Shown: positions 1 to 49,222 of the stretch, in pieces | Layout of the letters: every line of letters begins with the position of its first letter | How positions within the stretch are numbered: position 1 is the first letter of the stretch | DNA from: Candidatus Gemmiger faecigallinarum | GTDB lineage: Bacteria > Bacillota > Clostridia > Oscillospirales > Ruminococcaceae | Direction of reading: 5' to 3' | NCBI GenBank assembly: GCA_019120395.1 | Contig: DWVD01000006.1 | Span: 1-49,222 of the forward strand | Length of the DNA stretch: 49,222 nt | Translations under genes and position numbers: made by a program | The notes under the pieces: generated by a model | What the model was told of the DNA's origin: nothing | The model's input: the letters and a program-made list of their open reading frames with translations, nothing else | The model's database searches: none

Positions 1-1537
1 TCTCGGTCAGGGTCAGGTCGGCGCCCAGCTCACCGCAGATGCCCACCCAGATGCCGTTTTTGTGGGCGTTGTCGGCCACCAGTTTCAGCAGGCGGAGCAG
101 TGCCGGATGATGCGGGTCATAGAAGCGGCCCAGGTCATTGTTCTGCCGGTCACAGGCCAGCGTGTACTGGGTCAGGTCGTTGGTGCCGCAGCTGAAGAAA
201 TCCACTTCCTTGGCCAGGCGGTCGGACATGATGGCGGCCGCGGGGGTCTCGATCATGATGCCGATCTGCACATCGTCACTGTAGGGAATGCCCTCTGCCT
301 TGAGCTCGTTTTTGACATTCTCACAGATCTTTTTGGCTTCCCGGACTTCCCAGACGCTGGTGACCATGGGGAACATGATGCCCAGTTTGCCGTAGGCCGA
401 CGCCCGGTAGAGGGCGCGCAGCTGGGTCTTGAAAAATTCCGGACGGGTCAGGCTGATGCGCAAAGCGCGCATGCCCATGGCGGGGTTTTCCTCCTTGGGC
501 AGGTTGAAGTAGTCGATCTGCTTGTCCGCGCCGATGTCGCAGGTGCGGATGATGACTTCCTTGTCCTCCATGGCGGAGAGCACCTGCTTGTATGCCTCGA
601 ACTGCTGATCCTCGGTGGGGTAATCGGTGCAGTTAAGGTACAAAAATTCGCTGCGGAACAGGCCGATGCCGCCGCCGTCGTTGACCTGCACGGCGTGCAC
701 GTCATCCGGGCTGCCGATGTTGCAGTAGATGCGGATGCTCTTGCCGTCCTTGGTGATGTTGGGCTGGCCCTTGAGGGATTCCAGCAGGCGCTGCAGGCGC
801 AGTTCCTCCTCCCGCTTTTTCAGCAGGCGGTCGCGGGTCATCTCGTCCGGGTCGATGACCACGTTGCCGGTGCCGCCGTCGATGATGACGGGACGGCCCT
901 CGTACTCCGGCTTCAGCGCGTTGCCCACGCCCACAATGGCGGGGATGCCCATGGTGCGGGCCAGGATGGCGGTGTGGCTGGAGCCGGAACCGCCGGCGGT
1001 GATAAAGCCCAGGATCTTGGACTTGTCCAGCTGGACCGTCTCGGACGGGGCCAGGTCGTCGGCCGCCAGCAGCACCGGGACCTCGCTGGCGATGCCGCCG
1101 GCCACCACGCCGCACAGGATGCCCAGGATGCGGCTGGACACGTCCTTGACGTCGGCGGCGCGGGCCTGCATGTAGCTGTCGTCCATCGAGGCGAACATCT
1201 CGGCAAACTGGGCGGCCACGTCGGTCACGGCGGCTTCCGCGTTGTTCTTCTCGTCCCGGATCTGCGCCTCGATGGCTTCCTCGTAGTCCAGGTCCTCGGC
1301 CATCATCTGGTGGGTCTCAAACAGCATGGCAGCCTCGTCGCCGGCCTCGGCGCGGGCCTTTTCGGCCAGCTCGCCCAGCTGCTCGATGGCGGTGGCCTGC
1401 GCGTCCTTAAAGCGCTGCCACTCGGCGTCGGCATCCTCGACCTTGTAGCGCGTGATGGTGGTTTTGGCGCGGTGGTAGAAATAAAGCGGCCCTACCCCCA
1501 CGCCGGAAGAGACACCCTTGCCCTGAATGGTGATCAT
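1..1537 (-). CDS. ptsI: PTS enzyme I (phosphoenolpyruvate-protein phosphotransferase), 3' end outside window
   Basis: Cytoplasmic first enzyme of the phosphotransferase system; it takes phosphate from PEP and passes it to HPr. About 512 codons are present, reading leftwards off the window, and roughly 60 C-terminal residues are missing. The start is the ATG at 1535-1537, behind a GGAGAGAA ribosome site. The active-site histidine is His188 in the motif GSSHTAILAR, as expected for the family. Near the window edge the conserved GICGELGAD segment of the PEP-binding domain is visible. It follows ptsH by 148 bases that contain a hairpin with a short T run (1587-1646), so the two are probably co-transcribed with some attenuation. 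Identification is secure. Confidence 0.96.
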   Translation of the reverse strand, partial: MITIQGKGVSSGVGVGPLYFYHRAKTTITRYKVEDADAEWQRFKDAQATAIEQLGELAEKARAEAGDEAAMLFETHQMMAEDLDYEEAIEAQIRDEKNNAEAAVTDVAAQFAEMFASMDDSYMQARAADVKDVSSRILGILCGVVAGGIASEVPVLLAADDLAPSETVQLDKSKILGFITAGGSGSSHTAILARTMGIPAIVGVGNALKPEYEGRPVIIDGGTGNVVIDPDEMTRDRLLKKREEELRLQRLLESLKGQPNITKDGKSIRIYCNIGSPDDVHAVQVNDGGGIGLFRSEFLYLNCTDYPTEDQQFEAYKQVLSAMEDKEVIIRTCDIGADKQIDYFNLPKEENPAMGMRALRISLTRPEFFKTQLRALYRASAYGKLGIMFPMVTSVWEVREAKKICENVKNELKAEGIPYSDDVQIGIMIETPAAAIMSDRLAKEVDFFSCGTNDLTQYTLACDRQNNDLGRFYDPHHPALLRLLKLVADNAHKNGIWVGICGELGADLTLTE

Positions 1538-1586
1538 ATAGCTTTCTCTCCTTATCTGCATGTCCGCAGACAGCGGACTGGAATGC

Positions 1587-1646
1587 AAAAAGCGGCTGCC
1601 GGCGGGCCGGGCGCCATACGGCAGCGTCAGCCAGCGGACAGCCGCT
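1587..1646 (-). terminator. Possible attenuator hairpin between ptsH and ptsI
   Basis: On the minus strand AGCGGCTG pairs with CAGCCGCT about 44 bases later, followed by TTTTTGC. The loop is long and GC-rich, so efficiency is uncertain. It could lower ptsI relative to ptsH expression. Confidence 0.4.
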
Positions 1647-1685
1647 GTTTCGCGTCAGATCATATCCCTGCGGACGGTCGCCCGA

Positions 1686-1943
1686 TCACAGGTGCTCTTT
1701 GAAGAACGCCTCCAGCGCGGGGGCGGCGGTCTCCTCGTCGGGACCTTCCACCGTGACGGTGACGGTGTCGCCGCACTTGACGCCCATGCCCATCAAGGCC
1801 ATCAGCTTCAGCGCGTTGACCGAAGCGTCGCCCTTGGCGATGGTGATGGTGCTCTGGTATTTTTTGCATTCCTTGACCAGCAGACCGGCGGGACGGGCGT
1901 GGATGCCCACCGCTTCCTGGATGGTATACTCAAACTGTTTCAT
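1686..1943 (-). CDS. ptsH: Phosphocarrier protein HPr, His15 present, Ser46 replaced by Lys
   Basis: Small soluble PTS carrier (85 residues) that moves phosphate from enzyme I to EIIA domains. The start is the ATG at 1941-1943 with GGGAGG upstream. The GIHARPAG motif places the phosphorylated histidine at residue 15. An ungapped comparison with Bacillus HPr from residue 13 to 62 puts Lys at position 46, where Firmicutes normally have the serine phosphorylated by HPr kinase (local sequence NALKLMALMG instead of NLKSIMGVMS). The catalytic role should be intact, but Ser46-dependent catabolite repression could not run through this protein. It is first gene of a ptsH-ptsI unit with its own promoter at 2000-2028. 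Confidence 0.95.
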   Translation of the reverse strand: MKQFEYTIQEAVGIHARPAGLLVKECKKYQSTITIAKGDASVNALKLMALMGMGVKCGDTVTVTVEGPDEETAAPALEAFFKEHL

Positions 1944-1999
1944 ACGTGACCTCCCAATCATCGACCCCTGCAACGGGGGCCGGACTTCGTTACACAGTA

Positions 2000-2028
2000 A
2001 TAGTACCATTTTCTGCGCGCATCGTCAA
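2000..2028 (-). promoter_or_regulatory. Sigma-A type promoter of ptsHI
   Basis: Minus-strand -35 TTGACG and -10 TACTAT separated by 17 bases, giving a leader of roughly 50 bases before ptsH. Confidence 0.8.
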
Positions 2029-2133
2029 CTGAAAATCGCAGAAAAAGCCACGGCTCTTTGTGCATTGATACAAAAATCTGGTCGAATTTTTCCGCTTTGA
2101 CAAAAATGGCGTGCGGTTAACGGTACTGAAACG

Positions 2134-3699
<1,566 letters not shown>

Positions 3700-3716
3700 T
3701 CAGCTGAAAAACGGGC

Positions 3717-5507
<1,791 letters not shown>

Positions 5508-5593
5508 TTATATTGATGTTCGCCTGCGCGCACGGCGATACATACCATAAGCTCTATGCAGGGCGCGGCGCCCCGCCCCGGCAGCCGCCGGGC

Positions 5594-5652
5594 AAAAAGA
5601 AAACCCAAAGCAGCGGCGCCGGGAAGCAATGCCCCCTGTGCCCTGCCCTGGG
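5594..5652 (-). terminator. Terminator in the leader of the EIIBC gene
   Basis: On the minus strand CCCAGGGCAG pairs with CTGCTTTGGG (10 bp including two G-U pairs), enclosing a smaller GC hairpin and followed by TTTTCTTTTT. It lies 165 bases upstream of the first possible start codon and abuts a RAT-like element, as expected for an antitermination switch. Confidence 0.65.
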
Positions 5653-5686
5653 TGACGCCCCCTGAGCAAAGCAGGGGTAACGATCC
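5651..5686 (-). promoter_or_regulatory. Probable second ribonucleic antiterminator (RAT) element
   Basis: The minus-strand sequence begins GGATCGTTAC, close to the GGATTGTTAC start of LicT/BglG targets, and folds on a CCCCTG/CAGGGG stem with a GG/CC base. The 3' half matches consensus poorly. It overlaps the first bases of the terminator stem at 5594-5652. Confidence 0.5.
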
Positions 5687-5738
5687 TGAAAAGCAAAGTC
5701 GATTTTTATTTTTGTGGTCCGGGGTGCCCCCGGCAAGG

Positions 5739-6581
5739 TCATTTCCCGCTGCTGCGGTCGGTGGTAACGCGGTGGATATGGATCATCAGGTACAGCTGCT
5801 CTCCCACCGAGCAGTCCCAATGCCAGGTGTCCGAAAAATAGCGGACGATCTGCTGGACGCAGGTGTAGATCTGCGGATATTCGCGGCGGACGGTGTTGAA
5901 CAGCTCCCGCGTGCCGGGGTCGTTGTCCACCGGCTCGCCCTGCATCATCCGCTGCACCAGGTAGCGCAGGTGCATGGCAAAGCGGGAATAGTGGAAGCTG
6001 TCCCGGTCCAGCGTGATGCCGAAAAACTCCTCCACCATCCGGCTCAGCTCCGCGATGATCTGGGTGGCGGTCATGGTGGCGTGGATGTCGCCGCTTTCGG
6101 CCTCGGCGTTGATCAGGTGCAGCGCAATGCTGACAGCCTCGGTGTCGGGCAGCTGCACGTCCGGCATCCGGTTGAGGGTATGCAGCGCCTGGCTGGCGAT
6201 GCGGTACTCGTCCGGGTACAGATGGCGCACGTCGTAGGCCAGCGGCGTTTCCACGTTGACGCCGGCGCGGCTGCGCTGGATGGCAAAATTGAGATGGTCG
6301 GCCAGAACAAAGGTCAGGTTGGGGTTCAGCGGGCTGTCCAGCTCGTCGCGGGCGGTCTCGGCAATGTCGTCGGCCGCCAGCACGATCTCGTCGGGGATCT
6401 CGCCCAACAGGCTCAGATGCTCAGGCTTGACGTCGTAAAAGGTGCGCTGCACCCGGGAAAGGTCTTTCAGCTCGTAGGGCATGGCGGGAAAGCCCACCCC
6501 TTTGCCGAACACCACCAGCTCCCGGCCGCGTCCGTCGCGGGCCAGCGCCACGTTGTTGTTGATTTTTTTGGTGATCTCCAT
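5739..6581 (-). CDS. BglG/LicT-family transcriptional antiterminator
   Basis: RNA-binding regulator of 280 residues. The N-terminal ~55 residues are the CAT RNA-binding domain (ITKKINNNVALA, GKGVGF); two PRD domains follow, with conserved histidines around EHLSLL, DHLNFAI and MIHIHR that are phosphorylated by HPr and EII in this family. When substrate is present it should bind RAT RNA and block the overlapping terminator. The ATG at 6579-6581 follows GGGAGC. Its own leader carries a clear RAT/terminator (6749-6830), so it probably controls itself, and a weaker pair precedes the downstream permease gene. Family assignment is firm. Confidence 0.94.
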   Translation of the reverse strand: MEITKKINNNVALARDGRGRELVVFGKGVGFPAMPYELKDLSRVQRTFYDVKPEHLSLLGEIPDEIVLAADDIAETARDELDSPLNPNLTFVLADHLNFAIQRSRAGVNVETPLAYDVRHLYPDEYRIASQALHTLNRMPDVQLPDTEAVSIALHLINAEAESGDIHATMTATQIIAELSRMVEEFFGITLDRDSFHYSRFAMHLRYLVQRMMQGEPVDNDPGTRELFNTVRREYPQIYTCVQQIVRYFSDTWHWDCSVGEQLYLMIHIHRVTTDRSSGK

Positions 6582-6748
6582 GCTTGCTCCCGTACCGTCC
6601 GTACTTGTCCACCGCGCGGCCGGGACCCGTTCCGCACCGCATGCGGTGCGGAAAGCGGCGGCCGCCGCTTTCCGCGGGGCGTTCTGCTTGCCCCGCCTCC
6701 CGGCGCTGCCCGTTTGCCGCTGCAAAAGGCGGCAGACTTCCGGGCAAC

Positions 6749-6820
6749 AAAAAAACTCCCAGATGCAGATACGGTACAGGCGAAATACGTCGACATGTAC
6801 AAGTAATGCCTCGATGGGAG
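6749..6820 (-). terminator. Terminator in the bglG-type leader, overlapping the RAT
   Basis: Minus-strand ACTCCCA pairs with TGGGAGT some 55 bases later, directly followed by TTTTTTT. The 5' arm lies inside the RAT at 6800-6830, so antiterminator and terminator folds exclude each other. Confidence 0.8.
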
Positions 6821-6830
6821 TAACAATCTT
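6800..6830 (-). promoter_or_regulatory. Ribonucleic antiterminator (RAT) site
   Basis: The minus-strand sequence AGATTGTTACT, then GAGGCATTAC, matches the LicT/BglG target (GGATTGTTACT ... GCAGGCAAAACC) over the 5' half and the AGGCA core. It begins about 10 bases after the predicted transcription start. Confidence 0.8.
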
Positions 6831-6841
6831 GTGTTGTTATT

Positions 6842-6870
6842 ATGATACCTTTTCGTTTACAATTTGTCCA
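6842..6870 (-). promoter_or_regulatory. Promoter of the beta-glucoside operon
   Basis: Minus-strand -35 TGGACA, 17-base spacer, -10 TATCAT, within an AT-rich patch. The start point would fall just ahead of the RAT, the classic arrangement for antitermination control. Confidence 0.75.
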
Positions 6871-6928
6871 TAATTAGTTTGCACAAATATTTATTCGCGT
6901 TTTTGTGTATCTTGTTTGGCCGTCTGGC

Positions 6929-7720
6929 TCACACCGTTTCCCCGGCCTCCAGCCGGCGCAGAAGTTCGGCCAGTGTGTCTTCGGGGCGGGCGGTATGGCG
7001 GGGGTAACGCCGCCGCAGTTCGGGCGCGGCGCTGTCCATGATGTAGGGAGCCCCCACCATGTCCAGCATGGCGACGTCGTTGTAATTGTCGCCAAAGGCC
7101 ATCACTTCCCCGGGGTCGACGCCCAGCGTCCGGCACAGGGCCGCCACGCCGGTGCCCTTGTTGGCCAGCGTGGTGTCGATCCACTTGGGCCCTGCCACCG
7201 CGCAGTTGGCCTGCCGCCAGCGGGGCACAAAACGGTCCGCGTAGGGGGCGCAGCCCTGGCTGAAGTAGACCGATACCTTGACGATCTCCTCCGGGACGTC
7301 GGCCGGGTCGGAGATAAAAGTGTAGCGGTTGCCGATGAAGCGGATGCGGTCCACCATGCCCAGGCCGCGGTCCATCAGGTAGCTGGTGTTCTCGCCCGAA
7401 AGCATCACCTCGCCCTTGCCGTCGCTGTTTTCCCAAAAGTCCCGGGCGATCTCCTCGGCCAGACGCCGGGGCATGGGCGTTTTGGCAGCGACCTGCCCGT
7501 CCCGGTACAGCACCGCGCCGTTCTCGCACAGAAAGACGCAGTGTTCGGCCACCGGCGCAAACAGCTTGCGCTGGCTGGCGTACTGCCGGCCGCTGGCCGG
7601 GCAGAACCGGATGCCGTGGGCGGTCAGCGCGCGGATCTGGTCAAAGATCTCGCCCTCCAGCCACTGTTTGCCGTATTGCAGCAGCGTGCCGTCCAGGTCG
7701 CTGCAGACCATCCTTATCAT
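6929..7720 (-). CDS. HAD-superfamily Cof-type phosphatase (IIB)
   Basis: Cytoplasmic hydrolase of 263 residues, probably acting on a small phosphorylated metabolite such as a sugar phosphate. Motif I is SDLDGT, with nucleophile Asp8 and Asp10; the motif III lysine is in LANKGTG and motif IV is GDNYNDVAML. The middle part is the C2-type cap of Cof proteins. The ATG at 7718-7720 has a GGGGG stretch upstream; an in-frame ATG three codons later lacks a good site. It lies upstream of the bglG-type gene on the same strand but that gene has its own promoter and leader terminator, so it is likely an independent unit. The substrate cannot be predicted. Confidence 0.88.
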   Translation of the reverse strand: MIRMVCSDLDGTLLQYGKQWLEGEIFDQIRALTAHGIRFCPASGRQYASQRKLFAPVAEHCVFLCENGAVLYRDGQVAAKTPMPRRLAEEIARDFWENSDGKGEVMLSGENTSYLMDRGLGMVDRIRFIGNRYTFISDPADVPEEIVKVSVYFSQGCAPYADRFVPRWRQANCAVAGPKWIDTTLANKGTGVAALCRTLGVDPGEVMAFGDNYNDVAMLDMVGAPYIMDSAAPELRRRYPRHTARPEDTLAELLRRLEAGETV

Positions 7721-7778
7721 GCGGTGCCCCCTGTCAAACCGTGCCGGACCCGGGCCCGGCGCAAAACGTTCCGCCCCG

Positions 7779-7808
7779 ATTGTAGCACAGCGCCGCCGGC
7801 CTGCGCAA
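7779..7808 (-). promoter_or_regulatory. Probable promoter of the HAD phosphatase gene
   Basis: Minus-strand -35 TTGCGC, 18-base spacer, -10 TACAAT, in the divergent intergenic region shared with the gene at 7894. Confidence 0.5.
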
Positions 7809-7817
7809 GCGGGGGCC

Positions 7818-7846
7818 TTGGCAGCCGGCGCGGGACGTTGTACAAT
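7818..7846 (+). promoter_or_regulatory. Promoter of the gamma-carbonic-anhydrase-like gene
   Basis: Plus-strand TTGGCA, 17-base spacer, TACAAT; about 40 bases of leader before the start codon. Confidence 0.78.
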
Positions 7847-7893
7847 ACAAAGGATCGAACCGGCGCGGCCCGCCGGGCAGGGGAGGAACGACC

Positions 7894-8445
7894 ATGGCTT
7901 TGTGCAGGGAATTTGCAGGCAGAGCGCCGCAGCTGGACCATCCGGCCTTTGTGGCCGAGACGGCGGTGCTGATCGGCGACGTACGGCTGGAGGCGGACGC
8001 CAGCGTGTTTTACGGCGCGGTGCTGCGAGCCGACCATGACAGCATCACGGTGGGGCAGGGCAGCAACATTCAGGACAACGCGGTGCTGCATGCCGACAGC
8101 GGCTGCCCGCTGCGGATCGGCAAAAACGTCACGGTGGGGCACGGCGCGGTGGTCCACGGCTGCACGGTGGAGGACGGCGCGCTGATCGGCATGCACGCCA
8201 CGGTCCTCAACGGGGCGGTGATCGGCGAGGGCTGCATCGTGGCCGCCGGCGCCCTGGTCACCGAAGGGTTTGCGGCGCCGCCGCACAGCGTTGTGATGGG
8301 GGTGCCCGCCAGGGTCAGGGGGCAGGCGCGCCCCGGGCAGCTGGAGGCCAACGTCCGCAGCGCCGCCGATTATGTGGACTGCGCTAGAGCGCACGCCGCC
8401 CGGCCGGCGCTGCCGCCGGAAACGGAAAAGGATAACGCCAAATAA
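7894..8445 (+). CDS. Gamma-carbonic-anhydrase / hexapeptide-repeat protein (YrdA/PaaY type)
   Basis: Soluble 183-residue left-handed beta-helix protein made of hexapeptide repeats (IGDVRL, VGQGSN, IGKNVT, IGMHAT, IGEGCI), normally a trimer with zinc bound at subunit interfaces. The likely metal ligands are all present: His66 (VLHADS), His83 (TVGHGA) and His88 (VVHGC). The extra C-terminal ~30 residues are Ala/Pro-rich and look disordered. A GGGGAGG site lies eight bases before the ATG. Family members range from true carbonic anhydrases to proteins of unknown substrate, so enzymatic activity is not certain. The gene stands alone between divergent and convergent neighbours. Confidence 0.88.
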   Translation: MALCREFAGRAPQLDHPAFVAETAVLIGDVRLEADASVFYGAVLRADHDSITVGQGSNIQDNAVLHADSGCPLRIGKNVTVGHGAVVHGCTVEDGALIGMHATVLNGAVIGEGCIVAAGALVTEGFAAPPHSVVMGVPARVRGQARPGQLEANVRSAADYVDCARAHAARPALPPETEKDNAK

Positions 8446-8494
8446 AAGGGGGACGCAAAACGGCGCGGTCCCGTGTTTTTACGGCGCTTGCGTA

Positions 8495-8530
8495 GAACGG
8501 GCCTCCGGTCAGCTGACCGGAGGCCCGTTC
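8495..8530. terminator. Perfect 36-bp palindrome between convergent genes
   Basis: Two perfect 18-base arms meet with no spacer, between the ends of the genes at 7894-8445 and 8601-9488. No T run follows on either strand, so if it terminates transcription it is not a classical intrinsic terminator. It may act as a bidirectional RNA hairpin. Confidence 0.55.
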
Positions 8531-8600
8531 CGATGTGTGCGGATCGAAAAATCAGAAACGGTTCGGCCGCATGCGCTCCGCGGGGGGCGCTTTGGCCGCG

Positions 8601-9488
8601 TCAGTCCTTCCGCTCGTCGCCCCAGAAGAACAGCGCCACGGTGCCGGGGCCGGTGTGGCTGCCGATGGTGGTGCCGATGGTGTTGATCTCCACCTTGCCG
8701 TCCAGTTTGGGGAAGCGAGCTTCCACCATGGCGGCCACGGCCTTGGCGTCCTCCAGGCAGGCGGACTGGGAAATGTAGCATTTGCCCGAGTAGTTCAGTC
8801 CGTCCTGGGCGTGCTGCTCCATCTTTTTCACGCACTCTTCCATGGCGCGCTTTTTGCCGCGGCATTTCTGGCGGGGGATCAGCCTGCCCTGATTATCCAC
8901 GTTCAGCAGGGGGCAGATCTTCAGCGCGGTGCCGAACCAGCCCGCGGCCTTGGTGATGCGCCCGCCCTTGACAAAAAAGGTCAGGTCGCTGGAGAAGAAC
9001 CAGTGATGCAGCCGCAGGCGGTTTTCCATTGCCCACTGGTACAGCGCGTCGACGGACATACCCGCGTCCCGCAGGTCGGCCAGCTTGTCCATGAACAGGC
9101 CGGTGCCGGAGGAGGCGGACAGCGAGTCCACGATATAGATCTTGCGGTCGGGATATTTTTCGGCCAGTTCGTCCCGCGCCAGGTTGGCCGAGTTCACCAC
9201 GCCGGAGATGCCGCTGGACAGGCACAGGTGCAGGATGTCCAGCCCCTGTTCCAGAAACGGCGTAAAGTAGGCGATGAACTCGTTGGCGTTCAGCTGCGAG
9301 GTCTTGGTCTCGGCGCCGTTGACCATGGCGGCGTAGAACTTGTCCAGCGGCATGCTCTTGCCCAGGTCGTCGGTGTGCTGGACCCCGTCCAGCGAATAGT
9401 GAAAGCAGGTGTAATGGATGTCCCGCGCCGCAAGATGTTCCGGCGTCAAGTCGGCGGTGGAGCAGCAGCTCAAAATGTAGTTTGCCAT
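8601..9488 (-). CDS. DegV-family fatty-acid-binding protein
   Basis: Soluble protein of 295 residues in the DegV/FakB family, which binds a fatty acid and presents it to a fatty acid kinase for phospholipid synthesis. Typical elements are the N-terminal ILSCCSTADLTPE, the TKTSQLNANEF segment, the LSSGISGVVNSA loop carrying the carboxylate-binding serine, and GTTIGSHTGPGTVALFFWG near the C-terminus. The ATG at 9486-9488 follows GAGAGGG. A TATACT -10 box lies at 9563-9568, but I see no good -35. No FakA kinase is nearby, so pairing is unknown. Confidence 0.88.
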   Translation of the reverse strand: MANYILSCCSTADLTPEHLAARDIHYTCFHYSLDGVQHTDDLGKSMPLDKFYAAMVNGAETKTSQLNANEFIAYFTPFLEQGLDILHLCLSSGISGVVNSANLARDELAEKYPDRKIYIVDSLSASSGTGLFMDKLADLRDAGMSVDALYQWAMENRLRLHHWFFSSDLTFFVKGGRITKAAGWFGTALKICPLLNVDNQGRLIPRQKCRGKKRAMEECVKKMEQHAQDGLNYSGKCYISQSACLEDAKAVAAMVEARFPKLDGKVEINTIGTTIGSHTGPGTVALFFWGDERKD

Positions 9489-9622
9489 AGCGGATCCCTC
9501 TCTTCCCGGCAGGCAGCCGGGCATATTTTGCACCACAGATGCGGTTTGCATAACATAACCTTAGTATAACACAAACTGTTACGGGCTGCCATAGCGGGGG
9601 AAAGATTTCTTGCGGCGGGGGA

Positions 9623-10144
9623 TCACCCTTTTGTCCCGGCGTCCGCGGCAGGTACGGCGTTTGCCGCGGTCGGGGCGTCCCCCGCCGGGCTGCCGGGCCG
9701 GTCCGGCTGTTCCAGCGCCGCAGGGGGTAGGGCGGACACGTCCGTCCCGGCGTCCGCGGGGGCGGTCTGCACGCCGCCGTTTTGCTGCTGCGCAAATACC
9801 ACCCACTTTTCGTTGATAAAAACCTCCAGCGTGGCCCCGGCGCCGTACTGGTAGGGGAACCCTGTGCCAAAGTTGGACTGGCCGTCCTCGGCGGGGATCT
9901 CGGCGCCGTCCACCGACGAGGTGATCTGCCCGTCCATGGTGCCGCACCGGTATTCCGCGGCGCTTTCCTCCCCGGTGTCGTAGTACAGGTTCCCGTTCAC
10001 CATCACCATGGGGACCAGATCCCGGATGGCCTGCGTCTTTCCGGCGGGCGGCTGCTGCGGCGCGCGGCCGGGTGCGGCGGCGCACCCCGCCAGGAGCAGG
10101 GCCAGCACGGCGGCCGGCAAACAGGGGCGGCAGAGTCTTTTCAT
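9623..10144 (-). CDS. Putative lipoprotein, conserved but uncharacterised
   Basis: Secreted lipid-anchored protein of 173 residues. The signal peptide ends in a lipobox (LLAGC, Cys21). A compact domain at about residues 43-118 contains MVNGNLYYDTG, a cysteine in YRCGTMDG, ITSSVDGAEIP and SNFGTGFPYQYG. I recognise this pattern from uncharacterised Clostridia lipoproteins, but no function is known to me. The C-terminal third is Ala/Pro/Asp-rich low complexity. The start has a strong AAAGGAGG site. It lies divergent from the surface-glycan operon that starts at 10423. Confidence 0.75.
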   Translation of the reverse strand: MKRLCRPCLPAAVLALLLAGCAAAPGRAPQQPPAGKTQAIRDLVPMVMVNGNLYYDTGEESAAEYRCGTMDGQITSSVDGAEIPAEDGQSNFGTGFPYQYGAGATLEVFINEKWVVFAQQQNGGVQTAPADAGTDVSALPPAALEQPDRPGSPAGDAPTAANAVPAADAGTKG

Positions 10145-10254
10145 GGTTTGGGACCTCCTTTTGGCGGGGACAAAACAGCCCCCGGTTTCTTTACTGATAT
10201 AGACGCGGAAATCGGCGTTTGGTTACACAAGGACCGCTTTTTTGCAAGATATGC

Positions 10255-10282
10255 GGGCGGCCGGGCGGCCGCCCGGCCGCCC
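10255..10282. repeat. Perfect 28-bp GC palindrome upstream of the legB-like promoter
   Basis: Made only of G and C (GGGCGGCCGGGCGG and its exact complement, no spacer). It ends five bases before the -35 box of the 10288-10316 promoter, so it may be an operator or a structural element. Confidence 0.6.
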
Positions 10283-10287
10283 TGTGG

Positions 10288-10316
10288 TTGAAATAGCTGC
10301 CGAAATCGGTTATACT
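10288..10316 (+). promoter_or_regulatory. Promoter of the six-gene surface-glycan operon
   Basis: TTGAAA, 17-base spacer, TATACT. The predicted leader is about 100 bases before the start codon at 10423. Confidence 0.82.
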
Positions 10317-10422
10317 GTTTTGTAACTCAAATGCAATATTTGGCGCTTATCATATGAATAATAAGACCAGGCGGGGCGCCCCGGCGGGGACCCTGCTTCC
10401 ACACAAAAAGGAGCACTGCAAC

Positions 10423-11406
10423 ATGGCACATACCGTAATGGTCACCGGCGCCGACGGTTTTATCGGCAGCCATCTGACAGAGGAACTGGTCAAGCGGGGC
10501 GAGAAGGTCCGCGCTTTCTGCCTGTACAATTCCTTCGGCTCGCTGGGCTGGATCGACACCCTGCCCGCCGAGATCAAAAACGAGATCGACGTCTTTATGG
10601 GCGACATCCGCGACCCCAACGGCGTGCGCACCGCCATGCGCGGCCAGGAGCGGGTGTTCCACCTGGCGGCGCTGATCGCCATCCCGTTCTCGTACCACAG
10701 CCCGGACAGCTACGTGGACACCAACATCAAGGGCACCCTGAACGTGCTCAACGCCGCAAGGGAGCTGGGCACCAGCCGGGTGCTGGTCACCTCCACCAGC
10801 GAGGTCTACGGCACCGCCCAGTATGTGCCCATCGACGAAAAGCACCCCTTCCAGGGGCAAAGCCCCTACTCGGCCACCAAGATCGGCGCCGACCGCCTGG
10901 CCGAGAGCTTTTACCGCAGCTTTGACCTGCCGGTGACCATCGTGCGGCCCTTCAACACCTACGGGCCCCGCCAGTCGGGCCGGGCCATCATCCCCACCAT
11001 CATCACCCAGCTGCTGGCCGGCCAGACCGAGATCAAGCTGGGCAGCCTGACCCCCACCCGCGACTTCAACTATGTCAAGGACACCGCCAACGGCTTTATG
11101 ACCATCGCGGACTGCGACGCCGCCATCGGCCAGGAGCTGAACATCGCCACCGGCGTGGAGCACTCCATCGGCGACCTGGCCAACGAGCTGATCGCCCAGA
11201 TCAACCCGCAAGCCCGCATCGTCTGCGAGGCTGAGCGCCTGCGCCCGGAAAAAAGCGAGGTCAACCGCCTGCTGGGCGACGCCACCAAGCTGCGCAGCCT
11301 GACCGGCTGGGCGCCCCAATACACCTTTGAACAGGGCCTGGCCGAGACCGTCGAGTTTTTGCGCGCCCACCTGGACGACTACAAGGTCGGCCAGTATATC
11401 CTGTAA
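10423..11406 (+). CDS. Nucleotide-sugar 4,6-dehydratase/epimerase, LegB-like extended SDR
   Basis: Cytoplasmic NAD(P)-dependent enzyme of 327 residues acting on a nucleotide-linked sugar. The Rossmann glycine motif TGADGFIGSHL is at residues 8-18, STSEVYG near residue 123, and the catalytic YSATK has Tyr149 and Lys153. Overall wording (FHLAALIAIPFSYHSPDSY, RPFNTYGPRQSGRA, GSLTPTRDFNYV) is that of the LegB-type dehydratases that act on UDP- or GDP-N-acetylglucosamine. No other legionaminic-acid gene is adjacent, so its product may feed another glycan. The ATG at 10423 with AAAAAGGAG upstream is preferred over an in-frame ATG at 10354. It shares TAATG with the next gene, implying translational coupling. 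Confidence 0.85.
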   Translation: MAHTVMVTGADGFIGSHLTEELVKRGEKVRAFCLYNSFGSLGWIDTLPAEIKNEIDVFMGDIRDPNGVRTAMRGQERVFHLAALIAIPFSYHSPDSYVDTNIKGTLNVLNAARELGTSRVLVTSTSEVYGTAQYVPIDEKHPFQGQSPYSATKIGADRLAESFYRSFDLPVTIVRPFNTYGPRQSGRAIIPTIITQLLAGQTEIKLGSLTPTRDFNYVKDTANGFMTIADCDAAIGQELNIATGVEHSIGDLANELIAQINPQARIVCEAERLRPEKSEVNRLLGDATKLRSLTGWAPQYTFEQGLAETVEFLRAHLDDYKVGQYIL

Positions 11407-13058
11407 TGGCTGCGCTTCAAAAACTGGCGAAAAAACCGGCGGTCCTGTGGGGCGGCGCGGCCCTGCTGGCGGCGCTGGCCGGCGTGGCCTGGGCGTATTA
11501 CTGGCGGGTGTTCTACTATCTGGACGCCCGCGTCTCGCCGCTGCTGGTCACCGGCGGCTGCGTGCTGGCCTGCCTGGCCGCGGTGGCGATGGCGGGCATC
11601 CTGCATTACGGCCTGCGCAGCTTTGCCGCCAAAGCGGCGGCCTGCATCGCGGTGTGCGGGCTGCTGTTCGCCTTTGCCAACCTGCCCATGCAGACCCCCG
11701 ACGAGTCGGAGCATTTTTTGCGCACCTACGCCATCAGCATGGGCCGGTTCGACTTTGACGGCGAGCGCGCCTACCCCGACGACGTGGCGGCGCTGTACAA
11801 CGCCTTCCCCGGCGCGTGGGTCAACGCCCACACCTCCGCCGGCGTTGCCGAGGACCCGGACACCGGCGAGCTGACCGCCTACGACACCGCCGGCTATGCC
11901 CTGAAACAATACGGCGAGGACGGCCGCGTGCAGAGCATCGCCGACAGCTTTGACGCCTACTTCAACGACCCCGACGCAACCCCGGTCACCGAGCCGGTCA
12001 GCTTTATGGTGCTGCCGTTTGTGCCCGGGGCCATCGGCATGTTTGTTGCGCGGCTGCTGGGCTTTGGCGCGCTGGGCTGCCTGTACGGCGGGCGCATCGC
12101 CAACCTGGCGGTGTATACGGCCATCTGCTACCTGGCGCTGCGCCGGGCGCAGAAGTTCCGCCCGGCCTTTGTCTGCGTCATGCTGCTGCCGCTTTCGCTG
12201 TACATGGGGGCCAGCTTGAGCTATGACTCGGCGCTGCTGGCCTGCTATTACCTGATGCTGGCCCAGCTGACCCGCCGCACCTGGACCACAAAGGACGCGG
12301 CCCTCTACGCCGCCGCCTGCGTCTGGGTCAATGTGGCCAAGCCCTACATCAACCTGCTGTGGGCGTTTTTGCCGCTGATCCTGCTGCGGGAGGCTTTCTG
12401 CGCCCGCGGCCGCCGCTGGCACTGGACGGCGGGCATGCTGGCGGCGTCGCTGGCGGTGACCCGCTTGGTCGAGTGGTACGGCACGGCCTTCCGGTACAAT
12501 TACGGCGAGATCGGCCGCATGGGCGGCAGCGACGTGAACCAGCTGGAACAGCTTTTGTTCATCCTGAAAAATCCGCTGCGTTACCTGGCCGTTTTGCTGG
12601 GCACACTGTACGAGAACGACTTTTTCATCGGCCAGCTGGGCCTGTTTGGCTGGAAAGACCTGCCCATCGCGCTCATCAGCCTGATGGGGCCGGTGCTGCT
12701 TTTGGCCGGTGCGGTGCTTTCCGCCGGGCGGGGGCAGTCCATCACCCGGCGGCGGGCAATACCGCTGGCGGCGTTTGCCGCCGTCTACGCGGTGGGCGCC
12801 ATGACGGCCATGTACATCACCTACACGCCGGTGTCGATGGTGCGCATCGTGGGGCTGCAGGCGCGGTATTTCCTGCCGGTGTTTTTGCTGGCTGCCATGC
12901 TGCTGGCCGCCCCGCTGCGGCGGATGCTTTCGGCCGACCTGTCGCCCCGGAAAGCCGAGCGCTGGGCGCTGCGCCTGTTCGCCCCCTGCGCCGCTGTGGG
13001 CGCGGTACTGCTGTTCCAGCACTACTTTGTCGGCCCCATTGCCACGATCCCGGCATAA
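11406..13058 (+). CDS. DUF2142-family polytopic membrane protein, GT-C-like
   Basis: Integral membrane protein of 550 residues with many predicted hydrophobic helices. The hallmark is QTPDESEHFLR at residues 96-106, after the second or third helix; DUF2142 proteins share an acidic PDE..H motif in the first outer loop, like the acidic catalytic loop of GT-C glycosyltransferases. A long outer segment (about 110-200) is rich in acidic and small residues. DUF2142 genes usually sit in polysaccharide or teichoic-acid loci. Its start overlaps the previous stop (TAATG). A role as a lipid-linked-sugar glycosyltransferase or glycan modifier is inference. Confidence 0.75.
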   Translation: MAALQKLAKKPAVLWGGAALLAALAGVAWAYYWRVFYYLDARVSPLLVTGGCVLACLAAVAMAGILHYGLRSFAAKAAACIAVCGLLFAFANLPMQTPDESEHFLRTYAISMGRFDFDGERAYPDDVAALYNAFPGAWVNAHTSAGVAEDPDTGELTAYDTAGYALKQYGEDGRVQSIADSFDAYFNDPDATPVTEPVSFMVLPFVPGAIGMFVARLLGFGALGCLYGGRIANLAVYTAICYLALRRAQKFRPAFVCVMLLPLSLYMGASLSYDSALLACYYLMLAQLTRRTWTTKDAALYAAACVWVNVAKPYINLLWAFLPLILLREAFCARGRRWHWTAGMLAASLAVTRLVEWYGTAFRYNYGEIGRMGGSDVNQLEQLLFILKNPLRYLAVLLGTLYENDFFIGQLGLFGWKDLPIALISLMGPVLLLAGAVLSAGRGQSITRRRAIPLAAFAAVYAVGAMTAMYITYTPVSMVRIVGLQARYFLPVFLLAAMLLAAPLRRMLSADLSPRKAERWALRLFAPCAAVGAVLLFQHYFVGPIATIPA

Positions 13059-13102
13059 GGCAAACGCTTCTGACTTATCCTGCCCGAAAGGAGGCTCCGC
13101 CC

Positions 13103-15100
13103 ATGTCCCTGCTCTCCGGTATCCTGGTCCTGGCGCTGGTCTGCGCGGCGTCGGTCTCGCTGGCGGCGGCCACCGGGCGCGACGCCGCGGTGTTCCCGCT
13201 GCCCATTTTTGCCGGGGCGGTCTGCCTGCTGCTGGCCGGCGGCTACCTGGGCATGCTGCAGGGGGCGCTGTGGCTTTGCTATCTCTTGCTGCTGGCGGGG
13301 GCCGTGGCGCTGGGCCTGCGGGCCGGGCGGGCGCGGTGGCTTACGGCGGCATCCAGCACCGGGCTGCTGTTTTTTGCCGCGGCGTCGCTGGTGATCTGGG
13401 TTTTGTTCGCGGTGCTGCAGCCTATGTTCGTCGAGTGGGACGAGTTCACCTTCTGGGGCATGGCCGCCAAGCTGCTCAAAGAAAAAAATGTGCTGTACCC
13501 GGCCGACCCGGCCAACCTGCGGGCGGTCAGCGGTCTGCCGGGGCTGGGGCTGGTGTCCTACTTTGTGCAGGGCTTTGCCGCCGATTTTGGCGAGTGGCAG
13601 TGCCTTGCCGGCTATGATATGCTTTTGATGGCCTGCCTGTCCGCCGCCGCGTCGCTGCCCCGCCGCCGCTGGCCCCACAGCGTTGCGGTGCTGGCGGGTG
13701 GTGCGCTGCTGCCCTTCTTTTTCAGCGTGACGCCGGCGGGCACGGCCAGCACCGTCTACGCCAACGCCATGGCCGACGTGCCGCTGGCGCTTTTGTTCGG
13801 CGGGGCGCTCTGCCTGTGGTTCGCCGTCGGGCCGGGCAGGCTGGGCATGCTGCTGACCGCCCTGCCGCTGGCGCTTTTGACGCTGGCCAAGGACATGGGC
13901 TTTGCCTACGCGCTGATCGCGGTATTTGTGATCTTTCTGGACCTGCTGTTCGGCCGGAAATGGAAGCGGCTGCCCCGCGGCCGGTTTTTCGGCGGCGCAG
14001 TGGGGCGCGCTGCGGTGCTGGCGGCGCCGGTGCTGGCGGCTTTCCTTGGCTGGAACGCCTACACCGCCGCCCACCTGGAAACCACCGGCGCGTCGGTGGG
14101 CAGCGGCGGCCTGAGTTACGGCCAGGTGCTGTTTGGCGGCCTGGCGCAGTTTTTTGGCATTGACCGCACCGGGAAATTTGCCGACCTGATGGGCCTGATG
14201 GCCGACGCGTTCTTTACCCGCAGCGTCAGCCTGGTGGGCGCGCCGGCCTTTGCCGTTGCGGCCATCACGCTGGTGGGGGCGACGGCCTTCGCCTTTGCCC
14301 AAAAGGGCGCCGGGCGCCGCCGCGTGGCCGCGGTGTGGGGCGGGCTGGCCTTCTGCTTTGCGGCCTTCTACCTGTTCCACCTGATTTTGTATTACTACAA
14401 CTTCTCCGACGTGGAGGCCTACGCTTTGCAGGACTTTGACCGCTACATCGGCCCCTACTTGCAGGGGTGGATGCTGGCCATGCTCTGCCTGCTGGGGCAT
14501 TCGGCCGCCCTGCGGACGGAGGGCGTTCCGGCCCGGCTGGCCGGCCTGGCGCTGCTGGGCGCGTCGGCCTGCGTGGCGGCGCTTTTTGCCTGGCGGGGCG
14601 TGCCGGCTTCCGGTTTCTGGACCGATAGCGACAGCCGCTACCTGCTGCGGCAGGACGTCAAGGCCCGCGCCGCCGCCGCCAACCAGGTGCTGGACTGGGA
14701 CGACACGGTGCTGGTTATCAGCCAGGGGGACGACGCCACCCGCTGGTACTATTATAACTACGAGCTGACCGCCCGGGTGGCCCGCGGCTACGGCGGGTTT
14801 TTCAACGGCGAGGACGCTTCCAGCCGGTGGGACTCCGACTTTATGAACCTGGTGGAGAGCGAAAACTGGACGCTGTACGACTACAAGGCCGTCTGCACGC
14901 CGCCCGCGCTGGTGGCCTATCTGGAAGAAAAGGGCTGCAATTACCTGCTGATCGACCGGGCGGACGACTACCTGGAGCGGTCCTTCAGCCCGCTGTTCGA
15001 GGGCGGCCTGACCGCCGACATGCCCATGACGCTGTACAGCTTTGACCCGGCGGCCGAGGTGCCTTTCACGCCGGTGGCTGTGGCGGAAAGCGAGGGCTGA
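13103..15100 (+). CDS. Large GT-C-like membrane protein, copy 1 of a tandem pair
   Basis: Polytopic membrane protein of 665 residues: about a dozen hydrophobic helices to residue ~500, then a ~160-residue outer domain. After the fourth or fifth helix it carries EWDEFTFWGMAAKLL, an acidic loop of the kind used by polyprenyl-phosphate-sugar glycosyltransferases. The tail holds VISQGDDATRWYYY and EKGCNYLLIDRADDY. The gene at 15768-17852 matches it block by block (WDEFTFWG/FDELNLWA, ADVPLALLFGG/GDIPAGLVLGG, VISQGDD/YVSQGDN), so they are paralogues. The ATG at 13103 has GAAAGGAGG upstream. Only 3 bases separate it from the next gene. I do not recognise a named family; glycosyl transfer is inferred. 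Confidence 0.7.
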   Translation: MSLLSGILVLALVCAASVSLAAATGRDAAVFPLPIFAGAVCLLLAGGYLGMLQGALWLCYLLLLAGAVALGLRAGRARWLTAASSTGLLFFAAASLVIWVLFAVLQPMFVEWDEFTFWGMAAKLLKEKNVLYPADPANLRAVSGLPGLGLVSYFVQGFAADFGEWQCLAGYDMLLMACLSAAASLPRRRWPHSVAVLAGGALLPFFFSVTPAGTASTVYANAMADVPLALLFGGALCLWFAVGPGRLGMLLTALPLALLTLAKDMGFAYALIAVFVIFLDLLFGRKWKRLPRGRFFGGAVGRAAVLAAPVLAAFLGWNAYTAAHLETTGASVGSGGLSYGQVLFGGLAQFFGIDRTGKFADLMGLMADAFFTRSVSLVGAPAFAVAAITLVGATAFAFAQKGAGRRRVAAVWGGLAFCFAAFYLFHLILYYYNFSDVEAYALQDFDRYIGPYLQGWMLAMLCLLGHSAALRTEGVPARLAGLALLGASACVAALFAWRGVPASGFWTDSDSRYLLRQDVKARAAAANQVLDWDDTVLVISQGDDATRWYYYNYELTARVARGYGGFFNGEDASSRWDSDFMNLVESENWTLYDYKAVCTPPALVAYLEEKGCNYLLIDRADDYLERSFSPLFEGGLTADMPMTLYSFDPAAEVPFTPVAVAESEG

Positions 15101-15103
15101 CCG

Positions 15104-15736
15104 ATGAGTGAGACAAAACGCACCGCGCGGCTGTTTGGCGTCTGCTACGCGCTGGCGCTGATCTTCTGGGTGGTGTTCTGCCTGGGCAGGTGCGCCGTTA
15201 TGCTGGCGCACCGCGCCGGCGGCGATATGCCCCAGACCACCCTGACTGCCGCGGACCTAACCTTCGAGAGCTTCGAGTGTTACCTTGACCTGGAGTGGAA
15301 CGCCCCGCCGGACGACGACCCAAACTGGTATCTTTCCACCGACAACGATCCCCATATTTTGTACGACGGCGGCGGCTACATCGAGACGGTGCGCCTGTAC
15401 GCCGAATACCGCCTGCCCCCCGGCAGCGTGGCGCTGTACTACCTGCTGCCTGGCCAGACCGATTACAGCGAAACGCAGAAGGTCTTTGCCCATGTGGTGC
15501 AGCCCGGCGTCTACGAGTTCGACCTGGGCGGCAAGACGGTATCGGGGCTGCGCATCGACCCGGACAGCGTGGGCGGCGTGGCGACGCTGTTCACCGGCGT
15601 TGAGCTGAACCCGCCGCAGTTCTGGCTGCTGCGGTTTGTGCCAAACGGCGGCCAGTGGCTTTTGCTGCTTGGCCTGCCCGCCTGCGCGGCCGCCGCCTGG
15701 GCGCTGGTGCGGGGCAGACGGCCGGAAAAACCCTGA
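15104..15736 (+). CDS. Small two-helix ectodomain protein, copy 1, unknown function
   Basis: Protein of 210 residues with a hydrophobic helix near residues 10-35 and another near 180-202, leaving a ~145-residue ectodomain between them. The ectodomain looks all-beta and contains DDPNWYLSTDNDPHI, VRLYAEYRLPPG and GLRIDPDS. The gene at 17849-18529 has the same plan and matching segments (GDPQIILD, LRLDPCS), so these are paralogues that each follow a large membrane protein. A carbohydrate-binding-like sandwich serving as partner of the upstream transferase is my inference; I do not recognise a named domain. GAGGG precedes the ATG. Confidence 0.65.
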   Translation: MSETKRTARLFGVCYALALIFWVVFCLGRCAVMLAHRAGGDMPQTTLTAADLTFESFECYLDLEWNAPPDDDPNWYLSTDNDPHILYDGGGYIETVRLYAEYRLPPGSVALYYLLPGQTDYSETQKVFAHVVQPGVYEFDLGGKTVSGLRIDPDSVGGVATLFTGVELNPPQFWLLRFVPNGGQWLLLLGLPACAAAAWALVRGRRPEKP

Positions 15737-15767
15737 CGACCATGAATTTATCCGAAAGGAGCTGCCC

Positions 15768-17852
15768 ATGGAGCTGCTCTGTGTATTCGCCGCGCTGGCG
15801 GCGGTGTTTCTGTTCAGCGCCTTCCTTACGCTCAAGTGCGGCCTGCACAGCGCGCTGGCGCCGCTGACGGCGCTGGCCGCCGCGGTGCTCTGGCTGACGG
15901 TGTGGGGCATGGCCGGGCCGCTGCTGGCGGGGGCGTGGCTGCTGTACGCCGCCTTTGCGGGGCTTGGCCTGTGGGCGCTGTGGCCCCGCAAGGACCGTGC
16001 CAAACGACCTGACTATAAAGCGCTGCTTACCCCCGGCGCGGTGCTGTTTTACGGCATGACCGCGGCCTTTGCCGTTTACTTTTTTATCCGCCAGCCCATG
16101 GCCACCGGCTTTGACGAGCTGAACCTGTGGGCCACCGCCGTCAAGGTGACCAAGGTGGACAACAGCCTGTATGCCACCGCCACGCTGGGCACCCCCTGGG
16201 CCGTCACCCAGAACCCCGGCCTGCCGCTGCTCTCCTACTTTTTCAGCTTTTTTGGCGCCTATGCCGACTGGAAGATCTACCTTGCCTACAACGCCTTGGC
16301 CTTTGCGGTGTTCGGGGCGGTGCTGGGCACATTGGATTTTTCCCGCTTCCGCATCGCGGTGCCGCTGGCGGCGGCGCTGTGGTGCGTGCCCTACTTTTTC
16401 ACCACCTACAACCACACCATCTACTTAAACACCGTCTATATGACCAGCTACGGCGACATCCCCGCCGGGCTTGTGCTGGGCGGTGCCGTGGCGCTGTGGC
16501 TGGCGCTGCGCCGCTCCGACGGCCCCAAATGGGCGGTGCTGCCGGTGCTGGCGCTGGCCGCCAACCTGAAGGCCAACACCTTTGTGCTGGCGCTGGTGGC
16601 CGCGGGGCTGGTGGCTGCGGACGCCTGGCTTTTGCCGGACGGCCGGTTCCGCCGCGGCATTTTGCGGCGCACTGGCTTTGCGGCGGCCTGCTTTGCCGCG
16701 CCGCTGGCCGTCTACTACCTGTGGAATGTGCGGTATGTGGGCTACCTGGTGGCCAAAAACAGCTCCGGCGGCGGCGTGGGCGAAACCACCGCCGCCCTGT
16801 CCGACGTGGTGGTCAACGGCATCCGGATCTTGCTGGGCCAGCCGGTGGAGGGCTTTTTTGCCGAGCGCAAACCCCAGTTCTTGCAGGCCATCGCCGATAT
16901 GGGCACCCAGTTCTGGACGGATGCCGGCAACATGAGCATGGTCGGCCAGGGCCGCAATGTGGTCATTCTAATTTTGGCAGTGTTCCTGCTGGCGGTCTGC
17001 CTTGCGCCCTGCCTGAAGGCCCGGCTGCGGGTGGCGTGCGCCGCCGTGTGCAGCACCCTGTGCTTTTTGGGCTACAACCTGATGCTGGCGCTGAGCTACG
17101 GCTTTATCTTCAAGCCCTTCCAGGCCGAAAGCCTGACCGACTACAACCGTTACATTTACAGCTATTACATCGGCTGGTTTTTGATCGCGCTGGCCTGCCT
17201 GGCGCTGGTGCTGCAGCCCTACATCGAGGTGGTGCAGGTCCGGCTGAAGGACGGCCCCGCCGCGGCGGCCCAGTTCAGCCGGCCCCGCTTTGCGCCGGCA
17301 GGGCAGGGGGTGGTGCTGCTTTTGGCGGCGGCGATGCTGTTCCGGCTGAACCAGCTGGTGCTGCCCCAGCTTTCGGTGCTGGGATTTTCCGACAGCGAGT
17401 TTGCCGACCGCAAGGCCGAGCGCGCCGAAGCCCAGCTGGTCTGCAGCTATCTGGAACCCGACGACCGGGTGTTCTACGTCAGCCAGGGCGACAACGGCGA
17501 GGGCTGGTTCTCGGCGGTGTTTGACTTTTACCCGGTGCTGGTGGACTATTCCGGCGTCGTCTCCACCATGGAGGGCGGCGGCGGGACCTTCGGCCTGCCG
17601 GAGCTGGAGCCGGAGGAGGAAGGCGTCAAGAAATATTACTACCACCCCTACACCGCCCAGCGCCTGGATGAGACCATCCGGGAAAACGGCTGCACCGTAC
17701 TCTATTTGCAGCAGATCGACGATATTTTTGTGGAAAGCTATGCGGAGCTGTTCACCGACGGACTGGCCGCCGCGCAAAACGGCGAGACGCTGCTTTACCG
17801 CGTCACCGATGCGGGCTTTGCCCCGGTGGAGATGGAGGTGACCGGCCGATGA
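15768..17852 (+). CDS. Large GT-C-like membrane protein, copy 2 of a tandem pair
   Basis: Polytopic membrane protein of 694 residues, paralogue of 13103-15100. The acidic loop is GFDELNLWATAVKV, followed by NPGLPLLSYFFSFFGAYADW, a helix block with GDIPAGLVLGGAVALW, and a C-terminal outer domain starting near FYVSQGDNGEGW and ending after ENGCTVLYLQQIDD. The aspartate and glutamate of the acidic loop are conserved in both copies; divergence elsewhere is large, so the duplication is old or function has shifted. The ATG at 15768 has CGAAAGGAG upstream. It overlaps the next gene by four bases (ATGA). Likely role: glycosyl transfer from a lipid-linked sugar at the outer membrane face. Confidence 0.7.
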   Translation: MELLCVFAALAAVFLFSAFLTLKCGLHSALAPLTALAAAVLWLTVWGMAGPLLAGAWLLYAAFAGLGLWALWPRKDRAKRPDYKALLTPGAVLFYGMTAAFAVYFFIRQPMATGFDELNLWATAVKVTKVDNSLYATATLGTPWAVTQNPGLPLLSYFFSFFGAYADWKIYLAYNALAFAVFGAVLGTLDFSRFRIAVPLAAALWCVPYFFTTYNHTIYLNTVYMTSYGDIPAGLVLGGAVALWLALRRSDGPKWAVLPVLALAANLKANTFVLALVAAGLVAADAWLLPDGRFRRGILRRTGFAAACFAAPLAVYYLWNVRYVGYLVAKNSSGGGVGETTAALSDVVVNGIRILLGQPVEGFFAERKPQFLQAIADMGTQFWTDAGNMSMVGQGRNVVILILAVFLLAVCLAPCLKARLRVACAAVCSTLCFLGYNLMLALSYGFIFKPFQAESLTDYNRYIYSYYIGWFLIALACLALVLQPYIEVVQVRLKDGPAAAAQFSRPRFAPAGQGVVLLLAAAMLFRLNQLVLPQLSVLGFSDSEFADRKAERAEAQLVCSYLEPDDRVFYVSQGDNGEGWFSAVFDFYPVLVDYSGVVSTMEGGGGTFGLPELEPEEEGVKKYYYHPYTAQRLDETIRENGCTVLYLQQIDDIFVESYAELFTDGLAAAQNGETLLYRVTDAGFAPVEMEVTGR

Positions 17853-18529
17853 ACGACAAACTGCGCCGCGGCCCGCTGGCCGCGCTGAAGCGCCTGACGG
17901 CCCGCCAGGGCGGACTGGCGATGCTGTGCTACCTGCTGGCGCTGGCCGCCTGGCTGGCGCTGGGGGCCTGGAACTTTGCCGCCGACGCCCTTGCCCGCGC
18001 AGACGGCGCCCTGGCCGAGGAAAGCATCCCGGTCGGGGATTTCCAGCTGGTGGACGTCGCTGCCGAGGCTGACGGCTGGTATGCGGCGACCAGCGGCGAC
18101 CCGCAGATCATTCTGGACAACGTGGACGGCCGGGTGGTGCGCACCCTGAGCTACGCCGCCGAGTTTGACGGCGAGCCGCGGGAGATGTGCCTGTACTACA
18201 CCACCGCCCCCGGCGAGCCTTACAGCCAGGACAACCGGGTGTTCCCCACGCAGGCGGCCGACGGCAGCTACGTCTACACGCTGCCCCGCACTGCGCTGGT
18301 CTCGCTGCGGCTGGACCCCTGCAGCCCGGACGAGAACGCCGCCGTCCGCATGCGGTTTGACGGCGGCGCCATCACCCTGAACGCCGCCGGCGCCCTGCCC
18401 GGCGGACTGGACTACTGGCTGCCCAGCTGGTATCAGGCCTTCTGCCTGATCTTGTACCCCGCGCTGGCCGCCGCCGCCCTCAGCTGGCTGTGGGCCTGCT
18501 GGCGCGCGGTGCGGCAGAGGAAAAACTGA
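17849..18529 (+). CDS. Small two-helix ectodomain protein, copy 2, unknown function
   Basis: Protein of 226 residues, paralogue of 15104-15736. The first helix is near residues 25-50 and the second near 195-215; the ectodomain between carries DGWYAATSGDPQIILDN, LSYAAEFDG, MCLYYTTAPGE and LVSLRLDPCSPD. Its start codon overlaps the stop of the preceding large membrane protein, which argues for equal synthesis and complex formation. It is the last gene of the operon; a strong terminator follows at 18538. Confidence 0.65.
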   Translation: MNDKLRRGPLAALKRLTARQGGLAMLCYLLALAAWLALGAWNFAADALARADGALAEESIPVGDFQLVDVAAEADGWYAATSGDPQIILDNVDGRVVRTLSYAAEFDGEPREMCLYYTTAPGEPYSQDNRVFPTQAADGSYVYTLPRTALVSLRLDPCSPDENAAVRMRFDGGAITLNAAGALPGGLDYWLPSWYQAFCLILYPALAAAALSWLWACWRAVRQRKN

Positions 18530-18537
18530 CGAAGATC

Positions 18538-18594
18538 ACAGCCTGCCGCCGGCCGGCCGGGACGCCCCGGCCCCGGGTGGCAGGCTGTTTTTTT
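18538..18594 (+). terminator. Terminator of the surface-glycan operon
   Basis: ACAGCCTGCC pairs with GGCAGGCTGT around a GC-rich loop and is followed by a run of Ts. No other strong terminator is visible between 10423 and here. Confidence 0.85.
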
Positions 18595-18690
18595 GCGCGC
18601 CCCGCCGCGCACGGGGGACGGCGCGCGGGATTCTGCCCATTCTTGCCATAAAGAAATGGCGCGGAGGCACAAAATTTGGCATAACGACGA

Positions 18691-18719
18691 TTGGAAAATC
18701 CCTGCGCAGGTGCTAAAAT
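18691..18719 (+). promoter_or_regulatory. Promoter of the alcohol/aldehyde dehydrogenase pair
   Basis: TTGGAA, 17-base spacer, TAAAAT, about 95 bases ahead of the start codon. Confidence 0.75.
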
Positions 18720-18817
18720 GATTCAGGAAATTGAATGATTTGCCGGCGCGGCAATGCGCCGGCGTGCAGGCGGGACGTCCGGGAAGCGCCGGCCGGACCT
18801 GCCGGGAGGTATCTGCC

Positions 18818-20131
18818 ATGAATCCGATCCGAAAATTGTATTGCCGCGCGTTCCAGCTGGTGTTCCGCATCGCGCTGCCGTTTCTGCCCTACCGGGAGCC
18901 AAAACTGGTGGAGGGCGTGCAGGGCGCGGCCGAGCTGCTGGCGCGGAAAAACGTCAGCCAGGTGCTTCTGGTCACCGACAAGGGCATCCGCAGCCACGGC
19001 CTGACCCGCCCGCTGGAGGACGCCCTGGCCGAAGCGGGCATTGGCGTGTCCATCTTTGACGATACGGTGGCAAACCCCACCGTGGCCAACGTGGAGGCCG
19101 CCCGCCGGCTGTATCTGGATACCGGCTGCCAGGCCATCATCGCCTTTGGCGGCGGGTCCAGCATGGACTGCGCCAAGGCCTGCGGCGCGCGCATCGACCG
19201 GCCGAACAAGCCGCTGGCAAAAATGGAAGGCCTGCTGCACGTGATGCGGCCGCTGCCGCTGCTGATCGCGGTGCCCACCACCGCCGGCACCGGCAGCGAG
19301 ACCACGCTGGCCGCCGTCATCACCGACGGCGAGACCCACCACAAGTACCCCATCAACGATTTTGCGCTCATCCCGCCCTATGCGCTGCTGGACCCGGAGG
19401 TCACCGTCGGCCTGCCGCCCCAGCTGACCGCCACCACCGGCATGGACGCCATGACCCACGCGGTGGAAGCCTACATCGGCGGCTCCACCACCCGGGGCAC
19501 CCGCCAGGCCGCCGTGGAAGCGGTGCGGCTGATTCTGGAAAGCCTGCCGGTGGCCTACGCCAACGGCGGCGACCGCACCGCCCGCGCCCACATGCTGCGG
19601 GCCGCCTACCTGGCCGGCACCGCTTTCACCAAGAGCTATGTGGGCTACGTCCATGCGGTGGCGCACTCGCTGGGCGGGCAGTACGGCATCGCCCACGGCC
19701 TGGCCAACGCGGTGCTGCTGCCGGAAGTGCTGGAAGCCTACGGCCCCGCCGCCCACAAGCGCCTGGGCCGCCTGGCCGTGGAGGTGGGCGTCGCCAGCGT
19801 GAACGACACACCGGCCCGGGCCTCGGCCAAATTTATCGCAAAACTGCGCAAAATGAATGCGGATATGGGCATCCCCCGCACGCTGGAAGGCATCCGGGAG
19901 GAGGACCTGCCCGCGCTGGCCCGCCACGCCGACCACGAGGGCAACCCCCTCTACCCGGTGCCGGTGCTGATGGACGCCAACGAACTCCAGGCGCTGTACC
20001 GCCTGGTCATGCCCAAAACGGAGGAAAATGCCAATGACGCAGCAGCAGATCGCACAGGTGGTGCAAAAGCAGAGGGACTTCTTTTTGACGGGCAAAACGC
20101 TGCCAAGGGCGTTTCGGGCCAAAGCGCTTGA
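18818..20131 (+). CDS. Iron-containing (type III) alcohol dehydrogenase with C-terminal extension
   Basis: Cytoplasmic NAD(P)-dependent dehydrogenase of 437 residues interconverting an alcohol and an aldehyde. The nucleotide-binding GGGSSMDCAK and PTTAGTGSETT are present, as are the metal-binding elements TGMDAMTHAVEAY and the HAVAHSLGGQYGIAHG histidine cluster. The ATG at 18818 follows GGGAGG. The last ~32 residues (after about 405) are a Gly/Ala-rich tail that overlaps the start of the aldehyde dehydrogenase gene by 98 bases in another frame. The family normally ends near residue 400, so the original stop has probably been lost. Substrate is unknown. Confidence 0.9.
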   Translation: MNPIRKLYCRAFQLVFRIALPFLPYREPKLVEGVQGAAELLARKNVSQVLLVTDKGIRSHGLTRPLEDALAEAGIGVSIFDDTVANPTVANVEAARRLYLDTGCQAIIAFGGGSSMDCAKACGARIDRPNKPLAKMEGLLHVMRPLPLLIAVPTTAGTGSETTLAAVITDGETHHKYPINDFALIPPYALLDPEVTVGLPPQLTATTGMDAMTHAVEAYIGGSTTRGTRQAAVEAVRLILESLPVAYANGGDRTARAHMLRAAYLAGTAFTKSYVGYVHAVAHSLGGQYGIAHGLANAVLLPEVLEAYGPAAHKRLGRLAVEVGVASVNDTPARASAKFIAKLRKMNADMGIPRTLEGIREEDLPALARHADHEGNPLYPVPVLMDANELQALYRLVMPKTEENANDAAADRTGGAKAEGLLFDGQNAAKGVSGQSA

Positions 20132-21413
20132 CGACCTGAAAGGCGCCATCCTGCGGCACGAGGCCGACATCGACGCGGCGCTGAAAGCCGACCTGGGCAA
20201 AAGCCGGATGGAAGGCTATATGTGCGAGACCGGCATGACGCTGGCGGAGCTTTCCTGGATGCGCCGCCACCTGGCCGGGCTGATGCGGGACAAAACCGTC
20301 TACACGCCGATCTCTCAGTTTGCGGCCCGCAGCTTCCAAAGCCCTGCCCCCTACGGCGTCACCCTGACCATGAGCCCCTGGAACTACCCGCTGATGCTGA
20401 CGCTGGAGCCGCTGATCGACGCGCTGGCCGCCGGCAACACCGCGGTGGTCAAGCCCAGCGCCTACTCGCCCGCCACCAGCGAGGCGATCCGCACCATTCT
20501 GACTGAGTGCTTCCCGCCGGAGTACGTCTTTGTGGTCACCGGCGGCCGGGCCGAGAACCAGGCCCTTTTGGAGCAGAAATTCGACAAGATCTTTTTCACC
20601 GGCGGCAAGGCGGTGGGGCGCGAGGTGCTGCGCCATGCGGCCGAACACCTGACCCCGGTCACGCTGGAGCTGGGCGGCAAAAGCCCCTGCATCGTGGACG
20701 CCACCGCCGACCTGAAGCTGGCGGCAAAGCGCATCGTGTTCGGCAAATACCTGAACTGCGGCCAGACCTGCGTGGCGCCGGACTACCTGTACTGCCAGGC
20801 CTCCGTCCGGGACGAGCTGGTGGACTGCATCCAAAACGAGATCGCCGCCCAGTTCGGCGCCGAGCCGCTGCAAAACCCCGACTACGGCAAGATTGTCAAC
20901 CGCAAGCACTTTGACCGCATCTGCGGCCTGATTGACCCGGCCAAGGTGTCCGCCGGCGGCCAGACCGACGCACAGGCGCTGCGCATCGCCCCCACCGTGA
21001 TGACCGGCGTGACCTTCGACGATGCGGTAATGGGCGAGGAGATCTTTGGCCCCATCCTGCCGGTGCTGACCTGGGACACGCTGGACGAGGCCATTGCCAA
21101 CATCGAGAGCCGCCCCCACCCGCTGGCGCTGTACTATTTCACCGCCAGCAAAGCCAACCGCAAACAGGTGCTGGACCGCTGCCACTTTGGCGGCGGCTGC
21201 ATCAACGATACCATCATCCACCTGGCCACCAGCGGCATGCCCTTTGGCGGCGTGGGGGAAAGCGGCATGGGCGGCTACCACGGCAAGGCCGGCTTTGCCG
21301 AGTTCAGCCATATGCGCAGCATCGTGGACAAAAAGACCTGGCTGGACCTGCCCATGCGCTACCAGCCCTACACCGGCCTGAAAGAAAAACTGGTGCGGAT
21401 GTTTTTGCGCTGA
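20034..21413 (+). CDS. Aldehyde dehydrogenase, class-3-like NAD(P) family
   Basis: Soluble oxidoreductase of 459 residues oxidising an aldehyde to the acid. The active-site cysteine is in NCGQTCVAPDY, the general-base glutamate in LELGGKSPCIV, and the cofactor loop in FFTGGKAVGREV; SPWNYPLML and the C-terminal PFGGVGESGMGGYHG are also typical. It resembles the short coniferyl/fatty-aldehyde type rather than CoA-acylating enzymes. The ATG at 20034 sits nine bases after GGAGG; the ATG at 20028 is only three bases away and is less likely. It is embedded in the 3' end of the alcohol dehydrogenase gene, so the two are certainly co-transcribed and probably act on the same aldehyde. Confidence 0.9.
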   Translation: MTQQQIAQVVQKQRDFFLTGKTLPRAFRAKALDDLKGAILRHEADIDAALKADLGKSRMEGYMCETGMTLAELSWMRRHLAGLMRDKTVYTPISQFAARSFQSPAPYGVTLTMSPWNYPLMLTLEPLIDALAAGNTAVVKPSAYSPATSEAIRTILTECFPPEYVFVVTGGRAENQALLEQKFDKIFFTGGKAVGREVLRHAAEHLTPVTLELGGKSPCIVDATADLKLAAKRIVFGKYLNCGQTCVAPDYLYCQASVRDELVDCIQNEIAAQFGAEPLQNPDYGKIVNRKHFDRICGLIDPAKVSAGGQTDAQALRIAPTVMTGVTFDDAVMGEEIFGPILPVLTWDTLDEAIANIESRPHPLALYYFTASKANRKQVLDRCHFGGGCINDTIIHLATSGMPFGGVGESGMGGYHGKAGFAEFSHMRSIVDKKTWLDLPMRYQPYTGLKEKLVRMFLR

Positions 21414-21436
21414 CGCGCCGCGCCCGCAGGCAGACA

Positions 21437-21471
21437 AAACGGGGGGACCAGCTTTGCTGGTCCCCCCGTTT
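21437..21471. terminator. Bidirectional terminator
   Basis: A 16-bp stem (AAACGGGGGGACCAGC and its complement) with a 3-base TTT loop, between convergent genes. Short T runs flank both sides, so it can serve both strands. Confidence 0.75.
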
Positions 21472-21487
21472 GTCGGCAGGAAAAAGG

Positions 21488-22276
21488 TCAGGCCTCGCCC
21501 CCGGCGCTGTCCGCATCCTCGCGGCGCTTGCGCAGAGTTTCCTCGATCTTGAAGCTGTTGTCCAGGCCCTTGTAGACGATCAGCAGCGACGGCACCATCG
21601 GCAGCCAGAAGTTGGTGAACAGGAAAACCGGTGCGGACAGCGGGAAAAGCAGGACCACCGCGCCCCAGTACACCACCTGGATCACCATGGCGCCCAGGCT
21701 GGCGGGAAGATAGGCCAAAAACAGGAACATGGCGTTTTTGATCAGCGTGACAAAGGGCAGGTCCAGCAGGGCGATCTGCGGCCAGATATAGGTGGAGATG
21801 CCCACCGCCAGCAGGATGCCGGCAAACAGGATCACGATCAGCGCCGCGCCGGCTTCCAGGTCGGACAGGTGCGCGTACATAAAGATTTCGCCGCCAAAGA
21901 TCAGGCCCAGCACAGCCCCCGGAAGCAGGGAGGCGCGGGCGTTTGCTTTCCAGGTGCGGCGGTAGGTATGCCACCAGAAGCCGGGCTCGTCGCGCAGGCT
22001 GCGCAGGACGGTGTCGGCTACGCCCACGATCTGCGGCGCGGCGATCATGCCGCCCGCCACGCCGGCGATCATCATGACCAGCAGCGAATGGGAGAGCAGA
22101 GAAAAGACCATCCCCACAATGAACGGCAGAGCGCCGAGGAAAGCCAGCATGCCCGCCTTGAAAAAGGAACCGAAATCCCTGCCCAAAATCTCAAACAGGC
22201 GGGAAAGCCCGCGCTTGCGGGGGGCGTCGGGGGCTACGCCCGGGCCCGGCTTGTACATGTTCGAAAAAAGTCCCAT
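21488..22276 (-). CDS. DUF624 (YesL-like) membrane protein
   Basis: Integral membrane protein of 262 residues with about five hydrophobic segments (near 45-60, 65-85, 125-145, 150-170 and 195-225). An N-terminal cytosolic tail includes LFEILGRDFGSFFKAG and the C-terminus is charged (IEETLRKRREDADS). The layout and the GFWWHTYRRTWKANARAS loop fit DUF624/YesL proteins, often found near carbohydrate-uptake genes, whose function is unknown. The ATG at 22274-22276 has GGAGAGAA. A promoter lies about 250 bases upstream (22531-22559), implying a long leader. Confidence 0.7.
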   Translation of the reverse strand: MGLFSNMYKPGPGVAPDAPRKRGLSRLFEILGRDFGSFFKAGMLAFLGALPFIVGMVFSLLSHSLLVMMIAGVAGGMIAAPQIVGVADTVLRSLRDEPGFWWHTYRRTWKANARASLLPGAVLGLIFGGEIFMYAHLSDLEAGAALIVILFAGILLAVGISTYIWPQIALLDLPFVTLIKNAMFLFLAYLPASLGAMVIQVVYWGAVVLLFPLSAPVFLFTNFWLPMVPSLLIVYKGLDNSFKIEETLRKRREDADSAGGEA

Positions 22277-22530
22277 GGTTCGTTCTCTCCTTTGCCGGCG
22301 GGCCGCTGCGGCGCGCCCGCCCTTGTTCGACCGCTTTTTGGATGGCCTGCCAAAAACCAGCGCCAATTTTTGGCGGTCCTGCGCAAACCTGCGTGTTTGC
22401 GGCGGTTTGCGTAACATACTATAAAGGGCGTCCGGGACCGCGGCCGCCAAAAAGGCGCGGATGCGCGGCGCAGGCCGCCGCGGCAGCCCCGCTTTGGCGG
22501 GGCCGGGCCGGTCCCCGGATATACCCTAGT

Positions 22531-22559
22531 ATTGTATCAGACCCCGGTACAATGTGCAA
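22531..22559 (-). promoter_or_regulatory. Promoter of the DUF624 gene
   Basis: Minus-strand TTGCAC, 17-base spacer, TACAAT. Confidence 0.7.
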
Positions 22560-22623
22560 GCCCCGGCGCGCTCCCGCGGGCGGGGGGACGGCGTTTCCGG
22601 CTTGTAAAAATCTGGCCATTCGC

Positions 22624-22652
22624 TTTACAAATCGCCGCAAAGCAAGTAGAAT
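22624..22652 (+). promoter_or_regulatory. Promoter of the DUF3048 operon
   Basis: TTTACA, 17-base spacer, TAGAAT. Confidence 0.75.
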
Positions 22653-22802
22653 AGAAAAAGCAATGACAACATGGTTACAAAGCCAGGCTGTCGGGGCGGG
22701 CCGCAGCTGCGAAAGCGGGGCCGCCCGGTATGGTCCGGCCGCCCTTCTGGTCGTTATGCGGGACGCTGGCCCCGTGGAGAATAAAAGAAAAGAGGACTGT
22801 CC

Positions 22803-24110
22803 ATGAAGCGCAAATTCCTTAGTATTCTGGCCGCGCTGACTGCCTGCACCATGCTGGCCGCCTGCGCCCCCAACGAAGAATCCCAGGCCCCGGCGGAAGC
22901 CACGGCTCCCCCGGAGGAGCAGGCTGCCGCCACCCCCACGCCGGAGCCGGAACCCTACGAGGCCAACGTGCTGACCGGCGAGGCCAAAGACGCCGACTAC
23001 CCGGAAGGCCAGCGCATCACCGCCGTCATGGTCAACAACATCACGGTGGCCCGCCCGCAGCGGGGACTGTCCCGCGCGGACATGCTGTTCGAGATCAAGG
23101 TCGAGGGCGGCATCACCCGCTTTATGCCGCTGTTTGTCGATTATAACGACATCGAGGAGATCGGCCCTGTCCGCTCCGGCCGCGACCAGTTCTTCCAGCT
23201 GCTTCTTCCCTGGCAGGCGCTGTATATCCATGAGGGCGAGAGCATCTTCATGACCCACTACGCCGAAAACTACGAGTACGGCAACCTGAACAACACCGAC
23301 GCCGCCAACGGTTACCGCGATTATGACCGCGTCAACTGGCAGGGCCTGAGCTACGGCAACGGTCTGGCGCTGGAGCATACCATGTACACCAGCGGCCAGA
23401 ACATCGCCGACTATATCGCCGACAACGACGTGGACATGAACCGCACCTACAACTCCACCTTCTTCAACTTTGTGGATTACCGCAGCGAAAACCCGGTGCG
23501 CGACCTGTCCAACAGCCCGGACAGCGGTTACAGCGACAAATACGGCCCGGTGGTGCAGGACGGCGAGTATGTGGCCATCACCCACAGCGCCAGCTATAAG
23601 ACCCGCTTCCTGTACGACGCCGCTTCCACCACCTACAAGATGCAGCAGTATTACTCCAACGACGGTTCCTGGCGGGATACCATCGACGAGGAGTATGACC
23701 AGCAGCTGGCGTTCACCAACCTGGTCATCCTGTACACCGACTTTGAGGCTTATCCCGGTGACAGCCATGACATCCAGGATGTCAACTACGGCGACGGCGG
23801 TATCGGCTACTACTGCTACGGCGGCAAGATCGAGAAGATCTACTGGCAGAAGGGCACCCCGCTGGAGGCCCTGCGCCTGTACTACCTGACCGAGGACGGC
23901 CAGTGCAGCGACGAGCTGCTGCCCGTCAATATCGGCAAGAGCTACGTGGCGGTCGTGGACATCGACGAGGCCGCCAACCTGGATTGGGGCACCCTGGCCG
24001 AACATGACCTGCAGGCAAGCGACGCGGCCACCACCGAGAACGTGGTGGACGAGGGCGCGGTCGAGGCCGGCGAAGGCGCCACCGGCAACATTGACGATTA
24101 TATCGAATAA
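22803..24110 (+). CDS. DUF3048 lipoprotein (YerB-like), copy 1
   Basis: Secreted lipoprotein of 435 residues. The signal peptide ends in MLAAC (Cys21), followed by a Pro/Glu/Thr linker to residue ~50. The DUF3048 domain follows, with AVMVNNITVARPQRGLSRAD, EGGITRFMPLF, IGPVRSGRDQF and ALYIHEGES; the second half has NLVILYTDF, IYWQKG and PVNIGKSYVAVV. YerB-type proteins are widespread in spore-forming Firmicutes but have no established activity. It is followed by a hairpin (24125-24182), then a second DUF3048 gene. Confidence 0.85.
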   Translation: MKRKFLSILAALTACTMLAACAPNEESQAPAEATAPPEEQAAATPTPEPEPYEANVLTGEAKDADYPEGQRITAVMVNNITVARPQRGLSRADMLFEIKVEGGITRFMPLFVDYNDIEEIGPVRSGRDQFFQLLLPWQALYIHEGESIFMTHYAENYEYGNLNNTDAANGYRDYDRVNWQGLSYGNGLALEHTMYTSGQNIADYIADNDVDMNRTYNSTFFNFVDYRSENPVRDLSNSPDSGYSDKYGPVVQDGEYVAITHSASYKTRFLYDAASTTYKMQQYYSNDGSWRDTIDEEYDQQLAFTNLVILYTDFEAYPGDSHDIQDVNYGDGGIGYYCYGGKIEKIYWQKGTPLEALRLYYLTEDGQCSDELLPVNIGKSYVAVVDIDEAANLDWGTLAEHDLQASDAATTENVVDEGAVEAGEGATGNIDDYIE

Positions 24111-24124
24111 TTTCCATCCACAGC

Positions 24125-24182
24125 GCAAAAAGGGGAACCGTACACAGGCCGGATGCGGCGCTCTACGGCGTCCCCCTTTTGC
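24125..24182 (+). terminator. Terminator or attenuator between the two DUF3048 genes
   Basis: GCAAAAAGGGG pairs with CCCCCTTTTGC across a ~35-base loop. The A-rich 5' arm and T run make it a plausible intrinsic terminator that still allows some read-through, since no promoter is visible before the next gene. Confidence 0.6.
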
Positions 24183-24237
24183 ATTTTACGGGCAATGCCG
24201 AACCCTGTCGAACATGCCCGATCCGCGAGGTGACATC

Positions 24238-25524
24238 ATGAAACAGATCCAGGCCGCCCTGCTGGCGGCAGCAATGGCATTGTCGGTTACCGGCTGCAGC
24301 ATGCCGTGGGGGCAGGCGGGGGCCACCCCCGCGCCGACGGCCTCCCCCATGGCGGCCCCGTCGCCCACCCCGGAGCCGACGCCGGAACCCACGCCGGTCC
24401 CGACGCCGGGCGTCAATCCGTTGACCGGCCTGGCGGACCCGGAAGGCGCGCTTGCGGGCAAGCGGCCGGTGGCGGTGCAGATCCGCACCGGCGACGGCAC
24501 GCTGCCCCAGTGGGGCATTGCCAGCGCCGACGTTCTGGTGGCCGGCGTGACCGAAGGCCACACCGCCGGCCTGATGGCGATTTTTTCCAGCGCCGATCAG
24601 GTCAGCAAGGCAGGCCCGGTGGCGCCCGGGCGGGACCTGATGCTGCAGTTTGCGCTGCCGCTGAACGCGGTGCCGGTGCACATCGACAAAAACGTTTATG
24701 CCTACAACCTGCTCAATCTGCTCAGCTATCAGGATGTGGACGGGTTCCATACCGGCACGGCGGCCTTTGCCTTTGACAGCGGCCGCCAGGACAGCGGCTA
24801 CCGGGAGGAAAACTGCTGGTACACCACCGGCGACCTGATCCGCGCCGGCATGGACCTGTACGGCGCGTCCACCGACGGCGAGACCATCCAGCTGTTCGAT
24901 TTTGGCGAGAGGGCGGACCCGGCGTCCCGCAACGGCACCGAGCTGCACATCACCTTTGACGAGGGCGATACCGAGAGCTTCTATTATTCGGCGGGCGACG
25001 GCGTCTACTTCAAGACCAACGCCGACGGCGGCCAGTCGATGGATGCCGACGTGGGGCGGCAGGCGTCCTTCACAAACCTGTTTGTGCTGTATGCTTCTTC
25101 CGGGATCAAGGACGACGGCTATACCCGGCAGTACGACCTGACCGGCGGCGCCGGCCTGTACCTGACCGACGGCGCCTGGCAGGAGATCCGCTGGCAGAAA
25201 GGCGACGCCACCGCGCCGCTGGTCCTGACCGACCTGGAGGGCGGCAGCCTGACCGTCAACCCCGGCAAGAGCTATATCGCCGTTTGGGGCGGATATTATG
25301 GCCAGGGCCTGCGGGTGGTGGCCGAGGACGGCTCCGAGCAGACGCTGCCGGCCAAACCCGCGCTGCTGGAGTCCGGCGTCAGCGACGAGGCGGCCGCCCA
25401 GTCCGAACAGGAATATGACGCCTACCAGAACGAGCTGGCGGCCGCGCTGGCCACGCCCACCCCCGCGCCGGCGGACGGGGGAGAGGCCGCGCAGGGGGAC
25501 GCCGCAGCGGAGGCGGCGGAATGA
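24238..25524 (+). CDS. DUF3048 lipoprotein, divergent copy 2
   Basis: Lipoprotein of 428 residues: signal peptide ending VTGC (Cys20), then a Pro-rich PTPEPTPE linker to ~residue 58. NPLTGLADPEG begins the DUF3048 domain, with RPVAVQIRTGDGTLPQWGIASAD, KAGPVAPGRD and PVHIDKN in place of the more canonical wording of copy 1. NLFVLYAS, IRWQKGD and NPGKSYIAVWG match the second half. The C-terminal 50 residues are Ala/Glu-rich. The start has GCGAGG. It overlaps the next gene by four bases (ATGA). The substitutions suggest the pair has specialised. Confidence 0.8.
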   Translation: MKQIQAALLAAAMALSVTGCSMPWGQAGATPAPTASPMAAPSPTPEPTPEPTPVPTPGVNPLTGLADPEGALAGKRPVAVQIRTGDGTLPQWGIASADVLVAGVTEGHTAGLMAIFSSADQVSKAGPVAPGRDLMLQFALPLNAVPVHIDKNVYAYNLLNLLSYQDVDGFHTGTAAFAFDSGRQDSGYREENCWYTTGDLIRAGMDLYGASTDGETIQLFDFGERADPASRNGTELHITFDEGDTESFYYSAGDGVYFKTNADGGQSMDADVGRQASFTNLFVLYASSGIKDDGYTRQYDLTGGAGLYLTDGAWQEIRWQKGDATAPLVLTDLEGGSLTVNPGKSYIAVWGGYYGQGLRVVAEDGSEQTLPAKPALLESGVSDEAAAQSEQEYDAYQNELAAALATPTPAPADGGEAAQGDAAAEAAE

Positions 25525-26315
25525 CGCTGACCAACGCCCGGGTCTGGCAGATCGCCAGGGAGCAGTCGGCCATCGACAGCGGCTGCCGGGCCGAGGACTT
25601 TTGCGGCGACGCGCCCTGCATTGTGCAGTCCCGCGCCGACGCAAGGGCGCGCCGCTACCTGCAGCTGCCCTTTCTGTGCGATTTTACCAGCTACGGCGGC
25701 AATGTGGTGGCTTCGGTCGCGCCGGAACTTCGCAGTCTGGCGGCCGAGTATCTGGCCCGGTACGACAGCGTTCATTGCTTCGAGACGCCCAACCTGCACT
25801 GGCTGATGCGCCGGCTGCAGCCATATAACGCGAACGTCTGCTTTATGGCAGAGTATTATCTGCCGGATGTGGACCGCTGGCGGCAGCTGCCCTGCCGGTA
25901 CGAAACGCGGGTGCTGGCGCAGGCGGAGTTCCGGGAGCTGTATCTGCCCCAATGGAGCAACGCGCTTTGCGCCGACCGCCCTCAGCTGGACATGCTGGGG
26001 GTCGGCGCCTACGACGGCGGCAGACTGATCGGCCTGGCCGGCGCTTCGGCTGACTGCGACGCCATGTGGCAGATCGGCGTGGACGTGCTGCCGGGCTGGC
26101 GGCGGCAGGGCGTTGCCTCGGCGCTGACCAGCCGGCTGGCGGGGGAGATCCTGGCCCGGGGCAAGGTCCCTTTTTACTGCCGCGCCTGGTCCAATGTGGC
26201 ATCGGGGCGCAACGCCATCCGCAGCGGGTTTTTGCCCGCCTGGGTCCAGCTGACCGTCCGGCCGGAAGCCGTCATCGACCGGTTCAACCGGAGACCGGCG
26301 GAACAGGAAGAATAA
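25521..26315 (+). CDS. GNAT-family N-acetyltransferase
   Basis: Cytoplasmic protein of 264 residues. The C-terminal half is a GNAT domain: QIGVDVLPGWRRQGVASAL is the acetyl-CoA pyrophosphate-binding motif A (Q/RxxGxA) and CRAWSNVASGRNAIRSGF is motif B. The N-terminal half (about 1-130) resembles the substrate region seen in some GNATs and has no motif I recognise. The start overlaps the stop of the DUF3048 copy 2 gene, so the three genes form one operon; a link between a lipoprotein and an acetyltransferase is not obvious. Substrate unknown. Confidence 0.82.
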   Translation: MTLTNARVWQIAREQSAIDSGCRAEDFCGDAPCIVQSRADARARRYLQLPFLCDFTSYGGNVVASVAPELRSLAAEYLARYDSVHCFETPNLHWLMRRLQPYNANVCFMAEYYLPDVDRWRQLPCRYETRVLAQAEFRELYLPQWSNALCADRPQLDMLGVGAYDGGRLIGLAGASADCDAMWQIGVDVLPGWRRQGVASALTSRLAGEILARGKVPFYCRAWSNVASGRNAIRSGFLPAWVQLTVRPEAVIDRFNRRPAEQEE

Positions 26316-26320
26316 AAGAC

Positions 26321-26369
26321 AAATGCCGCGGTATCCTGTCTGTTTCCACAGGATACCGCGGCATTTTTT
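26321..26369. terminator. Bidirectional terminator
   Basis: A 19-bp stem (AAATGCCGCGGTATCCTGT and its complement) with an 8-base loop and T run, between convergent genes. Confidence 0.88.
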
Positions 26370-26400
26370 GTGCAGAAAAACAGGGCGGCAAAACGGCGGG

Positions 26401-27042
26401 TCAGTCCTCCCCGGCGCCGTCCAGGTAGCCGAGCGGCACCACGTCGAAAGCCTCCACCAGCTTGTCCCGCATCCACATTTCGGCGTCGCACCGCACCGAG
26501 TACCCGCACCCGGGGTCGGTCATCCAGTCCTCCGGCTTGCGCTGGGGCAGGGCGTGCTGGGCCAGCATGCTCATGATCACGCCGCCGTGGGTGATGCAGG
26601 CGGCCTCCTCGGTGCGGGTGCGCAGCATGTACTCAAACAGCTTCATCAGCATGTCGCCGGTGCGCTTGTAAAAGGCGGCGCGGTCCTCGGCACCCTGGGG
26701 CACCTCGCGGCTGGTGGGGTCCATCCAGCGGGCAAAGGCGGGGTCCTTTACCAGCTGGGCCAGCGGCTGGCCCTCGAACACGCCGAACGCCATCTCGCGC
26801 AGGTCCTGCAGCGGCAGCTGGCGCACGCCGGGATACAGCAGGTCGGCGGTCTGCACTGCCCGCTGCAGCGGCGAAGTGAATACCAGGGAAACCTGCGGAT
26901 AGGCGAACCGCTGCTTCAGCGACTGCAGCTCGGCCCGGCCCTGATCGCACAGCGGCAGGTCGCTGCCGCTGCCGATGTAGCGGCCCTCCAGGTTGCCGGC
27001 CGTAAGGCCGTGGCGGATCAGGTGCAGTTTGTAATATTTCAA
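26401..27042 (-). CDS. Histidine phosphatase (phosphoglycerate-mutase superfamily), TTG start
   Basis: Soluble phosphatase of 213 residues. The phospho-histidine is His11 in HLIRHGLT; the second catalytic histidine is in CITHGGV, with the acidic residue in LREMAFGVFEG. It resembles CobC/GpmB-type enzymes, but the substrate is unclear. Translation most likely starts at the TTG at 27040-27042, nine bases after AGGAGG. The ATG lying between the two is out of frame and only one base from the site. A weak minus-strand promoter (TTGGTG, 16 bases, TATTGT) is possible around 27205. Confidence 0.85.
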   Translation of the reverse strand: MKYYKLHLIRHGLTAGNLEGRYIGSGSDLPLCDQGRAELQSLKQRFAYPQVSLVFTSPLQRAVQTADLLYPGVRQLPLQDLREMAFGVFEGQPLAQLVKDPAFARWMDPTSREVPQGAEDRAAFYKRTGDMLMKLFEYMLRTRTEEAACITHGGVIMSMLAQHALPQRKPEDWMTDPGCGYSVRCDAEMWMRDKLVEAFDVVPLGYLDGAGED

Positions 27043-27295
27043 AGGAACATGCCTCCTTGTATTGCTCGGGCGGGATCAGCCGGAAAAGGAATCCTGCCCT
27101 GCAGCGCGGAAAATCCAAAACGGGGAAATAGATACCGGAAAATAGTTACAAAATAATTACAATTTGGGCGGCCGAAAAGCTGGAAGAAATTTCCGGGTAC
27201 AATATTTGCGTACCATTTTCCACCAAAGCGCCCATATCTTGTTGAAACAACAGCAGCCTTGGCAAAAATGTCAAAAAACGCTGTCAAAACTTGGC

Positions 27296-27317
27296 ACATT
27301 TTGTATTTACAAAATGT
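27296..27317. promoter_or_regulatory. Palindromic candidate operator on the XRE promoter
   Basis: ACATTTTGTA, two bases, then TACAAAATGT: a perfect 10-bp inverted repeat that covers the whole -35 box. Its position fits repression, most simply by the XRE protein encoded next to it. Confidence 0.6.
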
Positions 27318-27334
27318 TTTTGCAAAGATATAAT
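27306..27334 (+). promoter_or_regulatory. Promoter of the XRE regulator gene
   Basis: TTTACA, 17-base spacer, consensus TATAAT. Confidence 0.85.
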
Positions 27335-27430
27335 GTACAGCACGTAGAACAACACTGGAGCCGGCCGCCCTGGATGCCCGGCTCTGCAATAACGGGGCCG
27401 TGCGGCGGCCCGGCAAGGATGGCAGGAACC

Positions 27431-28120
27431 ATGGCGGTCGAATTCAATCGCATCATCACGCTGCTGCGCAAAGAGCGCGGTCTGACCCAAAAACAGGCGG
27501 CCCAGGACCTGGGCATCTCGCAGGCACAGCTTTCCCATTACGAGAAGGGCATCCGCGAGTGCGGCCTGGAATTTGTGGTCCAGGTGGCGGATTACTACGG
27601 CGTGTCGTGCGATTACCTGCTTGGCCGCAGCGCCGAGCGCAGCGGTCAGACCATCACGGTGGACCAGCTGCCCGACGCTACCGCTCACAGCGACAGCGTC
27701 TACCGGGGCAGCGTGCTGCCGGTCATGTACAAAAAACTGATCGAAAACTCGCTGGATATTCTGTTCGACAAGCTGGCGGCCTGCCGGGACAAGGACCTGG
27801 TCAACGCCGTCAGCAGTTATTTGATGCTGGCGGTCTACCGGATGTTCCGGCACCTGTACCAGGCTTCGCCCAAAAATGTGGCCAGCATGTTCCGCGTCGG
27901 GCGTACCCGCTGGCAAAGCGACACCGACGCAGCCATGCACATGGCCGAAGGCGACCTGCAAGCGGTGCTGGCCGGCGAAAACGGCCCTGCCGCCCCCCGT
28001 GCGGCGGCCGCGCTGGACATGACCACCGGCGGCCTGACCGCCGACTATCCCCGCCACGCTACCAGCCTTTTGAACCTGATCAAAAACAGCGAGGAAACCG
28101 TGCGCAGCATGCAGCGATGA
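27431..28120 (+). CDS. XRE-family transcriptional regulator
   Basis: DNA-binding regulator of 229 residues. The N-terminal helix-turn-helix spans about residues 6-62 (LLRKERGLTQKQAAQDLGISQAQLSHYEKG), ending in the usual YYGVSCDYLLGRS. The remaining ~165 residues form a helical domain I do not recognise, possibly for dimerisation or signal sensing. The ATG at 27431 is chosen; an in-frame ATG four codons earlier is possible because neither has a strong ribosome site. A palindrome over its promoter (27296-27317) suggests self-repression. It is followed by a strong terminator and stands alone, so targets are unknown. Confidence 0.85.
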   Translation: MAVEFNRIITLLRKERGLTQKQAAQDLGISQAQLSHYEKGIRECGLEFVVQVADYYGVSCDYLLGRSAERSGQTITVDQLPDATAHSDSVYRGSVLPVMYKKLIENSLDILFDKLAACRDKDLVNAVSSYLMLAVYRMFRHLYQASPKNVASMFRVGRTRWQSDTDAAMHMAEGDLQAVLAGENGPAAPRAAAALDMTTGGLTADYPRHATSLLNLIKNSEETVRSMQR

Positions 28121-28130
28121 ATTCCGGCGC

Positions 28131-28161
28131 GGCAGCCCCCGGCAGGGGGCTGCCGTTTTTT
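28131..28161 (+). terminator. Terminator after the XRE gene
   Basis: GGCAGCCCCC and its complement around a GGCA loop, then TTTTTT. Confidence 0.88.
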
Positions 28162-28176
28162 CCGGAACGGCGCGGG

Positions 28177-28428
28177 TCACAGCTGGCCGATGGCGCGGCG
28201 GCAGGCGCCGCAGATGTGCATACCGCGGTACTCCACCGTGTCGGCCGTGACCTCGCCGCAGAAATCGCAGCTGCCGGCCGGGCGGTACTTGCGCAGGATG
28301 ATGGCGTCGCCGTCGGTGAAGATTTCCAGCGGGGTCTCGGTGGTGATGCTGAAGCTCGTGCGGAGCTCCTTGGGCAGGACGATGCGCCCCAGATTGTCAG
28401 TGCTGCGGATGATACCGGTCGATTTCAT
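28177..28428 (-). CDS. AbrB/SpoVT-type regulator with C-terminal zinc ribbon
   Basis: Small transcription factor of 83 residues. The N-terminal 50 residues are an AbrB swapped-hairpin domain (GIIRSTDNLGRIVLPKELR...LEIFTDGDAIILRKY). The rest carries two CxxC pairs (Cys54/Cys57, Cys73/Cys76), a likely zinc ribbon absent from classical AbrB. Such proteins control transition-phase or envelope genes in Firmicutes. The ATG at 28426-28428 has AAAGGAAG upstream. It has its own near-consensus promoter (28534-28562) containing a small palindrome, pointing to autoregulation. It is divergent from the Rrf2 gene. Confidence 0.88.
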   Translation of the reverse strand: MKSTGIIRSTDNLGRIVLPKELRTSFSITTETPLEIFTDGDAIILRKYRPAGSCDFCGEVTADTVEYRGMHICGACRRAIGQL

Positions 28429-28533
28429 ACAACAAAACTTCCTTTCCTGAAACATGCAGTGGAAGCCGGAGATCGCGCTGCGCCGCCAAAGATACGGGGG
28501 ATTTCGACGCAAACGGCCCAACTTCTTGTGGAT

Positions 28534-28562
28534 AGTATACGATTTATTTACAATATTGTCAA
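28534..28562 (-). promoter_or_regulatory. Promoter of the AbrB-type gene
   Basis: Minus-strand consensus TTGACA, 17-base spacer, TATACT; the strongest promoter by sequence in the window. Confidence 0.88.
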
Positions 28563-28566
28563 TATT
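28552..28566. promoter_or_regulatory. Short palindrome on the AbrB-type promoter
   Basis: AATATTG, one base, CAATATT (minus strand): a 7-bp inverted repeat that includes the -35 box. Candidate binding site for self-control. Confidence 0.45.
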
Positions 28567-28670
28567 TGGAAGCGATGGAATTTTAATTTTTTTTCCGCCG
28601 CGGCTGTGCAGGGCATTGCAGCGTCCTTTTTTTCCAAATTTGACGAAATGTTCAAATTGGCGGCTACCCC

Positions 28671-28699
28671 TTGCGAATCCCATAGGAATTTGATATGAT
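28671..28699 (+). promoter_or_regulatory. Promoter of the Rrf2 regulator gene
   Basis: TTGCGA, 17-base spacer, TATGAT. Confidence 0.72.
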
Positions 28700-28779
28700 A
28701 TAGAAACTTGAGAACAGATTCCGATTACAGACATTTCGCCCGGAAACTGCGCTCCGGGCGGCAGGAGAGAGGACGCCGG

Positions 28780-29202
28780 ATGAAATTTTCGACCAAGGAC
28801 CGCTACGCGCTGCGCCTGATGCTGGAGCTGGCCGGCCACCAGCCGGACGAGTTTGTGCCGCTGAAGACGGTCAGCGAACACCAAGGCATCAGCCTGAAAT
28901 ATCTGGAGCAGATCATTACGCCGCTGTCCCGCGCGGGGCTGGTGGTCAGCGGACGGGGCAGCCAGGGCGGGTACCGGCTGGCCCGCCCGGCTGCCGAGTA
29001 TACCGCGGGCGAGATTTTGCGCGCCATCGAGGGGGAACTGACTTCCATCCCCTGCCTGGCCTCCACGGCCGAGGAATGCCCGCGCCGCAACCTGTGCCGC
29101 ACGCTGGGGTTCTGGGCGGGGCTGAACACGGTGATCAACCAGTATGTGGACAGCGTGACGCTGGAGGACCTGCGCCGCGCCCCCGATGCGGCCGGTATCT
29201 GA
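28780..29202 (+). CDS. Rrf2-family regulator with three cysteines (IscR-like)
   Basis: Winged-helix regulator of 140 residues. The helix-turn-helix is near residues 26-52 (PLKTVSEHQGISLKYLEQIITPL) and the wing is SGRGSQGGYRLARP. Cys92, Cys100 and Cys106 (PCLASTAEECPRRNLC) match the cluster-binding positions of IscR/CymR-type members, so it may hold an iron-sulfur cluster and sense iron-sulfur or redox state. In Firmicutes such genes usually precede nifS/iscU or cysteine genes; none is here. The ATG at 28780 follows CAGGAGAG. It is a single-gene unit with its own promoter. Confidence 0.87.
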   Translation: MKFSTKDRYALRLMLELAGHQPDEFVPLKTVSEHQGISLKYLEQIITPLSRAGLVVSGRGSQGGYRLARPAAEYTAGEILRAIEGELTSIPCLASTAEECPRRNLCRTLGFWAGLNTVINQYVDSVTLEDLRRAPDAAGI

Positions 29203-29254
29203 ACCGGAGACGCCGCCCGCCGCCGGCGGTTTTGCCCGTTTACAAAATTTTCGC

Positions 29255-29283
29255 TTGTCGCGGCAGGGCAAATGGGGTATAAT
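29255..29283 (+). promoter_or_regulatory. Promoter of the lipoprotein gene at 29360
   Basis: TTGTCG, 17-base spacer, consensus TATAAT. Confidence 0.8.
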
Positions 29284-29359
29284 GACCATAATGCCTGCCG
29301 TGCGCCGCGCGTGAGCCGCCGGCAGTTTCAAGTTTACGATGCCTCGGAGGGGTTTGGAT

Positions 29360-29983
29360 ATGAAATTGCATCACCGCATCCTGTCGCTGGTCCTGGCGGC
29401 GGGCATGGCGTTTTCTATGACGGCCTGCAGCCCGATGGACATGGCAAAGGGCCTGGTGGTGGACATTGTCCATGCGATGGGCCTGGGCAACACGGACAGC
29501 GGGGAAAGCAGCAGCGAGACTTACGCCCAGCAGGGCGGCTCGGTCAGCTACCCCGAAGGATTTGATACCACCAGCCGCATCAGCACGCTGCTGCAGGACG
29601 GCCAGCTTTATATCTCGTTCAACGACATCCAGCTGGTCAACACCGATTATTTCACGGCGGCGGGGGACAGTGTGACCATCACGGCGTTCGGCACCACCGA
29701 CGAGACCAAAACCAGCATCGACAGCTATAAGATCGCGCTGTGGGAGCTGCAGGACGACGGTACTTCCACCACCTATGTCCCCGAAAGCACGGTGTATATC
29801 ACCTTCTCCAACGGCGACACCTGCTACACCCACACCATCAGCGGGCTGACCCCCGGCAAGCGCTACAAGGCGACCATCAGCTTTGACTCGGTCAGGACCT
29901 TTGCGTCGGGCGGCGCGGTCATCAGCGGCCTGACGGATGACGCCCTTGTCACCACAGAGGGCGAGACGGGCGAAGAGGCCTGA
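29360..29983 (+). CDS. Putative lipoprotein with a fibronectin-III-like region
   Basis: Exported lipoprotein of 207 residues. Signal peptide with lipobox MTAC (Cys23), a short amphipathic stretch, and a Ser/Gly/Glu-rich linker near residues 50-70. An all-beta-looking domain follows, including ISFNDIQLVN, VTITAFGTTD, and CYTHTISGLTPGKRYKATISF; the last phrase resembles the end of an Fn3-type strand pair. I know no function. The ATG at 29360 has CGGAGGGG. An in-frame ATG at 29339 would lengthen the N-terminus without a ribosome site. Confidence 0.75.
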   Translation: MKLHHRILSLVLAAGMAFSMTACSPMDMAKGLVVDIVHAMGLGNTDSGESSSETYAQQGGSVSYPEGFDTTSRISTLLQDGQLYISFNDIQLVNTDYFTAAGDSVTITAFGTTDETKTSIDSYKIALWELQDDGTSTTYVPESTVYITFSNGDTCYTHTISGLTPGKRYKATISFDSVRTFASGGAVISGLTDDALVTTEGETGEEA

Positions 29984-30011
29984 CCTGCCCGGGTCAACAA
30001 AACACATCTTT

Positions 30012-30041
30012 GCCGCCGGCCAGCGGGGCCGGCGGCTTTTC
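30012..30041 (+). terminator. Terminator between lipoprotein and DMT genes
   Basis: GCCGCCGGCC and its complement around a short loop, then TTTT. A second small GC hairpin follows just upstream of the next ribosome site. No separate promoter is visible for the next gene. Confidence 0.7.
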
Positions 30042-30083
30042 TGTGCCCGCCGGTCTTGCGCCGGCGGCAAAGGGGGGACGCAG

Positions 30084-31016
30084 ATGAAACCGACGCGCCA
30101 GGCGCGCAGCGCGATGCTGCTGGTTGTCGGCGCGCTGCTGTGGGGCGTGGCTCTTGCAGCGCAGGCGGTGGGCAGCGGCTATGTGGGCGCCTACACGTTT
30201 TTGGCCTGCCGCAGCTGGCTGGCCTGCCTGTTTCTGGCTTTTGTGCTTGCGGTGCGCCGCCTGACGCGGCGCGCCGGCGACCGTGCGGCGGGAGCGGCCC
30301 GCCCAAGGCGGCGCGGAGCCCTGGCGGGCGGCGCGCTGTGCGGCGTCTTTTTGTTTGCGGCGTCCGCCGCCCAGCAGATGGCGGTGGGGGAAGTCTCCAC
30401 CGCAAAGGCGGGCTTTTTGACCGCTTTGTACATTGTGATGGTGCCGCTGGCCGGGCTGTTCACCCGCCGCCCGGGCTGGCGCATCTGGCTTTGCGTTGCG
30501 GCCAGCGCGGCGGGGCTTTACCTGCTGTGCCTGGCGGGGCAGGATACACTGCGGCTTTCCGCCGGCGAATGGCAGCTGCTGCTGTGCGCGCTGCTGTTCA
30601 CCGTGCAGATCCTGCTGGTGGGGCGCTACGGTCCCCGGGCGGACGGCGTTGCGCTGAACTTCTGCCAGTTTTTTACCATGGCGGTGCTGTCCACGGCGTT
30701 TATGTTCGCCTTTGAGCAGCCGTTCTGGGAGCAGATCTCCGGCGCGGCGGGGGCGATCCTTTACTGCGGCGTTTTGGCCAGCGGCGTGGGGTACACGCTG
30801 CAGATCGTCGGCCAGCGGGGGCTGGATCCCGCCGTCGCCAGCCTGGCCATGTGCCTGGAAAGCGTGTTCGGCGCGCTGTCCGGCTGGCTGCTGCTGGGCC
30901 AGAGCCTGACTGGCACGGAGCTGGCCGGATGCGCCCTGATGTTTGCCGGCATCGTGGGCGCCACGGCGGCCGGGCGCGCGCCGTCCCGCGCCGCCGGGAC
31001 GGCAGGCCGCACATGA
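30084..31016 (+). CDS. EamA-family (DMT) transporter
   Basis: Integral membrane protein of 310 residues with about ten hydrophobic helices in two repeats, the EamA/RhaT pattern. Near the end of each repeat are the usual small-residue helices (EVSTAKAGFLTALYIVMVPLAGLF; LDPAVASLAMCLESVFGALSGWLLLGQ). Members export amino acids or other small metabolites; the substrate cannot be predicted. The ATG at 30084 follows AAAGGGGGG. A poorly structured Arg/Ala tail closes the protein. It is followed by a 15-bp-stem terminator. Confidence 0.88.
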   Translation: MKPTRQARSAMLLVVGALLWGVALAAQAVGSGYVGAYTFLACRSWLACLFLAFVLAVRRLTRRAGDRAAGAARPRRRGALAGGALCGVFLFAASAAQQMAVGEVSTAKAGFLTALYIVMVPLAGLFTRRPGWRIWLCVAASAAGLYLLCLAGQDTLRLSAGEWQLLLCALLFTVQILLVGRYGPRADGVALNFCQFFTMAVLSTAFMFAFEQPFWEQISGAAGAILYCGVLASGVGYTLQIVGQRGLDPAVASLAMCLESVFGALSGWLLLGQSLTGTELAGCALMFAGIVGATAAGRAPSRAAGTAGRT

Positions 31017-31017
31017 G

Positions 31018-31053
31018 AAAACCGCCGCCTTTCCACAGAAAGGCGGCGGTTTT
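31018..31053. terminator. Bidirectional terminator
   Basis: AAAACCGCCGCCTTT and its complement with a 6-base loop; T runs on both strands, between convergent genes. Confidence 0.88.
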
Positions 31054-31097
31054 AAACGACGGGGAAGCGGAAAAGCTGCGGCGGGGCCGGCTGCGGT

Positions 31098-32537
31098 TCA
31101 GGACTTCCTGTGCAGCCGGGGCACAAAGCGCTGCAGCAACAGCATGGCCATGTGCCAGACATCGCGGAAATTGATGGCGATGACGATGGCGGTGGGGATG
31201 GCGCACAGCCACAGCGACTGCTCGGGGAAGAGATACAAAAGCGCGGTCTCGGCCAGCACGATCGCGGCGTTCAGCAGCATCCAGCCGGGGCGGAAGTTGA
31301 TCTCCAGAAGCCCGCGGGTGGAGTAGGCGCGCAGCAGAAAGACCAGCAGCAGCGAGAGGAAACTGGCCAGCGTGACGCCGACAGGCCCCATGACCAGGAT
31401 AAAGACGTAATTGAGGATCACATTGAGGATGGCGCCGGCCAGCATGGTGTACAGCGAACTGACCGACCGCTTGAACACCACGAACACGCTGTTGGTGAAC
31501 TGGTTGAGGCAGGTGCACATCGAGCTGAACACCAGAAACGGCACGAACTGCCAGGCGTCAAAGTAACTGGCCTGGAACATGCGCATCAGCGGCCGGCATA
31601 GCCACACCACGCCGGCGGCGCAGCAGAACAGCACGCTGGCATAGACCCGGAACACCTTGGAGAAAAAGGCCTCGCGGTCGGTCTCCTCGCTGACGGCGGA
31701 AAGCTGCCAGGCCTCGTAGAAGGTCTGCCCCACCAGCGTCAGGATCTGCGGCAGGAAATATCCGGTGGACAGCAGGCCTGCCCACTCGTTGCCGGAGCGG
31801 CCGTCCACGCCCTCGCACATGGCCTGCACAAAAAACATGTCCGACGCGTTGATGACCCAGAAGCTGATGGAGGCCGGGATCATCGGCACGCAGTAGCGCA
31901 GCATCTCTTTCCACAGGCTCATGCTGAACTTGCGGAGACTGAAAAACTTGTAGCACTTGCCCACGATAAACACGAACAGGGTGGACAGCGCGTCGCTGGT
32001 GGCCACGGCCAGCAGATACCCCACGGCGCCCAGATCCAGCCAGTGCAGGTAGATCACATAGCAGCCCACCAGCTCGGCCATGGTCAGCACGCCGTCCACG
32101 GCGACCAGCCGGTTGAGCATCCGCGCCCGGATAAACTGGGTGCACAGCGTGCGCAGGCAGCTCATCAGGACGCACAGGTACAGCAGAAGCAGGTAGTCGC
32201 CGGCGTTGGGGATCATGGCCACCAGCGGCCAGCACAGCACCATCAGCGTGAAACCGGTGGCGATGGTGGCCAGGCCGTTCATGAACACCGAACTCTTGTC
32301 CTTGGACTTGTCCAGCCCGAACCGGATGACGGCGTAGCTGACGCCCAGGCTGACGATGGGGATCAGCAGGTTGGTGACCTGCTGCATCAGCTTGGTCACG
32401 CCCATGACGTCGGGGCCGTCGAGAATGTAGCTCAGATACGGCTGGCTAATCAGGCTCAGCAGCTTGGAGCTGAGATTGCTGATGGCAAACAGCAGCGTGT
32501 TGTTCATCAGCGTGGAATAGCGTTTGTTGTCGGGCAA
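31098..32537 (-). CDS. Polysaccharide flippase (Wzx/MATE-like), TTG start
   Basis: Polytopic membrane protein of 479 residues, about 14 helices, of the oligosaccharide flippase superfamily that moves lipid-linked glycans across the membrane. Typical phrases are the N-terminal NNTLLFAISNLSSKLLSLI, YAVIRFGLDKSKD, and LNVILNYVFILVMGPVGVTLASFLS. The best start is the TTG at 32535-32537 after GGGAGGG; the first in-frame ATG (32505-32507) has no ribosome site. No glycosyltransferase genes are adjacent, so the transported glycan is unknown, although two surface-glycan loci lie elsewhere in the window. Confidence 0.88.
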   Translation of the reverse strand: MPDNKRYSTLMNNTLLFAISNLSSKLLSLISQPYLSYILDGPDVMGVTKLMQQVTNLLIPIVSLGVSYAVIRFGLDKSKDKSSVFMNGLATIATGFTLMVLCWPLVAMIPNAGDYLLLLYLCVLMSCLRTLCTQFIRARMLNRLVAVDGVLTMAELVGCYVIYLHWLDLGAVGYLLAVATSDALSTLFVFIVGKCYKFFSLRKFSMSLWKEMLRYCVPMIPASISFWVINASDMFFVQAMCEGVDGRSGNEWAGLLSTGYFLPQILTLVGQTFYEAWQLSAVSEETDREAFFSKVFRVYASVLFCCAAGVVWLCRPLMRMFQASYFDAWQFVPFLVFSSMCTCLNQFTNSVFVVFKRSVSSLYTMLAGAILNVILNYVFILVMGPVGVTLASFLSLLLVFLLRAYSTRGLLEINFRPGWMLLNAAIVLAETALLYLFPEQSLWLCAIPTAIVIAINFRDVWHMAMLLLQRFVPRLHRKS

Positions 32538-32673
32538 AACAGTCCCTCCCTTGTGGGGATTTTTGGGATACAGCCGCGCGGCGGGCAGCTCTGACCGGCC
32601 CCGCCGCCGGCATTGCCCAAAATCCGATGATGGACGGCAATGTACAGCGCTGTGCGGCAAAAAAGTTCCGGCC

Positions 32674-33231
32674 TCAGGCCGCCGGGCTGCGCAGCATGGC
32701 CCGCCGCGCCTTGTAGTCGGGCAGGCAGCGGGCGACCTCTGCCCAGAAAGCGGGCGAATGGTCGGGGTGCAAAAGGTGGCACAGTTCATGGACCGCCACA
32801 TATTCCCGCGCCGGTTCGGGCATGGCCCACAGCCGCAGCGCAAAGCACAGCGTGCGGGTGTGCAGGCTGCAGCTGCCCCAGCGGGTGCGCATGTCCCGCA
32901 CCCGGACTTTGGGCATGGGACCGGCGCAGCGGGGCGCAAAGGCGGGCCACCAGCGCTCCACCAGCGCCTGCATGCCGGCCAGCGCCTCGGCCCTGTCCGG
33001 CACGGGCAGGCCGGCTTCGGCGGCGCGGCGGGCGGCCATGCGCCGCTGTGCGTCCGCCACCCAGCCGGCGTGGGCCGCCACAAAGGCGTCCACCTCCCGC
33101 AGCGGCGTGCGCATCGGCGCGGACACCGCCACGCTGCCGTCCGGCCGCACCCGCAGGTTCAGGTTTTTGACCCGGCGGCGGGTAAGGGTGAAAGCCACGC
33201 CCCCGGCGCTGCGCTGTTGTGACTGGGGCAT
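32674..33231 (-). CDS. DUF45 / YgjP-type zinc metallopeptidase
   Basis: Soluble protein of 185 residues with the DUF45 signature: VKNLNLRVRPDGSVAVSAP at the start, MRTRWGSCS, and the zinc-binding HELCH (His148, His152) followed by HPDHS. YgjP-like proteins are predicted metal-dependent hydrolases. The ATG at 33229-33231 has AAAGGAG. It has its own promoter at 33281-33309. Confidence 0.88.
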   Translation of the reverse strand: MPQSQQRSAGGVAFTLTRRRVKNLNLRVRPDGSVAVSAPMRTPLREVDAFVAAHAGWVADAQRRMAARRAAEAGLPVPDRAEALAGMQALVERWWPAFAPRCAGPMPKVRVRDMRTRWGSCSLHTRTLCFALRLWAMPEPAREYVAVHELCHLLHPDHSPAFWAEVARCLPDYKARRAMLRSPAA

Positions 33232-33280
33232 GGCGGGCTCCTTTCCTTGCAGGCGCGCCGCGCCTGACGATCCATTGTTT

Positions 33281-33309
33281 ATTATATACGCATTTGCCCC
33301 AAACCGCAA
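33281..33309 (-). promoter_or_regulatory. Promoter of the DUF45 gene
   Basis: Minus-strand TTGCGG, 17-base spacer, consensus TATAAT. Confidence 0.75.
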
Positions 33310-33339
33310 CGCGCAGGGCCGTGAAATGTTTGGGGGAGC

Positions 33340-33373
33340 AAACACGGCAGGCCCCGCGGGGCCTGCCGTGTTT
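33340..33373. terminator. Perfect 34-bp palindrome after the cupin gene
   Basis: AAACACGGCAGGCCCCG and its exact complement with no spacer. It lies downstream of the cupin stop and upstream of the DUF45 promoter; only GTTT follows, so termination strength is uncertain. Confidence 0.6.
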
Positions 33374-33411
33374 CATCTATGCGGTTTTGGCTGTGCGGCC
33401 GTGCGGGAAGC

Positions 33412-33825
33412 TCAGTCCAGCTTGCCGTACTGCTCGTCGTCCACCGGCTCGCACCACTCGTTATGGGCGTCCACGCCGGGGACCTCCACGGCCAGGTGCA
33501 CGAACCAGCTGTCCTTGGCGGCGCCGTGCCAGTGCTTGACGCCGGCGGGGATGACCACCACGTCGCCGGCATGCAGCTCGCGGGCAGGCTGGCCCCACTC
33601 CTGATACCAGCCGCGGCCGCCGGTGACCAACAGGATCTGGCCGCCGCCCTCCTTGGCGTGGTGGATGTGCCAGTTGTTGCGGCAGCCCGGCTCAAAGGTC
33701 ACATTGCCGATGCCCACGCCCTGGGTGGTCAGCATGTTCAGGTAGGACTGGCCGATAAAATACTGTGCGAACGCAGTGTTTTTTTCGCCGCGGGGGAAGA
33801 TCTCGTGCTCGATCATGTTTGCCAT
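33412..33825 (-). CDS. Cupin-domain protein
   Basis: Small beta-barrel protein of 137 residues. Metal-binding cupin motif 1 is WHIHHAKEGGGQ and motif 2 ends in HWHGA after HAGDVVVIPAGVK. The wording resembles cupins annotated as carboxymuconolactone-decarboxylase-associated or quercetin-dioxygenase-like, whose roles are mostly unknown. The ATG at 33823-33825 has AAAGGAGAGG. An in-frame ATG eight codons earlier lacks a site. Own promoter at 33900-33928. Confidence 0.87.
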   Translation of the reverse strand: MANMIEHEIFPRGEKNTAFAQYFIGQSYLNMLTTQGVGIGNVTFEPGCRNNWHIHHAKEGGGQILLVTGGRGWYQEWGQPARELHAGDVVVIPAGVKHWHGAAKDSWFVHLAVEVPGVDAHNEWCEPVDDEQYGKLD

Positions 33826-33899
33826 AAAATACCTCTCCTTTGCAATCAAACTGCCTTGGTACGGCGGGGCGGACGGCTTTGCCCGGCCCTTCTGGTTTT

Positions 33900-33928
33900 A
33901 TTCTACCGCGCGGGTGCGGCGATGTAAA
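33900..33928 (-). promoter_or_regulatory. Promoter of the cupin gene
   Basis: Minus-strand TTTACA, 17-base spacer, TAGAAT. Confidence 0.75.
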
Positions 33929-33979
33929 ATACCTGTTTTGCAGTTCTGGCGATGCTTTGGGAGCATGGAAGCCGCGGCG

Positions 33980-34852
33980 TTATAGACTGCGGGAAAGGTA
34001 ACGTTCCAGGCCGGCCAACGCTTCCTTGGCTTCGCTGCGGCCCTCGTTGACCAGGGCCAGCAGCTTGGCGCGGTCTTTCTCGGTACGGCTGACCTCCACC
34101 GGCCGCCGGGGCCGGATGACAAAGATGCGGCCTTCCTCCTCCAGCCGGTCGATTTGGTCCATCAGCGTGTTGTAGCGTAGGTCCATGGTCAGCAGCGCGG
34201 CAAAAAAGCGGGGATAGGCGGCGTAAAAGTCGCTGTACAGGTCTACCATGCGCTGGCTGGTCACCGGTTTGCGGTAGCCTTTGGCCTGGGTGGCCACCAC
34301 CACGATGCGCCCAAAGCCCTGCTCCAGCGCCCAGTCCAGCGGGATATGGCAGGCGCAGCCGCCGTCCAGATAGGGCCGGCCGTCGATCTTGACCGGCCAG
34401 CTGACCAGCGGCATCGACGCCGACGCGATGACTGCGCGGGCAAAATCGCTGCACTTGCCTTTCTCGAACAACTCGGCTTTGCCGGTGTTCACGTTGGTGG
34501 CGGCCACCAGCAGCCGCTGGGGGCTGCTTTCAAAGGAGGCGGCGTCGAAAGGCTCCTTTTCGGCCAGGCCGTTGACGATGAAATCCAGCCCGAACAGCCC
34601 GCGGCTGCGCACCAGCGCCAGCGGCCCGGCGTAGCGTGGGTCGCTGCGGTAGCGCAGATTGATGCGGGCGCTGCGCCCCGGTTGGCGGGACAGGTAGTTG
34701 ACGGCGTTCAGCGCCCCGGCGGACACCGCCGCCACGGCGGGAAAGTACAAATCGTTCTGCATCAGCACGTCCAGCACGCCGCTGGTGTAGACGCCGCGCA
34801 TGGCGCCGCCCTCCAGCAGCAGCACGCTGTCGGCCGGAATATCGTATGGCAT
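33980..34852 (-). CDS. Patatin-like phospholipase
   Basis: Serine acyl hydrolase of 290 residues. The oxyanion loop is EGGAMRGVYTSG, the nucleophile Ser44 is in AVSAGALNA (the usual first glycine is alanine), and the catalytic aspartate is in YLDGG. No signal peptide, so it is likely cytosolic, acting on lipids or acyl esters. It resembles the YjjU/RssA group. The ATG at 34850-34852 has a strong AGGAGG. Own promoter at 34926-34954. Confidence 0.9.
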   Translation of the reverse strand: MPYDIPADSVLLLEGGAMRGVYTSGVLDVLMQNDLYFPAVAAVSAGALNAVNYLSRQPGRSARINLRYRSDPRYAGPLALVRSRGLFGLDFIVNGLAEKEPFDAASFESSPQRLLVAATNVNTGKAELFEKGKCSDFARAVIASASMPLVSWPVKIDGRPYLDGGCACHIPLDWALEQGFGRIVVVATQAKGYRKPVTSQRMVDLYSDFYAAYPRFFAALLTMDLRYNTLMDQIDRLEEEGRIFVIRPRRPVEVSRTEKDRAKLLALVNEGRSEAKEALAGLERYLSRSL

Positions 34853-34925
34853 GGGAACCTCCTGGGAAATCAAATGAAAAAACGCCGTGCGGCAGGGCGG
34901 GCGGCCGCGCTTTCCACACGTTTTT

Positions 34926-34954
34926 ATTGTAGCCCTCTTTGGGCAGAATAGCAA
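34926..34954 (-). promoter_or_regulatory. Promoter of the patatin gene
   Basis: Minus-strand TTGCTA, 17-base spacer, TACAAT. Confidence 0.68.
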
Positions 34955-35023
34955 AGGCGTTCGGGTCAAATTTGTGCAAAATATGTGGGCCGGCACGGGG
35001 CGGCAGCCCGGCCCGGCGCCGGC

Positions 35024-35079
35024 AAAAAAATCCGCCCCGCGGCGGCATCCCCGGCCGGGGACGCGCCGCCGCGGGGCGG
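35024..35079 (-). terminator. Terminator of dnaK
   Basis: A 15-bp stem (CCGCCCCGCGGCGGC and complement) with an inner CCCCGG hairpin in the loop, followed on the minus strand by A and seven Ts. Confidence 0.88.
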
Positions 35080-35096
35080 TGGGCAGATCTTGAGGG

Positions 35097-36899
<1,803 letters not shown>

Positions 36900-37080
36900 A
36901 CTTGCAATATCCTTTCGCAAAAGCGGAGTGGAGCGGGGAAAAATCCCGCAAAAAATCATGGAAAACCACTCTGCGTAATCTATTGTACCGCGTGCAAAAA
37001 AAGAAGTTGTTGCGAAATCGTAAACTATCTTTGAAATGGCTGCCACAATTTGGATGCGTCCGCCGATTTTGGGCGAAAGG

Positions 37081-37109
37081 TTGACGCGGCGCTGTGTCGA
37101 TGGTATGAT
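37081..37109 (+). promoter_or_regulatory. Promoter of hisB-glyA
   Basis: TTGACG, 17-base spacer, TATGAT; about 75 bases of leader containing a small GGGCCGG/CCGGCCC hairpin. Confidence 0.78.
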
Positions 37110-37190
37110 TTAACAGTGTAAAGCGCATGGGCCGGGTCCGGCCCGGCAGAGAAAAAAATCGGCGGGCAGCGCCGAAAAAAGGGGGACGCC

Positions 37191-37778
37191 ATGGCACGCA
37201 TTGCAACGGTGGAGCGTAAAACGCGGGAGACCGACATCACGCTGACCATCGACCTGGACGGCGCCGGCCGGGCCGATATTGATACCGGCATCGGATTTTT
37301 CGACCACATGCTGGACGGCTTTGCCCGCCACGGCCTGTTCGACCTGACGCTGCGCTGCAAGGGCGACCTGGCGGTGGACTGCCACCACACCATCGAGGAT
37401 GTGGGCATTGTGCTGGGGACCGCCGTCCGCCAGGCGCTGGGGGACAAGCAGGGCGTCGCCCGCTTTGGCAGCTGCCTGCTGCCCATGGACGAGACGCTGG
37501 CGCTTTGCGCCGTCGACCTGGGCGGCCGGCCCTACTTTGTTTACGACGCGGCTTTTGCCGGCCAGAGCTGCGGCGGCATGGACACCCAGATGGCACGGGA
37601 GTTTTTTTACGCCGTCAGCTACGCGGCGGCCATGAACCTGCACCTGAAGGTCCTTTACGGCGAAAACGACCACCACAAGCTGGAGGCCATGTTCAAAGCC
37701 TTTGCCAAGGCGCTGGACGCCGCCAGCCGCCCCGACCCCCGCATCGAGGGGGTCCTGTCCACCAAAGGCACGCTGTGA
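37191..37778 (+). CDS. hisB: Imidazoleglycerol-phosphate dehydratase
   Basis: Histidine biosynthesis enzyme of 195 residues that dehydrates imidazoleglycerol phosphate to imidazoleacetol phosphate; manganese-dependent and cytoplasmic. Family motifs are RKTRETDI near the start, [17 protein letters not shown] and [19 protein letters not shown]. It is the monofunctional form without a HisN phosphatase domain. The start has AAAGGGGG upstream. It is separated from the other histidine genes in the window by about 9 kb and is followed by glyA after 88 bases, probably in the same transcript. Confidence 0.96.
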
Positions 37779-37866
37779 CGTTTCCCTGCGGGGCGCGGCC
37801 CCGCTTTTCGATTTTGAACGCCCAACATCCGGCCGCCGGCCGGCAACGAGAGGAGAGCAGGAACCT

Positions 37867-39120
37867 ATGTATCAGGACATGATGGACACCATCGGCTTTG
37901 TGGGCCGTCAGGACCCGGAACTGGCCGCCGCCATGGACCGGGAACTGGCCCGCCAGCGCCAGAACATCGAGCTGATCGCCAGCGAGAACATCGTCTCGCC
38001 CGCGGTCATGGCCGCCATGGGCAGCGTGCTAACCAACAAGTACGCCGAGGGCTACCCTGGCCACCGCTACTACGGCGGCTGCCAGTATGTGGACGAGGTG
38101 GAGCAGCTGGCCATCGACCGGGCCTGCAGGCTGTTCGGCGCAAGATACGCCAACGTCCAGCCCCACTCCGGCGCGCAGGCCAACCTGGCCGTCTACTTTG
38201 CGCTGCTCAACGTGGGCGATACCGTCATGGGCATGGACCTGTCCCAGGGCGGCCACCTGACCCACGGCAGCCCCGCCAACATGAGCGGCAAAAACTACAA
38301 CTTTGTCTCCTACGGCGTGGACGACAACGGCTTCATCGACTACAAGGCGCTGGCCAAGCAGGTCAACAAGGTGCGGCCCAAGCTGCTGGTGGCGGGCGCT
38401 TCCGCCTACCCCCGCGCCATCGACTTTGAAAAGCTGGCCGAGATCGCCCACGGCTACGGCGCCATGCTGATGGTGGATATGGCCCACATCGCCGGCCTGG
38501 TGGCGGGCGGCGTGCACCAGAACCCGGTGCCCTACGCCGACGTGGTCACCACCACCACCCACAAGACGCTGCGCGGCCCCCGCGGCGGCCTGATCCTGAC
38601 CAACAACGAGTACCTGATCAAGCGCATCAACTCGGCCATCTTCCCCGGCACCCAGGGCGGCCCGCTGGAGCACATCATCGCCGCCAAGGCCGTCTGCTTC
38701 GGCGAAGCCCTGAAACCGGAATTTAAGACCTACGCCCAAAAGATCGTGGACAACGCCCAGGCCCTGGCCGCGGCGCTGACCGCCCGCGGCGTCAAGCTGG
38801 TGTCCGGCGGCACCGACAACCACCTGATGCTCATCGACCTGCTGGACGAGGAGTGCACCGGCAAGGAGCTGGAGCACAACCTGGACGAGGTGCACATCAC
38901 CGCCAACAAGAACACCGTCCCCGGCGAGAAGCGCAGCCCCTTTGTCACCAGCGGCCTGCGCATCGGCACCCCGGCGGTCACCACCCGCGGCATGGGCCCC
39001 GCCGAGATGCAGGTCATTGCCGACTGCATCGCCGACTGCATCTTTGACTTTGAGGCAAAGAAAGCCGACGTGGCCGCCCGCGTCGCCGCTCTGGTGGAAC
39101 AGTTCCCACTGTACCAGTGA
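37867..39120 (+). CDS. glyA: Serine hydroxymethyltransferase
   Basis: PLP enzyme of 417 residues interconverting serine and glycine with tetrahydrofolate, the main source of one-carbon units. The PLP lysine is Lys233 in [38 protein letters not shown] and [13 protein letters not shown] are typical. The ATG at 37867 has GAGAGGAG; upstream in-frame starts lie inside the preceding intergenic region and lack support. It lies in tandem with hisB; both draw on or feed one-carbon/purine metabolism. Terminator at 39246. Confidence 0.97.
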
Positions 39121-39245
39121 TCGGCCGGGAGGCGGCGGACGCCCTGACGGCCCGCGCGTGACCGGCGGCTGTTGCGAAAGCTGCGCGGCCGGCTCTGAGG
39201 GCAGTCTCATCGAGATCACGGTATAATCATTGTATCCAACAAAGC

Positions 39246-39287
39246 AAGAACAGCGCACAGCCCCGCAGGCTGTGCGCTGTTCTTTTT
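39246..39287 (+). terminator. Terminator after glyA
   Basis: AAGAACAGCGCACAGCC and its complement around a 5-base loop, then TTTTT. Confidence 0.9.
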
Positions 39288-39410
39288 ACGACGGCAAAGG
39301 CAAAAATGAAAAGCCGTGCTCCGCCAATACCGCGCCCGGTTCAATGGGAAGCGGGAGGGACCGGCCGGGAAGGGGCACACCGCGCCTCGGCCGTGCATAT
39401 TCTGTGCTGA

Positions 39411-39457
39411 GGGTGCGGCAAAGCCGCGGGGCAGGGGCTGCCCTGCGCGGCGCACCC
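39411..39457 (+). promoter_or_regulatory. Strong leader hairpin before the peptidoglycan-binding gene
   Basis: GGGTGCG at the base pairs with CGCACCC, and inside it GCCGCG pairs with CGCGGC and GGCAG with CTGCC. It ends about 8 bases before the AAAGGAG ribosome site with no T run, so it looks like an mRNA stability or translation element. Confidence 0.5.
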
Positions 39458-39479
39458 GCAAGCGAAAGGAGTGAACCCC

Positions 39480-39965
39480 ATGCCCAGCACAGCAGTTCCC
39501 ACGTATTGGGGCAAAGTTTTGCAGAGCGGTTCCAACGGCCCGGACGTGGCGCTGATCCAGACCTGGCTCAACGCCGCGCGCCGCCGCTGGCCGGCCATCC
39601 GCCCGCTCACGGTGGATGGAAAGTACGGCTCGGCCACCGCCACCGCAGTCAAGACCTTCCAGCAGCTGGACGGCCTGCGCAGCGACGGTATCGTCGGGCC
39701 TGTCACCTGGGAGGCTCTGTACAACGCGGCCCACACCGAGCCGTCCGCCGAGGCGTACCCCGGCGTCCGGCTGGAGCAGGGCGACGAGGGCTCGGCGGTC
39801 AAGAGCGTGCAGCAGGAGCTGCAGGCGCTGGTGCCGGCCCTGAACGCCGACGGCCTTTTTGGCGCCAAGACCCGCGAGGCCGTGCGCGCCTATCAGACCG
39901 TTGAGGGCCTGACCCCCGACGGCATCATCGGGCCCAAGACCTGGGCCAGCCTGTTCGGAGCCTGA
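39480..39965 (+). CDS. Protein of two peptidoglycan-binding (PF01471-type) domains
   Basis: Protein of 161 residues built almost entirely of two peptidoglycan-binding-1 repeats: residues ~20-85 (GSNGPDVALIQTWL...VDGKYGSAT...GLRSDGIVGPVTWEAL) and ~100-160 (GDEGSAVKSVQQEL...DGLFGAKTREAV...GLTPDGIIGPKTWASLF). There is no signal peptide and no catalytic domain, so it may act inside the cell (as some spore-coat/cortex proteins do) or be exported otherwise. The ATG at 39480 is eight bases after AAAGGAG; a GTG at 39471 is possible. A single-gene unit with a structured leader. Confidence 0.85.
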   Translation: MPSTAVPTYWGKVLQSGSNGPDVALIQTWLNAARRRWPAIRPLTVDGKYGSATATAVKTFQQLDGLRSDGIVGPVTWEALYNAAHTEPSAEAYPGVRLEQGDEGSAVKSVQQELQALVPALNADGLFGAKTREAVRAYQTVEGLTPDGIIGPKTWASLFGA

Positions 39966-39979
39966 CCGACAGCAGAAAA

Positions 39980-40024
39980 CCCCGTGCGCCATCCGGCAAG
40001 GGACGGCGCACGGGGCGCTTTTTT
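39980..40024. terminator. Bidirectional terminator
   Basis: CCCCGTGCGCC and its complement around a 14-base loop, then CGC and six Ts; TTTT also follows on the minus strand. Between convergent genes. Confidence 0.85.
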
Positions 40025-40035
40025 GCAAAGCCCGG

Positions 40036-41091
40036 TCACCGGGCGGCGGTGCGCTTTTTGCCCGGACGAAGCGCCAGGCCGACAAGCCTTTGCCCCACCC
40101 AGGCCGCGGCGAAGGAACCCGCCAGGCAGGCCGCAAGGCCGGCGCACCACAGCGCGGGCCCGGCCTGCAGCGCCTGCAGCCGGGGCGCCAGCACCAGCGT
40201 AATGCCCACATGGTGGATCAGGTAGACGCCGTAGCACAGCCGCGCCGCCCGGTGGGCCGCAGCCGCCGCCCGGCCGCGCATCAGCTGGCCAAGCTGCAGG
40301 GCGGGCCAGAACAGCCCCAGCGCCGCCAGGCTGTACAGATGATATGCCGGCAGCCGTGCCAGCGCGCCCAGGCCCGCCGCGGCCAGCAGCGCCCCGCTGG
40401 CCGCCCAGGGCCGCCGCCCGGCCCGCTGCGGGGCGGCCAGGGCGCGGCCGAAAGCGGCGCCGGCGGCAAAGGCCGGCAGCTGCCCGCAGACCGTGTGGAA
40501 CACGTCCACGCCCTGGGGCGTCACAAAGGGGGACAGGCCCCATACCAGCAGGACACAGGCCGCCATCACGCCGCGGCCCGCCCGGCTGCGCCAGGCGAAC
40601 AGCAGAAGCGGGAACAGGCAGTACAGCAGGATCTGGCAGCCAAGATACCACTCGCCGATCTTGTAAAAGGTGGGGGTCCAGGGCTGGACAAAGCCGTCGA
40701 CGCCCAGGACCGAGAATACCAGCCGCCAGGGGGCCACCCCGGCGTTGTTGTGGTGCAGCACGTCGCTGTACAGGAACAGCGGAAAGAAAAACAGCCAGAA
40801 CAGCGGGTAGATGGCCAGGAACCGGCTTTTGACATACTCGGCCGGGCGCCAGGGCGCGGCGGCGTATTTCAGGCCCAGGCAGGCGCCGGACAGCGCCGTC
40901 ATCCAGAACACCGCCCCCTGCACCAGCGCGGCGCAGGCGCGGGAAGTGAAAAACGGCGGCGAAAACACCCCCGCCGCCGCGGTCTCGACGCCATAATGAT
41001 AAAGCACGATCCACAGGATCGCCGCCAGCCGGATCCCGTCCAGGCCCGGCAACGTTTTTCGCTGCAAAGGGACCACCTGCCATTCCGCCAA
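40036..41091 (-). CDS. Acyltransferase family 3 (OafA/YrhL-like) membrane protein
   Basis: Polytopic membrane protein of about 351 residues with roughly ten helices, in the family that O-acetylates surface polysaccharides and peptidoglycan. The N-terminal LPGLDGIRLAAILWIVLYHYG carries the conserved arginine and histidine of the family (R/K...H), and YLGCQILLYCLFPLLL is also typical. The start is uncertain: the frame opens at a TTG (41089-41091) only ~8 bases after the predicted transcription start, while a GTG at 41074-41076 has a weak GGCGG upstream. It lies divergent from the Dlt-like acylation cassette, which suggests related envelope decoration. Confidence 0.82.
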   Translation of the reverse strand: MAEWQVVPLQRKTLPGLDGIRLAAILWIVLYHYGVETAAAGVFSPPFFTSRACAALVQGAVFWMTALSGACLGLKYAAAPWRPAEYVKSRFLAIYPLFWLFFFPLFLYSDVLHHNNAGVAPWRLVFSVLGVDGFVQPWTPTFYKIGEWYLGCQILLYCLFPLLLFAWRSRAGRGVMAACVLLVWGLSPFVTPQGVDVFHTVCGQLPAFAAGAAFGRALAAPQRAGRRPWAASGALLAAAGLGALARLPAYHLYSLAALGLFWPALQLGQLMRGRAAAAAHRAARLCYGVYLIHHVGITLVLAPRLQALQAGPALWCAGLAACLAGSFAAAWVGQRLVGLALRPGKKRTAAR

Positions 41092-41105
41092 ATTTGTACA
41101 ACAGG

Positions 41106-41135
41106 ATTATACCACACGGCGGCCGCTGCCGGAAA
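41106..41135 (-). promoter_or_regulatory. Probable promoter of the acyltransferase-3 gene
   Basis: Minus-strand TTTCCG, 18-base spacer, consensus TATAAT. The leader would be only 8-23 bases. Confidence 0.5.
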
Positions 41136-41222
41136 CAAAATTGTCACGGAAATTTTACATCCGGAATCGGACGAATCAGCGCGAAAAACCGCTTTGCTGC
41201 GCAAAGATTTGCCATCGTGTGC

Positions 41223-41251
41223 TGTTTTTTGCGCCCGGTTTGTGCTACACT
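41223..41251 (+). promoter_or_regulatory. Probable promoter of the Dlt-like cassette
   Basis: TACACT preceded directly by TGC (extended -10), with a weak TGTTTT 17 bases upstream. Confidence 0.45.
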
Positions 41252-41262
41252 GTGACACATAT

Positions 41263-41280
41263 CCGGCAGGATCCTGCCGG
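41263..41280. repeat. 18-bp palindrome in the leader of the Dlt-like cassette
   Basis: CCGGCAGGA and its exact complement, just downstream of the predicted start point. It could be an operator or a leader hairpin. Confidence 0.5.
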
Positions 41281-41336
41281 AACACCCGAAATCCTGCGAT
41301 CGAACGCGCCCCGGCAGCGGGGAAGGAGGTTCTGCC

Positions 41337-42854
41337 TTGCATCATATTCTGGAACTTCTCGACGCGGCGGCGGCCCGCAGGCCCGACGGCCCCGCCGTCT
41401 GCGACGAGCGCTGCTGCCTGACCTGGAGCCAGGTGAAGGCCGAGGCCGAGGCCGTCGGCACGGCCCTGGCAAAGCTGGACGTACAGCGCCGGCCGGTGGC
41501 GCTGTATCTGGCCCGCGGCGCCGCCTGCCCGCTGGCCATGCTGGGCACGCTGGCCGCCGGCGGCTTTTACGCGGTGCTGGACCCCGCCCAGCCGGCGGAC
41601 CGCATCCAACGCATCCTGCAGCGCCTGCGGCCGGCGGTCATCCTGACCGACGACGCCGACTGCGACGCGGCCGGCAGCGCCGGCGCGCAGGCGGGCGTGC
41701 CGGTGCTGCGCTATGAGCAGGCGGCGCAGACGGCCCCGGACGCCGCCCTGCTGGCCGGCGCGCGCGCCGGGACCATCGACGCCGACCTGGCCTACGTGCT
41801 GTTCACCTCCGGTTCCACCGGCGAGCCCAAGGGGGTGGCCGTGACCCACCGCAACGTGCTGGCTTACAGCGAATGGGCGGTGGAGGCGTTCCGCTTTGAC
41901 GAGACGACGGTTTTTGGCAACCAGACGCCTTTTTACTTTTCCATGTCGGTCACCGACCTGTTCGGCGCGCTGCGGGCGGCGGCGCGGCTGGAGATCCTGC
42001 CCCGGCGGCTGTTCTCCTTCCCGGTGCAGCTGCTGGAATATCTGACGGCCCGCGGGGTCAACACCATCTACTGGGTGCCCACGGCGCTGGGCATTGTGGC
42101 CAACTGGAAAGCGCTGGACTACACGGCGCCGCCCCCGCTGCGCGCCGTCCTGTTTGCCGGCGAGGTGATGCCCACCCCCTGCATGAACTACTGGCGGCGG
42201 CATTATCCGGACGCGGTGTTCGCCAACCTGTACGGTCCCACCGAGACCACCGACATCTGCGCTTACTATGTGGTGGACCGGGACTTTGCCGACGCCGAGC
42301 CGCTGCCCATCGGCCGCCCCTGCGAAAACTGCGGTGTGCTGCTGCTGAAGGACGGCCGCGCCGCCGCCCCCGGCGAGGAGGGCGAACTGTGCGCCCGGGG
42401 CAGCTTTGTGGCGGCAGGATATTACGCCATGCCGGACAAGACCGCCGAGAGGTTCGTCCGCAACCCGCTGCAGCCCGACTATCCCGAGACCATCTACCGT
42501 ACCGGAGACCTGGCCAGGCTGGACGGCGACGGCCTGCTGCGCTACTGCGGGCGGATCGACAGCCAGATCAAGCACCTGGGCTACCGCATCGAGCCGGGCG
42601 AGGTGGAGGCTGCCGCCCAGGGCCTGCCCGGCGTGGAGGCGGCGGTCTGCCTGTACGACGGGCAGCGGGCGCGGCTGGCGCTGTTTTACCAGTCCCGCCG
42701 CAAGCTGGACGACGCCCTGCGCGCCCACCTGGCCGGCGCGCTGCCTCCCTACATGCGCCCGGCGGTGCTGCACCGGATGCGCGCCATCCCCCAGAACGCC
42801 AACGGAAAGCTGGACCGGGCCGCGCTGCGCGGCCTGCTGGACGAGCTGGAATAA
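41337..42854 (+). CDS. Adenylation enzyme, DltA-like, with atypical substrate pocket
   Basis: Cytoplasmic ligase of 505 residues that activates an acid with ATP and loads it on the carrier protein encoded next. Core motifs are intact: LFTSGSTGEPKG (157-166), NLYGPTE (297-303), YRTGDL, and catalytic Lys491 in NANGKLDR. DltA and amino-acid adenylation domains have Asp in FDxS to hold the alpha-amino group; here the motif is FSMS (Ser202). DltA's FCGE cysteine is alanine (FAGE, Ala274). Asp306 follows YGPTETT. These changes argue against D-alanine, while operon context argues for a Dlt-like job. The TTG start at 41337 is seven bases after AAGGAGG. Confidence 0.85.
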   Translation: MHHILELLDAAAARRPDGPAVCDERCCLTWSQVKAEAEAVGTALAKLDVQRRPVALYLARGAACPLAMLGTLAAGGFYAVLDPAQPADRIQRILQRLRPAVILTDDADCDAAGSAGAQAGVPVLRYEQAAQTAPDAALLAGARAGTIDADLAYVLFTSGSTGEPKGVAVTHRNVLAYSEWAVEAFRFDETTVFGNQTPFYFSMSVTDLFGALRAAARLEILPRRLFSFPVQLLEYLTARGVNTIYWVPTALGIVANWKALDYTAPPPLRAVLFAGEVMPTPCMNYWRRHYPDAVFANLYGPTETTDICAYYVVDRDFADAEPLPIGRPCENCGVLLLKDGRAAAPGEEGELCARGSFVAAGYYAMPDKTAERFVRNPLQPDYPETIYRTGDLARLDGDGLLRYCGRIDSQIKHLGYRIEPGEVEAAAQGLPGVEAAVCLYDGQRARLALFYQSRRKLDDALRAHLAGALPPYMRPAVLHRMRAIPQNANGKLDRAALRGLLDELE

Positions 42855-42905
42855 GCCCGGCCCGCCGGCCGCAGAAACTGCAAAAACCAAAAAGGAGAAT
42901 GTCCT

Positions 42906-43142
42906 ATGCATACCAACGAAGAGATCCTGTCCGTCCTGGCCGAGGTCAAACCCGGCCTGACCCCCGCCCCCGACGAGGAACTGATCAAGACCGGCCTGCT
43001 GGATTCGGTGGAAGTCATGCAGCTGGTCATGGCGCTGGGCGAGGAATTTGACGTCGAGATCACCCCTGCCGACCTGCGGGAGGAAAACTTCCACACCGTC
43101 GCGTGCATCCGCGCGCTGATCGACCGGCTGGAGGAGGAATGA
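42906..43142 (+). CDS. Acyl/peptidyl carrier protein, DltC-like
   Basis: Small acidic four-helix protein of 78 residues. The phosphopantetheine serine is Ser34 in GLLDSVEVMQLVMAL, and the rest (LGEEFDVEITPADLREENFHTV) fits the DltC/ACP fold. It should carry the acyl group made by the upstream adenylation enzyme to the membrane acyltransferase encoded downstream. AAAAAGGAG lies nine bases before the ATG. The position between the A- and B-type genes differs from the usual dltABCD order. Confidence 0.93.
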   Translation: MHTNEEILSVLAEVKPGLTPAPDEELIKTGLLDSVEVMQLVMALGEEFDVEITPADLREENFHTVACIRALIDRLEEE

Positions 43143-43222
43143 CCCCGCCGTTCGGCCTGACCCGGCCCGGCCGCTGAGACCCGGCGGCTGTCCGGCCCCT
43201 TTTGCCCAATGCAGGTGAAACC

Positions 43223-44791
43223 ATGTCCTATACCTCGTTTGTTTATCTGTTCCTGTTCCTGCCCGCGGTGTGGGCGCTGTGGGCGGTGCTGCCCCAGCGC
43301 GGCCGCCCTGCGGTGCTGCTGGGGGCCAGCCTGCTGTTTTACTGGCTGACCTCGGGGCGGTACATCGTCTGGATCCTGGCCGCCGCGGCGGTCACCTGGG
43401 GCGTCGGCCTGCTGCTGGGCCGCCTGGACGATATCCTTTCCACCGCCAAACCGGAACTTTCCGCCGCAGGCCGCAAGGCGGTCAAAAAACAGCTGGCCGC
43501 CGCCAAATCCCTGGCGGTGGGCGGCGGCGCGGCCATCCTGCTGGCGGTGTTCCTCTGGCTGAAGTACTGGCCGTTTGCCGCCCGCAGCATCGCCGCCGTG
43601 CTGGACCGCCTGCCCGGCGCACTCTCGCTGACCGTGCCCAGCTACACGCTGCCCCTGGGGCTGAGCTTTGTCACGCTGATGGCCGTGGGCTACCTGGTGG
43701 ACGTGCACCGGGGCAGCTGCCGCCCGGCCCGGCATTACTGGCAGGTGCTGTTGTTCCTGTGCTTCTGGCCGCATGTGGTGGAAGGCCCCTTCGACCGCTG
43801 GGACCGGCTGTCCGGGCCGCTGCTGGACCCGCCCCGCCTCTCCTACAAAAACCTGACGTTCGGCGTGCAGCGCATTGTCTGGGGCCTGTTCAAAAAAATG
43901 GTCATTGCCGACCGCGCCAACATGTACGTCAAGGCGGTGTTCGACGATTACACCCAGTATTCCGGCATGGCGGTGGCGCTTGGCGCGGTGCTGTACACGC
44001 TGCAGCTGTACGCCGAATTTTCCGGCTGCATGGACATTGTGCTCGGCTCGGCCGAGTGCTTCGGCGTGCCGCTGGCGGAAAACTTCCGGCAGCCTTTCTT
44101 TTCGCGCACGGTGGGCGAGTTCTGGCGGCGCTGGCACATGACGCTGGGCGCATGGCTGCGGGAATACCTGTTCCAGCCGCTGATCCTGTCCGCGCCCTGG
44201 AAAACGCTGGGCCGGTTCTGCCGCACCAGGTTCGGCGCGGCGGCCGGCCGCAGCCTGCCGGTGTGGGCGGCGCTGGGCGTGACCTGGGCGGCCATCGGCT
44301 GGTGGCACGGGGCGGGGTGGATGTACCTGCTCTATGGCATGTACTACTACATCCTGCAGCTGCTGGGCGAGATCGCAGAGCCGGTGTGGACCGCGCGGTT
44401 CCCCGGGATCACGGCGCTGCGCAAGCGCCGCTGGTACCAGGCGCTGCAGATGCTGCGCACCTTTGTGCTGGTGCTGGGCGGCATGCTGATCTTCCGCTCC
44501 AACGGCACGCTGGCGGCCATCGCCATGTTCAAAAGCCTGGCGGTGCCGTACACCGGCTCGCTGCTGATCAAACTGGACGCCCGGGATATGGCGGTGCTGG
44601 CCGCCGGCGCGGTGCTGATGCTGGCGGTGGACCTGCTGCATGAGCGAGGCGTCGCCATCCGCAATACGCTGGCCCGGGCGCCGCTGCCGCTGCGCTGGGC
44701 GGTGTACATCGGCGGCGTGCTTTTGATCCTGGTGTTTGGCGCCTACGGCGACAACTACGACCCGGCGGGCTTTATCTACGCCCAATTCTGA
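43223..44791 (+). CDS. MBOAT membrane O-acyltransferase, DltB/AlgI-like
   Basis: Polytopic membrane protein of 522 residues that takes the acyl group from the carrier protein and passes it across or along the membrane. MBOAT landmarks: YAEFSGCMDIVLGSAECFG, ENFRQPFFSRTVGEFWRRWHMTLGAWLREYLF with His305, and the catalytic His362 in GWWHGAGWMYLLYG. The ATG at 43223 has AGGTGA; a TTG at 43202 in the same frame is unlikely. It lies in a tight run between the carrier-protein and SGNH genes. The last helices (EIAE... onward) are longer than in DltB and closer to AlgI/PatA-type proteins. Confidence 0.9.
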   Translation: MSYTSFVYLFLFLPAVWALWAVLPQRGRPAVLLGASLLFYWLTSGRYIVWILAAAAVTWGVGLLLGRLDDILSTAKPELSAAGRKAVKKQLAAAKSLAVGGGAAILLAVFLWLKYWPFAARSIAAVLDRLPGALSLTVPSYTLPLGLSFVTLMAVGYLVDVHRGSCRPARHYWQVLLFLCFWPHVVEGPFDRWDRLSGPLLDPPRLSYKNLTFGVQRIVWGLFKKMVIADRANMYVKAVFDDYTQYSGMAVALGAVLYTLQLYAEFSGCMDIVLGSAECFGVPLAENFRQPFFSRTVGEFWRRWHMTLGAWLREYLFQPLILSAPWKTLGRFCRTRFGAAAGRSLPVWAALGVTWAAIGWWHGAGWMYLLYGMYYYILQLLGEIAEPVWTARFPGITALRKRRWYQALQMLRTFVLVLGGMLIFRSNGTLAAIAMFKSLAVPYTGSLLIKLDARDMAVLAAGAVLMLAVDLLHERGVAIRNTLARAPLPLRWAVYIGGVLLILVFGAYGDNYDPAGFIYAQF

Positions 44792-44807
44792 GAAAGGAGA
44801 CACTGCC

Positions 44808-45815
44808 GTGAACGCTGCAAAAAAAGCCGTGCTGCGCATTGTCGCCTTTTGCCTGGCGCTGCTGGCCTGCGTGCTGCTGGCGGGCAATTACCTGATGCCC
44901 CACTCCAACCGGTATCTGGAAGGGTACACGGCCGGCGGTATTCTGGGCGAGGACTTTGACACCATCGACGTGCTGGTCATCGGCGACTCCAACGCCGCCC
45001 AGGGCATCGCCCCGATGCAGTGGTACGAGGAGTACGGCTTTACCGGCTATACCTACGGCGCGGCCTGGTTTACGGTGTATAACGCTTACTACCGGCTCAA
45101 GGACATTTACCAGGAACAGGCCCCGCAGGTGGTGGTGCTGTGCACCGAGATGGTGTACAGCAAGCGGGGGAGCGAGACTTATTTCGACAGTGCCGTCAAC
45201 AACATTGCCGGCGAGCTGATGCCGCTTTTGCGTTACCACGATAACTGGAAAGAGCTCAACGCCGAAAATTTCCTGCAGCCGCACGATTACAGCTGGCGGG
45301 ACGCAAACAAGGGCTTTATGCCGCTGACCGGCGTTGTGCCGTACCAGGGCGGCGACTATATGTACGACCAGGGCGTGGCGTCCATCCCGCTGCTGGCGCA
45401 GATCTACCTGGACCGCATCGTGGCCCTGTGCGAGGAGCAGGGCAGCGAGCTGCTGCTGATTACCGTGCCTGCGGCCACCAGCTGGAACCGCAGCCGGCAC
45501 AACGGGATCCAGGCTTATGCCGATGCGCGCGGCCTGACCTACATCGACTATAACCTGGACCCGCAGGGGATGTTGGGGCTGGACTGGTCCACCGACACGC
45601 CGGATACCGGCAGCCACCTGAACGTGCTGGGGGCGGTCAAGCTGACGGATGCGCTGGGCGAGTACCTGACCGGGCGTTACAGCCTGCCCGACCACCGGGG
45701 GCAGGCCGGTTACGAGCACTGGCAGCAGGACGCCGAGGCCTGGGCTGAGACGATGGCGAAAGCGATCCCCGGCGCGCAGAAGGCCGCCGGGCAGACGCCC
45801 GAAAGCGCCGCATGA
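44808..45815 (+). CDS. Membrane-anchored SGNH-type protein (DltD/AlgJ-like role), GTG start
   Basis: Protein of 335 residues with one N-terminal membrane helix (about 8-27) and an outer domain. Block I is VLVIGDSNAAQG, with Ser61 as likely nucleophile; the C-terminal catalytic pair is in DTGSHLN (Asp266, His270). Such proteins pair with MBOAT enzymes to place acyl groups on extracellular polymers. The GTG at 44808 is chosen because GAAAGGAG lies seven bases upstream and no ATG is near. The C-terminal ~40 residues are Ala/Gln-rich. It closes the four-gene cassette; no clear terminator follows before the next promoter at 45860. Confidence 0.85.
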   Translation: MNAAKKAVLRIVAFCLALLACVLLAGNYLMPHSNRYLEGYTAGGILGEDFDTIDVLVIGDSNAAQGIAPMQWYEEYGFTGYTYGAAWFTVYNAYYRLKDIYQEQAPQVVVLCTEMVYSKRGSETYFDSAVNNIAGELMPLLRYHDNWKELNAENFLQPHDYSWRDANKGFMPLTGVVPYQGGDYMYDQGVASIPLLAQIYLDRIVALCEEQGSELLLITVPAATSWNRSRHNGIQAYADARGLTYIDYNLDPQGMLGLDWSTDTPDTGSHLNVLGAVKLTDALGEYLTGRYSLPDHRGQAGYEHWQQDAEAWAETMAKAIPGAQKAAGQTPESAA

Positions 45816-45859
45816 CTGTTTGCCGCAGGACAACATGTGCAATTTTTGCCGGCACACTC

Positions 45860-45888
45860 TTGCACATGCGGGGCGGGCGTGATATAAT
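45860..45888 (+). promoter_or_regulatory. Promoter of the gene at 45982
   Basis: TTGCAC, 17-base spacer, consensus TATAAT. Confidence 0.82.
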
Positions 45889-45981
45889 AACCGCTGTAAA
45901 GGTGTAAAGCGGCGGCAGCCGCCCACCTGCGCCGCCGGAAGTGTCCGCGGCGGAACTTGTGCATGAAACGGAGGTTCAGAC

Positions 45982-46437
45982 ATGGCACGGAAGCATCGTT
46001 TCTTGAAGGTCGCCGTCCTGGCGGCCGCCGCGGGCGCGGCGCTGTATTGGCTGCGCAGCCGCGAGCAGGAGCACGAGCATACCAAGGGCCCGGAGGCTGA
46101 GTTCGATGCAGCCGCCGAGGCCCCGACTCCCGCGCCTGCCTGCGACACCGAACCGCCGGCCGCTGCGCCGGACCCTGAGACCCCCGCCGCCCCGGCGGAG
46201 GACGCCGAAGCCGCCGACCCGGATCCCGAGCCCGCCCCGGCCGAAGCATCGCAGCCCGAAACCGCCCCCAGGGCGCCGGTCTACCGGCCGGTCAGACCCC
46301 AGCAGGGCGGCCCCAACGTGAACCCCGTGGAACACCAGACCCCCGCCCCGCCGGTGGTGGACGGCAAGGTGGACCCGACGCAGATCGCTGCGCCGGAGGA
46401 TTTCGCGGATTGGGACGACCTTGGCTGCCAGGGATAA
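45982..46437 (+). CDS. Small single-helix protein with Pro/Ala/Glu-rich tail, unknown
   Basis: Protein of 151 residues. A positively charged start (ARKHRFLK) is followed by one hydrophobic helix (residues ~9-23), so it is probably membrane-anchored with the C-terminus outside or as a cytosolic tail. Residues 30-110 are low-complexity, rich in Pro, Ala and Glu, and likely disordered; a short acidic end (APEDFADWDDLG) may bind a partner. I recognise no domain. Strong ribosome site (CGGAGG), promoter and terminator show it is a real single-gene unit. Confidence 0.75.
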   Translation: MARKHRFLKVAVLAAAAGAALYWLRSREQEHEHTKGPEAEFDAAAEAPTPAPACDTEPPAAAPDPETPAAPAEDAEAADPDPEPAPAEASQPETAPRAPVYRPVRPQQGGPNVNPVEHQTPAPPVVDGKVDPTQIAAPEDFADWDDLGCQG

Positions 46438-46450
46438 ACACGCATACACC

Positions 46451-46502
46451 GCAGGCGCAGCTTTGTACCAACGTGCAAAGCGCGCCTGCTTTTCGTTTTT
46501 TT
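46451..46502 (+). terminator. Terminator after the gene at 45982
   Basis: GCAGGCGC pairs with GCGCCTGC, with an inner GCTTTG/CAAAGC stem, then TTTTCGTTTTTTT. Confidence 0.85.
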
Positions 46503-46676
46503 GCAAACCCGGCGGGAAAGAGAAACCGGAAAATGAGAAACATAAAAAGAGGGTTAGAAATTTGAGCGCACGCCGGTGTGCGGATACTCCTTAATTTTTC
46601 GGCTCTGATTCCGGATTGCTGCTTTCTGCTTCCTGTCCCGCCTGACCCGTCCCGCACATCTTTTGGGGGTATTACC

Positions 46677-48254
46677 ATGAACCTGGACCTGACGACTTTT
46701 TCCCCGGCCGAGCGCAGCACCCTGCAGCTGCGGGCGCTGTACGAGCAGGCCGGCTACCGCAAATACCGCATGGCGCGGTTTGAGGAATATGCGCTCTACC
46801 AGCAGTACGAGAGCTTTCTGCCCGACCCGCAGGTGGTCACCTTCACCGACCTGGACGGCAAGCTGCGGGCCATCCGCCCCGACGTGACGCTGTCCATCGC
46901 CAAAAACGCCCAGCCCGCCCCCGGCAGCTGCAAAAAGTACTATTATACCGAGCAGGTCTGCCGCCCCAGCCGGGAGAGCCACACCTTTGCCGAGATCAGC
47001 CAGATGGGGCTGGAATGCCTGGGCGCGGTGGGCGCGGCCCAGCAGGCCGAGGTGGTCCGCCTGGCCCGCCAAAGCCTGAACGCCCTGGGCGAAAGCAGCG
47101 TGCTGGAGCTGGGCCACATGGGTTACGTCACCGCCTGGCTGGACGGCGTGGGGGTGGCCAAGGCCGACCGCCCCGCCCTGCTGGCCATGCTGCAGCAGAA
47201 AAACCCCCACGGCCTGCTGGAGGCTGCCCGCGCCGCCGGCCTGCCCGACGCCGACGCCCGCGACCTGGTAAGCCTGCTGGAGCTGCACGGCTCGCTTTCG
47301 GCCACGCTGGCCGCCGCGCGGGGCCGCTGCCGGTTTGACGGCCAGCGCGCCGCGCTGGAGGAGCTGACCGCTTTGCAGAACGACCTGGGCGAGGCCGGCC
47401 GCGGCCTTTGCTTGGATTTGAGCCTGGCCGGCGACATGGACTACTACAACGGCCTGGTGTTCACCGGCTACCTGTCCGGCGCGGCCCGCCCGGTGCTCAA
47501 GGGCGGCCGCTACGACCTGCTGATCCGCCGGTTCACGCCAGGGGCGGGGGCCATCGGGTTCGCGCTGTATCTGGACGAGCTGGACCGCCTGGCGGCCCCG
47601 CTGCCGCCCGTTCGCGCCGGGGAGGAGGGCACCTGGCTGAACATCGCCCTGCCCAAGGGCCGCCTGGGCGACAAGGCCTACGCTTTGCTGGCCGGGGCGG
47701 GCTACGGCGCCGGAGATTATACCGACAGCCGCAGGCTGGTGGTGGAAAATCCCGACGCGAAGGTCCGCTACTTTCTGGTCAAGCCCAGCGACGTGGCCAT
47801 CTACGTGGAGCACGGCGCGGCGGACGTGGGCCTGGTGGGCAAGGACATCCTGGCCGAGAGCGGCGCCGACGTCTACGAGCTGCTGGACACCGGCATGGGC
47901 CGCTGCCGCATGTGCGTGGCCGGGCCAAAGACCTTTGCGGACGACGAGAGCCGGGCGCTGCGGGTGGCCACCAAGTTTGTCAACATCGCCCGCGCCCACT
48001 ACGAGGGCACCGGCCGGGAGATCGACATCATCAAACTGAACGGCTCCATTGAGCTGGCGCCGATCCTGGGTTTGTCCGACGTGATCGTGGACATTGTCGA
48101 GACCGGCACCACCCTGCGGGAGAACGATTTGGCCGTGCTGGAGGAGTTCATGCCCATCTCGGCGCGGCTGATCGCCAACAAGGCAAGCTATAAATTCAAG
48201 CAGAGCGCCATCACGGCCCTGCTGCAGGCCATGAAGGAGGCGCTGGCAAAATGA
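46677..48254 (+). CDS. HisZ-HisG fusion: ATP phosphoribosyltransferase regulatory and catalytic domains
   Basis: First step of histidine synthesis (ATP + PRPP to phosphoribosyl-ATP), 525 residues. Residues 1-~312 are HisZ, a histidyl-tRNA-synthetase-like regulatory domain (RPDVTLSIAKN, YYNGLVFTGYL, LKGGRYDLLIRRF). Residues ~320-525 are short-form HisG (WLNIALPKGRLGDKAY, VGLVGKDILAE, PRPP loop VDIVETGTTLREN). In most bacteria these are separate subunits of a hetero-octamer; here one reading frame joins them by a short linker (PVRAGEEG). The ATG at 46677 follows GGGGG. It overlaps hisD by four bases. The 174-base leader has a CGCACGCC/GGTGTGCG hairpin but no T-box I can recognise. Confidence 0.93.
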   Translation: MNLDLTTFSPAERSTLQLRALYEQAGYRKYRMARFEEYALYQQYESFLPDPQVVTFTDLDGKLRAIRPDVTLSIAKNAQPAPGSCKKYYYTEQVCRPSRESHTFAEISQMGLECLGAVGAAQQAEVVRLARQSLNALGESSVLELGHMGYVTAWLDGVGVAKADRPALLAMLQQKNPHGLLEAARAAGLPDADARDLVSLLELHGSLSATLAAARGRCRFDGQRAALEELTALQNDLGEAGRGLCLDLSLAGDMDYYNGLVFTGYLSGAARPVLKGGRYDLLIRRFTPGAGAIGFALYLDELDRLAAPLPPVRAGEEGTWLNIALPKGRLGDKAYALLAGAGYGAGDYTDSRRLVVENPDAKVRYFLVKPSDVAIYVEHGAADVGLVGKDILAESGADVYELLDTGMGRCRMCVAGPKTFADDESRALRVATKFVNIARAHYEGTGREIDIIKLNGSIELAPILGLSDVIVDIVETGTTLRENDLAVLEEFMPISARLIANKASYKFKQSAITALLQAMKEALAK

Positions 48255-49222
48255 TCCGCATCATTCCCTTTGACACGCTGAAACCGGAGCAGATCCTCAA
48301 CCGCGACATCCGCGCCGAGGCCGACGTGGAGGCCACCGTGGACGCCATCATCGCCGACGTGCGCGCCCGCGGCGACGCGGCCCTGAAAGACTACGCCCGC
48401 AAGTTCGACCATGCCGAGCTTGCCGACCTGCGGGTCAGCCAGGCCGAGATCGACGAGGCGTTCGCCGCCGTCGAGCCGGACTTTGTCGAGACCCTGCGGA
48501 TGGCCGCCGACAACATCCGCGCCTTCCACGAGCAGCAGGTCCACAAGGACATCCTGTTCGAGCGCGCCCCCGGCGTGCTGCTGGGGCAGAAGTACACCCC
48601 CATCGAGAAGGCCGGCGTCTACGTGCCCGGCGGCACCGCGGCCTACCCCTCCACCGTGCTGATGGACGTCATCCCCGCCAAGGTGGCCGGCGTCAAGCAG
48701 ATCGTCATGACCACCCCCGCCGGCCCCGACGGCAAGGTCAACCCCGCCATTCTGGCCGCCGCCGTCACCGCGGGCATCGACCTGATCTTCAAGACCGGCG
48801 GAGCCCAGGCCGTGGCCGCCCTGGCCTACGGCACCCAGAGCATCCCCGCCGTGGACAAGATCGTCGGCCCCGGCAACATCTATGTGGCCACCGCCGAGCG
48901 CAAGGTGTTCGGTACGGTGGGCATCGACATGATCGCCGGTCCCTCCGAGATCCTGGTCCTGGCCGACGGCAAGAGCAACCCCGCCTGGGTGGCGGCTGAC
49001 CTGCTCAGCCAGGCCGAGCACGACAAGCTGGCCAGCCCGGTGCTGGTCACTGACAGCATGGAACTGGCCGAGAAGGTCCAGGCCGAGCTGGAACGCCAGA
49101 TCCCCCAGCTGCCCCGTGAAGCCATTGCCCGGGCCAGTGTGGACACCAACGGCAAGATCGTGGTGGCGGCCAACCTGGACCTGGCCATCGACGCGGTGAA
49201 CATCATCGCCCCCGAGCACCTG
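48251..49222 (+). CDS. hisD: Histidinol dehydrogenase, 3' end outside window
   Basis: Zinc enzyme that catalyses the last two oxidations from histidinol to histidine. The first 324 residues are present. Visible motifs are GVYVPGGTAAYPSTVLM, FKTGGAQAVAALAYGT, KIVGPGNIYVATAER, MIAGPSEILV and the metal-binding QAEHD. The window ends just after IAPEHL, whose Glu322-His323 pair is the catalytic base; about 100 residues remain outside. The start codon overlaps the stop of the HisZ-HisG gene (ATGA), so the two are translationally coupled in a histidine operon continuing to the right. Confidence 0.96.
   Translation, partial: MIRIIPFDTLKPEQILNRDIRAEADVEATVDAIIADVRARGDAALKDYARKFDHAELADLRVSQAEIDEAFAAVEPDFVETLRMAADNIRAFHEQQVHKDILFERAPGVLLGQKYTPIEKAGVYVPGGTAAYPSTVLMDVIPAKVAGVKQIVMTTPAGPDGKVNPAILAAAVTAGIDLIFKTGGAQAVAALAYGTQSIPAVDKIVGPGNIYVATAERKVFGTVGIDMIAGPSEILVLADGKSNPAWVAADLLSQAEHDKLASPVLVTDSMELAEKVQAELERQIPQLPREAIARASVDTNGKIVVAANLDLAIDAVNIIAPEHL

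Follow-up and report, generated by a model that had tools for sequence, protein, structure and literature searches.

The window, a 49,222-nucleotide stretch that forms one contig of a 2.58-Mb assembly (82.85% complete), carries an intact four-gene cassette, A-C-B-D (Table 1), which probably serves to decorate a surface polymer with a small acid. We assign a probability of roughly 0.55 to the reading that it encodes a carrier-dependent extracellular acylation machine, in which the acid is anchored within the adenylation enzyme by Asp306 and then relayed through a tyrosine fused to the MBOAT protein. By curated cut-offs the cassette is not a member of the Dlt family, yet it is likely to work in a similar way; a variant route probably delivers the decoration, which may itself differ from D-alanine. 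The hybrid layout of the system and the diversification of its pocket are the parts that are worth a specialist's time, and the fused FxYxxF shuttle, which lay outside the claims of the earlier, sequence-only reading of this DNA, is the most informative feature. No published description of a cassette of this type was found among the top-ranked matches listed from the open-licence PMC literature; the papers cited below by PMC number are drawn on through excerpts of their texts.

Table 1. Cassette genes and key residues, with positions in the window
Feature	Position	Strand	Basis
A, stand-alone adenylation enzyme, 505 aa	41337..42854	+	ORF; Pfam AMP-binding 7.2e-67
Ser202 codon of A	41940..41942	+	Alignment: Asp197 in B. 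cereus DltA, Asp235 in GrsA
Ala274 codon of A	42156..42158	+	Alignment: Cys269 in DltA, Ala301 in GrsA
Asp306 codon of A	42252..42254	+	Alignment: Val301 in DltA, Ile330 in GrsA
C, carrier protein, 78 aa, phosphopantetheine site Ser34	42906..43142	+	Pfam PP-binding 4.8e-07
B, MBOAT, DltB-like core (His305, His362) and C-terminal extension	43223..44791	+	Pfam MBOAT 6e-10
FIYAQF, fused FxYxxF acyl-shuttle motif, C-terminus of B	44771..44788	+	Motif definition, PMC12148441 (excerpt)
D, SGNH-fold protein, N-terminal hydrophobic helix, Ser61 (GDS), His270	44808..45815	+	Predicted model

Parts of the cassette and their conserved residues

The four parts claimed from the sequence, and their order, are confirmed by the open reading frames, by Pfam matches for A, C and B and, for D, by a predicted model with an SGNH fold. 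D itself has no Pfam or NCBIfam match, and DltD is absent among the 50 fold matches listed for its model. The start of B is a conserved ATG (43223), and that of D is a GTG (44808). Within a comparison set of 35 genomes of the genus, that of the window included, A, C and B adjoin one another in all 19 loci that are not cut inside A (20 loci in all).

The residues singled out by the sequence-only reading are also conserved, with one qualification. Ser34 of the carrier is invariant (59/59 aligned rows), and in B, among the 54 rows with a letter at the position, His305 is kept in 100% and His362 in 98%; both align with DltB, so that the MBOAT carries the two conserved histidines of its Dlt counterpart (in longer readings of the two proteins, these residues of B are numbered 312 and 369, and His270 of D is numbered 294). 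For the SGNH protein, Ser61 and His270 are both present in the window, and His270 is found in 46/46 rows. The GDS motif that contains Ser61 is found in the window and in all 18 of its genus rows; this part of the claim does not extend to every wider relative, and GDC, GTS or GAS stands in its place in many of them. The conservation of the carrier serine, the MBOAT histidines and the SGNH histidine supports the proposal that this is an extracellular acylation cassette.

The fused shuttle and comparison with Dlt and PatA–PatB

The cassette is not a member of Dlt, since it misses the curated cut-offs for all three of the DltA, DltB and DltC models: A scores 240.7 bits against the DltA model TIGR01734 (cut-off 559.85), B scores 149.4 bits against the DltB model TIGR04091 (cut-off 375), and C scores 29.8 and 40.5 against the DltC models TIGR01688 and NF003464 (cut-offs 52.35 and 68, respectively). 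The TIGR01734 cut-off is exceeded in 0 of 100 relatives, among which DltA-like enzymes reach 446–495 bits. By PDB sequence, DltA (3fcc, 191.8 bits) ranks no closer to A than do the domains of nonribosomal peptide synthetases (NRPSs; 194.0 bits for the best single LgrA domain), and in fold comparisons NRPS A domains lie level with or above DltA. The gene order, A-C-B-D, is a further difference from Dlt. For B, the only PDB sequence relatives at an E-value of 0.001 are two DltB sequences.

Two layouts are described in the excerpted text of PMC12148441: in Dlt, the carrier feeds DltB, and the shuttle tyrosine resides on DltX, within an FxYxxF motif; in the other, there is no carrier, the donor is an acyl-CoA, and the MBOAT itself bears the motif, on two additional fused helices. 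The cassette shares features with both. Its shuttle motif is fused to the MBOAT, as in the PatA–PatB type of MBOAT–SGNH O-acetylation pair and in contrast to Dlt; however, the PatA–PatB type uses acyl-CoA without a carrier (PMC12148441, excerpt), whereas here A and C adjoin B. The C-terminal extension of B comprises two extra hydrophobic segments followed by F.Y..F, and the motif is found in all 19 genus rows, the window included (18 with the strict F.Y..F and one with W.Y..F). In 36 further full-length rows (three short rows having been set aside and one duplicate contig left uncounted), the strict motif occurs in 29 and a looser pattern in 35. By comparison, four DltB-like proteins from related genomes, whose genes neighbour those of DltA-like enzymes, stop at 376–379 residues and lack the motif. 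From these sequences, it appears that there are carrier-fed systems with a fused shuttle and that they are common among the loci sampled, with the proviso that where B does not adjoin A the pairing is one of shared neighbourhood only. A hybrid of fused shuttle, carrier and loading enzyme is not described in the excerpts drawn on here.

A scan of positions 38000–49222 for frames ending in F.Y..F returned the MBOAT alone; the same scan of six DltA-like control loci (L029 and L032–L036) gave one 20-residue frame (L035), so that its power to detect a DltX is unproven. Accordingly, the FIYAQF fused to the MBOAT is firm, but the lack of a separate DltX is not.

A route for the acyl group can be proposed. 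Judging from its family, A would adenylate the small acid and transfer it to C, generating a thioester on the phosphopantetheine of Ser34. B would then take the acyl group from the carrier at the cytoplasmic face, via His305, and pass it to the tyrosine of its own C-terminal FIYAQF; the motif is there to be seen in B, and its proposed role is modelled on DltB/DltX and PatA. Outside the cell, the acyl-tyrosine would donate to Ser61 of D, which would in turn esterify a hydroxyl of a surface glycopolymer.

The adenylation pocket and its candidate acids

The ten-residue code of A is SMTYLALDIK (GrsA positions 235, 236, 239, 278, 299, 301, 322, 330, 331 and 517, respectively). Alignment places Ser202, Ala274 and Asp306 where the sequence-only reading had put them; the DltA numbering was set through the DltA-like enzyme L029 (495 bits against TIGR01734) to B. 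cereus DltA (3fcc). The pocket differs from that of DltA, as had been claimed, in having serine for Asp197 and alanine for Cys269, as well as an aspartate at the position of Val301, and the first two replacements recur both within the genus and in other families. A search for other genomes with the same pocket residues, of the kind that the sequence-only reading had proposed, found them in 20 of the 35 genus genomes, the window's included, and in six further loci, giving 26 Ser202-type loci in total. In the genus, the A orthologs share FSMS, FAGE and GPTETTDIC, and since these residues recur in 20/35 genomes, the Ser202-type pocket is not a chance occurrence. All 20 have the code SMTYLALDIK (one is cut before the last position), as does L041, an Oscillospiraceae record; the code is SMLYLALDTK in L050, a Butyrivibrio record, SMLYLALDIK in L154 and L156, SMLYMALDIK in L155 and SMSYFALDIK in L157. 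The last four loci lie outside the genus and were found by a DNA-pattern search that covered 391 genomes from the class and 396 from the family; of the other pattern matches, L158 and L159 contain no related enzyme, and a further one is L152, in G741.

Asp306 is present in 26/26 loci with serine at 202, the window included. Outside this enzyme group, in a set of 37 A domains, aspartate is found at position 235 in 37/37 and at position 330 in 1/37. Nine columns are fixed (≥95%) in the 26 Ser202 loci and rare (≤10%) in 46 same-group rows that keep Asp235. Two of these (202 and 203) define the Ser202 group; three of the seven that remain (245, 274 and 307) are code positions, for which the hypergeometric P-value is ~9e-5 if the kinship of the rows is ignored. 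Five of the ten code positions are fixed differently from those of the same-group Asp235 types, two of them by construction.

Asp235 has also been lost in L059b, L075, L079 and L083, without an Asp306. Both aspartates are present in a related type, DNLFLCLDAK and its kin (L038, L054, L059, L073, L074 and L077, where L038 and L077 are one contig), and it is for this reason that Asp306 may predate the loss of Asp235. In a careful tree, the Ser202 types form a basal grade, and a constraint to a single clade is not rejected (p-AU 0.122); a single loss of Asp235, or a loss and a regain, are both possible histories for these sequences.

It may be, then, that the 'missing' aspartate has moved across the pocket and not vanished. 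In B. cereus DltA, the amine of D-alanine contacts Asp197, Thr297 and Val301, and the cysteine governs chirality (PMC8972799, excerpt); the contact with Val301 would necessarily be through its backbone. Because Asp306 replaces this amine-contacting valine, the opposite side of the pocket could hold the α-amine of a small amino acid of the ordinary kind. The suggestion of the sequence-only reading that the acid may lack an α-amino group, or bear one further away, is neither refuted nor upheld by this alignment. Asp306 would thereby take over from Asp197, most likely by binding the ammonium group of glycine, alanine, β-alanine or a similar compound. A carboxylate in a pocket with no basic side-chain other than that of the catalytic lysine suggests a cationic ligand and, moreover, the score of A against TIGR01733, a curated model of amino-acid adenylation, lies above the cut-off (340.9 versus 317.4 bits). 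The acid is likely to be small, since Met203, Tyr245, Leu272 and Leu298 (positions 236, 278, 299 and 322, respectively) would fill the pocket. Our order of preference among these candidates is a small amino acid anchored by Asp306, then a hydroxy acid and then plain D-alanine.

A small α-hydroxy acid, such as D- or L-lactate, glycolate or glycerate, would yield an uncharged hydroxyacyl ester, its hydroxyl being accommodated or hydrogen bonded by Ser202. It would fit this residue at least as well as an amino acid does, because α-hydroxy-acid A domains have a small residue at position 235: two such domains have alanine or glycine in place of Asp235 (PMC11253843, excerpt), a criterion that rests on these two enzymes, and the small Ser202 is common to 26/26 loci, although it helped to define the group. 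Similarly, engineered TycA (phenyllactate), EnSyn A1 and McyG have a small or aliphatic residue instead of Asp235 (PMC11253843, excerpt), but these are NRPS domains, whereas the cassette enzyme is stand-alone, with a separate carrier and an invariant aspartate at 330. Furthermore, the code alone proves nothing, because McyG activates phenylalanine, an α-amino acid, without Asp235 (same excerpt). The invariance of Asp306 also counts against a hydroxy acid, as no aspartate at 330 is reported for α-hydroxy-acid A domains in the portion of PMC11253843 available to us, and a buried carboxylate would be costly without a cationic ligand. Given, in addition, that the enzyme passes an amino-acid model and that no hydroxy-acid metabolism gene was recognised inside the cassette, we consider a hydroxy acid a serious candidate, but an unlikely one.

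Ordinary D-alanylation, in which D-alanine would still be bound and Asp306 would simply take over the amine contact with no change of substrate, draws on some of the same evidence as the preferred reading: position 306 is an amine-contacting position in DltA, and the pocket residues suggest a small substrate. Additionally, the cassette may be the sole such system in its own genome (no second match to A at an E-value of 0.001, the assembly being 82.85% complete), and none of the 100 relatives has a match above the DltA cut-off. Nevertheless, the residue that governs chirality, Cys269, is alanine here, and the C269A substitution relaxes the preference of B. cereus DltA for D-alanine (PMC4176424, excerpt). 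This, the five differently fixed code positions and the large shortfall on TIGR01734 lead us to regard unaltered D-alanylation as improbable.

β-Alanine, or another β- or ω-amino acid, held by Asp306 would be a special case of the preferred reading with a different product. The loss of the α-amine aspartate together with the presence of another further along the pocket would suit such a substrate, as would the bulky residue at 236 (Met203), a feature of β-amino-acid A domains (PMC11253843, excerpt). However, the known domains of this kind keep Asp235 and have a β13–β14 loop that is one residue shorter (PMC11253843, excerpt), whereas A has Ser202 and a loop of normal length, with no gap after GPTE relative to DltA-like enzymes. 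Moreover, β-alanine made by PanD is unlikely, because PF02261 was found in 0/35 genus genomes, and overall we think a β-amino acid quite improbable. The AlmE pathway is not known to have the MBOAT–SGNH layout of the cassette. AlmE itself is a parallel to A, being a DltA-like enzyme that loads a small amino acid (glycine, for lipopolysaccharide) for surface modification (PMC11253843, excerpt).

Genome context, distribution and significance

The flanks of the cassette resemble housekeeping genes, and no substrate-making gene that travels with it was recognised among them. In 16 of the 20 genus genomes that carry the cassette, it is preceded on its own strand, at a distance of 150–626 bases, by an ilvE-like frame (named by eye). 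As an obligatory partner, ilvE is ruled out by the remaining four: in the window's genome, G012 and G026 it is on another contig, the cassette lying in a shared his-gene neighbourhood, and G011 has no ilvE match. Of four ilvE flanks that are free of the cassette (L168–L171), only that of G013 (L171) shows the same downstream order as the cassette-bearing G027, and the esterase-like gene next after the cassette is missing from it as well.

With regard to the acceptor polymer, a PF00884 protein is encoded in 31/35 genus genomes; for the copy in the window's genome, the best PDB relative is the phosphoglycerol transferase GacH, lipoteichoic acid synthases giving weaker matches. Four cassette-bearing genomes (G009, G010, G032 and G033; 81–94% complete) have no PF00884 match, which disfavours lipoteichoic acid as the sole acceptor. 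None of the 35 genus genomes gave a match to PF04464, the wall teichoic acid polymerase type.

A wider sample comprises 44 named-record loci (L041–L084), mostly but not only from Clostridia. The A-C-B-D order, which the sequence-only reading had set against A-B-C-D, is not odd here: it proved to be the commonest contiguous layout, being found in 17 of the 44, and in the remainder the cassette is partial, split, reordered or truncated at a contig end. At least five types of pocket are represented in these loci. Within the 35 genus genomes, the Ser202 type occurs in 20, the DVK and DAK types in two each, and the DNL type in one (G011, besides its Ser202 type), a typing that leaves out weaker A-domain matches (e.g. 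G008, G014, G021 and G023). The cassettes look like exchangeable accessory modules. We judge it somewhat likelier than even that they represent a class of their own, distinct from both Dlt and PatAB, widespread and for the most part clostridial, in which a carrier-fed MBOAT with a fused shuttle is served by interchangeable adenylation enzymes of different specificity, so that among related gut bacteria one kind of polymer would come to bear different acids, and that the enzyme of the window has moved its amine-binding aspartate across the pocket and loads an acid other than D-alanine.

The ester groups of surface polymers determine cell-wall charge and the way in which the cell is perceived by hosts and antimicrobial peptides. 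Should the acid be other than D-alanine, the walls of gut Clostridia would bear decorations that may not have been sought so far. The combination of a carrier with a fused shuttle separates two pairs that are treated as linked in the excerpted text of PMC12148441, namely carrier with DltX and acyl-CoA with fused shuttle, and offers, in compact form, a system whose carrier recognition and tyrosine relay would share one protein. Moreover, the set of pocket types would provide a ready series with which to test the tolerance of the MBOAT and SGNH steps.

Nucleophile and pocket type

In a motif comparison of the SGNH proteins, GDC replaces GDS in all 17 rows from loci whose adenylation enzyme has a pocket of the DAK type, as classed by its specificity-code residues (L043, L046, L047, L049, L051, L053, L056, L057, L060, L066-L069, L072, L076, L080 and L084), and this suggests a Cys nucleophile linked to one adenylation type; GDC also occurs in the SGNH proteins of loci L042 and L062, which have other pocket types. 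In the alignment of the adenylation enzymes (among L021-L027 and L043-L084), GrsA position 239 is Lys in both the DAK and DVK types. Since Lys at this position is found in glutamate-activating domains, acidic amino acids may be candidate loads for these cassettes.

Flanks of the cassette

The AT3 gene adjoins the window cassette on its upstream side, on the opposite strand; an AT3-like frame, named by eye, also lies downstream of the cassette in locus L041. The frame matching both HisZ and HisG is an apparent fusion.

Features in the window and in loci of relatives
Feature	Locus	Coordinates	Strand	Basis
Acyl_transf_3 (AT3) membrane acyltransferase	window	40036-41091	-	domain match
tRNA-synt_His (HisZ type) and HisG, one frame, 558 residues	window	46578-48254	+	domain matches to both
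Frames neighbouring the Butyrivibrio relative (Ser202 pocket)	L050	4345-5304		by eye
Frames around the DNL-type relative	L054	5-10 kb		by eye
Frames around the DNL-type relative	L074	5.6-8.6 kb		by eye

At the ilvE flank, two genomes of the genus, G013 (L171) and G027 (L127), have a common gene order (HAD, ilvE, DJ-1, helicase, kinase and regulator; names by eye), whereas the cassette is present only in G027; the esterase-like gene 3' of it is missing along with the cassette in G013. The L127 order is not kept in the other three cassette-free ilvE flanks compared (L168-L170).

Neighbourhoods of relatives

By eye, glycosyltransferase-like frames and one frame similar to AAC(3)-type N-acyltransferases share the region of the Butyrivibrio relative. 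Ketoacyl synthase III-like and carrier-like frames, named by eye, lie alongside both DNL-type relatives, with a short-chain reductase-like frame near that of L054; these relatives would represent the same enzyme family put to different use.
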